Shown here one piece after another: positions 1-64,000 of a stretch of DNA of 64,000 bases. Location of the stretch: NCBI GenBank assembly GCA_020049855.1, contig JAGVLJ010000038.1, forward strand, positions 1-64,000, given 5' to 3'. The notes under the pieces are model-generated. The model saw only the letters and a list, made by a program, of their open reading frames with translations. It made no database searches and was not told the DNA's origin. The stretch is from Bacteroidia bacterium. GTDB taxonomy: Bacteria > Bacteroidota > Bacteroidia > UKL13-3. How positions within the stretch are numbered: position 1 is the stretch's first letter; the number at the start of each line of letters is the position of its first letter. A program made the position numbers and the translations under genes.

Positions 1-119
1 CTGCGGTAAAAGTTGTGTTCCGGCACCCGGCTGCTGAGCTGAAAACTCGTGAATAATTTCTCGGTATAAGCTTTGTGTCCCTGCATGGGCAAAAGTAAAG
101 TGAAAGCCCATTTTTGCAT
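1..119 (-). CDS. Possible N-terminus of a CDS truncated by the window edge
   Basis: Reverse frame from ATG at 119 reads MQKWAFTLLLPMQGHKAYTEKLFTSFQLSSRVPEHNFYR and is open to the edge. A second frame from ATG at 111 is also open. Confidence 0.25.
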   Translation of the reverse strand, partial: MQKWAFTLLLPMQGHKAYTEKLFTSFQLSSRVPEHNFYR

Positions 120-330
120 TTTTTTCTTTTCAACTTATTCACCTATATTTGAGTTGTGCAACATGCACAGCGTGTTGCCTCAATTGGCGGTGACGCGCAA
201 AATTGAAACTTAGTGCTCCTATCAAACTTTTGTGCTTAGTTGACAATGAAGTGCTCCGAAATCCGCTTCTTCGCCAAGCCGCCAAACGTTAGACAGGATT
301 AAGAAGGGAAGAGGTATTACGGTTAAAAAA

Positions 331-1992
331 TTATTTACCAACTAATTCTTTTGCATTCGCGCGGGCACTATCGGTTGGTTTGGCACCACTCAGCATTTTT
401 GCTATTTCTTCAATACGTTCTTCTTCCTTGAGCAGGCGAATATTGCTGCTGGTACTTTTGCTGTCGCTTTCCTTATATACAAAATAATGCTGGTGTGCCT
501 TGGCTGCAATTTGCGGCAAATGGGTGATGCTTATTACCTGGTGTCGCTGGGCCAGTTGTTTCATTACATCTCCCACCTGGCGGGCCGTTTCGCCCGATAT
601 ACCTGTGTCAATCTCATCAAAAATGAAGGTAGGCAAATCGGCCAAATCAGCAATAACCGTTTTAATACATAACATTAATCGGGACAATTCTCCCCCGGAG
701 GCAATTTTATTTAGCGCCTGATAGGTTGACCCTTTATTGGATGAAAACGAAAGTGAAATGGAGTCGATTCCGTTTGGCCCAAATCCCGCTGCGGGTTGTG
801 TTTCCTGTTTCACTAGAATGGCGGCATTGGGCATACCTACCTGTTTTAATAAGTGGTTGATGCTTTTTTCTAAATCAGGGATATGTTTCTTTCTTTTTAC
901 AGAAATGCTTTGGGCGGTAAGAGCGAGTTCCTTTTGCTGGGCTGAAATTTGCTCCTGTAGTTTTGATATTTGTTCCTGAAGTGAATCAATAGCTCCAATA
1001 TCAGTGTGTAACTGCTGTTGAATATATAGCAATTCGTTAATGCTGTTGCAACGGTGCTTTTTCTGCAACGAATACACCAGGTCGAGGCGGGTAGTTAAAT
1101 ATTCCTGCCTTTGTTTATCGGCATTTATTTCCTGCGCAATATCTTCTGCTTCCTGCGCAATATCTTTCACTTCAATGCGCGCACTATCTATTCGTTTAAA
1201 TAATTCTTCAATACGGCTGTTAAATTTGGCCACGCGTTGCATGTGGGAGCGTGCCTCCTGTAATAGGGAAGTGGCAGCACCTTCCTGTTCGGTAAGCAAC
1301 TGTTGGCACGCATGAAGAGCTGACTGGATATCTTCGGCATTGTTCAGGGTGTTTAGTTCCTGCTCTACCTGTTCCTGTTCTCCGGTTTGCAGGTTAGCTT
1401 CTGCAAGTTCATTCAGCAAAAATTGTTTGTAATCCTGCTCATGTTTAGCCGCATCCTCCTGAGTGGTTAAGTCAAGTAACTTTTTTTGTGTATCAAGGTA
1501 GGTAAAATAAGCAGCACGGTAAGTTTCCACCTCATTTAAAGTCTTACTAAAAATGTCAACCATTTCCATCTGAAACTCCCGGTTATTTAATTCAAGGGTT
1601 TCATGTTGCGAATGAATATCCACTAATTTCTCACCCAATTCTTTTACCAGCGATAAGGTAACTGGTGTATCATTGATAAATGCCCTTGATTTTCCGGCTT
1701 CACTTATTTCTCTTCGAATAATGGTTTCTTCCTCGTAATCCAAATCATGCTGTTTGAAAAATGATTTGAGTTTATAGGAGCCAATCTGAAAGGAGCCCTC
1801 TACAATACATTTTTCTTTTTTGTTCCAGAGTACGCTGATGTCGGCACGCTCACCCAGTATTAATCCTAATGCCCCCATCAAAATGGATTTTCCGGCACCG
1901 GTTTCTCCGGTAATTGCGCTCAGGTTATTGAAGAAGTCAATTTCCAGTTCGCGTATCAGTGCGTAATTGCGAATACGTAAATGTGTTATCAC
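331..1992 (-). CDS. recN: DNA repair protein RecN
   Basis: Walker A GETGAGKS, coiled coil, SGGELSR signature and FDEIDTGISG Walker B typical of RecN. Confidence 0.97.
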   Translation of the reverse strand: MITHLRIRNYALIRELEIDFFNNLSAITGETGAGKSILMGALGLILGERADISVLWNKKEKCIVEGSFQIGSYKLKSFFKQHDLDYEEETIIRREISEAGKSRAFINDTPVTLSLVKELGEKLVDIHSQHETLELNNREFQMEMVDIFSKTLNEVETYRAAYFTYLDTQKKLLDLTTQEDAAKHEQDYKQFLLNELAEANLQTGEQEQVEQELNTLNNAEDIQSALHACQQLLTEQEGAATSLLQEARSHMQRVAKFNSRIEELFKRIDSARIEVKDIAQEAEDIAQEINADKQRQEYLTTRLDLVYSLQKKHRCNSINELLYIQQQLHTDIGAIDSLQEQISKLQEQISAQQKELALTAQSISVKRKKHIPDLEKSINHLLKQVGMPNAAILVKQETQPAAGFGPNGIDSISLSFSSNKGSTYQALNKIASGGELSRLMLCIKTVIADLADLPTFIFDEIDTGISGETARQVGDVMKQLAQRHQVISITHLPQIAAKAHQHYFVYKESDSKSTSSNIRLLKEEERIEEIAKMLSGAKPTDSARANAKELVGK

Positions 1993-2071
1993 AGGATGCT
2001 AAATTAATGGAAGTTTGTTTAACAAACCTTATTGCTACCGGTAAACTTAATCACAGCAGTTCATGGGTTGC

Positions 2072-2971
2072 TCACAAAATTTTCTGGTATTTGTTGATAT
2101 TGGCAATATCAATTTGCGACAGAAGATCTATTATTTTTTGTTTATCGGCATTGGAAGTAAGGCCTTTAAAAATATTCACCAGCTCATCCGATTTGGCATC
2201 GAAAAATGTTTTGAGGTAGATGGAATTAGGTGCAATTTTAAATACTTTTTGAACTTCGGTCAGGCATTTTTGAATATTATCACGTCCCTCTTCCACATTC
2301 TTGCTCATTAAATCTAACCCCATGCGATGGTACTGATAATACGCCTTGCGCAAGGGCTGAAAACGCGGGTTAAAAATATTATCAATGAGCGCATAGCGGT
2401 TACGGGTACTTTTGTTTTCATTTGACTTCCATCCTGGTTCGGGTGATGACTGGCATAGGTTCACAATATTTTGTGCTTTTGTAAAATAAGGTTTACCTCC
2501 CTCGGCTGCATAGGTGTCGTAATCCACACCTAAAATCATGTAAGCATAATAAGCCAGTAAACTGGTAAGATTGCTTAGATTTTGCCCGTCAAAATAATCC
2601 ATTGGCTGAAACTCGGTATAATTAAAAACCCAGTTTTCATCGTTGAAATTAAATATTTGTGAATTGTAATTACTACCAAATACCGGTCTTCGTGATTGAA
2701 TTTGTGCCGTAGCTCTGAAACTTCCGGGTAAGCTAAATTCGTTTACTACAATGGTAATGGTACAATCAATCCGTTCGTTGTCCTGAATTTTATCGGTTGC
2801 CCATTTGCGGGTATTCATAAATTCCCGAATGGAATTTTCTAGTTTTTTAAAAATGCTTTTGTCTGTGAGTTGAACTTGATCGGCATTTACGGTAACCGTA
2901 CATTTGAAATCCTGTGCCTTTGCTGCAACGCCAAGAAATAGTAAGGCCAAGAAAACGCTATGTTTAATCAT
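2072..2971 (-). CDS. DUF4835 / PorD-like type IX secretion associated protein
   Basis: Signal peptide MIKHSVFLALLFLGVAAKAQ; DUF4835-like sequence (FKCTVTVNADQVQ...); recN-porD-coaBC-rpoZ-bamD neighbourhood. Confidence 0.85.
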   Translation of the reverse strand: MIKHSVFLALLFLGVAAKAQDFKCTVTVNADQVQLTDKSIFKKLENSIREFMNTRKWATDKIQDNERIDCTITIVVNEFSLPGSFRATAQIQSRRPVFGSNYNSQIFNFNDENWVFNYTEFQPMDYFDGQNLSNLTSLLAYYAYMILGVDYDTYAAEGGKPYFTKAQNIVNLCQSSPEPGWKSNENKSTRNRYALIDNIFNPRFQPLRKAYYQYHRMGLDLMSKNVEEGRDNIQKCLTEVQKVFKIAPNSIYLKTFFDAKSDELVNIFKGLTSNADKQKIIDLLSQIDIANINKYQKIL

Positions 2972-4173
2972 GCTAAGAGTTGAATCACCTTATTAACGAT
3001 ATCTCTTGCAACTTCTTGTTTACTTTTAAGAGGGAAGGTAGAAGTTCCCAGATTTTTATCAATAACTGTAACCTGATTGGTTTCGTGTTTAAAACCCGAT
3101 CCCTTGTTTTTTAAGGAATTAAGAACAATAAAATCCAAATTCTTGTTATGCAGTTTTTTCTTCGCATTTTCAATCTCATTGTCAGTTTCCAGAGCAAAGC
3201 CTACCAATACCTGATTTCGGGTTTTGTTTTTACCCAGTTCGGCCAAAATATCTTTGGTTTTCTTTAATTTCAGAGTAAGTCCTGTACTGCTTTTTTTAAT
3301 TTTTCGGATTTCCACTTTTTGCGGGGTAAAATCAGCCACCGCAGCCGACATGACCGCAACCTGCGATTTGCGAAATTCTTTTACGGTAGTATTAAACATA
3401 TCGGCAGCCGATACTACATCAATGCGTTTAATATTAGGATGATGATGCTTTTCGTCAGTTGGGCCGGTAATCAAAATTACCTGTGCTCCGTGGGCGGCAA
3501 AATCTTCGGCCAATGCAAATCCCATTTTGCCACTTGAATGATTTCCGATAAATCGAACGGGATCGATATTCTCGTAAGTTGGACCTGCAGTAACCAATAC
3601 CCTTTTTCCTTTGAGCAAGGTATCATCGGTGAGCGCATTGGTTATTTTTTCCAGTATATGTTCGGGTTCAGCCATTCGCCCTTTGCCATTCAGTCCGCTG
3701 GCTAATTCTCCGTCTTCAGCTTCTAAAACAATATGACCGAAGGATTGCAGTTTTTTAAGGTTGGCTGTTACAGCGGGGTGCGCGTGCATATCCAAATCCA
3801 TGCCGGGAGCAATAAATGTTTTGCAACGTGCCGAAAGGTAAACAGCCAGCAACAGGTTATCACAAATACCATTGGCCATTTTGCCAATGGTATTGGCGGT
3901 GGCCGGGGCTATCAGCAACAAATCGGCCCATAGTCCTAATTCCACATGATTGTTCCATGTGCCAACTCCTGATGACGAAAAGGAACTTAGAACCGGATTT
4001 TTAGAAAGCGTAGCCAGAGTAAGCGGGGTTATAAATTCTTTGGCATCAGAAGTCATCACTACTTTCACCTCGGCACCATTTTTCACCAGCAGGCGAATGA
4101 GAAAGGCCGATTTATAGGCAGCTATACTTCCGGTAACCCCAAGCAGAATTTTTTTTCCGGCCAGTAGCATCAC
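2968..4173 (-). CDS. coaBC: Bifunctional phosphopantothenoylcysteine decarboxylase/phosphopantothenate-cysteine ligase
   Basis: GKKILLGVTGSIAAYKS, PATANTIGKMANGICDNLL, VTAGPTYENIDPVRFIGNHSSGKMG motifs. Confidence 0.97.
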   Translation of the reverse strand: MMLLAGKKILLGVTGSIAAYKSAFLIRLLVKNGAEVKVVMTSDAKEFITPLTLATLSKNPVLSSFSSSGVGTWNNHVELGLWADLLLIAPATANTIGKMANGICDNLLLAVYLSARCKTFIAPGMDLDMHAHPAVTANLKKLQSFGHIVLEAEDGELASGLNGKGRMAEPEHILEKITNALTDDTLLKGKRVLVTAGPTYENIDPVRFIGNHSSGKMGFALAEDFAAHGAQVILITGPTDEKHHHPNIKRIDVVSAADMFNTTVKEFRKSQVAVMSAAVADFTPQKVEIRKIKKSSTGLTLKLKKTKDILAELGKNKTRNQVLVGFALETDNEIENAKKKLHNKNLDFIVLNSLKNKGSGFKHETNQVTVIDKNLGTSTFPLKSKQEVARDIVNKVIQLLA

Positions 4174-4509
4174 TTACTTTTTATTTTCTTTTGATGGGTT
4201 TCGGTAATAAACTTTGTCGTTCATGAATTCTTCGGTGGCAATCATTACCGGTTTCGGAAGTCTTTCATAAAAGGTAGATATTTCTATTTGTTCACGGTTT
4301 TCAAATACTTCTTCAAGCGTGTCACTGTCTGAGGCAAATTCATGAAGTTTGTTAGTGAGTTCTTCTTTTAGTTGCGAAGAAATTTGGTTGGCACGTTTCG
4401 AAATAATTGCAATTGATTCATACACGTTTCCGGTTTTGTCTTCCAACTTTGTCATGTCGCGCGGAATGGTGCTGGTTGGTACGTTTTGATACTGTGAAAT
4501 GTTGGCCAT
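4174..4509 (-). CDS. rpoZ: DNA-directed RNA polymerase omega / Rpb6-like subunit
   Basis: Short protein between coaBC and bamD with GNVYESIAIISKRANQI omega-like core. Confidence 0.8.
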   Translation of the reverse strand: MANISQYQNVPTSTIPRDMTKLEDKTGNVYESIAIISKRANQISSQLKEELTNKLHEFASDSDTLEEVFENREQIEISTFYERLPKPVMIATEEFMNDKVYYRNPSKENKK

Positions 4510-4527
4510 ATGATTTATTTATTTAAA

Positions 4528-5325
4528 TTATTTATCAGATTTAGTAAGCAATATTACCGTGTGTTTTGAAATTTCATCGGCATCTTTTCTGTATTTGCTG
4601 CTTGGGTAGTTTTCTATAAAAGCCGTGTAGGAGGTAATGGCTTGTTGCAGGCGATCTTTTTTCTTTTCTTCCACACTGTTTTTGGCAAGCAGGTAAGTCG
4701 ATTTCAAAATTAAGAACTCCAACTCTTCGCGTTGAGGTAATTCAGGGTAATCTTTGAGTACATTATTTAGCGTAATGATGGCCGCTTTGTAATCTTCAAT
4801 GCGATAGTACATTTTAGCATTGCGATAAGCCTTAAAGGAAAGAGTGCCTCGCAATACATCAATATTGGTATTACATTCAGAAATATATTTGCTGTCAGGG
4901 AAAATATTGGTGAATAGTTTAAATTCTTCTATGGCTTTGAAAATATTACTCGGATCAAGTTCGGCCGCATAAGTATCTTTCATTAGGCAGGTGGCGTACA
5001 TAAAATAACATTCCTCTACCCGTTTCCCGCTCGGAAAATTTTCAACATAGGTTTTAAAGAGGTAACCCCCGATGGTATAATTTCTCAATTCAAAATTGCA
5101 GTAAGCATTGTAGTAAAGCATTTCCTCCGCTTTGTCGCTGTTGTTGTAATAATCCTGAAGTTGCTCATATAGGGTAAGCGCCCGGTAGTAGTCTTTTTTT
5201 GCATAGTACTTTTCGGCTGCTGCCAGTTTTTTGGGGTAGTCGCTGCTTTTTACCAAACTGTTGAACCTGCTGCACGAGCTCACCAGCAAAAGACTGAAAA
5301 GAAATATGGTTACTTGTGTACGCAC
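4528..5325 (-). CDS. bamD: Outer membrane assembly lipoprotein BamD
   Basis: Lipoprotein signal (LLLVSSCSRF) followed by TPR-like repeats typical of BamD. Confidence 0.92.
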   Translation of the reverse strand: MRTQVTIFLFSLLLVSSCSRFNSLVKSSDYPKKLAAAEKYYAKKDYYRALTLYEQLQDYYNNSDKAEEMLYYNAYCNFELRNYTIGGYLFKTYVENFPSGKRVEECYFMYATCLMKDTYAAELDPSNIFKAIEEFKLFTNIFPDSKYISECNTNIDVLRGTLSFKAYRNAKMYYRIEDYKAAIITLNNVLKDYPELPQREELEFLILKSTYLLAKNSVEEKKKDRLQQAITSYTAFIENYPSSKYRKDADEISKHTVILLTKSDK

Positions 5326-5434
5326 TTTTTACGAAACTGCAAAAGTAATGGAAATATTGCCCCTTTTGCAAGCTTTTTTCATATACAAAATTTCATGATG
5401 GAGCAACGGAACAATCTTTGTAAATTAGGCCGAC

Positions 5435-5986
5435 ATGTTCGGTCGGATATTACTCAGTTTTATTTTACTTAGTGTCTGTTATCTTCCTAAGGCTCAGCAG
5501 CAGGCCGATGTATATAAACATCGTATCGATTCAATGATTGCAGCCGATTCTCTTACTGATGCGGCCAAAATTGAATTTGTACGTCCATCAAAAACAACCC
5601 GCGAGGCATTAGTTCGGTATGCTAAGGAGTTTATGGGGTTGCGTTACAAAAGGGGAGGTGGAAGCAAAAATGGGTTTGATTGCTCGGGTTTTACCTCATA
5701 CATTTTTGCCAATTTCGGTGTAAAATTGCCTCATACATCTTCCGGCCAGTCACTTTATGGGATTGATGTGCCCTTAGGCAAACTCATGAAAGGGGATTTG
5801 GTTTTTTTTAAAGGAGCTAATATGCGTAAAAAATCAATAGGGCATGTGGGGGTAGTGATTTCTGAAAAGGGCGAGCCAGTACAATTTATCCATTCGTCTA
5901 CTTCAGAAGGGATTCGAATTGATAATCTTAGTTCGTATTACTACCGCCTTCGTTTTGTGAAAGGGAAACGTATTTTGTTTGAATAG
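5435..5986 (+). CDS. NlpC/P60 (C40) cell wall endopeptidase
   Basis: Signal peptide; FDCSGFTSYIF catalytic Cys motif and IGHVGVVI His motif. Confidence 0.93.
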   Translation: MFGRILLSFILLSVCYLPKAQQQADVYKHRIDSMIAADSLTDAAKIEFVRPSKTTREALVRYAKEFMGLRYKRGGGSKNGFDCSGFTSYIFANFGVKLPHTSSGQSLYGIDVPLGKLMKGDLVFFKGANMRKKSIGHVGVVISEKGEPVQFIHSSTSEGIRIDNLSSYYYRLRFVKGKRILFE

Positions 5987-5989
5987 TAC

Positions 5990-7348
5990 TTACTCAATAT
6001 GGTATTCTTTCATCAATCGGTAAATAGTTGATTTTCCTATATCAAGTTTACGGGCTACATGTAAAATATTGTGATTATATTTATCCAAAAAATGTTTCAA
6101 AATTTTAATTTCATATTCACGCATTGTAAGCTCCTCCATCATTATTTCGCTGGCTTTTGAACTTCGTGTAAACTGAATATCGTTTTGTGAAATCCGTTGA
6201 CCAGCACTCATAACGGCTGCCAAATCCATCACAGCCTTTAGTTCCCTTACGTTACCCGGATAGTGGTAGCGAAGTAAGGTATCAATTGCGTCCTTATCCA
6301 GTTGGAATTTTGGGAGTTTGTTTTGTCTGGAGAAGTCATCCAGAAAATGTTTAGCTAATAAAACAATATCGTTATTGCGGTTTCTTAAGGGTGGTAAATG
6401 AATCGGTAATCCAAGCAAGCGGTAATATAAATCCTGTCGGAAATTGCCTCTATCTACCTCTTCCAGCAAATTGCGGTGGGTAGCAACAATAATTCGGGCT
6501 TTCATAGGAACCAGTTCGTTGCCTCCCACACGTGTCATTTCTTTTTCTTGCAGCACACGCAGCAATTTTGCCTGCATATCCATGGTCATTTCGCCAATTT
6601 CATCTAGAAAAATAGTTCCTTTTTCGGCTGTTTCAAATCGCCCTATTTTTCGCGAAACAGCACCAGTAAACGAACCTTTCTCATGACCGAATAATTCACT
6701 TTCTATTAATTCACGTGGAATGGCCGTAACATTGATAGCAACAAACGGTTCTTTTTTTCTCATCGAATTGTAGTGAATAGCTTTTGCCACTACTTCTTTC
6801 CCTGTTCCAGTTTCACCGTAAATGGAAACAGTAATATCTGTTTTTACGGCTTTTTCCATTAGGCGAAAAACAGCCTTCATCGGGTCGCTGTTACCTATAA
6901 TACTTGTTTGAAAATCATAACTCTTCACTAACTCCGCTTTCAGGCTGTCGATCTCAATTTTTAACTCGTTTTTTGCACGAATATTATTGATGGTATTGAG
7001 CAGTCGCGTTTTTGTGTCGTTGTCTTTAGTGATATAGTCGTATGCTCCTTCTTTCAGTAGGTTTACGGCCGTTGAAATGTCTGTTTGCCCCGAGAGAATA
7101 ATTACATTAATATCCGGGTCAAAATTTTTAACTTTTTTCAATACCTCTGCCCCCGTCATATCAGTAAGAGAATAATCAAGGGTAATCACATCGGGCTTTT
7201 GGTGCAGGTTGTTAATGCAGTCTTTTCCGGTTTTAAATTCAAAAATTTCGTGGTCAGGATTTAGTTCAAGAATGTATTTTAACATGCGGCTGTACACTGC
7301 ATCATCTTCCACCATAAAGATCCTGAGGGTTTGGTTATTTTTATTCAT
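5990..7348 (-). CDS. Sigma-54 dependent response regulator (REC-AAA+-HTH)
   Basis: REC domain, GETGTGKE Walker A, GAFTGA loop, C-terminal HTH. Confidence 0.96.
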   Translation of the reverse strand: MNKNNQTLRIFMVEDDAVYSRMLKYILELNPDHEIFEFKTGKDCINNLHQKPDVITLDYSLTDMTGAEVLKKVKNFDPDINVIILSGQTDISTAVNLLKEGAYDYITKDNDTKTRLLNTINNIRAKNELKIEIDSLKAELVKSYDFQTSIIGNSDPMKAVFRLMEKAVKTDITVSIYGETGTGKEVVAKAIHYNSMRKKEPFVAINVTAIPRELIESELFGHEKGSFTGAVSRKIGRFETAEKGTIFLDEIGEMTMDMQAKLLRVLQEKEMTRVGGNELVPMKARIIVATHRNLLEEVDRGNFRQDLYYRLLGLPIHLPPLRNRNNDIVLLAKHFLDDFSRQNKLPKFQLDKDAIDTLLRYHYPGNVRELKAVMDLAAVMSAGQRISQNDIQFTRSSKASEIMMEELTMREYEIKILKHFLDKYNHNILHVARKLDIGKSTIYRLMKEYHIE

Positions 7349-7357
7349 CGAGTAGGG

Positions 7358-7984
7358 TTAGTTGTTTTTAAAAGCCCCGTAAAATTCTGCTGATGAGAGG
7401 GCAATTGAAGTTCCGTTGATGTCATACACTGAACATGAAAATCCTATACGTACATCAAGCACAGTAACACCGGAAACATATTTTTTTTTCACTTCAGTAA
7501 TTGTAAAAGTGCTCCCATTTTGGTCTCCGTTAAGGGTGCTCCATTTTTTTCCGTTTTCATCCGTCCATTCAATGGTAATTCCCTGCGTATTGAAAGGGCC
7601 GGTGTAAAAGTAATCACCTAGTTGAAAGAATGTTTCAAATTCTTTGTCAGTTGGAGAAGGAGGGCCATGTTTAAGAATTCCTTTCGAGATAACTAACGAG
7701 TTTTGGTTATTCCCCGGCCTGCCCAGCGTACTGCTGAAGGCAACTGTTGGTGAATCGGGTGGGCTAGCAGGTGTTTTTACATTTAATGTCGAATTGATAT
7801 AACTGTTTAATCCATCATAAAGGGTGAAATCTACGCTTCCAACTGTGCCAATAAAATGATAAAGGTAAGTCGAGTCAACGGGGTCTGGCTTTTTAGGTAT
7901 AATGGGCTCGTCAATGGGGTATTTTTTACAGGAGGCGGCAAAAAGTCCCAAAAGGCCGACAAACAAAACAAACCGCTTAAGCAT
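7358..7984 (-). CDS. Hypothetical lipoprotein
   Basis: Signal peptide with lipobox MLKRFVLFVGLLGLFAASCKK. Confidence 0.8.
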   Translation of the reverse strand: MLKRFVLFVGLLGLFAASCKKYPIDEPIIPKKPDPVDSTYLYHFIGTVGSVDFTLYDGLNSYINSTLNVKTPASPPDSPTVAFSSTLGRPGNNQNSLVISKGILKHGPPSPTDKEFETFFQLGDYFYTGPFNTQGITIEWTDENGKKWSTLNGDQNGSTFTITEVKKKYVSGVTVLDVRIGFSCSVYDINGTSIALSSAEFYGAFKNN

Positions 7985-8011
7985 GGCTCAAATTTAGGAA
8001 AAAGTATGATT

Positions 8012-8368
8012 TTAGGAAAGATTATAATCCTTTTCCATTTGCGAGATTGCTTCGAGAATTTGGACGCGAACTTCCTCAAAGGTTTGCTTAACAAGTTCCC
8101 ATCGCACTTGTGATAGTGTTTCCATCTCTAAAAAGTTGAGTTTTTCGGCCGCCCCGGAAATACAATACGTATTCATATTTGGCTTAATGGAGTGAGCCAA
8201 TTTATTTATCCGAATGCTATCTTTCCGGGCAATAGATGCTTCTAAATCGAGTAGCAGGGTTCGGGAATTGGATACAAATAATTCTATCATTTCTCTGATA
8301 AAAATTTCGTTGTTATCGGAGAGTTCTTTTAAAGCCTGAATAGAATATAAATGTTGAGACATGGCCAT
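8012..8368 (-). CDS. Hpt (histidine phosphotransfer) domain protein
   Basis: Small helical protein with KLAHSIKPNMNTYCI (HxxKPN) motif. Confidence 0.85.
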   Translation of the reverse strand: MAMSQHLYSIQALKELSDNNEIFIREMIELFVSNSRTLLLDLEASIARKDSIRINKLAHSIKPNMNTYCISGAAEKLNFLEMETLSQVRWELVKQTFEEVRVQILEAISQMEKDYNLS

Positions 8369-8448
8369 ATTTAGCTGCTAAAAGGGTTCAATTAATTTTG
8401 TATTTTCCAGTACAAATTTAGCCTGTTTTAGGGGGAAAAATGCAATTA

Positions 8449-9459
8449 TCAATTGGCCATATGTTTTTCATTTTTCAAAATGCGTTCCAGAGTCCAGTCT
8501 ATCCGCCCTGCAAACGGGTGTTTCCTTTTATCGCAATTGCTCAGTAAACAGATTTTGCATGAATGTGGCAGGCATGGGTCGGCATGCACAAACAACTCTA
8601 CTTTGTTTGGAAATTCATCTCTGAAAATGTCTTCAAATTGCCGCACCTCCTGATGCGCCCGGTCAAGATCCCAAAACCAGGGCAAGGTCATGTGGCAGTC
8701 AATATGGTAAGCACTTCCGTATTTCAAAATTCTCAAATTATGAATATCAATCCATTCCTTTTGTCTTTTTTGATTTATTATGACTTCAATTTCCTTGAGA
8801 GTTTCGGTATCGGTTTCATCCATTAATCCGGCCATACTTTTTCGCAGTAACTTATAGCCGGTGAGCATAATCATTACGGCAAAAATAATGGCCAGTAAAC
8901 TGTCAATCCAACCAATACCTGTAATGTAAATTAACAAAAGCCCGGCAAATAAACCTACACTTGAATAGGTATCACTGAGCAAATGTTTTCCATCAGCAGT
9001 GAGTGTCATACTCCTTGATTTTTCTCCAGCTTTTACCAACATTCGTCCCATTATGAAATTAATAAGTCCTGACACACCTATTAGCACAATACCGTAATCC
9101 ATACTATGCACCTGAGTTTTATGAATGAGTGATATCATTGCCTTAATTAGAATTGAAATTCCGGCAATTAGAATCATGGCTCCTTCAAATCCGGCCGAAA
9201 AAAATTCAATTTTCCCATGTCCGTACGGATGGTTTTCGTCTTTAGGTTGCGCAGCATAATATAAACTGAAAATAGCAAATGCTCCCGCAATTACGTTGAT
9301 AATTGATTCCAATGCATCACTGAAAATTGCATTGGAATGGGTAAGGTAATATGCCAGAAATTTTAAGCCCATCACCAAAACCCCTCCCATCACCACGCGC
9401 TTCAGCAATGCTATATGTTTTTGTAAGAGTGCAGTATGTTCTTGTTGAATATGTTCCAT
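8449..9459 (-). CDS. Cation diffusion facilitator family transporter
   Basis: SDALESIINVIAG and HPYGHGKIEFFSA motifs, several TM segments, C-terminal cytoplasmic domain. Confidence 0.95.
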   Translation of the reverse strand: MEHIQQEHTALLQKHIALLKRVVMGGVLVMGLKFLAYYLTHSNAIFSDALESIINVIAGAFAIFSLYYAAQPKDENHPYGHGKIEFFSAGFEGAMILIAGISILIKAMISLIHKTQVHSMDYGIVLIGVSGLINFIMGRMLVKAGEKSRSMTLTADGKHLLSDTYSSVGLFAGLLLIYITGIGWIDSLLAIIFAVMIMLTGYKLLRKSMAGLMDETDTETLKEIEVIINQKRQKEWIDIHNLRILKYGSAYHIDCHMTLPWFWDLDRAHQEVRQFEDIFRDEFPNKVELFVHADPCLPHSCKICLLSNCDKRKHPFAGRIDWTLERILKNEKHMAN

Positions 9460-9524
9460 GCTTATTAAGCAACAAAGGTAAACCGAACTATAAGTTTAAC
9501 AAGCAAGTTGATTAGTGATGTTTG

Positions 9525-10859
9525 TTATAATAGTTCGTTTGCTAAATTGGCAAGTTCTGACCGTTCTCCTTTTTCTAGGGTTATATGGGCATATAGCGGA
9601 TTGTTTTTTACTTTATCAATCATATAGGATAATCCGTTTGATTGTGCATCGAGGTAAGGAGTATCAATTTGGTAGATATCACCGGTGAAAATAATTTTTG
9701 TTTTTTCACCGGCACGTGTAATAATCGTTTTTATTTCGTGCGGGGTAAGGTTTTGTGCTTCATCAATAATGAAAATAATATTGGATAAACTGCGTCCCCT
9801 GATATAAGCTAAAGGAGTAACAACAATTTTTTCCGTATTAATCATCTCAGTTATTTTGTGGTGCTCTTTATCTTTCTCGTCAAATTGATTTTGAATCAAT
9901 TTCAGGTTATCCCACAAAGGCTCCATATAGGGGTTAATCTTAGACTTTACATCACCCGGTAAATATCCGATATCTTTATTACTGAGCGGAACAATGGGCC
10001 TCGCTAAATAAATTTGCCTGAAATTTGAACGTTGTTCCATGGCAGCGGCAAGAGCCAAAAGTGTTTTACCTGTTCCGGCAACCCCCTGAATGGTAACCAA
10101 TGGAATATTTGGATTCAGGATGGCATGCAGGGCAAAGGCCTGCTCGGCATTGCGGGGTTTTATACCATAGCAATTTCGTTTATCAACTTTTTCAATTCGT
10201 TCTTCTATGGGGTTGTAATAAGCGAGAACCGATGTTTTGCTATTTTTAAGGATAAAATAATGGTTGGTAAATGGAATATGTTTAAACACACGTTTCCACT
10301 CAACAAAACCATTCTGATAAATTGATTCAATTACATCCGGCTTTACTGACTCAACAATGGTGCGTCCGGTGTACAAGCCTTCTAAATCCTTAATTTTTCC
10401 GGTTTCATAATCTTCGGAAGTAATACTAAGTGACTTAGCTTTCAACCGCAGATTTACGTCTTTGGTTACCATGATAACTTTGCGATCCTTCATCTCTTTG
10501 CCAAGCGCAAGAGCTGCATTTAAAATCCGGTGGTCGGCCTTGCGTTCTCCAAAAATACGTTCCGCATCTGGGTCGCTTTTTTCGTTCATTAACACCCGAA
10601 ATTTTCCTTTAGTAGGTCCGTTTAACGGTATCCAATGGTCAAGGGTGTATTCTCCTGAAAGTTTATCGAGAAAACGAATAAACTCACGTGCTTCAAAATT
10701 AATAATATCGTTACCCTTCTTAAAGTTATCCAATTCTTCCAAAACAGTTATGGGAATTGCCACATCATGTTCCATAAAGTTTTGAACGGCATTGTGATCA
10801 TAAAGGATAACGGATGTGTCGAGAACAAAAATCTTCTTTTCTTTTTTCTTTAAAGCCAT
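9525..10859 (-). CDS. PIN domain-PhoH family ATPase/RNase
   Basis: N-terminal PIN (FVLDTSVILYDHNA) and C-terminal PhoH P-loop (GVAGTGKT, IIDEAQNLTPHEIKT). Confidence 0.95.
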   Translation of the reverse strand: MALKKKEKKIFVLDTSVILYDHNAVQNFMEHDVAIPITVLEELDNFKKGNDIINFEAREFIRFLDKLSGEYTLDHWIPLNGPTKGKFRVLMNEKSDPDAERIFGERKADHRILNAALALGKEMKDRKVIMVTKDVNLRLKAKSLSITSEDYETGKIKDLEGLYTGRTIVESVKPDVIESIYQNGFVEWKRVFKHIPFTNHYFILKNSKTSVLAYYNPIEERIEKVDKRNCYGIKPRNAEQAFALHAILNPNIPLVTIQGVAGTGKTLLALAAAMEQRSNFRQIYLARPIVPLSNKDIGYLPGDVKSKINPYMEPLWDNLKLIQNQFDEKDKEHHKITEMINTEKIVVTPLAYIRGRSLSNIIFIIDEAQNLTPHEIKTIITRAGEKTKIIFTGDIYQIDTPYLDAQSNGLSYMIDKVKNNPLYAHITLEKGERSELANLANELL

Positions 10860-11096
10860 TTTTTCGTATTAGCAGGTTAAGGATATACTTATCCGTTAAT
10901 CGAAATTCCTTAAATAGGCCGATAAATCCATTCTTACGTTTTCAACATATGAGTAAAACTATTAAAGTACTATTATTAAGGATATTGCGTTAGTCGTTCA
11001 GGCATATTTTACAAACTATTGCCTGATAAATATTTTAAAATATAGCCTAAACAGTGAATTATATTTGAAGGCTCCTCTAATTATGCTAGTTGCTTT

Positions 11097-12458
11097 ATGA
11101 TTTTAACGCGTAATTTTTATGGTACCGATATGCTTAGAGCTGTGGCACTATTTATATTCTCCCGTATTATTTACTATCTGCTGGGTATTCGTTTTGATGC
11201 GGCCAGTATTGAATGGGGATATCAGTTGCTTGACCCGTTTTACCTAAAAACGGATTTGCTTCGCAGCATTTGGTATATGCACATGCAGCCTCCTTTGTAT
11301 AATTTATTTTTGGGAGTCATACTTAAATTTTTTCCGGATCATTTTTCTCAGATACTTCATCTTCTTTTTGTTTTTTGTGGGCTTTCCATTATTCTACTTA
11401 TGAGTGATATGATGAAAATGTTAGGTGTTTCACCAAAATGGAAATGGGGCATTTTACTCTATTTTATATTTGCCCCAACGGCAGTCTTATATGAACATAT
11501 GCTCTTTTATTCTTATCCAGTCGTATTTTTTCTGACTATGGCTTTTTGGGGGTTTATTAAATTCACACATCATAATAAATCACTCGGATTGGCGGTTTTC
11601 TATACCATGTTGGGTGCTGTGGTATTAACTATGAGTATGTTTCATCTGTTTTTTTTAATGGCTTTGATATTTATTCCAGTATTAATTTTAAAAACTAACC
11701 AACGGGTTATTATCCGTTCTGCCTTTATACCGTTTATTTTTTGTTTTTGCTGGTACTTTAAGAATCTCCTTGTTTTTGGCAGTTTTTCATCTTCAGGATT
11801 CTTAGGAATGAATATGGCCAGAGTAGCATACCCATATAGCACTTCAATTGGGGAAGTCGGGATTTTTCAGCCAATTAAAAATTATGGGCATCTGGTATTA
11901 CCTGATGAGCGGTATCGAGATATTGCCGTATTACATGAGAATTACAAGAAAAACGGAAATCTTAGTTTTAATCATATCGGCTACTTACAGGTATCAAAGC
12001 AGTTTTCCGAGCAGAGCATGAGGGTAATACAACATGAGCCTTCTCGTTATTTTCACGAGGTGCGGAATGCCTTTGAAATTTATTTTTACCCTTCTTCTGT
12101 TTATGAATTTTTTGGGACTAATTTTATTCAAATATCCGATTTTGTTTATGCATGCAGTTTATTTAAAGACCGAAAGCATGCGCTGATGCTCGCTCTCATT
12201 TACTTTATCGTTTTTAGCTTATTGTGTTACCTAACGGTAAAAGCTTATTCTGTAAAAAGCAAAATGCAAGTTGATAAAAGAAGTCTGTTTGTTATTTGGA
12301 TATTTGCGTTTGTTATTGGGTATATTATGTTCACGGGAAATTTTTTGGAACGAGGCGAAAATCATCGTTTTCGGTTCTCGTCAACTCCGCTTGCTTTAAT
12401 GCTGCTTGCATGGGTAGGTACATGTTTTGCTAATAGGTTTAAAAGAGGTAATATGTGA
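11097..12458 (+). CDS. Multi-pass membrane protein, glycosyltransferase (PMT/GT39-like) candidate
   Basis: Many TM segments with an early luminal loop typical of GT-C enzymes. Confidence 0.6.
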   Translation: MILTRNFYGTDMLRAVALFIFSRIIYYLLGIRFDAASIEWGYQLLDPFYLKTDLLRSIWYMHMQPPLYNLFLGVILKFFPDHFSQILHLLFVFCGLSIILLMSDMMKMLGVSPKWKWGILLYFIFAPTAVLYEHMLFYSYPVVFFLTMAFWGFIKFTHHNKSLGLAVFYTMLGAVVLTMSMFHLFFLMALIFIPVLILKTNQRVIIRSAFIPFIFCFCWYFKNLLVFGSFSSSGFLGMNMARVAYPYSTSIGEVGIFQPIKNYGHLVLPDERYRDIAVLHENYKKNGNLSFNHIGYLQVSKQFSEQSMRVIQHEPSRYFHEVRNAFEIYFYPSSVYEFFGTNFIQISDFVYACSLFKDRKHALMLALIYFIVFSLLCYLTVKAYSVKSKMQVDKRSLFVIWIFAFVIGYIMFTGNFLERGENHRFRFSSTPLALMLLAWVGTCFANRFKRGNM

Positions 12459-12550
12459 TGCCAAAATAAAAAATGCCATTGCCAAATCTACCGATTTTAT
12501 TCGTACCGATGATATTTTACTCGTAAAACAATCGCTTAATCAATAATTAA

Positions 12551-12934
12551 ATGAAAGAATTTAAAAAGTACTTTTTTATTCCTGCCCCGCCAGAAGACGT
12601 TTATTTAGCCCTCACCAATCCCAATACAATTCATTTATGGTCGGGGGATAAGGCAGAAATGTCCACCGAACCGGATTCTGAATTTTCGTTATGGGATGGA
12701 AGCATTGTGGGCAAAAACATCGAGTTCGAGACGAACAAAAAAATAGTACAGCAATGGTATTTTGGTGAGCAGGAAGAGCCTTCGATTGTTACGTTTAAAC
12801 TTCATACGCTGGAGAAGGGAACTTCGGTTGAGCTATGTCACACCAATATCCCTGATACGGATTTTGATGAGATGAAAGAGGGCTGGGTAAATGTGTATTT
12901 CGGTGCACTTCAGGATTTTTATGAAGGAGAATAG
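12551..12934 (+). CDS. SRPBCC (AHSA1-like) domain protein
   Basis: FKKYFFIPAPPEDVYLALTNPNTIHLWSGDKAEM start; WVNVYFGALQDFYE end typical of the AHSA1 fold. Confidence 0.88.
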   Translation: MKEFKKYFFIPAPPEDVYLALTNPNTIHLWSGDKAEMSTEPDSEFSLWDGSIVGKNIEFETNKKIVQQWYFGEQEEPSIVTFKLHTLEKGTSVELCHTNIPDTDFDEMKEGWVNVYFGALQDFYEGE

Positions 12935-12957
12935 CAGTAAAGGCAGTCAAGCACCTT

Positions 12958-13437
12958 TCAAAGTTGCCTGATCGTCTCTAATTCCCGTCCGTAATCGTAT
13001 TGCAAATCTTCGTGCAGTACTAAAATAAGGGTTTCGATTTTTTTTAGTTGACCCACATAAAGGTTTAGTAACTGTTGGCTGTTTTCAAGTTGAATGCCTG
13101 ATTTTTTTAAGGTAGCACAAAAATGCAGCAACATTTCAATGGTGAGTTGATTGGAACTGCAATACCTGCTGTATTTATTGATTGTGCGTAGAACTTTGCG
13201 TATACTTTTTTTTGCAAAATAAAGGCTGGTTTTGTTTATTTTTTCAAAAGCAACTTCGGTTTCATTTTTAATGCCTTTTATAAACGTATTGGGGTCAGAA
13301 GATTCAAAAAGCAGGTAAGTGAGAAGTTCTTTGTTCTCTTTTTTAAATTTACCAAGCTTCACACACAAATCAATCACCTCGGCCGGAGGTAACGTGCCAA
13401 GTTCTGTTTTAAGTTCGTTTAAAGAGGCCGATTTCAT
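12958..13437 (-). CDS. Hypothetical helical protein
   Basis: ORF; probable start at MKSASLNEL (13437). Confidence 0.65.
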   Translation of the reverse strand: MKSASLNELKTELGTLPPAEVIDLCVKLGKFKKENKELLTYLLFESSDPNTFIKGIKNETEVAFEKINKTSLYFAKKSIRKVLRTINKYSRYCSSNQLTIEMLLHFCATLKKSGIQLENSQQLLNLYVGQLKKIETLILVLHEDLQYDYGRELETIRQL

Positions 13438-13552
13438 GCAACAAACTAAATGAAATAGCTGCACATTTTATTTTTAAAAATGTACTATTTTCAGGGATAC
13501 TTACAAAACAACAAAATTAGCCTTCTCCTAACTGAACAAGCACAAATCTAAT

Positions 13553-13933
13553 TCATACAAATAAGTGGTTTATGGAATTTATTAGTATTTCGGGTGAACG
13601 GCATTTATTCAGGTAACAAGCCACACCCAGAGCCATAAATTTTTTTTGCTCACGGGCTTCTTGTAAGGCCGTGTACATTATCACTGGAATATGACGGAAT
13701 GTTTCCATTGTTTTAATAGTTTTTACAAATCGGTAACTATCCATTTGGTGAATTTTTGTATCACATATAATCACATCGGGGGTTGAACTTTTGAGAATAT
13801 TTAAAGCTTCCACTCCGTTTTCAGCCGTTTCAACCATAAAATTTTCGTTCTTCAGTAAACGGTTAATACAGGTTCTTACAAAGTGATTATCGTCTATAAG
13901 TAGTATATGTGTCATACTAGTAGGTTTAACCAA
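13553..13933 (-). CDS. Single-domain (CheY-like) response regulator, degenerate motif
   Basis: REC fold MTHILLIDDNHFVRT, VIICDTKIHQMD; MPxMDG loop altered to HQMDSY. Confidence 0.85.
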   Translation of the reverse strand: MVKPTSMTHILLIDDNHFVRTCINRLLKNENFMVETAENGVEALNILKSSTPDVIICDTKIHQMDSYRFVKTIKTMETFRHIPVIMYTALQEAREQKKFMALGVACYLNKCRSPEILINSINHLFV

Positions 13934-14032
13934 TGTAGTTAAAAGCGAACCTTGTGGTTTTTACACAACGGAAGCGGGCACGTGCGTTCTTTGTTCTCAT
14001 TTTCTAATGTATTTGTCTAACTAAAAGCCTAA

Positions 14033-14758
14033 TTACTTATACGAGTCAAGTTTTCTATTTAAAAGAGCGATAATCCACTTCTGTTCCTTCTCATCGGCTG
14101 TCTCAAAAAAATAAATCACACCCAAATCGGTTTGTATAGCAGGTGTAAAAATTGAATGATTTCCTGACCAGTTTTGTTTCCACATGAATTTAGGTTTGAT
14201 AAAAACGTCTGAAAAACGGGATGGCAGCGGCATCATTGCAATATGGTTTATACTTGCAATCTGGATCATTAACTTTTCACTGAAGAAAGGTCTTTTTTTT
14301 CTAATAATAAGGTGGGAGGAATTGATGGTAAGTGTTTGTTTTTCATAGAATGCATTCAACAACCCGGTAACTGTTGAAATTTCTACTACCCACAATGGAA
14401 ACGAAAGAAAGACTCCGGCTGGCCATACCAGATAAATAAGCCAGGTAATAAATAGTGTAATGCTAAACCAAACTGAAATAAAGAGTAATTGAAAAAAATG
14501 CGACACTGAAATGGACATTCTGGGAAGCGAAAGCACAGCGCAATCATCACTTTCTCTGTCTATTTTTAAGGATGATCCTTTGGGTAGTGAACTCAATACA
14601 TTGTTTGGAATAACTGATACCATGTACATAGCTTTTTGAATAAGTCGGCATTGGGTACATTGTACAATATCAATGGTCATGGGCTTACGGTTACTTTCAA
14701 TTGTTTGGTTGCAATTGGAACAGGTTAATACTATTGGCATAAGCATTGTAAATTTCAA
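14033..14758 (-). CDS. Hypothetical membrane protein with N-terminal zinc ribbon-like CxxC pairs
   Basis: CSNCNQTI...QCTQCRLIQ followed by two TM segments; start overlaps the stop of the upstream response regulator. Confidence 0.65.
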   Translation of the reverse strand: MKFTMLMPIVLTCSNCNQTIESNRKPMTIDIVQCTQCRLIQKAMYMVSVIPNNVLSSLPKGSSLKIDRESDDCAVLSLPRMSISVSHFFQLLFISVWFSITLFITWLIYLVWPAGVFLSFPLWVVEISTVTGLLNAFYEKQTLTINSSHLIIRKKRPFFSEKLMIQIASINHIAMMPLPSRFSDVFIKPKFMWKQNWSGNHSIFTPAIQTDLGVIYFFETADEKEQKWIIALLNRKLDSYK

Positions 14759-15138
14759 TTTTCATTCTTGTTTTTTTTATTTAGTGATTGTTTGATCGAC
14801 TGTATTAAAATACTTGAATCGCAACCTTTAAAATGGTAATTTGTTACTCCCAAGTTTTTAAACACTTGTTGCTCTTTCTCCTCGGGCATTGATGTGTAAA
14901 TAATTACAGGAATATGTCGCATGGCATCCCAGGATTTAATTATGCGAACAAAAGTCAATCCGTCCATTACCGGCATTCTCACATCACAAATAATCACATC
15001 TGGAGTGGACACCTCCAGCATGGAAAGGGCAATCTTTCCGTTTTCAGCTGTTTTTACCCTGAAATTTTCTCCCTTTAGTTCAAGTGCCACGCACGCACTT
15101 ACCAGTTTATTATCGTCTATAATCAGAATGTATGACAT
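14755..15138 (-). CDS. Single-domain (CheY-like) response regulator
   Basis: SYILIIDDNKLVSA, VIICDVRMPVMDGLTF. Confidence 0.92.
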   Translation of the reverse strand: MSYILIIDDNKLVSACVALELKGENFRVKTAENGKIALSMLEVSTPDVIICDVRMPVMDGLTFVRIIKSWDAMRHIPVIIYTSMPEEKEQQVFKNLGVTNYHFKGCDSSILIQSIKQSLNKKNKNEN

Positions 15139-15376
15139 GGGTTAATCTTTGCTGGGTCAACTTATAGCATTAACAATGCCCGTTAAAATCTATTCTGTTT
15201 TACAGGATAATATGATTTGCGGCCTGATTTATTTTATCAGTATTTTATTTTTTTTATCAAATTGAAAGGGTGTTCCGGTAAAAAGCGGAAGGGTTGAATT
15301 ACGGATGCTACACCGAATTAGCATGTCAAGGTAGCATCAGGCTACATGGAATAATTATTGGCATGTTTCTATTAAG

Positions 15377-16453
15377 TTATTTTTTGTATACCTTAATTTG
15401 ATTAATATAGTTAGTGGTGAATGTTCCTTCGGAATAAATATTACCGATCGGGTCGGAGCAAATTGCGTGAATATTGATTTTAGAATTAATAGCACCTAAG
15501 GCTTCCCACTTATTTCCATTCCACTTCACTACATCAAATCCATTTCCATTGCTGTTAAAAATCAGGCTGCCGGCTGCATAAATATTTCCCTGTGGATCGG
15601 TACAAAGAGATTGTACGTTACCATTTAATCCGCCCATACGTATCCATTGTGTGCCGTTCCATTTTCCAACATAAAATTTTCTGGCTACCTTATCATAGAG
15701 ATCACCGCCCACATATAAATTGCCAAGCAAATCGGTACATGAAGTAAACATTTGATTGTTTACATCGTTGGTTATACGTGGGAGTTCACTCCAGGTACCG
15801 TTGCTGTAACTGGCTACTATAGGGTAGTTAAGGGAACCGCGGTTCAATACTTCATATATTTTTCCTCTTCCGTCAGCACTAATTGTACCTACGAATTCAT
15901 CGGGAATCAGGCTGCCTAAGTTGTTCCATGAATTGCCCCCGGCATGGGCATATACAAAGGTTTGTCCGGTGTTGTTGGGTACAGCCGCGTATAAATTACC
16001 ATTTTTATCCGTTGTGCTATAAATATGAGCAGCAAAGGGGCTGTGAATGCCCATGTCACTCCAAGTAGTGCCGTCCCATTTGGCAATGTAATAATAGGTA
16101 TCTGCTGCATCGCCTACCGATCCTGAAGCGTATATATTTCCGCTTTGGTCACTGCTCAAATGGTAAATGCTGTAGTTGGTACGTAAGCCTTCCAGGGTGA
16201 TCCATTTTTTACCATCCCATTTGATCACATAGTATTTCCCATTGTTGTCGGTAAAACCTGCTGCGTAAATGTTCCCCTGCGGGTCGGAACTCAGCGTAGT
16301 TACAATATTGTTGAGACTGACATTACCCACGGTTTCCCATGTTTTTGGGGTAGGCGGTATGGGATCATCCCCATTCTTCGGGTCACTTTTTTTACATCCG
16401 TTCAGTGCCAGCAGAAACAGGGCAGCGAAGCAGGCTAGTGTATAAAATCGCAT
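15377..16453 (-). CDS. Repeat-containing lipoprotein, predicted beta-propeller
   Basis: Lipobox LALNGCKK; recurrent SDPQGNIYAAG...KWDG..W units. Confidence 0.75.
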   Translation of the reverse strand: MRFYTLACFAALFLLALNGCKKSDPKNGDDPIPPTPKTWETVGNVSLNNIVTTLSSDPQGNIYAAGFTDNNGKYYVIKWDGKKWITLEGLRTNYSIYHLSSDQSGNIYASGSVGDAADTYYYIAKWDGTTWSDMGIHSPFAAHIYSTTDKNGNLYAAVPNNTGQTFVYAHAGGNSWNNLGSLIPDEFVGTISADGRGKIYEVLNRGSLNYPIVASYSNGTWSELPRITNDVNNQMFTSCTDLLGNLYVGGDLYDKVARKFYVGKWNGTQWIRMGGLNGNVQSLCTDPQGNIYAAGSLIFNSNGNGFDVVKWNGNKWEALGAINSKINIHAICSDPIGNIYSEGTFTTNYINQIKVYKK

Positions 16454-16559
16454 ATCAGTAAGAATTTATGGATACAAAGTTACCTGTTGCTTTCACTTCC
16501 CGCTATGACAATGGTTGGTGGAAAAGGTGATTTTGGTCAGTGGGGTAGCTACAAGCTAC

Positions 16560-16591
16560 AAAAAATAGAAGCGTAGGCAGAACCTACGCTT
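16560..16591 (-). terminator. Rho-independent terminator
   Basis: Perfect 9-bp stem AAGCGTAGG/CCTACGCTT (16569-16577/16583-16591), 5-nt loop; minus strand reads into CTATTTTTT. Confidence 0.7.
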
Positions 16592-16639
16592 AGTTGGGGG
16601 GGGGATGTCACGCGCAAAAATACGCGCGCCAGTTCTGGG

Positions 16640-17544
16640 TTATTTTAATTGAGTTAAGGAAATGATTGATCCAATTGTTTGAGCACCTAAAAATTCAATA
16701 TTGCCATTATATTTAATTCGTGTAATATCATCCACCACTAAATTAAACCTACAAGTTATATTTCCAATAACTATGCTCTCTCTCTTAATATTAAAGTTTT
16801 TTAGTACAATTTGAAAATTCTTATTCTTTGGATTATAACTAAAAAAGACGATTTCGGCTATATTTTCACCTGAGTTTACTAACTTTAATGCAAAATTTTC
16901 AAAATAAACCTCAAATTCTTTTAATAGTATTTGGGAATCCCTCTGGTATAGCGCCATAGTCCATGATTTTTTAAGACAATCTTTAGGTAAATGAGATAAA
17001 TCAAATGCATAAATTGTAAAAGATAATTCATCATTTTGTTTCTTAAGTTCGACTTTTTGGGATGTAAGTTCTTTGTTTTCGTTTTCTAGCTTTTCAATTG
17101 ACTTGGATTTTACGATATAACCCGAAATTGTTTTAGATACATTATCAGAAGCGTTTTGTATTTTTTATCAAGAGCTTGCTACTTGTCAAACAACTCAATG
17201 TACTCATTTTGGGAATAACCTTCTTTTCTTATTAGCTCAAGTTTATCGTTAAGCTTTTTCCTTTCAATTTCATTTCGGCACTTGTATATCTCTCGGTCAA
17301 TTAATGGAAAAAATAAAAGGTAAATAGCTGTAAAAATTAGTGGGAAAAGAATAAGATTAGGCCAATTGTCACATAGATTCAAATCTTGAAAAATCGTATT
17401 TATTTTTGAATCTGCACTTTTACCAAAATACTTTGTATCAGTAAGAATTAATGTTACAATATGCCAGTTGCATATTACCCAACTGAAAAATAATGTGCCA
17501 TACAACTGGCTTTTGAGCCTTTCTTTAAATGGACTAAATTCCAT
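16640..17544 (-). pseudogene. Decayed membrane-anchored coiled-coil protein gene
   Basis: ORFs 17179..17544 (2 TM) and 16640..16957 are joined by coding-like sequence (NASDNVSKTISGYIVKSKSIEKLENENKELTSQKVELKKQNDELSFTIYAFDLSHLPKDCLKKSWT) running in frame into MALYQRD. The break needs only one TAG (17179-17181) and a 1-nt loss near the A4 run at about 17155. Confidence 0.65.
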
Positions 17545-17576
17545 ACTGGTTTAGTTTAACAGTTTTTAATTCAAAC

Positions 17577-20447
17577 TTACAACTTCTCCTTCAAATAATT
17601 CCCTGTATAGTTCTTCTTCTGCTTCACCAAATCTTCGGGTAATCCGGCAAACACCAGTTGACCTCCGGCATCTCCGCCTTCCGGGCCCAGGTCAATAATC
17701 CAGTCGGCACATTTAATAATTTCCATATTGTGCTCAATAATGAGGATGCTGTTGCCTTGTTCAATTAAGGCATTAAATGAAGTAAGCAGTTTTTGTATAT
17801 CGTGAAAATGCAGGCCGGTGGTGGGTTCATCAAAAATAAACAGGATATGCTCCTTGCTGCCGTGGCCCTTGCCTAAAAACGAGGCGAGTTTAATGCGCTG
17901 TGCCTCGCCACCGCTCAGGGTGCTGCTGCTTTGTCCCAGTTGCACGTAACCCAGCCCCACATCAGACAGAGGTTGTATTTTGTTTAAAATGGCTTTTTCA
18001 GTTGCAAAAAATTCCAGCGCCTCATCCACACTTAGCCGCAGTACATCGCTGATGTTTTTATCGTGGTATTTTACCTCCAGCACTTCGTCTTTAAAACGTT
18101 GTCCCTTGCAGTCTTCACAGAGTAAATGAATATCTGCCATAAACTGCATTTCAATGGTTACTTCGCCTTCGCCCTGGCAGATTTCGCAGCGCCCACCTTC
18201 CACGTTAAAACTAAAATGCTGTGGTTTGTATGCCCGATGTTTAGAGAGGGGCTGCTGACTGTATAAATCGCGTATTGCATCGTAGGCTTTAATGTAGGTA
18301 ACAGGGTTGCTGCGGCTGCTTTTGCCAATGGGGTTTTGGTCTATCATCTCTACCTGTTTCACACTTTTTAAACTTCCCTGCAGTTTATCATGCGTGCCGG
18401 TTTTTTCGCTACTGTAGTTGCCCAGGTGTTTTTGCAGGGCAGGGTAGAGGATACTTTTTACCAGAGTGGTTTTACCGCTTCCGCTCACACCCGTCACCAC
18501 CGTCATATTGTGCAGCGGGAATTTTACGGTTACATTTTTTAAATTGTTTTGCCGTGCTCCGCACACTTCAATATAATCGCTCCACTTTCTGCGTTTGGCC
18601 GGAACGGGAATTTCCATTCTTCCCGAGAGGTATTTTCCCGTAAGGCTTTCCGGATGTTTTTTAATTTCATCAAGCGTGCCCTGTGCCACCACTTCGCCTC
18701 CGTGTATGCCGGCCAGTGGCCCCATGTCCACAATATTGTCGGATACCTGCATAATTTCTTCATCGTGTTCTACCACAATCACGGTATTGCCCACATCGCG
18801 CAATTGTTTCAGCACGGTAATCAGTTTTTGGGTATCGCGGCTGTGCAGGCCTATGCTGGGTTCATCTAAAATATACATGGAGCCCACTAAGCTGCTTCCA
18901 AGTGAGGTAGCTAAGTTGATACGTTGGGTTTCGCCACCCGAGAGGGTATTGCTTAGGCGGTTTAGGCTTAAATAACCCAATCCTACATTCTCCAGATAGC
19001 GCAGGCGGTTGTTTATTTCGGTAAGAATACGGGAAGCAATCTGCGCATCAAATTCATTTAGCTTTAACTCGCTGAAAAAGCTTGCGGCATCGGCCACACT
19101 CATCAGCATCAATTCGCTCAGGTGTTTAAAATCATCGCTTTTTTTATAGCGTGTATCAGCCAGTCGAACATAGGCGGCATCGGGTCTAAGCCGTGTACCC
19201 AAACAATCGGGGCAGGTGGTTTTACCCCGGTAGCGGGCCAGCATTACCCGGTATTGAATTTTGTAGTTTTGGCTTTCGAGGAATTTAAAAAAGCCGTTGA
19301 TGCCCTCCCATTCCTTGCTGCCTTTCCACAATAAATCCTTGTGAGATTTGTTCAGTTCATAATAAGGACGGTGTATGGGGAAATCCACTTTGCGGGCATA
19401 TTTTATAAACAGATGTTTATACTCACTCATCTTTTCTCCCTTCCAGGGAGCAATGGCCTCTTCATACACCGTAAGGCTTTTATCAGGCACCACCAAATCT
19501 TCGTCTATGCCTATGACGGAACCGAAACCTTCGCAGGTTTTGCAGGCACCGTAGGGATTATTGAAACTGAAAAAATTTACCGAAGGACGCTCAAAACTTA
19601 GTCCGTCCATTTCAAATTTGTTGGAGAACTGATATACGGTGGGTTTACCTTTTTCGTCCACAATTTCTACCAAACATTCTCCATTGCCCTCCTGAAATGT
19701 AGTTTGTACCGAGTCGGCAATGCGGTTGTTATGGTCTTCGTCTTCTTTATTTACCGTAAAACGGTCCACCATCAGGTGCAGCAGTTGCTTGCTTTTGGCT
19801 TTTAAAAAAGTGTCAAGTCCGCTTTCAATAAACTCTTCAATTCGTTGTGTTTCGCCATTAAGGCTTAATCGCGAAAATCCTTTTTGCAGCAATATTTCCA
19901 GTTCCTTCTTTAAAGCTTTTTTCTCTTTAAGGTGATGCAGAGCCACCATCAAAAATACTTTAGTGTCGTTTGCGTTTTCGTTGATAAAATCAACCACATC
20001 GCGCACGTTATGGCTTTTTACCTCTTTGCCCGACACGGGGGAATAGGTGCGGCCAGCCCGGGCAAATAGCAGTTTGAGGTAATCGTAAATTTCGGTGGTA
20101 GTAGCTACCGTACTGCGCGGGTTACGGGTATTTACCTTTTGTTCAATGGCAATGGCAGGGGCTATTCCTTTAATATAGTCTACATCGGGCTTATTCATGC
20201 GGCCCATAAACTGCCTGGCGTAGGCAGAAAGACTTTCCACATACCTGCGTTGTCCTTCGGCATATAATGTATCGAATACCAGTGATGATTTTCCCGAACC
20301 TGATACCCCGGTAACCACTACCAGCTTGTTACGGGGCAGGCTTACATCCACATTTTTTAAATTGTGCATGCGGGCTCCTTTAATCTGAATGGTTTTATCG
20401 GATTTGGCGGCTGAAGTATTGTTTTTTAAAGCGGCTTTTGATGTCAT
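17577..20447 (-). CDS. uvrA: Excinuclease ABC subunit A
   Basis: Two ABC ATPase halves ([34 protein letters not shown]), zinc fingers; probable start MTSKAALKN at 20447. Confidence 0.98.
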
Positions 20448-20541
20448 AATATAGAAGGACAAATGTCGGGGAAATATGTTTACCGTTGTTGTCCGTTTTT
20501 TGTGCATAAACCGGAAAAAATAGGCTTGCCGAAAAAAATAT

Positions 20542-20572
20542 TTTGTTTTTTATTTGCGAAGTAGTATTTTTA
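20542..20572 (+). promoter_or_regulatory. Candidate Bacteroidota-type promoter (TTTG-N19-TATTTTTA)
   Basis: -33 TTTG at 20542-20545 and -7-like TATTTTTA at 20565-20572 (one mismatch to TAnnTTTG), upstream of the sigma factor gene. Confidence 0.35.
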
Positions 20573-20670
20573 CCTATTCAAATCGTAAGAAATTAATTAA
20601 AAAAACAGACACGCGTATCGATTAAACTTCTACACTAATTTTTATTGTTCCACTTAAATCGGTCAAACCA

Positions 20671-21252
20671 ATGACAAAAGCAAAAATTAGTGATCAGGAG
20701 TTGATTGATTCCTATCGCAGCGGTAACGAGATGTGTCTTGAAACATTAATCAAGCGTCACAAATCCAAAGTTTTTACTACTATTTACCTTGTTGTTCACG
20801 ACAGGTATCTGGCTGAAGATCTATTTCAGGAAACCTTCATTAAGGTTGTTCAAACTTTTAGGAGCGATAAGTACAATGAAGAGGGCAAGTTCCTTCCATG
20901 GGTACTTCGTATTGGCCGCAATTTGGCTATAGACTATTTTCGCAAAGCCAAACGGACACCTGTAATTACGGACACGGCCGGAAACGATATATTGTCGTGT
21001 ATTAGCATCGCTGAGGAATCAAGGGAAGATGGAATGATGCGCAGGGAAAGCGAACATAGTATTCGCGAATTGGTGAAATTGTTGCCTGAAGAGCAGCGCG
21101 AGGTACTGATTATGCGCCATTATGGCGACATGAGTTTTAAGGAGATTGCCGATGTTACCGGAGTAAGCATCAATACCGCTTTGGGGCGTATGCGCTATGC
21201 ACTTAATAATATGCGTAAAATGATTTTGGAAAAAGAAATGGTGCTGCGATAA
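20671..21252 (+). CDS. ECF-type RNA polymerase sigma factor
   Basis: Sigma70 region 2 (DLFQETFIKV) and region 4 (LPEEQREVLIMRHYGDMSFKEIADVTGVSINTALGRMRYA). Confidence 0.95.
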   Translation: MTKAKISDQELIDSYRSGNEMCLETLIKRHKSKVFTTIYLVVHDRYLAEDLFQETFIKVVQTFRSDKYNEEGKFLPWVLRIGRNLAIDYFRKAKRTPVITDTAGNDILSCISIAEESREDGMMRRESEHSIRELVKLLPEEQREVLIMRHYGDMSFKEIADVTGVSINTALGRMRYALNNMRKMILEKEMVLR

Positions 21253-21298
21253 AATAAACGTAAATGGTTTGCCGTTAAATAGGTGTTAATTTTAAAAT

Positions 21299-21541
21299 AT
21301 GCCTATGTGCAAAACATATACTCCTGACGATTTAATCCGTTTTATTTATCACGAAACTTCTGAATCAGAAGAACTTGGAATTATTGAGCAATTAGCCTCC
21401 GATCAGGAATTTCTGAATGAGTACCGCCAACTCGTTAAAACCGTTTCTGCTTTAGGCGGTGGGTTTACGGATCCCCACCCCACCAGCGTAAACATTGTAT
21501 TGGAATACTCCGCATCCCTGCACGAGAAAACGGTGCATTGA
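21299..21541 (+). CDS. Small protein downstream of the ECF sigma factor (possible regulator)
   Basis: 80-aa acidic ORF immediately downstream, same strand. Confidence 0.6.
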   Translation: MPMCKTYTPDDLIRFIYHETSESEELGIIEQLASDQEFLNEYRQLVKTVSALGGGFTDPHPTSVNIVLEYSASLHEKTVH

Positions 21542-21544
21542 TTT

Positions 21545-21607
21545 TTCACGCAAAGCCCAGAGAGACGCAAAGTTAATAAGAGGTAGTCTTTGCGTACTTT
21601 GCGTGAA
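21545..21607. repeat. Nested inverted-repeat (REP/MITE-like) element, ACGCAAAG type
   Basis: Outer arms TTCACGCAAAG (21545-21555)/CTTTGCGTGAA (21597-21607); inner arms ACGCAAAG (21565-21572)/CTTTGCGT (21588-21595). Confidence 0.75.
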
Positions 21608-21804
21608 CGTCCCCTGTTTATACTTTTCAGTTATGACCCGAAGTGTGTTTTGACTGCTTATTGATTGCCATATGCTCCATCAACCGCAAGCAAATATCAG
21701 GTTGAACTCAAATCCATGATACTATAGGTGGTTACTTGAACTTGGTTTGCAACCTATCGAGTTTAGTGTATGTCTTTTTCATAAATTGTCTAAATTTGAA
21801 TTGT

Positions 21805-22260
21805 ATGAAAAATGCCATTTTTAAAACACTTCTTATTGTTCTGTTAATGGGATGTTTTATTTCCTGCAACATAAAAGATGCGGGGGTACAGCCATTGGAT
21901 TTGTCAGGATACACGGGATTGTTTTATTGCCGCTATGACAACATGATGTGGTTGTCTGCGAATCCTCAGGATACCGGGTATGCGTATTTAAGAATTGTAC
22001 AAAAGCCAAACGTTTGGGCCACTCTGGTAGTGGCTGATATTACCAAAGGAGTAGTTGAATCATATGAGGTTGATTTATTAGGTTCAAACTCGTTTAACCG
22101 GAGCTATAGCAGAAGCGGATGCTCTCATTGCAGGTACCTAAGCGGACTAAGATTAGAATACCGGAATCCGGATAGTCTTTCTTTTATTGTGACCTCCCAA
22201 TCTGATCAACCCATACCAAACGGATGGGATAAGATTTATAAAGGGAAGAGGGTTTGGTAA
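21805..22260 (+). CDS. Hypothetical lipoprotein
   Basis: MKNAIFKTLLIVLLMGCFISCNIKD lipobox; start inside ORF 21736..22260. Confidence 0.7.
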   Translation: MKNAIFKTLLIVLLMGCFISCNIKDAGVQPLDLSGYTGLFYCRYDNMMWLSANPQDTGYAYLRIVQKPNVWATLVVADITKGVVESYEVDLLGSNSFNRSYSRSGCSHCRYLSGLRLEYRNPDSLSFIVTSQSDQPIPNGWDKIYKGKRVW

Positions 22261-22328
22261 CCGCCATTTTTTTATTGGAGTTTGTTAAAGGCCTTTTAAT
22301 ATCAAAGTGATTTGCCTGATATTGCAAC

Positions 22329-22991
22329 ATGACCCGCAAAGAACGTTTCGACCGTTTTATTAATTACCATGTACGCCACCACCCCGAGGCACAAACGGAG
22401 TTGCATTATGATTCGCCCTTTCAGTTATTGATTGCCGTGATCCTATCAGCCCAATGCACGGACAAACGTATTAACATCGTAACACCTGCCATCTTTCACG
22501 ATTTTCCTGAGCCGGAAGATTTGGCTGCAACCGATTTTGATACGCTGTTCCCTTACATTAAAACGGTGAGTTACCCGAACAATAAAACCAAACATTTAAT
22601 TGGAATGGCCCAAATGCTGGTGAAAGATTTTAACAGCGAAGTGCCGGCTACCATCGAAGAATTGGTCAAACTCCCGGGTGTGGGGCGCAAAACAGCCAAC
22701 GTGATAGCTTCGGTTGTTTACAATATGCCGGCCATGGCCGTGGATACGCATGTGTTCAGGGTATCAGAACGATTAGGTTTAACCAAGAATGCCACCACAC
22801 CGTTGGAAACGGAAAAACAATTGGTCAAGTACATTCCTGAGCAGTACATCTCCCGGGCCCATCACTGGCTTATCCTGCATGGTCGATATGTTTGCCTGGC
22901 CCGCACACCTAAGTGTGGAGAATGTGAACTGAATTTTTTTTGTCTTTATTACGAGAAAAACTTTATTAAATCATTTAAATCAAAAAGTTAA
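22329..22991 (+). CDS. nth: Endonuclease III
   Basis: Hh[31 protein letters not shown], Cys cluster near the C-terminus. Confidence 0.96.
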   Translation: MTRKERFDRFINYHVRHHPEAQTELHYDSPFQLLIAVILSAQCTDKRINIVTPAIFHDFPEPEDLAATDFDTLFPYIKTVSYPNNKTKHLIGMAQMLVKDFNSEVPATIEELVKLPGVGRKTANVIASVVYNMPAMAVDTHVFRVSERLGLTKNATTPLETEKQLVKYIPEQYISRAHHWLILHGRYVCLARTPKCGECELNFFCLYYEKNFIKSFKSKS

Positions 22992-23119
22992 TAGGTGTTT
23001 ATTTATAGTAATAATTCCTATATGGGAGAAAATTTATAAAACTTATCCGCAGCTTTAGATGTGGATATTCTTCGTATAACTTGGGTCGGGTTGTTAACTA
23101 AAGGCGGGCTATTGCTTTG

Positions 23120-23127
23120 TAATTTTG
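23120..23127 (+). promoter_or_regulatory. Candidate -7 element (TAATTTTG) of recA
   Basis: Matches TAnnTTTG, 23 nt upstream of the recA ATG; no clear -33 match at standard spacing. Confidence 0.3.
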
Positions 23128-23150
23128 ATGTTCAAATTATCTGAAAAAGT

Positions 23151-24179
23151 ATGAGCGATAACAACAAAGAAAAACTGAAAGCCCTTCAGCTTACTGTGGA
23201 GAAGTTGGAGAAGACTTATGGAAAAGGTGTAGTGATGAAGATGAGTGATGACCGGGTAGAGGGAGTGGAGGCACTGTCAACAGGTTCACTTGGATTAGAC
23301 ATTGCCTTGGGTATCGGAGGATTTCCTATCGGGCGCATCATTGAAATTTATGGGCCTGAATCATCTGGTAAAACAACATTGGCTATTCATGCCATTGCAC
23401 AGGCGCAGAAAAAAGGAGGCATGGCCGCATTTATAGATGCTGAGCATGCCTTTGACCGTTTTTATGCCGAGAAACTTGGTGTTGATACCGAAAACCTGCT
23501 TATTGCTCAGCCTGATGACGGGGAGCAGGCATTGGAGATTGCAGATAACCTGATTCGTTCTGGTGCCATAGATATCATTGTAATTGACTCGGTAGCAGCA
23601 TTGGTTCCAAAAGCCGAAATTGAGGGTGATATGGGCGAGTCTAAAATGGGTTTACAGGCTCGTTTGATGTCGCAGGCTTTGCGTAAGCTTACCGGTACCA
23701 TTAACAAAACCAAATGTGTATGTATTTTCATCAACCAGTTGCGTGAGAAAATAGGCGTAATGTTTGGTAACCCTGAAACTACTACCGGAGGTAATGCCTT
23801 GAAGTTTTATGCATCTGTTCGTATAGATATTCGTAGAATTGGCCAGTTGAAAGATGGCAATGATATGGTGGGCAATCACACCAAGGTTAAAATTGCCAAA
23901 AACAAAGTAGCTCCTCCTTTCCGTGTAGTGGAGTTTGATATTATGTATGGAGAAGGCATTTCTAAAGTAGGTGAAATTGTGGATCTGGGCGTAGATTATG
24001 AGATTATCAAAAAATCAGGTTCGTGGTTTAGTTATAACGAAACTAAAATAGGGCAGGGACGCGATGCGGTGAAACAAATGTTACTTGATAACCCGGAGTT
24101 GAGTGATGAGATTGAAAACAAGATTCGGGAGAAAGCTTCAACAGGTGTTGGTCAGCGCGCAAAAACAGAAATAGACTAA
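23151..24179 (+). CDS. recA: Recombinase RecA
   Basis: [51 protein letters not shown]. Confidence 0.99.
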
Positions 24180-24204
24180 GTGCTTTAGCGGTGTTAATAT
24201 TCGT

Positions 24205-24243
24205 AAAAAGCCTTCCAGATGATTCAGGGGGGCTTTTTATTTA
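24205..24243 (+). terminator. Rho-independent terminator of recA
   Basis: AAAAAGCCTTCC...GGGGGGCTTTTT stem-loop followed by T-rich sequence. Confidence 0.8.
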
Positions 24244-24286
24244 TTCTTGTTTCATGCAGTTAAAAATGCGTAAAACAATACCTGAG

Positions 24287-24688
24287 TTATTGAAGCTGAT
24301 TGGATAGTTTTTTATCAAATTTTATGGGCGAAAACATGTAGAGCATCCATACACGCGAATAGCGGTAGGATAGAGGGGAAAGAATAATAATAAGAGCTAT
24401 AATAGTTGCTACATAAAACCAAGCATCTGGGTCGTTGAACATAAAGTACAAGGCTACGGCCGATAAGATGGCAATTCCCACCGAAACAAAATAACTCACA
24501 TACATAGCACCCCAAAAAAATCCTGGTTCAATTTCAAATTCCAGTCCGCAAACCGGACAGGTTTTATTCATGAGCGTAAAATTCTTCAAATCATATGCCT
24601 TGTGAGAAAACATTTTACCGCTTCGGCAGCGCGGACATTTTGCCTTCATAATAGCCTGTGCCTTGTTTTCTGTAAACTTGTTACTCAT
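24287..24688 (-). CDS. DUF983 family membrane protein
   Basis: KCPRCRSGKMF and CPVCGLEFEIEPGFFWGAMYVSY; start MSNKFTENK at 24688. Confidence 0.88.
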   Translation of the reverse strand: MSNKFTENKAQAIMKAKCPRCRSGKMFSHKAYDLKNFTLMNKTCPVCGLEFEIEPGFFWGAMYVSYFVSVGIAILSAVALYFMFNDPDAWFYVATIIALIIILSPLSYRYSRVWMLYMFSPIKFDKKLSNQLQ

Positions 24689-24701
24689 GGAGATAGGGGA
24701 T

Positions 24702-24938
24702 TTAAGAATTTGATTGAGCTTTTTTGCTTTTGTACCACATAAAACCAATAATACCAACAATAAGATAAGGTAATGCCAGCAGGTACAAAATGCCTTGATT
24801 GAGTCCTTTTCCAACATTGGTAGCACCGCTATTTAATCCCGATTGAACGGCAGCTCTGCAATTAGGACACTGAGCAAAACCAGTTTGGGTAGCAAAAAGC
24901 ATAAGCACAACTATAAGGAATAACCAAGAGCATTTCAT
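24702..24938 (-). CDS. Small secreted/membrane CxxC protein of the cytochrome oxidase locus
   Basis: Signal peptide, CPNCRAAVQSGLNSGATNVGKGLNQGILYLLALPYLIVG, C-terminal TM. Confidence 0.7.
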   Translation of the reverse strand: MKCSWLFLIVVLMLFATQTGFAQCPNCRAAVQSGLNSGATNVGKGLNQGILYLLALPYLIVGIIGFMWYKSKKAQSNS

Positions 24939-24959
24939 TGTGGGCACAAAGGTATTAAA

Positions 24960-25508
24960 CTAAAAAGAATAATAAGGAGAAATCATCAGGTAAACTATAA
25001 CTCCGGTAATAGTAACATAAAGCCAAATAGGAAAGCTGAAGCGTACCAGTTTACGATGTTTATTTATGTTGTTTTGCAATCCGTGATAAAACGAAAGCAA
25101 TACCAGAGGAAGTACCAAAGCAGCAAGCACAATATGAGAAGCCAGAATGGCAAGGTAAACAGGTCTGAGGGAATTTGTTGCAGGGAACTTTGTTTCGGGG
25201 GCAAAAAAGTGGAAAGTGATGTATGAAATAAGAAACAAAGAGGAGAGTACGAAGGCCGTAAGATTTAGTTTTTTATGAATAGCCACCTGTTTCCTCCGAA
25301 TAAAAGCAAAGGATGTAATTAATAAGATACTACATGTGCCGTTTAAAAAAGCATTAAGGGAGGGGAGGTAATAGACAATTGAAGGAATGGTTTCGGGTGG
25401 GGTGATAAGTTTACGGTTCAATACTAAAACTAATGCAAATACCACCACTGACAAAGCCAGTACAAGATGAAAAACTTTTTTATCTTGGGTTGTTTTTGCT
25501 TCGTTCAT
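24960..25508 (-). CDS. DUF420 family membrane protein (CtaM-like position)
   Basis: Multi-TM protein with PSLNAFLNGTCSILL and HIVLAALVLPLVLLSFYHGL; in cox operon. Confidence 0.85.
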   Translation of the reverse strand: MNEAKTTQDKKVFHLVLALSVVVFALVLVLNRKLITPPETIPSIVYYLPSLNAFLNGTCSILLITSFAFIRRKQVAIHKKLNLTAFVLSSLFLISYITFHFFAPETKFPATNSLRPVYLAILASHIVLAALVLPLVLLSFYHGLQNNINKHRKLVRFSFPIWLYVTITGVIVYLMISPYYSF

Positions 25509-26142
25509 AAATTTCTACCTGTAAAACTTTAATCTCGTCCATTAGTTTTTTTACGTCTTCTTCATTCAATCCGTCATAATATCCGCGAATTCTTCTCCAG
25601 GGATCTATCAGTATTAGATTTTGACTGTGATCAATAGTAGTATCCTCTTTAGTTACAGGTACCAGATAGCCCTTCATGGCAATATCAAATAATTCCTGCT
25701 TGCTTCCTGTAACAAAATGCCAGCGATAAGGCTCTGCATTAAATCGTTTGGCATATGCAGCCAATACAGAAACAGAGTCGTTATCGGGGTCAACCGTGTG
25801 CGAAAGAAACTTTACATTAGGCATACTACGTGTGCCATAGTAAACCTGTTCCATATTTTTATTAAGTTTTGGACAAACATCTTTACAGGATGCAAAAAAG
25901 AAATCAGCAATTATAATGCTTGTATCAAAATCTTTAAGTGAAATGACTGAACCGGTTTGGTCAGTAAGAGTGAAATTGGGCAAAGTATGGAAAACAGTAT
26001 CTTTTAGCTGCTCATCATACACTCTTTCCCCATAAATGGGAAGTTTTACAAAGGTAGTATGGCCGGTTTTAAGTATGGCGTAAAACAATACGGGTAATCC
26101 AATAATAGAAAGAATAATGATTACCTCCTTATGTTTCCTCAT
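25480..26142 (-). CDS. SCO1/SenC family copper chaperone
   Basis: FFASCKDVCPKLNKNM CxxxC motif and distal DHSQNLILIDP. Confidence 0.92.
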   Translation of the reverse strand: MRKHKEVIIILSIIGLPVLFYAILKTGHTTFVKLPIYGERVYDEQLKDTVFHTLPNFTLTDQTGSVISLKDFDTSIIIADFFFASCKDVCPKLNKNMEQVYYGTRSMPNVKFLSHTVDPDNDSVSVLAAYAKRFNAEPYRWHFVTGSKQELFDIAMKGYLVPVTKEDTTIDHSQNLILIDPWRRIRGYYDGLNEEDVKKLMDEIKVLQVEIYERSKNNPR

Positions 26143-26495
26143 TAATCTATATTAATTCCAATACCGTCCCAATAGTGGGCTTCATATAGGCAACCCATAA
26201 TAAGACCTAATACAAAAAGAATAGGAAGAATTATGGTCATAATTAGGTTTACACGCTCATACTTCATGTGCATGAAAACTCCCACAATGTAGTATGCTTT
26301 AACAATCCCCAAAATAATGAATAGGCCATTTCTTATGCCGGTAGGCGACAGCATAAAGTACAAGCCAATATCAACAATGGTAAGTGCTAAAAGAATCCAA
26401 AATGTTTTCCAAATGGCTGCAGTTCCGTGCGGTTGCTCGGGATTTACACCGGCTCCTTCGCCACTATTAATATGTTGGTCGTGTAATTCGCTCAT
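26142..26495 (-). CDS. Cytochrome c oxidase subunit IV-like
   Basis: Three-TM small protein in cox operon, MHMKYERVNL motif. Confidence 0.85.
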   Translation of the reverse strand: MSELHDQHINSGEGAGVNPEQPHGTAAIWKTFWILLALTIVDIGLYFMLSPTGIRNGLFIILGIVKAYYIVGVFMHMKYERVNLIMTIILPILFVLGLIMGCLYEAHYWDGIGINID

Positions 26496-26530
26496 ATACT
26501 GTTTTGTTAAAAGAGGTTAAACTTATCGGA

Positions 26531-27322
26531 TTAAATTAGGTAGAAAAAGGTGAAAACAAACACCCATACAAGGTCTACAAAGTGCCAGTACAATCCAACT
26601 TTTTCAATCATTTCGTAATGGCCGCGTTTGGCATATGTACCATTAATTGTATTCAGGTAAATAATAAAGTTTAGCACTACTCCGCTAAACACGTGGAACC
26701 CGTGGAAACCTGTTACAATAAAGAAAAGAGCAGCAAAGGCAGTTGGGCCAAATGGATTACCATGCAATGAAGCTCCTTCTGTAATAAACTGAGTCCACTC
26801 CCAAGCTTGACAGCTCAAAAAGGCAAGCCCGCCAAGAATAGTATAAAACATATATTTTCGCACCGAATTTTGATCCATGCGATGCCCTGCTTCAACCGCC
26901 AATACCATAGTAACCGAACTAAAGATGAGGATAAAGGTCATTAAACTTACAAAGAATAATGGGAGGTGTAATCCGTGTAATCCAGGAAAGTGATTAAAGA
27001 CCAACTCGGGCGAGGGCCAATGTTGTTTCGAGAAATAAGTTATCCCTTCGGTATTTTTTGTTTCTCCAAGTAGTTCCACAAACTTTTCTGGTACATGCCC
27101 TAGTGGTTTTATGGTTTGTCCTTCAATTACCACTTGCCCATGTGGTGGCGAAGGGTGAGAGAAACGGATGGTGCCGTATGCTACCAGCAATGAAGAAAAG
27201 GTAAATGCATCTGATAAAAGGAAAATCCACATCATCAGTTTACCATAACTTACATTAAACGGGGAAAAACCACCCGCCCAGATTGATTTAGTCTTTTTCA
27301 ATGCAGTTGTTTCTGTTGACAT
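26531..27322 (-). CDS. Cytochrome c oxidase subunit III (copy 1)
   Basis: WEWTQFI, TGFHGFHVFSGV, YWHFVDLVWVFVFTFFYL. Confidence 0.93.
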   Translation of the reverse strand: MSTETTALKKTKSIWAGGFSPFNVSYGKLMMWIFLLSDAFTFSSLLVAYGTIRFSHPSPPHGQVVIEGQTIKPLGHVPEKFVELLGETKNTEGITYFSKQHWPSPELVFNHFPGLHGLHLPLFFVSLMTFILIFSSVTMVLAVEAGHRMDQNSVRKYMFYTILGGLAFLSCQAWEWTQFITEGASLHGNPFGPTAFAALFFIVTGFHGFHVFSGVVLNFIIYLNTINGTYAKRGHYEMIEKVGLYWHFVDLVWVFVFTFFYLI

Positions 27323-27343
27323 ATTACTACTTGTTTCAGTGTT

Positions 27344-27943
27344 TTAACGGTATATATAGAAAAACAAAATTAAATAAACCCATAAAATGCCTATGAAATG
27401 CCAATAAGTATTACATAGATTTATGTTCAATATATTGTTGCTGTTAACTTTTCCATGAAAAGCTTGTGCCAGCACAATAAGAAGCCAAATTAGGCCGCCA
27501 ATAATATGTATGGCATGAGCAAAAGCAATGATAATTAAAAATGAGCCTGCCACATTTGAACCTGAGAAATAAACTCCAATTTCTACCAAATCATAAAATG
27601 TAACCATCTGCCCACCCATGAAAAGCAGTCCGAGTATGAATGTAACAATCAATCCGGTTTTTACTTTGGAAAGTTCATTCTGTTTGGCTGATCGGTAAGC
27701 CCAAATCATCGGAATACTACTGATTAGAATGATGATGGTGTTAATCCACATACTGGTAGGTAAAGGGAATTTCATCCAGTTACCCTCCGCTCTTCTAACA
27801 ATGTAACCGCTGGTAAAAGCAGCAAAAAGCATGATAATAGCCACAATAAACAGCCACAACAAAAACTTCTTTGGATTCACACCAGATGTTGATTCCTGTT
27901 GGTTATGGCTTTCGGTGATATTTTGTGCACTCATAGTTCTCAT
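27344..27943 (-). CDS. Cytochrome c oxidase subunit III (copy 2)
   Basis: Heme-copper oxidase subunit III fold; HAIHIIGGLIWL, YWHFIGILWVYLILFFYI. Confidence 0.9.
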   Translation of the reverse strand: MRTMSAQNITESHNQQESTSGVNPKKFLLWLFIVAIIMLFAAFTSGYIVRRAEGNWMKFPLPTSMWINTIIILISSIPMIWAYRSAKQNELSKVKTGLIVTFILGLLFMGGQMVTFYDLVEIGVYFSGSNVAGSFLIIIAFAHAIHIIGGLIWLLIVLAQAFHGKVNSNNILNINLCNTYWHFIGILWVYLILFFYIYR

Positions 27944-28836
27944 ATCTTATCAAAAAATAAGGAAAGTTGCACTACTGGCAGGTAAAGAAACGAGGCAAAC
28001 ATGAGTTTTTTTGCATCGTGAATGCTACATGTTTTAAACAAACGGTATGATTGGTAGAGCAGCACCAGACCAGAGGCTAATAAAATGTAGGCAGATATAC
28101 TTCCTGTCATGTTATACATAAGTGGACTGAATGAAAGAGGAATCAAAACGAGTGTGAACGAAAGATTCTGTAAAGCACTTTTTTTATCGCGACCTTCTTT
28201 TGATGGCAACATTTTGAATCCAGCTCTTTTGTAATCATCATCCAATACCCAGGCAATCGACCAAAAGTGCGGAAATTGCCAGAAGAACTGGATAAGGAAC
28301 AGAATTAGTGCTTCAACTCCAATAGTTCCTGTAGCGGCAACCCATCCCAGCATAGGTGGGATGGCTCCTGGAAATGCTCCTACAAAAACAGAAATTGGTG
28401 AAATTCTTTTAAGCGGAGTGTAGAGGAATGCATATGAAAGAAGCGCAGCGAACGCAAGAATGGCACTCATCTGATTCAGAAATAATCCCAGAATCAAAAC
28501 ACCTGCAATTCCCATAAGTGCAGAAGCAATAGACGCTTCAGTTACACTCATTCGCTGAGTTGCAATAGGGCGATTGGCAGTTCGAATCATCAGTTTATCA
28601 AAATCTTTTTCAATAATTTGATTGATTCCATTGGAAGCACCTACTACCAGAAAGCCACCCAGTGACAACATTCCCAACTGAAGCCAGTTAATATTTCCGG
28701 CTGCAGCCATAGCATAGCTGATTGCGGATGAAAACACCACCAATAAGTTCAAGCGCATTTTTACCAGTTCGCTATAGTCTTTCAACTTTTGCGACCAGTT
28801 TGTGGCAGGGGTGATATGTATTTGTTCAGCGATCAT
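27940..28836 (-). CDS. ctaB: Protoheme IX farnesyltransferase (heme O synthase)
   Basis: GASNGINQIIEKDFDKLMIRTANRP and YTPLKRISPISVFVGAFPGAIPPMLGW. Confidence 0.97.
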   Translation of the reverse strand: MIAEQIHITPATNWSQKLKDYSELVKMRLNLLVVFSSAISYAMAAAGNINWLQLGMLSLGGFLVVGASNGINQIIEKDFDKLMIRTANRPIATQRMSVTEASIASALMGIAGVLILGLFLNQMSAILAFAALLSYAFLYTPLKRISPISVFVGAFPGAIPPMLGWVAATGTIGVEALILFLIQFFWQFPHFWSIAWVLDDDYKRAGFKMLPSKEGRDKKSALQNLSFTLVLIPLSFSPLMYNMTGSISAYILLASGLVLLYQSYRLFKTCSIHDAKKLMFASFLYLPVVQLSLFFDKI

Positions 28837-28855
28837 TATTTATTAAGTAGCTAAA

Positions 28856-30694
28856 TCAGGTGGTGGGATGCGGATGTTCAAACTCTTGATTTTCGTCAGT
28901 CTGTCCCTCGTGCGGAACATTTTGCGGAACAAAATCTTCGGTATAATTAGGATTGCTATAATCGTAAGGCCAGCGATACACGGTTGGAATTTCTCCCGGC
29001 CAGTTTCCGTGCAAATGTTCCACCGGTGCAGTCCACTCCAAGGTGTTTGATTTCCATGGATTTTGTTCTGACTTTCTTCCTTTACGAATGCTGTAAAAGA
29101 AGTTGATGAGGAATATTACCTGAGCAAGTCCGCCCAATAAAGCGCAAATCGTGATAAACTGATTCACATCCATCCACACATCAAATGATTCGTACGCGGT
29201 ATTGGCATAATACCTTCTGGGTACACCAGCCAAACCGATGAAGTGCATCGGAAAAAATACTCCATAGGCTGAAATAAAGGTAAGCCAGAAATGTACATAA
29301 CCGGCAGCTTTGTTCATATGACGCCTGAATAGTTTAGGAAACCAGTGATAAATACCCGAGAACATTCCAAAAATGGCAGCACTACCCATTACAATATGGA
29401 AATGAGCAACCACAAAATAAGTATCGTGTAGGTTAATATCGAGCGCGGCATTTCCAAGAAAAATACCTGTTAAACCACCAGCAATAAAGAATGAAACCAA
29501 TCCGATAGCAAACATCATGGCAGGAGTGAACTGGATATTTCCTCTCCATAATGTGGTGAGGTAATTAAATGTTTTTACAGCTGATGGTACCGCAATAATC
29601 AAGGTGGTAACCATGAATACAGAACCCAAGAACGGATTCATACCGGTAATAAACATGTGGTGTGCCCACACAATAAAGGAAAGGAAGGCAATACCAAGCA
29701 ATGAAATAATCATGGCACGGTAACCGAAGATTGGTTTACGTGAGTTGGTGGCAATTACCTCGGAGGTAATCCCCAAAGCAGGCATCAAAATAATATATAC
29801 TTCGGGGTGACCAAGGAACCAGAACAAATGCTGGAACAATACAGGGCTTCCACCGGTTCTTTCAATTCCACCGGTTAATTCAACTGGAATATCTGACAAG
29901 TAAAAACTGGTACCAAAACTTCTGTCCATTACGAGAAGTAATGAACCACCAAATAATACAGGGAAGGAAAGAAGTCCTAATACTGCGGTTAACAAAAATG
30001 CCCAAATGGTAAGCGGCATACGTGACATTTTCATTCCTTTTGTACGCATATTAAGCACAGTGGTGATATAGTTCATACCTCCCAACAACGCAGATACGAT
30101 AAAGAAAATCATTGAAATAAGCCACAAGGTCATACCGGTTCCTGATCCAGGTAAGGCTTTAGGCAAGGCACTTAACGGAGGATAAACTGTCCACCCTGGT
30201 GAAGCAGGTCCGTCTTCAACAAACAGAGAACAGAACATTACCAAGGATGAAAGGAAAAAGAACCAATAAGATAACATATTCAAAAAGGGAGAAGCCATAT
30301 CACGGGCTCCACACTGCAAGGGAATAAGCAGGTTACTAAAAGTTCCGCTTAGTCCGGCTGTCAGTACAAAAAATACCATGATGGTACCGTGAATGGTGAT
30401 GAGCGCCAAATAAAAATTTGGGTCAAGTTTTCCAAATCCGGTTGTGTCATCCACGCTGATCCATTTGCCGAGGAATGGTTTTAGGAAAGCCATATCCATA
30501 TCAGGAAATCCTAACTGTAGACGGAAAACCATTGACATCAGCATACCCAAAACTCCCATTACAATACCTGTAATTAGGAATTGCTTGGCGATCATTTTAT
30601 GATCCTGACTGAAGACATACTTGGTTATGAAATTCTCCTCGTGGTGGTGCACGTGAGCGTGACCGTGTGCTTCGTGACTGTGATCGTGACTCAT
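28856..30694 (-). CDS. ctaD: Cytochrome c oxidase subunit I
   Basis: WFLGHPEVYIILMPALG, WAHHMFITGM, HDTYFVVAHFHIVMG. Confidence 0.98.
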   Translation of the reverse strand: MSHDHSHEAHGHAHVHHHEENFITKYVFSQDHKMIAKQFLITGIVMGVLGMLMSMVFRLQLGFPDMDMAFLKPFLGKWISVDDTTGFGKLDPNFYLALITIHGTIMVFFVLTAGLSGTFSNLLIPLQCGARDMASPFLNMLSYWFFFLSSLVMFCSLFVEDGPASPGWTVYPPLSALPKALPGSGTGMTLWLISMIFFIVSALLGGMNYITTVLNMRTKGMKMSRMPLTIWAFLLTAVLGLLSFPVLFGGSLLLVMDRSFGTSFYLSDIPVELTGGIERTGGSPVLFQHLFWFLGHPEVYIILMPALGITSEVIATNSRKPIFGYRAMIISLLGIAFLSFIVWAHHMFITGMNPFLGSVFMVTTLIIAVPSAVKTFNYLTTLWRGNIQFTPAMMFAIGLVSFFIAGGLTGIFLGNAALDINLHDTYFVVAHFHIVMGSAAIFGMFSGIYHWFPKLFRRHMNKAAGYVHFWLTFISAYGVFFPMHFIGLAGVPRRYYANTAYESFDVWMDVNQFITICALLGGLAQVIFLINFFYSIRKGRKSEQNPWKSNTLEWTAPVEHLHGNWPGEIPTVYRWPYDYSNPNYTEDFVPQNVPHEGQTDENQEFEHPHPTT

Positions 30695-30724
30695 ATCGTC
30701 TATTTCAATTTTTCGGTTGGTAAT

Positions 30725-32260
30725 TTATTTTACTGATGCTAAAGGTTTGTTTGAAACGGCTTGATTTGGCTCAGTTACTTGTATTTTCGCAGCAGGGATT
30801 TGTTCTGTTACTGATTTGGTAAAAGCAGGCTTTTGTTCGGCTACCCATTTATCATACTCGGCCTGCGAATCAATAACAACCGTAACTTTCATTCGGTAGT
30901 GAGCAGCACCACATATTTTATTACAAAGCAGGGCGTAGTCAAATTTAGGATTATTCAATTCAGTTCTCATTTCGGCAGTAGTAACTGTAGGGGTAAACGT
31001 GAACTCGGTGGGAAGACCTGGCACTACGTTCATTTGTACGCGGAAATGAGGTAGGTAAGCACTGTGGATTACATCTTTTGCTCTAAATTTAAAGGTAACA
31101 GGTTTATTTACCGGCAAGTGAATTTCTGAACTGGTAAAATCATCTGCTGAGTTAGGGTCTTCAGTTAAGACTCCAAGCGCATTAGACTTACCAATCTGTC
31201 TGAAATCATGCTTACCTAATTTATTGTCCCCACCCGGATAACGGGCTGTCCATCCAAACTGATAGGCATAAACTTCAACATTAGCAGTACCGGAAGCTGG
31301 TTTCGAGAATATTTTATTCCAATTTTTTAAACCATTTATTACAAGAATGGTTAAAACAATAGCAGGAACAATGGTCCATGCATATTCAAGTTTATCATTG
31401 TGCGAATAGAAATAAGCTTTAGAGTTTTTCTTACTTCTGTATTTCCATGCAAAGTAAAACAAAGCAACCTGAGTAATAATAAATACTATTCCTGTAAACA
31501 GGAGCGTAATATTAAACATATTATCGATTCCGGGGCCATGCTCTGAGGCTGGTTTTTGAGCTGAAACGGTGAGTGGGGCATGAACCATGAATTCCCAAAT
31601 AGATAAAGCTACTCCACCAATACCTATGGTAAGCAAAAGGAACCCATTTATAGAAGACCAGTTCACCACGTCATGCCCCTGAATACGACCAACAGTTTCT
31701 AAAATATTAAACACAAGGAAAATTACCACAAACAAGAGGCCTACTACCATTATTAGCAGCCAATTGATATTTGATTTCATTGCATTCGTTGACAGCTTAT
31801 CAGCAACTGACGAGGTTGGCGAATCACTGGTAGTAACAGCGACTGTGGCTGTAACTTTTTCGCTTTCTTGTTTTACATAAGCCAAAATGCTTTTAACCTG
31901 TCCATCTGAGAGACTTTCAAAAGGCGTCATTACTGAACCATATTTTTTGAAAATTTCTACAGCATAGGCATCGCCACTTGCTACAACTTTTTGTGAGTTT
32001 TTTATCCATTTAATAAGCCACGCTTCATCTCTGCGCTTGTGAACGTCTTTTAAGGCGGGGCCAACTACTTTATCGTTGATGGCATGACACGATTGACAAT
32101 TGTCTTTAAACAATTTCTCTCCTTCAGTAGCATTTTGTGCTGATGCTGAGAGAAATAAGAAAAGCGAAGCAATTAAAAACGTTAATTTTCTCTTCGGATT
32201 CAAGCTCATGCAAAAGTTTGAAATCATGGTAAATGTGTGTGTTTTAAAGGGTTTACGCAT
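30725..32260 (-). CDS. Cytochrome c oxidase subunit II with N-terminal cytochrome c domain
   Basis: N-terminal CQSCH heme motif and distal Met (VMTPF), TM hairpin, C-terminal CuA motif CNKICGAAHYRM. Start may lie further in (MISNF or MSLNP). Confidence 0.93.
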   Translation of the reverse strand: MRKPFKTHTFTMISNFCMSLNPKRKLTFLIASLFLFLSASAQNATEGEKLFKDNCQSCHAINDKVVGPALKDVHKRRDEAWLIKWIKNSQKVVASGDAYAVEIFKKYGSVMTPFESLSDGQVKSILAYVKQESEKVTATVAVTTSDSPTSSVADKLSTNAMKSNINWLLIMVVGLLFVVIFLVFNILETVGRIQGHDVVNWSSINGFLLLTIGIGGVALSIWEFMVHAPLTVSAQKPASEHGPGIDNMFNITLLFTGIVFIITQVALFYFAWKYRSKKNSKAYFYSHNDKLEYAWTIVPAIVLTILVINGLKNWNKIFSKPASGTANVEVYAYQFGWTARYPGGDNKLGKHDFRQIGKSNALGVLTEDPNSADDFTSSEIHLPVNKPVTFKFRAKDVIHSAYLPHFRVQMNVVPGLPTEFTFTPTVTTAEMRTELNNPKFDYALLCNKICGAAHYRMKVTVVIDSQAEYDKWVAEQKPAFTKSVTEQIPAAKIQVTEPNQAVSNKPLASVK

Positions 32261-32475
32261 CCTATTCGGAGGTGCAATAATACATTATGCTTGTGTGAAT
32301 CACAGAGGATTTTACTATTTTTTTGCACTTAGTTATATACATTGGCAATTTATGTTTGTAAATGAGCGCGATAAATATAGTTTAGAAAAAGTCTAAATTT
32401 TTAAGGGCACATTTGTTAGGTAAAATACTGATACTAACAATCGTTCGGTTGCGATTTTAATTTATTTTTGATAAG

Positions 32476-33018
32476 TTAAAAAGTGGTTAAAGGTAAAATC
32501 GTGTTCGAATACGGTTGGATTTTATTTCTCCCCCCCAGAAAGGATAATTCCACCAGAAATGAGAAGGCTGCTACTTTTCCATTTTCGGCTTTAATGAGCT
32601 CAGCAGCAGCTGCGGCTGTGCCACCTGTTGCAAGCAAATCATCGTGTATCATTACCCGCCACCCCGGTTTTATAATACCGGTATGCATTTCCAGCGTGGC
32701 CGATCCGTATTCCAGATTATAGGAATAACTGATTGTTTTGGAGGGCAATTTTCCTGCCTTTCGTACAGGAAACAAAGGGATTTTAAGCTTGTTCGCAATC
32801 ATAATTCCAAAGAAAAACCCCCGGCTTTCAATAGCGCAAATTGCATCAATAGGGCCAGGTAGCTTTTCTATAAATGCATCAGCAAGTTCATCACAAAGCT
32901 TTGCATCTAAAAAAACCGGAGTAATATCTTTAAACATGATTCCGGGTTTAGGAAAATCGGGAATATCCCGAATCGCTGAACGAAGTCTGGTTTCGATTAA
33001 TGGATCCATGTACTGCAA
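32476..33018 (-). CDS. apt: Adenine phosphoribosyltransferase
   Basis: IRDIPDFPKPGIMFKDITPV; PRPP motif VMIHDDLLATGGTAAAA. Confidence 0.96.
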   Translation of the reverse strand: MQYMDPLIETRLRSAIRDIPDFPKPGIMFKDITPVFLDAKLCDELADAFIEKLPGPIDAICAIESRGFFFGIMIANKLKIPLFPVRKAGKLPSKTISYSYNLEYGSATLEMHTGIIKPGWRVMIHDDLLATGGTAAAAAELIKAENGKVAAFSFLVELSFLGGRNKIQPYSNTILPLTTF

Positions 33019-33057
33019 AAAATTTTGAACAAGTATACTTTATTAAAGTGGGTTATT

Positions 33058-34914
33058 CTATTTCATTCCCAAAATGGTTTCATAACAATGAAACGCAAAA
33101 CCTCTGAAGGCCGGATAATCGAAAAATAGGGTAGATGCCTTATATAATTCAATTAGCATTTCATCAAGTGTTCTCTTGGCAAAACTTATTTTTTCAGTTG
33201 TTGGGTAAACAATTACATGCCAAACGCTAACATCCGGCTTTTTTTTCCCTCTCCTAATTATTTTGAACTCCCATGGGGTATTCAACAAATAATCGTTAAG
33301 AGAATAAAAGGATTTGCCCTTATTAAAGGTATCGATATACGAAGATAGCAACTTTTTAAACTGTAGTATGGCTAGTTCACTTCTTCGTTTCTCACTTCTT
33401 CGTTTACTTACACTTTTTTCAAGTCCGAAATGAACAAAATTGCCATGCTGAAGCATAAGTAGCCGATATCCCATAAAGCGGCTTTTTCGTCCGATGGCAG
33501 ATGAGTTATCTGAAAGGAAACCAGTTAGACGCTCCTTAGGGATGCCGCTAAATACTGCAAAAGGCATGGGAGCTTCAATAATGGTTTCCACACCTGCCCA
33601 TATTTCTTTTCCTTTAATGGTACTGGCATATTCAAGTTCTGCGATGTCTTTATTAATCATCCCGTCTGACCCATATGCGAAATTCCTGTAGCCCATAATG
33701 GCTATATGGTCAGCTAAATCAATCATATGAAAACTAGCAGCTTTGGTGGACTGATTGAACTCAATATTTGTTAAAGGCATGCCTGTCGAATCGGAATCTT
33801 CGTACCAAAATGGAATATCAATACCAAAGGTTAGACTGTTGACATGACACTGATAACTTAATTTCTTTTTTAATTCCAGATTCTCATAAATAATTTGTTT
33901 ACGCAAGTCCGGAATGGAAAATCCAAGTAGGAGGTAAGGTTCAATATCAAAGTGTGCCCCGACTAATTTTTCAGTTACCGATGAACGAGAGTTAAAATCG
34001 GCAATAAGTTTTACTATGGTGATTGGGATTTCATGCTTTTCATAGCATCCCCATTCGGGTGATCCATCTAGAGCATACACACTTATATGATCTTTATAAC
34101 ATAAACGGATTACACTTCTGAGCGAATCGGCATAGAGTATCTTACTGAGGTTATCATCATAAAACATCTGCATATACACATGATTTATCTGAAGCTGTTT
34201 ACAAATATTGATGAATGTATCACGATAAGCTAAGTCGTTAAACAGTTTGTAGGTTTGCCATACCCACATTGCGTTCTCCAGTGGACGGTTGCCCGATTTT
34301 GGGTGTTGAATATTACTTACTGGTAGTATAGTTTTAATTTCTTTTTTGAAATATAAATCATCAATGAAAACGGTGTATTTACCGGAAACTGTAAAATTGA
34401 AAGTTATTCCGGTTAACTGGGTTATATCAAGTCCTGTGAAATCGGTAAGTGGAATGATTAATTCCTGCCAATTAGTTGTTATCCCTTCAGGCAAATAGGA
34501 GTATAGCGATTGGCATGGTCTGGAATCTTCTTTCTGATACATAGCCTTATCTGCAAGTTGAATTTGAAACTTTTCTCCACCAATAGCACCTTTAATCCGA
34601 AGCGAAATATATTTATATCCCGAAGCATCTAGGTAGTTATTTTCCCCATTTTTCGCGGCAAAAAAATTTATCCATGCCCCACAGTATCCTTCTTCAATTT
34701 TAAAAGCATTAACTTGCAAAGATCTTCCGCCATATCCTGAATAAATGCTGTCATTTAAATAGACGGAAGCAAATGATGGAGGTAACTGAAAGCTATTGTA
34801 AGTGCCTTTCAGGTTAAGCGAATCAAAATTCCAAATCTGATTGAAGTCCTGCCCATTCACGCAGGTGGTGATAGTAAATGATAAAGCAAAAAGTATAACT
34901 ATTTTTTTAAGCAC
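33058..34914 (-). CDS. Secreted protein with CBM-like N-domain and putative TIM-barrel glycosidase-like domain
   Basis: Signal peptide; beta-sandwich-like N-terminus; INHVYMQMFYDD, VGAHFDIEPYLL and DHIAIMGYRNFAYG barrel-like strands. Confidence 0.6.
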   Translation of the reverse strand: MLKKIVILFALSFTITTCVNGQDFNQIWNFDSLNLKGTYNSFQLPPSFASVYLNDSIYSGYGGRSLQVNAFKIEEGYCGAWINFFAAKNGENNYLDASGYKYISLRIKGAIGGEKFQIQLADKAMYQKEDSRPCQSLYSYLPEGITTNWQELIIPLTDFTGLDITQLTGITFNFTVSGKYTVFIDDLYFKKEIKTILPVSNIQHPKSGNRPLENAMWVWQTYKLFNDLAYRDTFINICKQLQINHVYMQMFYDDNLSKILYADSLRSVIRLCYKDHISVYALDGSPEWGCYEKHEIPITIVKLIADFNSRSSVTEKLVGAHFDIEPYLLLGFSIPDLRKQIIYENLELKKKLSYQCHVNSLTFGIDIPFWYEDSDSTGMPLTNIEFNQSTKAASFHMIDLADHIAIMGYRNFAYGSDGMINKDIAELEYASTIKGKEIWAGVETIIEAPMPFAVFSGIPKERLTGFLSDNSSAIGRKSRFMGYRLLMLQHGNFVHFGLEKSVSKRRSEKRRSELAILQFKKLLSSYIDTFNKGKSFYSLNDYLLNTPWEFKIIRRGKKKPDVSVWHVIVYPTTEKISFAKRTLDEMLIELYKASTLFFDYPAFRGFAFHCYETILGMK

Positions 34915-34962
34915 GTTACAAATATGTAGGTTGAGATATGAAATTTTAAATTAGTGGTTGAA

Positions 34963-35376
34963 TCAAGATTTTCTATTTTTCGAGTGGGAATCTATTTCAG
35001 CTGTCTCGATTAGGGACATTTTAATGATATCGGTTTCTTTGATTACCTGCATCGAATCGAAGTAGGTTTTAGTACCTACAGTTTTTCGTTCAGCCCATTT
35101 CAGGTTATTCCATTCATCGGCTGGCGATTTGGCATTTGCAAAACGAAGCAATGCTTCTTCCACTGTTCCACCCCAAATAACTGATCTGAGAATAATAAGA
35201 CAAATCTGTTCATTTATATGGTGGTATGGAGCATTATAGCTTAGTTTTTCTTTCACATGCGGGATGCACTGAATACTGAGCAACCTTAATGTTTTCACAA
35301 TTTCAAATTCGGGTTTTGGCAACAAAGCGTATAAGTCGTTAAATCCGGGAAAACTAACAGGCTGAAATTTGTTCAT
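34963..35376 (-). CDS. DUF1801 (YdhG-like) domain protein
   Basis: LRLLSIQCIPHVKEKLSYNAPYHHINEQICLI pattern. Confidence 0.7.
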   Translation of the reverse strand: MNKFQPVSFPGFNDLYALLPKPEFEIVKTLRLLSIQCIPHVKEKLSYNAPYHHINEQICLIILRSVIWGGTVEEALLRFANAKSPADEWNNLKWAERKTVGTKTYFDSMQVIKETDIIKMSLIETAEIDSHSKNRKS

Positions 35377-36083
35377 TAAGAACCGAAAAGTTTGGCTACA
35401 AAAAATGCAGCAGCGGCAGCCATTGCTCCAATAGCTGTAATGCGAAGGCCACCTTTGAAAGCGTGTTGTCCTATTAATTTACTTTTAAGATAACCGAAAA
35501 TAAAGAGGCAAATCAGGGTAATTGCAGATGAATATATTAATCCCGATTCAGGAGTATCAGAAAAGAAATAGGCTAATAAAGGAACTAAACCCCCAACCAC
35601 ATAGGAAACTCCTATGGTTAGGGCACTTTGGCGGGCACGGTTTAAACTAGGCTTTTCAAGGCCAAGTTCAAATTTCATCATAAAATTTACCCATCGGTTT
35701 TTGTCTTTAGCTAAATCATCGGCAACTTCATCCTGAATGATTTTGCTAATGCCGAATTCCTCGAATACATCACGGACTTCCTGTTTTTCCTTTTCAGGAA
35801 ATACATCAACTTCATAGTATTCTCTTTTTAATTCGGCATCATAATGTTCTACTTCTGTTTTACCTGCTAAATAGCCACCTAGCCCCATTGCAATGGAACC
35901 TGCAATAATTTCGGCTATTCCTGCGGTAATAATAATTCCGTTCGAATTAACTGCGCCACTTAATCCGGCAGCAAGGGCAAAAGGAACGGTAAGACCGTCA
36001 CTCATACCTATCACCACATCTCTAACAATTTCAGATCCGGTGAAGTGCTTTTCTTCGTGTGAGTGGTGTAGGTGAGTATCCAT
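35376..36083 (-). CDS. VIT1/CCC1 family iron/manganese transporter
   Basis: EIVRDVVIGMSDGLTVPFALAAGLSGAV, AGSIAMGLGGYLAGKTEVEHY. Confidence 0.93.
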   Translation of the reverse strand: MDTHLHHSHEEKHFTGSEIVRDVVIGMSDGLTVPFALAAGLSGAVNSNGIIITAGIAEIIAGSIAMGLGGYLAGKTEVEHYDAELKREYYEVDVFPEKEKQEVRDVFEEFGISKIIQDEVADDLAKDKNRWVNFMMKFELGLEKPSLNRARQSALTIGVSYVVGGLVPLLAYFFSDTPESGLIYSSAITLICLFIFGYLKSKLIGQHAFKGGLRITAIGAMAAAAAFFVAKLFGS

Positions 36084-36086
36084 GAT

Positions 36087-36899
36087 TTAGCTGTTAAATT
36101 TCTCAACTGTTTCCTGGCTTACTCCGGTGAATGAAAATCCTCCGTCATGAAAAAGATTTTGCATGGTAACCATTTTGGAAAGATCAGAGAACATGAGCAC
36201 ACAATAATCTGCACAACTGTCGGAAGTGGCATTACCTAAAGGCGACATGCTATCGGCATAGTTAAAGAAACCATCAAATCCTTTAACCCCAGATCCGGCA
36301 GTTGTTTTTGTTGGGGATTGCGAAATGGTATTTACACGTACTTTTTTTGCTTTTCCATAATGAAATCCCCAACCGCGGGTAATTGACTCAAGCAACGATT
36401 TTGCATCGGCCATTTCATTGTAATCGGGAAATACCCTTTGAGCAGCAATATAGGTGAGAGCCACCGTTGAACCCCATTCACTGATGGCATCCTTCTGGTA
36501 ACAAATTTTAAGTAATCGATGATAAGAAATAGCGGATATGTCAAGTGTCTTTTTCATAAACTCATAATCCAAATCTGTATAGTGTTTACCTTTTCTGATA
36601 TTGAGGGACATTCCTACAGAATGGAGAATAAAGTCGATTTTACCTCCCAGAATTTCCATTGATTTATCAATCAGATTTTCCATGTCTGTATCAGAGGTAA
36701 CATCAGCAGGGATTATTTGGGCATTGCATTTTTCGGCAAGTGTGTTAATTGCACCCATGCGCATAGCAATAGGGGCATTGGTAAGCGTAAATACGGCTCC
36801 TTCTTCATGACACCGTTCGGCAACTTTCCAGGCAATTGAATTGGAGTCTAATGCACCGAATATAATTCCTTTTTTCCCTTTTAATAAGTTGTGTGACAT
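36087..36899 (-). CDS. fabI: Enoyl-[acyl-carrier-protein] reductase (NADH)
   Basis: GKKGIIFGALDSNSIAWKVAERCHEEGA, NTISQSPTKTTAGSGVKGF. Confidence 0.95.
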   Translation of the reverse strand: MSHNLLKGKKGIIFGALDSNSIAWKVAERCHEEGAVFTLTNAPIAMRMGAINTLAEKCNAQIIPADVTSDTDMENLIDKSMEILGGKIDFILHSVGMSLNIRKGKHYTDLDYEFMKKTLDISAISYHRLLKICYQKDAISEWGSTVALTYIAAQRVFPDYNEMADAKSLLESITRGWGFHYGKAKKVRVNTISQSPTKTTAGSGVKGFDGFFNYADSMSPLGNATSDSCADYCVLMFSDLSKMVTMQNLFHDGGFSFTGVSQETVEKFNS

Positions 36900-36947
36900 A
36901 TCTGCTTGTTTTGAGTTTGCGAAATTAGAAAGATTTAGGAAATAAAC

Positions 36948-39900
36948 TTAGTCTTCTTTTGCAGGAGAAAGCAACTTACCCGGTGTCTGCTCCTGAGGAG
37001 TTTCCAGATAAGGGCTGTCATCTGATTGTTGATTGGCAGGAGTTTTCCCCTTTTCCCCTTTCAACTTTTTTCCTTTTCGTTTTAAATCGGAGAGTTTATT
37101 GAACTGCCGGGTATAATAAAGCCCCATACCCTGAGTGATGACACTTTGTGCATAAACCGGATTCGAAGTGTTGGTATTGAATGCTTTTAGTTTAAGAGAT
37201 CCGTCTTCATTGATATTGTACTTAGCCTGAAAATTTACGGCCTCGGCTCGGTAAATGTCGGCACTGGTTTGAACTTCTAATCGGCCGTTTAAAAAACGGT
37301 GAATTACAGAAACAATGGCTTGCTGTGTTTGCACTGAGTTGGCATCATTTGCCCGGTAATTCAGATTTATTTCCCAGTTAGGATCAATTTGCGAGAGCAT
37401 ATTACTTAATTGATTGGATGCGAATTCGCTCAAACTCTGGGTTCCGGCCGATTTTCCTGCACCTGTATAATTGGATGAGGCATTATCAGTTCGAATAAAA
37501 CTTTTTGTAATGAGCAAACTAAAAAATTGCATTTGAAGTTGGTCGGGATTATTTTTTATCTGTTGTACTGCACTTAATACACTTACGCTTTGAGCGCCTC
37601 CAAGCATACCCAAATCAGGAAAGTCGATATCAAATGCTATTTCAGGTTGAGGGAATAAGAAACCTTTTAAGGTGAGCTTACATTCAACATTAAAAATTCT
37701 TGATTTAAATGCCTCATCACCCGAAACCATTGGATAGAGGGGTGTTTTAACCGAGTATATGGCTGTCATATTTATTTGTGCTTTTAAAGGATCTCCATTC
37801 CATAAAATGGTTCCTCCTGGTTTCATCACAAATTTTTTGTTAAATACATTTAAAGCTGTGTACAAATAATCCCCTTCCACAATGGTATAAGTGCCATACA
37901 TTAAAAAATCGTTTTGTTTATTGAGTTCCATTTTTAGGTTGGCTTTGCCACGCCCTTTAATAATATCACCCGTTTGGGAGTTAAATATCAGTTGTATCTC
38001 GGCATCAGGTGTAAGGTCGAGGTTGAAATTCATTGTGAGTGCTGATGATTTTGGTTTGAATACAACTTTTTTTCGCTGCTCTTTCCAATCTTTATAACTA
38101 ATAAAACGAACAAAATCCGATTCTTCAGCAACTTCAGCCGTATTTAGCGGTAAAAACACTTTTGTTCCAGGTGCCGACTTTAACTTTGCATCAATATTAG
38201 CCTGATTGAAGGTTCCTGAAATATTGACGGATCCATTGGCATATCCGGTGCCGAAAAAAAGTTCATTGTCTTTCAGTTTAGTGTTTAAAACCCAGAAGTC
38301 TTTTAACTTTTTAAAATCGAATGAATATTTGAAGTCTTCAAAATAATCATGTGTCATCCATCCGTTGGTTTCACAGGTCTTTGCCCTTCCGTCAAGCAGA
38401 TTGAATTTTTTAAGGATAAATTGATTTTCTTTTGATTCAATTTCGGCTGTAATAAAATAAATGGTTTTAAGGTAGTCCACTTGTACAGCAAGCGTATCCA
38501 TCATCAATCTGCCGTATAAAACAGGCTGCTTTAATGTTCCGGTTAGGTTGAAATTTCCTTTTTTCACCTTTCCTGTCATCTCGCTAAAAATCACATCGAG
38601 ATGTTCTTCAAATAAATCAACATTTACAAAATCGAAATGAATATCCAGATCCAGATCATTTTGCCCCGCCAAGCCGATGGCGCCTTTTACAATCATATTT
38701 TGAATAGTTCCTCCATCTGCTTTTATATCTAAAAGTAACCGGGATGTTGAGCTCTCAAAAGTTGACTTTATGTCAATATCACCAATAGTGTCATTAAGGT
38801 AAGAAGCATCCCTCACTTTGATATTGCCTACTACCACAGGTGTTCCATTTAATGTTTTAAATGTCGCTTTTCCATTGGCAACTCCATTAAACTGGCGACT
38901 GGAGTCGTTTAGAAAATAGCTAATCAGATCGAGTTTCAAATCTTTGATATCAATACTTAGATTCTGATTTTCTTTTTTTGAATAAAGGCCCTGAACTTTG
39001 AGAAACTGAGCACCTTCTGTAAGCTCTATCCCGTTAAAAGCAACCCCGCTATCAGTCAGGTTAATTGTCCCATTATCTTTTAAAATAAATGGTTTTTGCC
39101 TGATTACTATTTTTGAAGACTGTACTGCAACAAGCGTATTTGTTTTACTAAAATTTACATTTGAAATCAGATCGACATTGCTTTTTAATGTCGTATCGTT
39201 AAACTGAATTCTGTTTTTAAGTTCATTGTTCCTAAGGTTTCCGCTTGCAACCAGTTGCGGAATTTTAATGGAGTTATCTGAAGTGATTAGCGCAGCTTTT
39301 ACTTCGTAGTTCAGATCAGGAGAGCCGACTTTGCTGATATTAATATATAGTTGTGAAGCGTGATAAATTTGATAGGATGCACTATCAATATATCCATGCA
39401 CCTGTAACCTGGAGCTTTTACTTGCAAAACTTCCTTTCAGATTCCCTTTGTTAAAGTACAAAGCAGGGAAATATAAATTACAGGCTGGGTACGATGTTTT
39501 CAATGTTACCGAAAAATCACAATGTTGTTCAGGTACATTTTGTTTGGGGGTACTAAACAAATCCGGTGCTTGAAGATGCAATAAATTATATACCGAGTTT
39601 GGCAAATCATTAAAACTGTAAACCCCGGTTATATCCAAATCAACCATAGATGAGTTTACGGTTAAATGCGACTGATTGTCCTTGCGTGATGATGTAACTA
39701 TTACGTTGCCCACAGGATAAAGCGAGTCTTTTCGCAGAATGAAAGCATCGGTTAAATTTAATGTGCCATTTACCCGCTGAAACTTTTTATCGGATCGAGC
39801 ATCCATGTATGCTTTGGTACGTATAATCGTTTTTTGACTGTCGAGGTGAAGGGCAAGCAGGTTGGCATGCTCAAGATTAAGGTTAAATTTATAGATATGC

Positions 39901-41501
39901 TCAGCAGAACGAAAGTCAACCGATCCATTAAAGTCAAAAATCAGGTTAGGGTCTTTGCAGGCAATAGCCCCCGTAAAAAAACTATTTTGGATGTGGCCAC
40001 TAACATTTAAACCGGTGTATGGATAGTTGTATAGTTCGAGTTTTTGAATATTCGTTTTTAAAACAGCATTTACCGATTTCAGGGTTAATCCTTTCCCATT
40101 TACTTCTCCGTTAAGCGTTACTTTTCGAACCAATTTTTCTTCATTAAGGAGTGTTCCGATATCAAAACTATTCAACGATAAATTTCCTGAATATTCGCTG
40201 TTGGTCATATCATCTCCCAGTTTCAGGTTAATATCCGATTGTATGGTTCCTAATTCTGATTGTAAGATTCCATAGGCTACAAAGTCGTTAATAAATCCGG
40301 TAAATTTTCCGGTGAAAGAGGTAGTTCCAAGCCTGGCAAAATTGCCTGGAAGTTTAATTTTTTTCAGCAGCAGGTATAAATCCGACTCTACGGTTTGTAC
40401 CCTGTTTGCTTTTAGGTCAATAAATGTTTCATTAATATTAGGCAAACCACGCATGTTCAAATCGCCATCAAAAATGCTGTGCTGGCCAAATGTCATCATC
40501 AGGTGTTTTCCCTTTAGGTTACTTAACGATCCTTTTACCTTTCCGGAAATATTCAGTAATAAATCATAACCTTCTAATTGCTGGGCAAAGAAGGCGATGT
40601 CTTTTAAATTTACCTTTGATTTAGAAAAACTTCCACTCATTATAACATCGTTGTTGAATTCGTTAAAATCTCGCCAATGGTCGTAGCTCATTATAAATTC
40701 ATCCGATAAATCGCTGTACGGAGTTACAATATGCAGGTTTCGAAAACCAAGTTCTTTAGCTGAAATGGTTGCATCAGCCGTACATTTATCAATCTTAAAT
40801 CCGCACTGGTCAATAGCCGAAAATTGGTTGATATGAAATAACATGGAATCATCAATAAGTCTGAAATTATCGGCATCAATATTTAGCTGGTACAGTTCAA
40901 TATACGATTCGTCAAATCCTTTCTCTTTGTGCGGAAAGCGCAAGTCGAAGTAGGAAAAGCGGGAATCTTTAAGAGCAAGTTTATTAACCTGTAAGGTAAA
41001 TATTTTACGATTAGGATTGTGAGTAGTATCTGAGGATGCAAAAAAATCGAGGATATAATCAATATTGATCCCACTAATGCCTGGATATTTTTTTAAGGCT
41101 ATATCAGCACCGGTCAAGGTCACTTTATTAATCACCAGCAGGTTTTTATCCAGATCAAGTTCCTGCAAGTTAGCATCGAGGCAGGCCACATACAATAACG
41201 TATCTTTTTTCTGGTCTCCAATCAATAAACCTTCAATGGTAAGCGTATGCAGCAGCTTAAACCTGATTTTATCAATCTTAACGGGAGTATGAAGTTGCTC
41301 TGAAAGATAATTGGTAGCTTTGCCTACCAGCCATTGTTGAAACGGAGCACTATTGATAAGAACAAATACGATAACACTTCCGAGAAGCACCAGAGTGCCA
41401 ATGATTACGGATAATCGGAGTATGGTACGTTTAACTTTCAAAGTGTGCGAAATTACAACAGGTTGAGTGACATAAAAAATCAGATTGACTAAAGAGAACA
41501 A
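36948..41501 (-). CDS. tamB: TamB-family translocation/assembly module protein
   Basis: Very large protein with N-terminal TM and C-terminal TamB/DUF490 domain. Confidence 0.93.
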   Translation of the reverse strand: MFSLVNLIFYVTQPVVISHTLKVKRTILRLSVIIGTLVLLGSVIVFVLINSAPFQQWLVGKATNYLSEQLHTPVKIDKIRFKLLHTLTIEGLLIGDQKKDTLLYVACLDANLQELDLDKNLLVINKVTLTGADIALKKYPGISGINIDYILDFFASSDTTHNPNRKIFTLQVNKLALKDSRFSYFDLRFPHKEKGFDESYIELYQLNIDADNFRLIDDSMLFHINQFSAIDQCGFKIDKCTADATISAKELGFRNLHIVTPYSDLSDEFIMSYDHWRDFNEFNNDVIMSGSFSKSKVNLKDIAFFAQQLEGYDLLLNISGKVKGSLSNLKGKHLMMTFGQHSIFDGDLNMRGLPNINETFIDLKANRVQTVESDLYLLLKKIKLPGNFARLGTTSFTGKFTGFINDFVAYGILQSELGTIQSDINLKLGDDMTNSEYSGNLSLNSFDIGTLLNEEKLVRKVTLNGEVNGKGLTLKSVNAVLKTNIQKLELYNYPYTGLNVSGHIQNSFFTGAIACKDPNLIFDFNGSVDFRSAEHIYKFNLNLEHANLLALHLDSQKTIIRTKAYMDARSDKKFQRVNGTLNLTDAFILRKDSLYPVGNVIVTSSRKDNQSHLTVNSSMVDLDITGVYSFNDLPNSVYNLLHLQAPDLFSTPKQNVPEQHCDFSVTLKTSYPACNLYFPALYFNKGNLKGSFASKSSRLQVHGYIDSASYQIYHASQLYINISKVGSPDLNYEVKAALITSDNSIKIPQLVASGNLRNNELKNRIQFNDTTLKSNVDLISNVNFSKTNTLVAVQSSKIVIRQKPFILKDNGTINLTDSGVAFNGIELTEGAQFLKVQGLYSKKENQNLSIDIKDLKLDLISYFLNDSSRQFNGVANGKATFKTLNGTPVVVGNIKVRDASYLNDTIGDIDIKSTFESSTSRLLLDIKADGGTIQNMIVKGAIGLAGQNDLDLDIHFDFVNVDLFEEHLDVIFSEMTGKVKKGNFNLTGTLKQPVLYGRLMMDTLAVQVDYLKTIYFITAEIESKENQFILKKFNLLDGRAKTCETNGWMTHDYFEDFKYSFDFKKLKDFWVLNTKLKDNELFFGTGYANGSVNISGTFNQANIDAKLKSAPGTKVFLPLNTAEVAEESDFVRFISYKDWKEQRKKVVFKPKSSALTMNFNLDLTPDAEIQLIFNSQTGDIIKGRGKANLKMELNKQNDFLMYGTYTIVEGDYLYTALNVFNKKFVMKPGGTILWNGDPLKAQINMTAIYSVKTPLYPMVSGDEAFKSRIFNVECKLTLKGFLFPQPEIAFDIDFPDLGMLGGAQSVSVLSAVQQIKNNPDQLQMQFFSLLITKSFIRTDNASSNYTGAGKSAGTQSLSEFASNQLSNMLSQIDPNWEINLNYRANDANSVQTQQAIVSVIHRFLNGRLEVQTSADIYRAEAVNFQAKYNINEDGSLKLKAFNTNTSNPVYAQSVITQGMGLYYTRQFNKLSDLKRKGKKLKGEKGKTPANQQSDDSPYLETPQEQTPGKLLSPAKED

Positions 41502-42495
41502 TATTTACATTTTAGCCATCGAATCATCGTGCGATGATACCTCGGCTGCGGTGCTGCACAATGGCAAAATACTTGCCAACGTGGTGGCGGGTCAGGAGAT
41601 ACACAAATTGTGGGGAGGGGTAGTACCTGAATTGGCTTCGCGTGCTCATCAGCAAAATATTGTACCTGTGGTTGATGCCGCCATGCGAGAAGCCGGAATT
41701 ACCCAGAAGCAATTGAGTGCCATTGCGTTTACCTGCGGCCCCGGTTTACTGGGGTCGTTGCTGGTAGGGGTGTCTTTTGCAAAGGCCATGGCATTGGCAT
41801 TGAACATTCCGCTTATCGAGGTAAATCATATGCAGGCTCATGTGTTGGCTCATTTTATTGATGCACCTCAGCCACCGTTTCCTTTTTTATGCCTTACTGT
41901 ATCCGGTGGGCACACTCAAATTGTTCGCATTAACAGCCCTGCCGATATGAAAATTATTGGCGAAACGATGGATGATGCCGCAGGTGAGGCTTTTGACAAA
42001 ACGGCCAAATTGCTTGGGCTACCTTATCCGGGTGGGCCACTTATTGACCAATATGCACAACAAGGGAATACCGAGGCGTTTAAATTTCCTGTTCCCAATA
42101 TACCAGGGTATGATTTCAGTTTTAGCGGACTAAAAACCTCGGTGTTGTATTTTATGCAAAAACAAACACCCGAATTTTTAAGCACTCATTTGCCTGATGT
42201 ATGTGCTTCGGTACAAAAGGCAATTATCACGCATTTGATGAAAAAACTAAAGCAGGCAGCGGCTGATACGGGTATTTCACATATTGCCATTGCAGGTGGA
42301 GTATCGGCCAATAGCGGATTGCGGGATGCTATAAGCAGGGAAGGTACCAAACTGGGATGGACAACCTATATTCCGGCTTTTGAATATTGTACCGACAATG
42401 CCGCCATGATAGCCATGACCGCCTATTTTAAGTTTCTTGAAAGTGATTTTTCAGAGCAATCCATTTCGCCTTACGCACGGTTTGGAGGATTTTAA
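41485..42495 (+). CDS. tsaD: tRNA N6-adenosine threonylcarbamoyltransferase
   Basis: ILAIESSCDDTSAAV, EVNHMQAHVLAHF, TVSGGHTQIV, IAIAGGVSANSGLR. TTG start. Confidence 0.98.
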   Translation: MTKENNIYILAIESSCDDTSAAVLHNGKILANVVAGQEIHKLWGGVVPELASRAHQQNIVPVVDAAMREAGITQKQLSAIAFTCGPGLLGSLLVGVSFAKAMALALNIPLIEVNHMQAHVLAHFIDAPQPPFPFLCLTVSGGHTQIVRINSPADMKIIGETMDDAAGEAFDKTAKLLGLPYPGGPLIDQYAQQGNTEAFKFPVPNIPGYDFSFSGLKTSVLYFMQKQTPEFLSTHLPDVCASVQKAIITHLMKKLKQAAADTGISHIAIAGGVSANSGLRDAISREGTKLGWTTYIPAFEYCTDNAAMIAMTAYFKFLESDFSEQSISPYARFGGF

Positions 42496-42505
42496 TGCTA
42501 TTTTA

Positions 42506-42772
42506 TCAATCGAAACCCTCAGCAAAAAATTCTTCAAGGGTTATTTTATGGGCTTCTGCAATTTTTTGTAAACTCACAATGGTAATATTTGTACCTCTTT
42601 CATAGCGGCCATACTGAGCTCTAGGAATACCTGCATCATAGGCAAAGTTCTCTTGGTTAGTGTAGCCAGCCTGAATACGTAATTCCTTTATTTTTTTCCC
42701 AATTTTTAAAATGAAGTTTTTTTCGCTGTGTTTTGCCACCTTGGCAAGGAAGTGAAGAAAAAAAATATACAC
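42506..42772 (-). CDS. XRE-family HTH transcriptional regulator
   Basis: IGKKIKELRIQAGYTNQENFAYDAGIPRAQYGRYERGTNITIVSLQKIAEAHKITLEEFF; GTG start. Confidence 0.85.
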   Translation of the reverse strand: MYIFFLHFLAKVAKHSEKNFILKIGKKIKELRIQAGYTNQENFAYDAGIPRAQYGRYERGTNITIVSLQKIAEAHKITLEEFFAEGFD

Positions 42773-43100
42773 ATCCCTTTTAAAAGTGGAACTTTAAAGT
42801 ATCTTTGAGTATAAATTTAAACTTGCTGCCTAATTTTATCCAGTCTGATTTTTAGGGGTACTTACATATGAAAGGGATGTAAGGCTTAAATTTGAAAGAA
42901 CATTTACTCCGGTATATGTCAGGTTCAAATTCGCAGTTTGTAATTTATGTTTCAAAGGAAAGTGCGTATGGGGAGGTATATCTTCCTTCGTCCTATTTTT
43001 ATTATATTGAATCTTATCATGGAAAATACGTGTATTTGAATGGGGCGAAATTAACTGTAGTTTGGAAATATGTCCCGTAATAAATTCATTAATTTAAGCT

Positions 43101-43145
43101 TTACAAGTATGATTAATAGGAAATTCCTATTAATCATACTTGTAA
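43101..43145. repeat. Perfect 45-bp palindrome (22-bp arms, 1-nt centre)
   Basis: TTACAAGTATGATTAATAGGAA-A-TTCCTATTAATCATACTTGTAA. Confidence 0.97.
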
Positions 43146-43894
43146 TTTTGAATATTCACTCTTTTGCACAGGTTAAAATTTCAGCTTCAGCATGTGGTAG
43201 TGTTCTTCTGAATTACGCAAGTCAGTATCGTCTGGGGGTGGATCAAATAACAACTTATGGATTTAATGGATCCGGAGGGGCTAAAATTGGCGTTAACATT
43301 AAGGTTATTCAGATCGAAAGCGGATTGCTTCGGGTTTATAATAGATCTAAATTTAAATTAGAAAATTCCGCTCAACCGGCAAGATTTAAGTTACCTAATA
43401 TGGGAATTACTTTTTTTTACACTGAGGTTCCAATAAATATTTTGTTCACTCCATACAAAAGGGATAAAGTGTCTATTCAATCTTTGTTCGGATTTACTTA
43501 TGTGATAAATAATAAACGTGGAGGCAATGTTGATTTTTTGAGCAGTTCAGGGGTTAAGTTTTTTTCTTTCGGCAACAATCCTTATGCAATGGAATACAAT
43601 TACCGAGACCTGCGTACCATTTATTCAACTTTCTTATTTAATGGCGGATTGCGTTTAAATTATATACTCACGGACAGAGTAAGTGTTGATGGAACTTTTT
43701 TATTTAAATCAGGCACTAAACCATTAGCTACATCTACATTGTATTATGCCTACTACCGTACCGATATTTTACCTGTTCAAAAAACAGTTGCCGAAGCGGA
43801 TATTATTAACAACGGTAGCAGTATTGCTTTCGAGCTGGGTTTAAGATATCAGCTTTATGGTAAAAATGAGGTAACCAAACCTAAAAAGTTCTGA
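43109..43894 (+). CDS. Secreted/outer membrane beta-barrel-like hypothetical protein
   Basis: Start MINRKFLLIILVILNIHSFAQ (in-frame ATG at 43109) gives a classical signal peptide; beta-rich body. Confidence 0.75.
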   Translation: MINRKFLLIILVILNIHSFAQVKISASACGSVLLNYASQYRLGVDQITTYGFNGSGGAKIGVNIKVIQIESGLLRVYNRSKFKLENSAQPARFKLPNMGITFFYTEVPINILFTPYKRDKVSIQSLFGFTYVINNKRGGNVDFLSSSGVKFFSFGNNPYAMEYNYRDLRTIYSTFLFNGGLRLNYILTDRVSVDGTFLFKSGTKPLATSTLYYAYYRTDILPVQKTVAEADIINNGSSIAFELGLRYQLYGKNEVTKPKKF

Positions 43895-43918
43895 TTTGTC
43901 AGCAGTGCCGTTAAAGGT

Positions 43919-46456
43919 TTAATATTCCATTTCCATTCCGCCTTGTCCTTCTCTGCGTTGAGGTTTTTTACGAAAGATAGATACATCGGTTTCTCCAAAG
44001 CGCCAGGTAAATCCTACACGGAAAAAGCGGGTATCCCACCTGCGCGAAAAGTTTTGAATAAACGTACTGCTTTCATACAAAGCTCCCCAGCGTTTGGTGT
44101 TGAATACATCACTAAGCGTTGCATTAAATGAGATACGTTTGCCTACATCCTTACTTAATGACAAATCCATAAAGTACACGCGCTTGGTGGTGCCCTGCGG
44201 AATAATTTTAGGCGCTTCGTACGAACCATTCCATTGTAAGGTAAATGCTTTTGGAAGTTTGTAGCTTACCGTAGTTTTTCCATTCCAACTGTAACCACTA
44301 TTTTGCAACGGAGTGCTGCCAGTGGTTGGGTTGGCTGTTATGGTGGTATAATACACGTTTCCGTTAAGGGTAAGGTCTAGTTTTTTGGCAAATGAAAATT
44401 TTATGGTGTTTTCCCATCCATAGTTCCAACTGCTTTTTCCGTTGGTAAACGTACTTACCAGTATAGAGGTATCGGTGGGTAACGGATATACATAACTGGT
44501 AATGGCCCGGTCTAAATATTTGGCATAGGCCGAGGAAAGCCAGCTGCCTTTTTTGAATAACCGAAAATAATTGGCTTCAGCTATCGTGATAAACTCAGGC
44601 CCAAGAGCAGGATTACCGATGCGATAACTTTGCCTATCGCTGAACAAAATAAATGGCATTATCTGCATATAATTTGGGCGATTAATTTTTCTCGAAAAGT
44701 TCAGCTGAAATTCATTGTTGGTATTAATTTTTTTAGTGAGGTAAATACTGGGGAAAATGGCGTTCCACAAATTTTTGCCTCCTTTGGGGTATAAGTATTC
44801 AAAGGTTTGGTTTTTATCAAGTAGTTTGGCAATAAAATAGGTTTGCTCAAATCGCAATCCGGTCTGGTATCCTATTTTTTTTAACATGCCGCTGTAATTG
44901 ATATAAGCCGCATTTACCATATCGGTTACGTTGTAGTTATTGGAGAGTGCACTGTCTCGAATATATTTTTCCAGCGCATAGTTTAACAAAGCCGCATCTA
45001 ATTTGGAGTTGTTGAGCTTATAGTTGCTTTTTAATCCCCATTCCAGTTTGCTGGTATCATTTATGGGGTTGGTGAAATCAAACTGAAAGGTAACCAAATT
45101 ACCTTTACCATATCCTTTATTATCCTGAATTTGTGGATTATTTGGTAATAGCCCTCCTCCAAAAAAATAATTATAAGTAGTAAATGTAGAAGTGTTTTGA
45201 TTGGTTGAATAGTTGTAACTGATATCCGTGATAAATTCCTTTCCTTTTCTCGGGTAACTGTGCCGCAGGATTATTTGCGAGGTAGCATTCTGAAAGCTAT
45301 TGTCCTGTTTGTTAATCCGGTTACCGTAAATAAGCATTTGGTTTGCCGAATCACGAATATCGAAACGTTGGCCATCATCCATTTTGAATACGCCATTGGT
45401 AATACTTTGTGCAAGAGTAATGGTAGTACGGTTGGTTACATTATAATCAATACTTATGCGCCCATTGTGAAAGGCATTATTTACCTGATTAATATTTTTT
45501 TGGTTAAAATAACCCGTTGTTTGCCCTTCGAAAAGACTTGTGCGGTAAGTGTATCCGTTATTTTTGTTGGCTCGTGTATTGAGGTTATACGAAATTGAGA
45601 AGTTGAACTTTTTTTCTTTTATATTCACGTTGGTGTTTACTCCGTATCGGTTATTGGTTCCAATATTTGCACCCACCACACCATTATATCCTGGTTTGGT
45701 GTTCTTTTTCATTATTACGTTAAGAATACCTCCCGAAGCGTTTGCATCAAACTTGGCCGATGGGTTGGTAATTACTTCCACCCGTTCAATCTGGTCAGCC
45801 GGAATTTGTTCAAGTGTAAGGGTAGTAGGTCGTCCGTCAACAAAAATGGTGGGTGATGAGTTACGTAAAGCCACGTTTCCATCGGCATCAACCGTTACCC
45901 CTGGCACATTTTTCATTACGTCAAGGGCCGTTCCACCTTTTACGGAGATATCTTTTTCTACATTATATACTTTGCGGTCAATGTTTAGAGCCACCGAATT
46001 TTTTTCGCCCTGAACAGTTACCTGTTTTAATGCGGTAGTTGATGTGCTGATGCGGATGTTTCCCAAATCCTGGTCAAATGAGGTAGGTGAAATATGCACT
46101 CGTATAACTTTAATATTATACCCGATAGATTGTAAGCGCAGGCGATAAACCCCGATTGGAATTTTTTCCATAAGAAAATCACCGTTGGCTTTGCTTAGTG
46201 CTCCTGTTACAATACTGTCCTTCCCTATTGAAAGCAAGGTTATGGCCGCATACTCAATCGGTTCTTTGGAGGTGGAATCAATTACTTTACCATACAGTCT
46301 GCCAATTGCCGGTACTTTACCAATCACCATTTTGTCGGTAGGTGGGGTTTGTGCCTTTATTCCAAAGGCGAGCAGCAGTGCGGTAAATAGAATGGCGTAT
46401 TTCAATTTTGTATAAGAAAGATGCAAAAATATTCCCATCTGTTTACAAAACACCAT
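43919..46456 (-). CDS. Outer membrane beta-barrel / TonB-dependent receptor family protein
   Basis: Carboxypeptidase-like regulatory domain, plug-like VEVITNPSAKFDANASGGILNVIMKK, C-terminal beta barrel. Confidence 0.93.
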   Translation of the reverse strand: MVFCKQMGIFLHLSYTKLKYAILFTALLLAFGIKAQTPPTDKMVIGKVPAIGRLYGKVIDSTSKEPIEYAAITLLSIGKDSIVTGALSKANGDFLMEKIPIGVYRLRLQSIGYNIKVIRVHISPTSFDQDLGNIRISTSTTALKQVTVQGEKNSVALNIDRKVYNVEKDISVKGGTALDVMKNVPGVTVDADGNVALRNSSPTIFVDGRPTTLTLEQIPADQIERVEVITNPSAKFDANASGGILNVIMKKNTKPGYNGVVGANIGTNNRYGVNTNVNIKEKKFNFSISYNLNTRANKNNGYTYRTSLFEGQTTGYFNQKNINQVNNAFHNGRISIDYNVTNRTTITLAQSITNGVFKMDDGQRFDIRDSANQMLIYGNRINKQDNSFQNATSQIILRHSYPRKGKEFITDISYNYSTNQNTSTFTTYNYFFGGGLLPNNPQIQDNKGYGKGNLVTFQFDFTNPINDTSKLEWGLKSNYKLNNSKLDAALLNYALEKYIRDSALSNNYNVTDMVNAAYINYSGMLKKIGYQTGLRFEQTYFIAKLLDKNQTFEYLYPKGGKNLWNAIFPSIYLTKKINTNNEFQLNFSRKINRPNYMQIMPFILFSDRQSYRIGNPALGPEFITIAEANYFRLFKKGSWLSSAYAKYLDRAITSYVYPLPTDTSILVSTFTNGKSSWNYGWENTIKFSFAKKLDLTLNGNVYYTTITANPTTGSTPLQNSGYSWNGKTTVSYKLPKAFTLQWNGSYEAPKIIPQGTTKRVYFMDLSLSKDVGKRISFNATLSDVFNTKRWGALYESSTFIQNFSRRWDTRFFRVGFTWRFGETDVSIFRKKPQRREGQGGMEMEY

Positions 46457-46859
46457 CTATCGGTATAATGGGCTTTTTTTTCGACAAACGGAGAAATTCT
46501 GGCAGGGCAGGTAAAATAACTAATGAGCTTTTTGCCATTGATTCGTTAGTTACATTAAATTTGAGTGGAATAATCAACATTTAGTAGGGCAAAATGGTCA
46601 GCAGGTGTTTGCTGTATATGCCGATAAAGGTACTATTGAAAAAAATTATTGCCAGATACAATCGGTAACAGACACCATTCAAGCATCCTGAACACGGCAG
46701 CCATTATATTATCAAAACGATTCAATGCTTTATTTTCCTACTTTACTTGTTTAGGTTTGTTGTTTAGAGCATCGTATTTATTTATTAAATGGGATATACT
46801 TCGTAACTAGTAAATACGCCAATAGATTTACCTCTATCTATAATTTTCTTATCAGCTCA

Positions 46860-47336
46860 TTACTCAACTTCGTTCTCTTCGCTTTCGGTGGCAGGAGAAA
46901 TACCTTCCGATTTTAACCAATTTGTAATAGTTTGAATCTGTGTTTCACTCAAGGCAGTTTTTTTATGTATCCACAAATAGGATTTAAGAGGCATTTCGTG
47001 TTCTTTTATTTCCTCAGCCATTTCCTGTAGTTTTTTCGTTTTTCGTTTTGGGCTGTAGGTAGCAAATTCAGAGAAATTAAGTTCTTCTTTTGCTTCATTC
47101 ACGTGGTTTTGAATCCAAAGCCCCACCGGTTGAATATTGGCGTACCAGGGGTAATTTGTATGGTTGGAATGACAATCAAAGCAAGATGTCTCCAGAATTT
47201 GCTTCACCTCTACAGGTACATTTGCTCCATGTGTAATATCATTTGCCGAATAAGCAGTACCTTCATTTCGGGTGGGGCGTACAAGTTGAAGAATAACCAA
47301 CAAGCCGCCTAAAGTCAATAAAATTTTCTTTTTCAT
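46860..47336 (-). CDS. Haem-binding domain (DUF1924-like/haem_bd) protein
   Basis: Signal anchor and CFDCHSNHTNYPWYANIQPVGLWIQNHVNEAKEELNFSEF. Confidence 0.88.
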   Translation of the reverse strand: MKKKILLTLGGLLVILQLVRPTRNEGTAYSANDITHGANVPVEVKQILETSCFDCHSNHTNYPWYANIQPVGLWIQNHVNEAKEELNFSEFATYSPKRKTKKLQEMAEEIKEHEMPLKSYLWIHKKTALSETQIQTITNWLKSEGISPATESEENEVE

Positions 47337-47737
47337 CAGCCAAAATTACAAAGAAATACCTTTCCACCATGCCATTTTTGCTACTTTTACTTGTGCAATA
47401 AGTAAACTGAGTATGCTGTGCTTGCCTTTTTAATGTTCGTAACGTAAACATTAAATACCACTTACAAGACAGTTTCATAAGCTAAGTTGATCCGTGGTAA
47501 TACTGATCGGGATGATTTTTCATTACCAAAGCACTGGCATGGTGATTCGTGAAAGAGCGAATCAAAAGGCGTGCATGCTGAATAGGTCTGGCTTAGGTTA
47601 CTTTATACGGGATGTAAGGTTGAAAAGCAGGCATTTGTTTTTGAGAATAAAAAACCTTACGATTTGTTGTACATCATTACCCACGAAGGAGAGAGGAAAA
47701 CAGTATATTTTGATATCTCTAATTTCTTCGAAAAGTT

Positions 47738-48241
47738 TTATCTGGTAAGGGCGTGAATCATATCCATATGTTGCGGGAATTGGTTTAATAAATCGTTCCT
47801 GTCGGCAAGTTCAAAATCGGCAAAGTCAAAACCCGGGGCTACGGTGCAGCCTACCAAAGCATAGTTGCCACCGTTTTTAACCCGTGAACCAAACCAGCTT
47901 CCGGCCTCTATTAGGCACTGAAAATTTTCTCCCTATTCCATGTCAGTACCTAAATGATGAATATATAATTCACCTGAGGGTTTAATTTCAATAATTTCCA
48001 GCGAATCGCCAGCGTAAAAGTGCCATAATTCATCAGCAGCAATGCGATGCAGCGCGCTAAACTGTGCCTGCTGTAACAAAAAGTAAATGGCGGTTGAATA
48101 CGCTCTGTCCCCATGAAAAGTGGCAGGTAAATGCGCCCGGGCAATGGTGTGCTTTGCACGGTAAGTTTCTCTGAAAGCCCCTCCTTCAATATGCTCTGTA
48201 AGGTTTAGTTTTTTTATCCAGTATGCGGCTGTTTGTTTCAT
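47738..48241 (-). pseudogene. DUF985 / cupin_5 family protein interrupted by an in-frame TAG
   Basis: N-part ...YIHHLGTDME, TAG at 47933-47935, then same frame GENFQCLIEAGSWFGSRVKNGGNYALVGCTVAPGFDFADFELADRNDLLNQFPQHMDMIHALTR to TAA at 47738-47740. Confidence 0.85.
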
Positions 48242-48419
48242 GCGGCAAATTAGGATAAAGCGGTAAATCTATTGGCATCCTTAAACTAACAGCGGTCAGT
48301 TTTCTTTCAGCAGTGCTCGGTTGCTGAAGTTGCAAACTTTAGTTATTTTGTGTTACAAGTTGCACCCCGAATGGGTCGGGACTAAAAGAACTTGCAACAG
48401 CAGGGGGGGGCATAGGTAG

Positions 48420-48878
48420 CTACCTTCGCTTTCTAACCTTTCGCATTGATTCTAATTTCATTATTTCGCTTTCATCTTTTTGGCGTGTTCGTTTACAGAT
48501 ATCAGTATATAAGTATTGGGGTACTATATTCCCTTGAGTATAATATCTTTTTCTATAGTTTGCATAAATGACATAGATTTCTCCAATTTCAAATGTAAAG
48601 CCGCAGTCGCCATTACCTCTTCCACTAATTACTTGAAGAGTATCCTTAATTAGCTTACCCTTATATATATTTTCAACTATAATAGAATACTTAATCCTAT
48701 TAATGTGAATGCCAGTTGGACTATCAATTACAAAGGAAGGCTCTTCTGTAAAAACTTTTCCTGTTATAACAACATCCGATTTTGCTAGTTCTACTTTTAC
48801 CGAAGCTTGAGGAATGCAACTGCACGCATTGACTTGGTTTTGAATAAATAATAACAAAACACAAAACAATATTTTTTT
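48420..48878 (-). CDS. Hypothetical secreted Cys-rich protein (TIMP/netrin-like start)
   Basis: MKKILFCVLLLFIQNQVNACSCIPQASVKVELAKSDVVITGKV. Confidence 0.7.
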   Translation of the reverse strand, partial: KKILFCVLLLFIQNQVNACSCIPQASVKVELAKSDVVITGKVFTEEPSFVIDSPTGIHINRIKYSIIVENIYKGKLIKDTLQVISGRGNGDCGFTFEIGEIYVIYANYRKRYYTQGNIVPQYLYTDICKRTRQKDESEIMKLESMRKVRKRR

Positions 48879-48991
48879 CATAAATCCCCCCAACTTATAC
48901 TCATTTGCAAGGAGTACTTTTTTTGCTTTGTGTTTATTCACTTCGTTCATGAGTAAGTTGTAACGCTCTCTTTCATTTGAATGTTACTTTT

Positions 48992-49817
48992 CTACGGCTT
49001 TACCAATACATGGCCTTTGAAGGATGCTTTTCCTGAATTGTAAGTATATTTTAAATCGCAAAATTCAATTTTTAAGGAGCCATCGCCATTTTTGGTCACG
49101 TACACTTTAGTTCCCGGATCGATGCTCCATGATTGAAGCATATTGGATACAAAATAAACTCCTACACTTCTTTCTGTCCAGCCGGTAACATCGTTTACCA
49201 CCTGGTATTCTCCGGTTGTCGGGGGAATGCGATTGAATTTAAAATAATAATTCCATCCGGTGAAATAATCATTTAGCGTTGCCTCCCAATAATCAAAACC
49301 TTCATGAGTGCTCATGTCAAAATCATCGAAGGTATGCGTTCCGGTATGATTAATAATGGTGTTTTGAGTGTATGAACATGGAGCTACCACGCGGCTGGTT
49401 CTTACTTTAAGCACTTGTTTGCTGTAAACGTATCCATATTCATTACTGGCAAAAGCCCTGATATAATAAACCGTATCGGGTTGCAGGTCATAAAGCGTTT
49501 TTGTAAAAATGCCTTTTTGCCCATTCATCAAAACCTGGTCGCTCTTGGCATCGGGTAGGGGATTTTCAAGGGAATAAAAGAAGCCCATATACTCTACCTT
49601 GGCCTTGCCTTCCGATTTTACATTGGCTGTGACGATTACATCAAATACATCAACGTTAGCACTTATAAGTTCAATTTCAGGTAATACCCCTTTACTTGGG
49701 TCACCAAACAAATCAAAACTCCCATTTTTGCAACCACCCAACGAAAGGGTATATGCCCCAATTAAGTAAAGAAGGGAAAACTTCCAAAGTCTATTTTTTT
49801 TTGAATTGTGAAATCAT
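48992..49817 (-). CDS. Fibronectin III-like lipoprotein; start codon out of frame in the sequence as given
   Basis: Body ORF 48992..49741. Upstream in-frame sequence NRLWKFSLLYLIGAYTLSLGGC is a lipoprotein signal; the only good ATG (49815-49817) is out of frame by one base of an A9 run. Confidence 0.75.
49794..49802 (-). repeat. A9 homopolymer (T9 on +) at 5' end of lipoprotein gene
   Basis: ATGATTTCACAATTC-A9-TAG; with A8 the ATG reads MISQFKKNRLWKFSLLYLIGAYTLSLGGC. Confidence 0.9.
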
Positions 49818-49821
49818 GCTA

Positions 49822-50457
49822 TTAATAAAAATAACAAGTTACACCTACCATACTTTTCCAATATGAATAACCGGCAAGTTCCCAATCCATAACCAAATTT
49901 TTCCCAACCGATCCGCTAATTAACCAGGTATCATTCAGTTCATAGCTTACACCAATTTTAGGTGTAATACCAATGGCATTGGAACTCATTTCATAATTAC
50001 CGACTTCAAAAATGTTATGTATCTCGTATTTGTAGGAGTTTGCCTGATACACCAAATCCAAACCGACAATTGGAGAAAAAGGCTTATCCAAAATTTTATA
50101 TTCCGATTGCAGTCCGATGGTGATTACCTTAAAACTTTTCCAGATTTCAGTTCTGGGGGAAAAAGTGGTGGAGTTATCCTTGCTAAGTATTCCGGCATTG
50201 TATAGCGTATCAAATCTTGGTGTGAGGGAAAAATAGCCAATAAACCCTTTTGTTTTAAACCTGCTGTCAATGTCAGCCATGCTGTATGTTAGCTCTATTC
50301 CGGGGGCTTGTTTAAATACAAAACCAAACCGGAGGCTGGGTTTAATTATACCGGTTGAAACACCAATTTGTGCCTGACCTTGCAATGACAGGAACACTAC
50401 TATTGTAAGAAGACTGAGCTTTAGTTTTTTTTTGCATAAAGTAAATTCGTTCCACAA
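49822..50457 (-). CDS. Outer membrane beta-barrel-like protein; ATG out of frame in the sequence as given
   Basis: Body in frame from a TTG; ATG at 50435-50437 is separated from the frame by one A in an A9 run. Confidence 0.75.
   Translation of the reverse strand: MWNEFTLCKKKLKLSLLTIVVFLSLQGQAQIGVSTGIIKPSLRFGFVFKQAPGIELTYSMADIDSRFKTKGFIGYFSLTPRFDTLYNAGILSKDNSTTFSPRTEIWKSFKVITIGLQSEYKILDKPFSPIVGLDLVYQANSYKYEIHNIFEVGNYEMSSNAIGITPKIGVSYELNDTWLISGSVGKNLVMDWELAGYSYWKSMVGVTCYFY
50425..50433 (-). repeat. A9 homopolymer (T9 on +) at 5' end of OMP gene
   Basis: ATGC-A9-CTAAAG; with A8 the ATG reads MQKKLKLSLLTIVVFLSLQGQAQIG. Confidence 0.9.
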
Positions 50458-50518
50458 TCTTAAGGTATAAGCATTTTAGTTGCAAGCAGGCTTCTATCCA
50501 GTACTATTTCCGTACGGA

Positions 50519-50881
50519 CTAATGCTGATGGTCGGGGCCAAATACATCGGCTTTGTGCCCAAATTCATGCGATGCTTCCCGAAGAACATTGGCAGCCTCG
50601 GCATTTCCGGTTGCGCGTTCAAAATTGTCGGCCATGGTCATTAAAAACTGAAAGGTGAAATGGTTCATTTCTTCCACGCTCATTTCTTTTGTCCATAGGT
50701 CAATGCGCATAGCTTCTTTTTGCAGTCCGTCCCACAATCCAATCATAATGGCTTTGGCTGCCTGTGGCTCTCCAAACTCTCCGTCATCAGCGGTCCAGTC
50801 AATAGATACAGGTAGGTTTTCTTTGTCCAGGTGTACATCAAATTTGATGGTGGACGTGCGTTGAATGTCGTCAGTAGTCAT
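50519..50881 (-). CDS. gldC: Gliding motility protein GldC
   Basis: STIKFDVHLDKENLPVSIDWTADDG; neighbourhood with alaS, M23 peptidase and MerR. Confidence 0.92.
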   Translation of the reverse strand: MTTDDIQRTSTIKFDVHLDKENLPVSIDWTADDGEFGEPQAAKAIMIGLWDGLQKEAMRIDLWTKEMSVEEMNHFTFQFLMTMADNFERATGNAEAANVLREASHEFGHKADVFGPDHQH

Positions 50882-50906
50882 ATAAATAATCCAATAATTA
50901 TTCTTG

Positions 50907-51245
50907 TTAAGTAATTTTATTCAAATCTCTTTTCAATTCCTCAAGATAATGTTTTAATTCGGTGAGCTTAGAAACTATAGTTTTTTTATCTATTTGGTTT
51001 TCTGATTTAGTAGATAATTTTTCTTTAGCTCCACTTAAGGTAAATCCTTGCTCTTTTACTAAGTTGTGAATCCGTTCAAGAATGCGTATATCATTAACTG
51101 TATATAAACGGTTTCCTTTCTTGTTGGTTTTGGGTTTCAGGTGATCGGAGAATTCATTTGTCCAGAAACGGATGAGCGAAACATTCACCTTGAAACGGGC
51201 AGCCACTTCACCAATGCTGTGGTATAGTTTATCAGGTTGATCCAT
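50907..51245 (-). CDS. MerR family transcriptional regulator
   Basis: LYHSIGEVAARFKVNVSLIRFWTNEF...NRLYTVNDIRIL; start MDQPDK at 51245. Confidence 0.93.
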   Translation of the reverse strand: MDQPDKLYHSIGEVAARFKVNVSLIRFWTNEFSDHLKPKTNKKGNRLYTVNDIRILERIHNLVKEQGFTLSGAKEKLSTKSENQIDKKTIVSKLTELKHYLEELKRDLNKIT

Positions 51246-51264
51246 GTAAATTAAGACCCTAGAA

Positions 51265-52236
51265 TTAGTCAAAAGATTGAGTTGGTTGCGAAGCAATTTC
51301 TCTTACCTGATCATATTCAGCCGGGGTAAGATCGTTGAAAAAGTAATTAATCGGATTAATCTTTTTCCCGTTTTTCATTACTTCATAATGCAGGTGTGGA
51401 GCTGTGGATGTACCCGTGCTGCCAATATATCCAATCAATTCACCCCGTTTTACTTTTCTTCCGGGTTTGGCTACCACTTTTTTCATGTGGGCATAGAGTG
51501 TTTCATAGCCAAATCCATGGTTAATGATAACATGGTTTCCATACCCCCGATGCCCCAGTTCAACCGTTTCAATTATCCCATTTCCGGTAGCATAAATGGG
51601 AGTACCCGATGGTGCAGTGAAATCAATGCCCGTATGCATTTTATGTGTTTTATAAATAGGGTGCAGGCGATAGCCAAAACCCGAAGCCATGCTGCGCAGT
51701 TTTTTATTCGACACCGGTTGAATGGCCGGAATACTTGCGATAAACTCGGTTTTGTTAGCAGCCATTTTAGCCAGTTCGTCAAATGATTTAGATTGTATAT
51801 ACACCTGACTGCCTAGCATATCCAACTTCTTTTGCACGGCTATAATTTGGTCAGAGCCAATATAGCCTTCCAGTTGACGGTATTTTTCAACCCCTCCAAA
51901 TCCACCCTGACGAACAGTGCCCGGAATGGGGTCGGCCTCAAAAATGGCTCGGTAAATATGAGCGTCTTTTTCTTGCAATTCATTAAGTACGGCCGATAAC
52001 TGAGATACTTTATTATCCATCAATTCCATTTGTAATTGATAGTTTCGTATTTCCCGTTTCAGTTGTTTTTCTTTTGGAGAATCAATGGTGGTGTAGGCTG
52101 CAACAAGAAAAAGAAATCCGGCTACCACCGAAGCGCATACAAAGCCAAAAATACGCAGTGCTTTGGTAAGCCAGCTTATTTTTACTGTTTCAAATTTTAG
52201 CTTATGCGGATTATAAAAGTATTTTACTTTAGCCAT
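51265..52236 (-). CDS. M23 family metallopeptidase
   Basis: HTGIDFTAPSGTPIYATGNG, HGFGYETLYAHM, HLHYEVM. Confidence 0.96.
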   Translation of the reverse strand: MAKVKYFYNPHKLKFETVKISWLTKALRIFGFVCASVVAGFLFLVAAYTTIDSPKEKQLKREIRNYQLQMELMDNKVSQLSAVLNELQEKDAHIYRAIFEADPIPGTVRQGGFGGVEKYRQLEGYIGSDQIIAVQKKLDMLGSQVYIQSKSFDELAKMAANKTEFIASIPAIQPVSNKKLRSMASGFGYRLHPIYKTHKMHTGIDFTAPSGTPIYATGNGIIETVELGHRGYGNHVIINHGFGYETLYAHMKKVVAKPGRKVKRGELIGYIGSTGTSTAPHLHYEVMKNGKKINPINYFFNDLTPAEYDQVREIASQPTQSFD

Positions 52237-52366
52237 TCTTTATCTCTTCACATTATTCCTGTAATATTGCCCTCTGAAAACTAAGGGCGTGCGAAAATAA
52301 CCATTCGCCTTTAGAATGAAAATAAAATAATCGTTAACAACTGGATACCAGACAGCTAAATACGAC

Positions 52367-55132
52367 ATGACGGCAGCAGAGATCAGGCAAACCTTTTTAG
52401 ATTTTTTCAAAAGAAAGGGACATGAGATTGTTCCTTCGGCTCCTATTGTGGTAAAAAATGACCCCACGTTAATGTTCACCAATGCGGGCATGAACCAGTT
52501 TAAAGACTGGTTTCTGGGGAACGAAACACCCAAATTTAAACGGGTGGCCGATACGCAAAAATGCCTGCGGGTTTCGGGAAAACACAATGACCTGGAAGAA
52601 GTGGGCGTAGATACTTACCACCACACCATGTTTGAGATGCTGGGCAACTGGAGTTTTGGCGACTACTTTAAAAAGGAAGCCATTGAATGGGCCTGGGAAC
52701 TTTTGACCGAAGTATATAAACTGCCCAAAGACCGTTTATATGTAACGGTGTTTGAGGGCGACAAAAAAGAAGGACTGGCATTTGACGAGGAAGCGTATGA
52801 CAACTGGGCAAAGTACATAGACAAAGACCGCATCCTGAACGGCAACAAAAAAGACAATTTCTGGGAAATGGGCGATACCGGTCCCTGTGGCCCTTGCAGC
52901 GAAATTCATATTGACCTGCGGCCGGATGCTGAAAGAAAAAAGGTGGATGGAAAAACCTTGGTGAACAATGATCACCCCCAGGTGATTGAAATATGGAACA
53001 ATGTGTTCATGGAGTTTAACCGCAAAGCCGATGGCTCATTGGAAAAACTCCCTGCTCAACACGTGGATACCGGCATGGGTTTCGAACGTTTGGTGCGTGC
53101 TATTGAAGGCAAAAGTTCCAATTACGATACGGATGTGTTTATGCCTTTGATAAATTTTATTGAAAAAAGGACGAAAACAAAATATGGATTTAGGACAAGG
53201 ACGGTTAACCAAAACGTAGAAGAAATTACATTCGGGACTAAGATAGATGAAGCAATGAGGGTTCTCGCGGATCATATTAGAGCTGTAAGCTTATGTATTG
53301 CTGATGGGCAACTCCCTTCTAATACAGGCTCAGGATATGTAATTCGAAGGATTCTACGGAGGGCTGTAAGATATTATTATCAGTTTCTGAATATCAAAGA
53401 ACCTTTTTTGTGTCAAATGGTAAATGTGTTAGCGGATCAATTTAAAACTGTATTTTCTGAACTTGACCAGCAAAGAGAATTTGTTTCTAGAGTAATTCAA
53501 GAAGAAGAAATATCTTTTTTGAAGACTTTAGAAGGAGGAATGAGACGTTTAACTGAGTATTTAGATGAAGCTCATCTAAATCAATTGAATCAAACACTTC
53601 TTAAAACTGAAAAAGCAAGAGAAATATCAATTGATAGTATTAATAATAGACTTAATAATGATTTTCAAAAGATATTTAGTGGTAAAGTTGCCTTTGAATT
53701 ATATGACACATTCGGTTTTCCAATAGATTTGACTCAGCTAATAGCTAAAGAAAGTGGTTGGTTGGTTGACATGAAAGGCTTTGAGGAAGAATTGACAAAG
53801 CAAAAAAAACGTTCTCGTAAAGCTGCGGAAATAGAGGCTTCGGATTGGATGTGGGTATGGGATAAAGAAAATACTGAGTTCATTGGGTATGATCAATTGG
53901 AAGCCTTATCAGGAGAGAAGGAGGAAGACAAAATTATTATTATTCGTTACAGATTAAGACAAATTAAGGGAAAAGATACAATGGAGGTTGTTTTGGATAA
54001 GACTCCATTTTATCCAGAAGGAGGGGGGCAAGTTGGTGATACAGGAGAATTATATAACTTTCACCAAAAAGTTCGAATAGTTAATACATACAAAGAAAAC
54101 AATTCAATTATTCATACTTTGGATAAACCATTGAATGATACATTTTCTGTAGTAAATGTTAAGGTTGATGCAGATAAGCGCCACCTTACCGAGAACAACC
54201 ACTCGGCTACGCATTTATTACATGCTGCTTTACGGAAAGTGTTAGGTACGCACGTTCAGCAAAAAGGTTCGTTGGTAAACAGCGAATATTTGCGCTTCGA
54301 CTTTTCGCATTTCAGTGCCTTGACGGCTGAGGAGATTGCCGCAGTAGAAAAAATAGTGAACCAAAAAATACGCGAGAACATAACGTTGGATGAACGCAGA
54401 AATGTGCCCATTGCCGAAGCCGAAAAATTAGGTGCCATGATGTTGTTCGGGGAGAAATACGGAGAAAGTGTGCGGGTGATTACGTTTGAAGAAGGTTACT
54501 CCCGCGAGTTGTGCGGAGGTACCCACGTAAAAGCCACCGGACAAATCGGGTTGTTTAAAATTACCAGCGAAAGTGCGGTTGCTGCCGGTGTGCGCAGGGT
54601 AGAGGCCATTACTGCCGTTGCCGCTGAAGAGTTTGTGAACACCCAACAAAACACCGTGAACAGCATTAAAGAATTACTTAAAGCCAAAGATCCGGTAAAA
54701 AGTGTAGAGCAACTGCTGCACGATAAAGCCGATTTATTAAAGCGACTGGAAGTACTGGAAAGTGAAAAAACACAGGTAGTCAAAGCACAGGTAAAACAAT
54801 ACCTACAAGCGCAAAACGGACTCAATGTTTTAGTGGCTCAGGTAGATGTTCCTAATGCTGAGCAACTCAAAAACCTGTCGTTTCAGTTAAAGCAGGAAAC
54901 GGGAAATTTATTTTGTGTATTGGGTGCCATCATTGATGGAAAACCTCTGCTTAGTGTGATGATCAGCGAGAACTTAGTCAAAGAAAAAAATCTTCATGCG
55001 GGTAATATTGTGAAGGAACTGGCCAAAGAAATACAAGGTGGCGGGGGCGGTCAGCCGTTTTATGCCACAGCCGGTGGAACCCAAGTGGAAGGATTAAAAG
55101 TTGCTTTGGAAAAAGCAAAAAGATTAATTTAA
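52367..55132 (+). CDS. alaS: Alanyl-tRNA synthetase (compositionally mosaic)
   Basis: MFTNAGMNQFKDWFLG, editing HSATHLLHAALRKVLG, C-terminal GGGGGQPFYATAGG. Confidence 0.98.
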   Translation: MTAAEIRQTFLDFFKRKGHEIVPSAPIVVKNDPTLMFTNAGMNQFKDWFLGNETPKFKRVADTQKCLRVSGKHNDLEEVGVDTYHHTMFEMLGNWSFGDYFKKEAIEWAWELLTEVYKLPKDRLYVTVFEGDKKEGLAFDEEAYDNWAKYIDKDRILNGNKKDNFWEMGDTGPCGPCSEIHIDLRPDAERKKVDGKTLVNNDHPQVIEIWNNVFMEFNRKADGSLEKLPAQHVDTGMGFERLVRAIEGKSSNYDTDVFMPLINFIEKRTKTKYGFRTRTVNQNVEEITFGTKIDEAMRVLADHIRAVSLCIADGQLPSNTGSGYVIRRILRRAVRYYYQFLNIKEPFLCQMVNVLADQFKTVFSELDQQREFVSRVIQEEEISFLKTLEGGMRRLTEYLDEAHLNQLNQTLLKTEKAREISIDSINNRLNNDFQKIFSGKVAFELYDTFGFPIDLTQLIAKESGWLVDMKGFEEELTKQKKRSRKAAEIEASDWMWVWDKENTEFIGYDQLEALSGEKEEDKIIIIRYRLRQIKGKDTMEVVLDKTPFYPEGGGQVGDTGELYNFHQKVRIVNTYKENNSIIHTLDKPLNDTFSVVNVKVDADKRHLTENNHSATHLLHAALRKVLGTHVQQKGSLVNSEYLRFDFSHFSALTAEEIAAVEKIVNQKIRENITLDERRNVPIAEAEKLGAMMLFGEKYGESVRVITFEEGYSRELCGGTHVKATGQIGLFKITSESAVAAGVRRVEAITAVAAEEFVNTQQNTVNSIKELLKAKDPVKSVEQLLHDKADLLKRLEVLESEKTQVVKAQVKQYLQAQNGLNVLVAQVDVPNAEQLKNLSFQLKQETGNLFCVLGAIIDGKPLLSVMISENLVKEKNLHAGNIVKELAKEIQGGGGGQPFYATAGGTQVEGLKVALEKAKRLI

Positions 55133-55151
55133 TTTCGAATAATATATAGTT

Positions 55152-56102
55152 ATGTCTGGAGCAGCCAAACGAATAGTGACAAGGGAAGAAATACAAACTA
55201 TTTATCACAAACCTTTACTGGAGTTGGTACTTGAAGCGGCCAACGTACACAAGCAACACCACAAATTTGGAGAAGTTCAGGTGAGCAGCCTGCTTTCCAT
55301 TAAAACAGGCGGATGCTCGGAAGATTGTTCTTATTGTCCGCAGGCAGCGCGTTACAATACAGGTGTTGATGTGCAGGCTTTGATGAAAACAGAAGATGTA
55401 CTAGCCGCAGCACAAAATGCAAAGGAAGGGGGAGCTTCCCGTTTTTGTATGGGAGCAGCGTGGCGCGAAGTGCGAGACAACCGCGATTTTGACAGGGTAC
55501 TTAATATGGTAAAAGAGGTGAATGCGATTGGATTGCAGGTATGTTGTACCTTGGGTATGCTTACTGAACAGCAGGCGCAAAAATTAGCCGATGCGGGTTT
55601 GTATGCCTACAACCATAATATTGATACTTCAGCCGAGAATTATGGAAATATTATTTCCACGCGTACCTATGATGATAGGTTGAATACGATAAATCATGTG
55701 CGAAAAGCAGGTATAACAGTTTGTTCAGGGGGTATTATTGGCATGGGAGAATCAGATGAAGACCGGATTGGGATGCTGCATACACTGGTTAATTTGCCAG
55801 TACCTCCCGAATCAGTTCCTATAAATGCGTTAGTAGCTGTAAGCGGAACTCCAATGGAAACACAAAAGCGTGTGCCGTTCCATGAGTTGATACGTATGAT
55901 TGCCACTGCGCGATTAGTTATGCCTCAATCGGATGTACGTTTATCGGCAGGGCGGCTTGAATTATCTATAGCCGAACAGGCTTTGTGTTTTATGGCTGGA
56001 GCCAATTCCATTTTTGCCGGAGATAAATTGCTTACCACACCTAATCCTGAATTTAACGAAGACAAACATATGTTTGAAGTACTCGGACTTCGTCCACGAT
56101 AG
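55152..56102 (+). CDS. bioB: Biotin synthase
   Basis: [22 protein letters not shown] radical SAM motif; [15 protein letters not shown]. Confidence 0.98.
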
Positions 56103-56143
56103 TATTGTAAAAAAATAAAAGCCTTCCCATAATTCAGTAGGAA

Positions 56144-57280
56144 GTGAACAAAGTTGACCACTCTCAACAGCAGAAATTACTGGAACTACAGGAGCAGCAC
56201 CTGTTACGGAAATTGCTTGTGTTGCCCTCAACCTTTGTTGATTTCAGTTCTAATGATTTTTTAGGATTGGCACATGGCCATTTTCTGGATGCGGCTGTGC
56301 AAGAAACATTACAAAAAATGGCATGGCCCCACAGTGGTGCTGGAGGCTCAAGACTCATCAGTGGAAATACACATTATACCGAACAATTGGAAAGCGAACT
56401 CGCGACCTTTTATCAAGCAGAAGCCGCCCTCATTTTTAATTCGGGTTACGATGCCAATCTGGGTTTGTTATCTTGTATTGCCTCCCGGCATGATACCATT
56501 TTATATGATCAGTATTGTCATGCAAGTATACATGACGGCATCAGGTTAAGTATGGCAGGGGTAAAACACAGTTTCCTTCACAATGATTTGGCTGACCTCG
56601 AAAAAAAAATGGAGCATGCCAAGGGGAAAATTTTTATTGTGGCCGAAACAGTTTACTCGATGGATGGAGATAATGCACTGCTGGAAAAGCTTATCGAAAT
56701 GGCAGAAAAATATCAGGCAGCTTTAATTATGGATGAAGCTCATGCCACCGGAGTTTTTGGCCCAAAGGGAGAAGGGTTTGTTATAAGTAAAGGATTGCAA
56801 AACCGGGTATATGCACATATCCATACCTTCGGCAAAGCATTGGGCTGTCATGGGGCTGTGGTGGTTGGTTCATCAATATTACGGGAATACCTCATTAATT
56901 TCTCACGTTCTTTTATTTATACTACTGCCCTGCCTCTGCATAGTTTGGCAGCAATTAGGTGTGCACACTACTACATGCAATCTGATACTGAAGCAAGAGA
57001 AAAACTATGGGAACTTATTCGATATTTTGAAGAACAATGCAAAACACTACACGTAAAATACCATGTACAATGCGGAAAAAGTGCCATTCAATCTATTTTG
57101 GTAGGAGGTAATGAAAGAACTCGCTCGGTGAGTACCCATCTACAGGCGGAAGGTTTAGATGTACGAGCTATTTTATCTCCAACTGTTCCGGTGGGTACAG
57201 AGCGGTTACGTATTTGTTTGCACAGTTACAATACAAAAGAGCAAATTGATCATTTACTCACTGCATTGAATCATGTATAA
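56144..57280 (+). CDS. bioF: 8-amino-7-oxononanoate synthase
   Basis: FSSNDFLGLAHG, GAGGSRLISGNT, DEAHATGVFGPKGEGF, THTFGKALGCHGAV-like PLP site; GTG start. Confidence 0.95.
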   Translation: MNKVDHSQQQKLLELQEQHLLRKLLVLPSTFVDFSSNDFLGLAHGHFLDAAVQETLQKMAWPHSGAGGSRLISGNTHYTEQLESELATFYQAEAALIFNSGYDANLGLLSCIASRHDTILYDQYCHASIHDGIRLSMAGVKHSFLHNDLADLEKKMEHAKGKIFIVAETVYSMDGDNALLEKLIEMAEKYQAALIMDEAHATGVFGPKGEGFVISKGLQNRVYAHIHTFGKALGCHGAVVVGSSILREYLINFSRSFIYTTALPLHSLAAIRCAHYYMQSDTEAREKLWELIRYFEEQCKTLHVKYHVQCGKSAIQSILVGGNERTRSVSTHLQAEGLDVRAILSPTVPVGTERLRICLHSYNTKEQIDHLLTALNHV

Positions 57281-57872
57281 GGCTATCGGAGTAATAGGCA
57301 TTCATACAGGAATAGGTAAAACAGTTACCTCGGCTGTTTTGACCAAGGCTTGGCATACTGATTATTGGAAACCTATTCAGGCTGGAAGTCTTGAAAACAG
57401 TGATAGCATATTGGTGCAGCAATGGAGTGGGCCGAAAATACATCCCGAACGTTATCGTTTGATTGAGGCCATTTCCCCACATGCAGCAGCCAAAGGGGAA
57501 AAGCTGCAGATTAAGCTAAGTGATTTTATTCTTCCGAAGTCTGAACGAACCATTATAGTGGAAACAGCCGGAGGGTTGCTTTCTCCGCTAACTGATGAAC
57601 ACACCATGTTTGATCTGGTAAAACATTTGCAAGTACCCGTAGTGGTAGTAATTGCCCATTACCTTGGCAGTATAAACCACAGCATGCTTACACTTGCGGT
57701 ATTGAAGCAGACACAGATACCGGTGTTGGGATTGGTTTTTTGCGGAAAAACTAATGTGGAGTCAGAAGCATTTATCCTGCGGCATAGTATGCAAAAGGTT
57801 ATTGCCCGGATACCGTTTATCAATATAGTAACAAAAGAATTCATAGCTGAACAGGCACTTAAAATTCAATGA
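57273..57872 (+). CDS. bioD: Dethiobiotin synthetase
   Basis: GIHTGIGKTVTSAVL P-loop, YWKPIQAGS, VETAGGLLSPL. Confidence 0.95.
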   Translation: MYKAIGVIGIHTGIGKTVTSAVLTKAWHTDYWKPIQAGSLENSDSILVQQWSGPKIHPERYRLIEAISPHAAAKGEKLQIKLSDFILPKSERTIIVETAGGLLSPLTDEHTMFDLVKHLQVPVVVVIAHYLGSINHSMLTLAVLKQTQIPVLGLVFCGKTNVESEAFILRHSMQKVIARIPFINIVTKEFIAEQALKIQ

Positions 57873-57878
57873 GGGTAG

Positions 57879-59180
57879 TTGAAAATGGGGAACACATTAA
57901 AAGCAAGAGATAAACAGCATATATGGCATCCATACACACAGATGAAGGAGAATCCCGAAGCTATCGGGATTGTGAGAGGAAGTGGTGTGTGGTTGTTTGA
58001 TGAAGAAGGAAACCGTTACCTCGATAGTATTTCATCGTGGTGGGTAAATTTACACGGACATGCACATCCTTATATAGCTGAAAAAATAGCCGAGCAGGCT
58101 CGCGAACTGGAGCATTGCATTTTTGCCGGATTTACTCATGAACCTGCTGTGCGGCTGGCTGAAAATCTGCTAAAAATCTTACCTGCCAATATAAAAAAAA
58201 TATTTTATTCAGATAATGGCTCTACCGCGGTAGAGGTAGCTTTAAAAATGGCTTTGCAATATTGGCAAAACATGCAACAGCCACAAAAGAAAAGAATACT
58301 CGCTTTAGAGCATGCATACCACGGTGACACTTTTGCTGCCATGTCGGTAAGTGCCCGAGGGTTATTTAACCGTGCCTTTAATGAATATTTGTTCGAAGTA
58401 ACCTTTGTTCCGTTTCCGGATAAGGTTTCGGCTTTGGCGAGTGTAACTTTTCTGGAGTCCGAACTTCAAAAAGGTGATGTAGCCGCTTTTATTTTTGAGC
58501 CATTAGTGCTGGGTGCTTCCGGTATGTTAATGTATGAGGCTTCGGTACTTGAGAAATATATAATTTTGTGTAACAAATACAAAACCATAGCTATAGCCGA
58601 TGAAGTGTTTACCGGGTTTGGACGCACCGGGAAGTTATTTGCCTCTGATTATATCAAACACAAACCCGACATTATTTGTCTTTCAAAAGGAATTACAGGA
58701 GGGACAATGGCCATGGGGGTAACTGCCTGTTCAGAAAAAGTCTATGAAACATTTCTTTCAACTGATCCTGCTCATACGTTTTATCACGGACATTCTTTTA
58801 CAGCCAACCCGTTAACCTGTGCCGCGGCCAATGCCAGTTTTGATTTATTGAATCAGGACAGTTGCCTGCAATCGATTGAGCGAATAAGTAAGCAACAGGC
58901 CGAGTTTTGTAAACGTATATCCACACATGTGTTGGTAGAAGATTCTCGTTGTTGCGGAACTATTGCAGCACTTACCTTGAAGACAACAGCGGGAACTTCC
59001 TATACCAACGAACTCCGTACTCAACTATATCAGAAATTTTTAAGCAGGGCTGTGTTGATTCGTCCACTCGGAAATAATATTTATGCCGTTCCGCCTTATT
59101 GTATTTCTGATGAAGAACTGGCTTTTTTGCATCAGCAATTTCTTGAAGTTTTAGACGAGTTAACTTACCAAATTAGATGA
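57879..59180 (+). CDS. bioA: Adenosylmethionine-8-amino-7-oxononanoate aminotransferase
   Basis: HIWHPYTQMKENP, SSWWVNLHGHAHPYIA, LSKGITGGTMAMG. Confidence 0.97.
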   Translation: MKMGNTLKARDKQHIWHPYTQMKENPEAIGIVRGSGVWLFDEEGNRYLDSISSWWVNLHGHAHPYIAEKIAEQARELEHCIFAGFTHEPAVRLAENLLKILPANIKKIFYSDNGSTAVEVALKMALQYWQNMQQPQKKRILALEHAYHGDTFAAMSVSARGLFNRAFNEYLFEVTFVPFPDKVSALASVTFLESELQKGDVAAFIFEPLVLGASGMLMYEASVLEKYIILCNKYKTIAIADEVFTGFGRTGKLFASDYIKHKPDIICLSKGITGGTMAMGVTACSEKVYETFLSTDPAHTFYHGHSFTANPLTCAAANASFDLLNQDSCLQSIERISKQQAEFCKRISTHVLVEDSRCCGTIAALTLKTTAGTSYTNELRTQLYQKFLSRAVLIRPLGNNIYAVPPYCISDEELAFLHQQFLEVLDELTYQIR

Positions 59181-59821
59181 ACGAACAACTGAATAAACTT
59201 TTTGAGCAAGCCATGGCCGAGGTAATCACCAGCCAGCAGTTGCATGCCCGTTGGCTGAATACGCTATCTATGATGGAGAACACCGGGGCCAGAAAAATTT
59301 CCCGTAATGAGCACCCTGTATTCATAAACCTAACCATTCTTAAACATGCAGCAGAAGAGGCCAGGCACGCCTATTTCCTGAAAAAACAAATTGGGAAATT
59401 GGGAATAAATCTTTGCCCAGATTACAGTTGGGAATTTTTACTTGCACCTTTAAGTAGTTATTTATACCTGCATCGCCTGGATTTGGCAGTGTGCCGTATG
59501 CTGAAAGACCAATGGCATTTTACTCAGGAACAGGTGAAACAGGGTGCTTATTTGTTGGTAACTTATGCCATTGAAGTAAAGGCTGAGGTATTGTATGGCA
59601 TTTACCAAAAACAGCTTGAACGCTTTGGCTCTAAAATAAATGTAAAATCTATTATTATGGAAGAAGACGGGCATCTGGAGGAGATGACAGCAATGCTGGA
59701 GCAATTTCATGAACAATGGAAAGTTTTAGCTGAGGTTATGTGCTCGATTGAGGAACAACTTTTTCACAAATGGATAGAAGATGTCGTAATGGAGTTGCCT
59801 CAACCAATTGCCTCAACCTAA
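59177..59821 (+). CDS. Ferritin-like putative non-heme diiron protein in the biotin operon
   Basis: Helical protein with two ExxH motifs (EEARHAYF, MEEDGHLEEM) and intervening Glu (IEVKAEVLYGIY); start overlaps the bioA stop. Confidence 0.7.
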   Translation: MNEQLNKLFEQAMAEVITSQQLHARWLNTLSMMENTGARKISRNEHPVFINLTILKHAAEEARHAYFLKKQIGKLGINLCPDYSWEFLLAPLSSYLYLHRLDLAVCRMLKDQWHFTQEQVKQGAYLLVTYAIEVKAEVLYGIYQKQLERFGSKINVKSIIMEEDGHLEEMTAMLEQFHEQWKVLAEVMCSIEEQLFHKWIEDVVMELPQPIAST

Positions 59822-59947
59822 AAATATATGGCCGTATTACACCAATTATTGTGCTATTTTCCGCACACATATTACATTGGTTGTTAAACTGACAATTGAC
59901 TTCTAAGCAACCTTTTCCCTTTTTTAAAGTCTATGGATTAGTTAACT

Positions 59948-61834
59948 TTGTTCTTAGTTATCAATGTAGCTTATTTTTTGAATAAATTTTTACAGCATAT
60001 TTTTCTTTTAGCCTTTACATTTATTACTTGTAGAGAAGCACAGGCTACACATATTGTGGGTGGTGATATAACTTACCGCCACATCATAGATGATAGCTTT
60101 GAAGTTAAGTTGATATTATATGTAGATTGTGCATTTGGTTCCCAGCAAGCTATAGCTCTTGATACAAATGCTATGATAGCAGTATTTGATTCGTCAAATA
60201 CACTTATTAAAACATTACTTAATTACAGGTCGGCTCCTGTCAGGGTTAACTCGGTTAATTATAACTGCGTGGCTCCACCATCTAATGCCTGCGTTGATAA
60301 ATACATTTATACCTATTATACTTCGTTGCCTAATATACCGGGTGGGTATGTTATCGCTTTTCAGCGTTGCTGCCGAAACAATTCTATCAGCAATATTTTA
60401 ACACCGGGACAGGTAGGGGCAACTTATTGGATACATATTCCTGATACCAGCACAACAAGCGGGTATAACTCATCGGCCGAATTCAATTCATTGCCGCCAA
60501 ATTTTTTATGCGTAGGTCGTGATTTTATTTATAATCATACGGCAAGCGATGCAGATGGCGATTCGCTGGTGTATGGGTTATATCAACCATTCATAGGAGC
60601 CGATTTTTTCAATAACCTCCCACGTCCGCCCTCACCACCTCCATATAGTGGCGTAAGTTGGGCAAGTGGTTTTGGTACACCAAACATGATGAAAGGAAAT
60701 CCGGAATTATCAATTGATTCTCTAACCGGAGTTTTAAAGGTGAAACCACAGTTTACCGGACAATACGTGGTTGGGATTTTGGTTAAAGAGTACCGAAACG
60801 GAAAATACATTAATGCGATACGTAGAGATTTTCAGTTTAATGTATTCAATTGCCAGTTTGATGTGGTGAGCGCATTTAGTAAAGATATTCACTTATGTAG
60901 CGATACCGTAAAATTTGTCAATCAAAGTGTGGGTGCAACTTCTTATTTATGGGATTTTGGCGATACTTTACTGAACATAGATTCGAGCACTTTGGCCGAG
61001 CCAACATATATTTACACAGCTACAGGTGCTTTTATGGTAAAGTTGGTTGCCACAAAAGGAAATTGCAAAGACTCGATACTTGTACGTGTAACAATAGATA
61101 AAGACATTGGTTCTTTTGCCGGAGAAGACCAACAGATTTGTAAGGGCGACTCATTAGTTCTGGGTACTGAAAATACCGGAAACTTTTCGTACTCATGGTT
61201 TCCTGCTGATTATTTAGATAATCCTGCTTCTGGTGAGCCTATCGCAAAACCTCCTGTATCCATTTCCTATATTGCCACTCGTGCTACCGATGTATGCGTG
61301 AATAGGGATACCGTGAATATTTTTGTGCCGAATATAGGCGCTGGTTTTGTTTCCCACTTTAACCTATTGTGTCAAGATGCTCTTTTGAAAATTGACTCTC
61401 CTGAACAGGTAAACTCAGATAAATGGCTTTTGGATGGGGTAGCAATGAGTCGTGACGAGGTAATTCAACTATCATATCAGTTTAATAAATCCTATGTATT
61501 GCAATTTATTGTTGAAGACAGCGGATGTGTGGACACGGCTTCAAAAATAATAACTCCATATATCAATGATTCTCTCATAATGGTTTATAATGTTTTTACA
61601 CCAAACAAAGACGGTTTGAATGAATGCCTTTCAATACGCGGACTTATTTTGGAGAAAGACTGTTCGCGAATATTTATTTATAATAGATGGGGCGAGTTGC
61701 TATTTGATTCGAACAAGGACGGAACCTGTTTTGATGGAAGTGTTAAAGGAAACCCTTTAAGTCAAGGAGTATATTATTATATTTTGGAACATTACGCCAA
61801 AAAATACACGGGTTCAATAACCTTACTCAGGTAG
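59948..61834 (+). CDS. PKD-containing T9SS type B (CHU_C) sorted protein
   Basis: ATHIVGGDITYRH N-terminus, PKD (YLWDFGDTLL), C-terminal NVFTPNKDGLNECLSIRGL...IFIYNRWGELLFDS. TTG start (true start may be TTG before NKFLQH). Confidence 0.9.
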   Translation: MFLVINVAYFLNKFLQHIFLLAFTFITCREAQATHIVGGDITYRHIIDDSFEVKLILYVDCAFGSQQAIALDTNAMIAVFDSSNTLIKTLLNYRSAPVRVNSVNYNCVAPPSNACVDKYIYTYYTSLPNIPGGYVIAFQRCCRNNSISNILTPGQVGATYWIHIPDTSTTSGYNSSAEFNSLPPNFLCVGRDFIYNHTASDADGDSLVYGLYQPFIGADFFNNLPRPPSPPPYSGVSWASGFGTPNMMKGNPELSIDSLTGVLKVKPQFTGQYVVGILVKEYRNGKYINAIRRDFQFNVFNCQFDVVSAFSKDIHLCSDTVKFVNQSVGATSYLWDFGDTLLNIDSSTLAEPTYIYTATGAFMVKLVATKGNCKDSILVRVTIDKDIGSFAGEDQQICKGDSLVLGTENTGNFSYSWFPADYLDNPASGEPIAKPPVSISYIATRATDVCVNRDTVNIFVPNIGAGFVSHFNLLCQDALLKIDSPEQVNSDKWLLDGVAMSRDEVIQLSYQFNKSYVLQFIVEDSGCVDTASKIITPYINDSLIMVYNVFTPNKDGLNECLSIRGLILEKDCSRIFIYNRWGELLFDSNKDGTCFDGSVKGNPLSQGVYYYILEHYAKKYTGSITLLR

Positions 61835-61884
61835 TATTTGATTTTCTTATTTCAGGTTGTAATTTTAGATTCAAACAGGTTTTC

Positions 61885-62886
61885 ATGAAAGCAATTTTAT
61901 TAGAGTCACTTCATCAACCACTTCAGGTAAAATCGGTGCAGGTTCCTGAAATATCATCGGGAGAAGTTTTAGTACGCATCCATGCAGCCGCCTTTAATCA
62001 CCGAGACCTGTGGATTCAGAAAGGTCAATATGCAGGAATTATATTTCCCATGATTCCTGGGGCTGATGGTTGTGGAGTAGTGGAAAAGGCTGCCAGCACC
62101 GATGATAAAAAGTGGATTGGCAAAGAAGTAATCATTAATCCTTCCATCAATTGGGGTGGGAATCCCAAAGTACAGGCTACGGATTATGTTATTTTAGGTT
62201 TGCCTCATCATGGTACTTTTGCCCAATACCTGAAAATTGAAAGTAGGCTGCTTTGTGAAAAGCCGGCTCATCTAAGTTTTGTAGAGGCTGCTTCCATTCC
62301 ATTGGCAGGGCTCACGGCCTTCAGGGTATTGTTTACAAGAGCTCGTGTACAACATGGAGAAAAAGTTTTGATAACTGGTGCAGGTGGAGGGGTAGCATTA
62401 TTTGCTATTCAGTTTGCCATTGCTGCCGGATGTGAAGTGTACATTACTTCCGGGTCGGATGAAAAAATAGCTAAGGCTGTTTCACTGGGGGCAAAGGGAG
62501 GCGTGAATTACAAAAAAGAAAACTGGCATAAGGAATTGCAGCAACAAAGCGGAGGGTTTGATGCCATAGTTGACAGTGCCTGTGGGGATAATTTTGCCAA
62601 ACTGGTTGATATAGCAAAGCCTGCCGGCAGAATTGCTTTCTATGGTGCTACCTTAGGAGCATTTAATAGTGGAGTGCCTGCAAAAATATTTTGGAAACAA
62701 TTGGATATTCTGGGGTCAACCATGGGTAATGATGTAGAGTTTTGCGAAATGGTTAACTTTATAATACGCCATCAGATTAAACCTGTTGTTGATAGTGTTT
62801 GGGATTTGGATAAAGCTCAGCAGGCTATAGAATATTTGAGTAAAGGCGAACAATTCGGGAAGATTGTTTTAAGTATACGCCTTTAA
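61885..62886 (+). CDS. Zinc-binding alcohol dehydrogenase / quinone oxidoreductase family protein
   Basis: MDR family: HAAAFNHRDLWIQKG, GADGCGVV, GAGGGVALFAIQFA. Confidence 0.92.
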   Translation: MKAILLESLHQPLQVKSVQVPEISSGEVLVRIHAAAFNHRDLWIQKGQYAGIIFPMIPGADGCGVVEKAASTDDKKWIGKEVIINPSINWGGNPKVQATDYVILGLPHHGTFAQYLKIESRLLCEKPAHLSFVEAASIPLAGLTAFRVLFTRARVQHGEKVLITGAGGGVALFAIQFAIAAGCEVYITSGSDEKIAKAVSLGAKGGVNYKKENWHKELQQQSGGFDAIVDSACGDNFAKLVDIAKPAGRIAFYGATLGAFNSGVPAKIFWKQLDILGSTMGNDVEFCEMVNFIIRHQIKPVVDSVWDLDKAQQAIEYLSKGEQFGKIVLSIRL

Positions 62887-62925
62887 AAAACTAAATCGGA
62901 GCTATTTGCATAACCCCGATTTAGT
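62885..62925 (-). terminator. Rho-independent terminator of the H1-like gene
   Basis: Perfect 10-bp stem ACTAAATCGG/CCGATTTAGT (62890-62899/62916-62925); minus strand continues into TTTTTT. Confidence 0.7.
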
Positions 62926-62961
62926 AAGCGAGTTTTAACTCCCTCTCGATTCAGTAATAAA

Positions 62962-63159
62962 TTACTTTTTCTTTTTAGGAGCAGCTTTTTTAGCGGCTTT
63001 TTTAGGAGCAGCTTTTTTAGCGGTTGCTTTTTTAGCGGCTTTTTTAGGAGCTGCTTTCTTAGCGGTTGCTTTTTTAGCAGCTTTTTTAGGAGCAGCTTTT
63101 TTAGCGGTTGCTTTTTTAGCAGCTTTTTTTGGAGCTGCTTTTTTTGTTGCTTTAGCCAT
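62962..63159 (-). CDS. Histone H1-like Lys/Ala-rich repeat protein
   Basis: MAKAT + 3 x KKAAPKKAAKKATA + KKAAPKKAAKKAAPKKKK; 42-nt tandem DNA repeat. Confidence 0.88.
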   Translation of the reverse strand: MAKATKKAAPKKAAKKATAKKAAPKKAAKKATAKKAAPKKAAKKATAKKAAPKKAAKKAAPKKKK

Positions 63160-63812
63160 AGCTTTTAAGTGTTTGGGTGTTGATGAATTCTTAGTGTAAA
63201 GTTGATATGATTTTTATTTTTATGCAATAGGGGTTTTAAAATTTAAAGTGTTGAAAACCCTGTTTGTGTCATTTTTCTCATTGTGTGAAATAGTATGTGA
63301 TCTTCTGAAACGCTTGGTAAATCTACTATTTTCGCGAATGTCTATTATCATGAATGAATATTTTTTTTCTTGTGAATAATGTGGAAAAGTCGCTAAATAA
63401 AAATGGTGTTGCTGCTTTTGAAGAGTATTTTTTACTGATATAAAAGGATGTTGTACTATCTTTTGCATCGGCTGAAACACTTGAAAACACTGGTAACTTC
63501 GACTGTTTATGTTTCAAATATAGGCTTTGTATTTATTTTTTAAATCTTTAATTAATCTGGTTTTAAAAGTAATTTCTCCTATGAAAATTTATTTTTTTTG
63601 ATTGTATGATAGGATAGATTAAAACTATTTTTTGGAGTCTGCACCTTTGAAATTTTGGGTTAAGAGTGAACCAATGAAATCTAAATTAATCCGTTCTTTA
63701 AATCGAGGGGTGCTTATTTTCATAATTCAATCTTCCTTAATTTTCATTTTTTCACCTTGAAATTATTGTTTTTTCACGTTCAATTTACTTTAAGGATAAC
63801 GACAGAATTAAC

Positions 63813-63820
63813 TAAATTTG
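63813..63820 (+). promoter_or_regulatory. Candidate -7 element (TAAATTTG) of gatB
   Basis: Exact TAnnTTTG match 22 nt upstream of the gatB ATG; -33 element weak. Confidence 0.35.
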
Positions 63821-63842
63821 CCTGCTTAATAACTCAGACATA

Positions 63843-64000
63843 TGACAGCTACCATTCGAGAAACGGATTACTCAAAATACGAAGCGGTGATTGGATTGGA
63901 GGTGCATGCACAAATGCTAACTCAAAGTAAAGCCTTTTGTTCCGATTCTACCTTATATGGAGCACTGCCCAATTCGCAGGTTAGTCCTATTAGCCTTGGT
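63843..64000 (+). CDS. gatB: Asp/Glu-tRNA amidotransferase subunit B (truncated by window end)
   Basis: [53 protein letters not shown]. Confidence 0.93.

Follow-up and report, generated by a model that had tools for sequence, protein, structure and literature searches.

The question raised by a pair of envelope genes

Two neighbouring envelope genes on the minus strand of the genome of an uncultured Bacteroidia bacterium each carry a run of nine As close behind the start codon, and this raises the question of whether the two tracts form a reversible switch, are corrected during expression, are errors of the assembly, or mark a locus that has recently been lost. The window, that is the whole stretch of DNA that was analysed, is 64,000 nucleotides long (GC content of 39%) and makes up nearly all of contig C44 (64,052 bases) of a 2.91 Mb draft genome in 84 contigs. 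On the minus strand, the gene order is peptidase, MerR-like, gldC-like, OMP-like, FN3-like lipoprotein, TIMP-domain and cupin-like gene, where the names peptidase, MerR-like and cupin-like are those that we presume from inspection.

The tracts are read on the plus strand as T9 at 50425-50433 and 49794-49802, and both shift the frame by +1. The first is located in the OMP-like gene (49822-50437; about 204 amino acids in the A8-equivalent frame), which has a weak Pfam match to the OMP beta-barrel, below the cut-off. The ATG of this gene at 50437 is followed by C, A9 and CTAAAG, the tract starting four bases after the A of the ATG, and the gene is broken within its first four codons, leaving a 31-residue dead-end peptide as written. 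The second tract disrupts the n-region of the signal peptide of the FN3-like lipoprotein (48992-49817; lipobox LGGC), a gene whose start lies four bases past the stop codon of the OMP. Here the ATG at 49817 is followed by ATT TCA CAA TTC, A9 and TAG, and the product as written is MISQFKKK (eight residues). The long frames of both genes start immediately 3' of their tracts, and in both genes A8 is in frame and A9 is out of frame. The long frame of the lipoprotein gene begins LWKFSLLYLIGAYTLSLGGC..., is preceded by a TGA at a distance of about eight codons, and contains no ATG, GTG or TTG ahead of the lipobox.

The frames described in the earlier note were confirmed: both A9 tracts exist, each displaces a conserved ATG from the frame by a single base, and translation of the lipoprotein from its ATG stops at once, with no other start before the lipobox. 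For the OMP-like gene, the ATG is indeed out of frame, with the qualification that a TTG upstream at 50457 reaches the long frame with A9; this TTG may be the real start, but it is not conserved in the sister species. No second copy of either gene was found elsewhere in the genome.

The start region in related genomes

In the sister species (G002, the MAG 'Bacteroidia bacterium isolate SSF48'), the gene order is kept, and the OMP and the lipoprotein are 71% and 80-81% identical to those of the source genome. The two genes start with ATGCCTAAAAAACTA and ATGATTTCAATACCTGTAAATAGATTA, respectively, each with an ATG at the same position and in frame, and there is no A-run of nine at either start. 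The matching ATGs, which read in frame in the absence of any such tract, mark the A8-equivalent frame as the ancestral one, as the earlier choice of start codons and of A8 as the ON state had supposed, and in both genes A9 exceeds this frame by one base.

Distant homologues were found in three family-level relatives (G041, G048 and G049) and one class-level relative (G037), where the OMP gene is directly followed by a lipoprotein-like gene, with a four-base overlap between the two genes in two of the four genomes, and the pair is intact, each gene opening with an ordinary signal peptide from an ATG. In G001, the remaining species of the genus (84% complete), there is no such pair between gldC and cupin. 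Since the pair is kept as a unit in relatives and is missing in G001, it looks co-functional yet dispensable, judging from gene content. No second assembly of the source species was found among the genome contigs and viral contigs searched.

Both long frames are otherwise undamaged and under purifying selection relative to the sister species, with pairwise dN/dS values of 0.16 for the OMP and 0.10 for the lipoprotein, compared with 0.03-0.20 for the neighbouring genes. As the long frames are clean and the values fall within the range of the neighbours, any loss of these genes must be recent, and values of 0.16 and 0.10 would be compatible with very recent loss only.

It had been suggested that the pair undergoes slipped-strand phase variation, with A8 (ON) and A9 (OFF) alternating so that the two surface genes switch reversibly. 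Much of the locus has the form of the phase-variable surface genes of Neisseria, Campylobacter and Haemophilus: the products are envelope proteins, the homopolymer lies early in the frame near the start, a change of one unit moves the start codon in or out of frame, the genes are one base from ON, and the frames are otherwise intact. Unlike in those genes, however, the tract is missing in every homologue, as a comparison with relatives found no A9 at either start in any of the five homologous pairs (G002, G037, G041, G048 and G049); similar runs are common and in frame throughout the genome, including A9/T9 in signal-peptide codons, which show no bias towards OFF; and the tracts are known here at one length, from one assembly. 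Switching of the pair would also require that two distinct tracts, in genes lying close together, be ON at the same time, and the neighbouring cupin gene is broken by a nonsense codon. Phase variation is therefore unsupported by the homologues, the in-frame signal-peptide runs and the cupin lesion, and we consider it improbable. A new paired contingency switch confined to one species, in which A8/A9 slippage is independent in the two tracts and the pair is produced only with the two genes ON together, would be more improbable still. Tracts of the Neisseria, Campylobacter and Haemophilus type usually consist of G or C, and the present ones consist of A. Were the switch real, the pair would represent a poly-A contingency locus in an environmental-type member of the Bacteroidia, a group better known for surface-gene switching by DNA inversion.

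A/T runs across the genome

Searching both strands of the 2.9 Mb genome gave 155 matches to A9, with four runs in the window, and ten A10 runs with none longer. The survey of reading frames comprised 117 distinct runs, which is not every run in the genome, in stretches fetched around the tracts. The count leaves aside runs in noncoding DNA, those directly ahead of a start and those in antisense frames, and the in-frame count rests on open frames and their reading rather than on curated annotation.

About 80 other coding A/T runs of at least nine bases were in frame, whether poly-A or poly-T, and among the A10 runs in coding sequence 6 of 7 were in frame. Many of the in-frame runs lie in signal peptides, for example MKKKYIVALFALALSVSAVAQ, MKKKFTLLFTVIGWG, MPKKKSIVVYITGSFLFLMLTGC and MNRIVIFFFAVIGLSSC. 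In the window, the runs at 7481-7489 and 56601-56609 are in frame. The A9/T9 runs are scattered over housekeeping and envelope genes, and the two tracts are not distinct from this genomic background. Only three of the runs examined were out of frame, namely the OMP A9, the lipoprotein A9 and an A10 in serS. Two nine-base runs within 631 bases are not unusual alone, but it is unusual that both are out of frame. A search of 392 kb for frame switches at runs (A/T of at least 7, G/C of at least 6) found nothing convincing beyond gene overlaps and antisense frames.

Two A9 runs in one gene were also seen in a minus-strand lipoprotein-like gene of locus L058 (G000:C80), where the runs at 1835-1843 and 1758-1766 both fall within about the first 30 codons and are in frame.

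The out-of-frame A10 in serS, the single-copy gene for seryl-tRNA synthetase, lies on the minus strand at G000:C27:44096-44105 (positions 1497-1506 of locus L129) so that the opening codons and the remainder of the gene are read in different frames; in each of the two congeners the orthologue is in frame. This A10 is either an assembly error or a sign that the gene relies on +1 slippage.

These counts bear on the reading that one or both envelope genes really have A8, that the genes are intact, and that the tract is a consensus or assembly error. Systematic over-calling of A9 is excluded by the approximately 80 in-frame coding runs, and the earlier argument to this effect, which was made from a single in-frame run of the window, holds on the wider count; individual errors may nevertheless occur at a low rate, and serS is a warning in this respect. 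The clean long frames under purifying selection, the comparable frameshift in an essential single-copy gene, which is most easily explained as an error, and the draft state of the genome (84 contigs) all speak for individual errors at the two starts. Against them, the in-frame runs, coding A10 runs included, indicate a low error rate, errors in both partners, only 631 bases from each other, would have to be coincidental, and the lesion in the cupin gene next to them is a substitution and no homopolymer indel. Error is the second most probable reading, though an unlikely one on balance.

Transcriptional or ribosomal slippage would be another way to keep the genes functional, with A9 being real and enough corrected product being made, as in insect endosymbionts. 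In many bacteria, runs of nine As are prone to slippage (PMC1088944), and Blochmannia has frameshifted genes whose frames are clean apart from the shift (PMC3017870). The likeness to the poly(A) frameshifts of Blochmannia and Buchnera (PMC3017870) extends to single-base indels in A9-A10 of otherwise intact genes and to an essential translation gene being affected (serS here; dnaG, dnaX and pth in Blochmannia). In contrast to those genomes, the present one measures 2.9 Mb, with 39% GC in the window and three cases found, its frameshifts are not common to several species, and the slippery runs at the frame transition are absent from all homologues found. The direction of slippage differs between the three genes: the serS A10 would need a +1 insertion (A10 to A11), which is the favoured direction, whereas the OMP and the lipoprotein could be rescued only by losing one base (A9 to A8) or gaining two. 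Transcription indels at homopolymers are mostly insertions, overwhelmingly so in both E. coli and Buchnera; in Buchnera, 151 of 157 insertions fell in homopolymers, compared with only 16 of 57 deletions (PMC5574713). The programmed transcriptional slippage offered earlier as an alternative to phase variation consequently finds no support, as it would run in the disfavoured direction at runs that homologues do not conserve, and slippage rescue of any kind appears slightly less probable than phase variation.

Lesions in the neighbouring genes

Upstream of the pair, the gldC-like gene (50519-50881, minus strand; Pfam GldC-like, 5.2e-32) is intact and anchors synteny in the source genome and both congeners. 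Downstream, the gene for a TIMP/NTR-domain exported protein (48420-48950, minus strand; Pfam TIMP, 3.3e-07) lies between the lipoprotein and cupin genes in the source genome only and is absent from the sister contig; nothing convincing in the way of repeat structure was found around this inserted gene. A G8 run (48403-48410) is present just past its stop.

The next conserved gene on the strand, the presumed cupin-like gene (47738-48241, minus strand), contains an in-frame nonsense codon TAG at 47933-47935 and is intact in G001 and G002. This lesion is a substitution, which a homopolymer error cannot produce. The OMP, lipoprotein and cupin genes thus all have a lesion here and an intact orthologue in the sister species, and the cupin gene has one in G001 as well. 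About 38 genes are shared with the whole sister contig, and clear disabling lesions were found only in these three, which are adjacent among the shared genes (p ~0.004 if lesions are independent). The clustering of lesions, the substitution in the cupin gene and the TIMP-domain gene unique to this genome together favour local decay.

We infer that the A9s are real and recent and have not been selected as a switch, and the explanation that we prefer, with a probability of just under one half, is recent local decay of a dispensable OMP/lipoprotein locus after chance expansion of the A-tracts. The clean long frames under purifying selection count against it, as does the serS A10, which is either an error or tolerated. 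The course of such a decay can be outlined as follows. The n-regions of signal peptides are lysine-rich, and with AAA as a frequent lysine codon in this genome, eight As in a row are to be expected in them; in an AT-rich genome, A-tracts would accordingly arise in these codons by chance. Ordinary replication slippage would then have extended A8 to A9, with one A gained in each tract, and one-base changes of this kind are the commonest indel at such runs. Since the genes are four bases apart and the A9 OMP frame ends early, the lipoprotein would probably be left without coupled translation even if its own frame were unshifted. Loss of one partner may have relaxed selection on the other, so that A9 came to inactivate the two members of a small unit that is co-functional and dispensable, and the next conserved gene, cupin, would have been struck as well, by a nonsense codon.

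The locus resembles recent pseudogenes in which the first lesion occurs at a homopolymer, with the lesion at the longest run, the rest of the frame intact, a neighbour carrying a nonsense codon and the locus missing in a congener; no difference from such pseudogenes was found in the features tested from the assembly. The sequence pattern noticed at the outset is real and its frames were read correctly, and it is the mechanism that was over-interpreted. The case is instructive in that A-rich signal-peptide codons would be the first point of failure once a surface locus has lost its use, and the resulting pattern is easily mistaken for phase variation.

Among the other homopolymers of the window, the longest G run is a G9 at 16596-16604, which is intergenic and lies upstream of a minus-strand gene starting at 16453.
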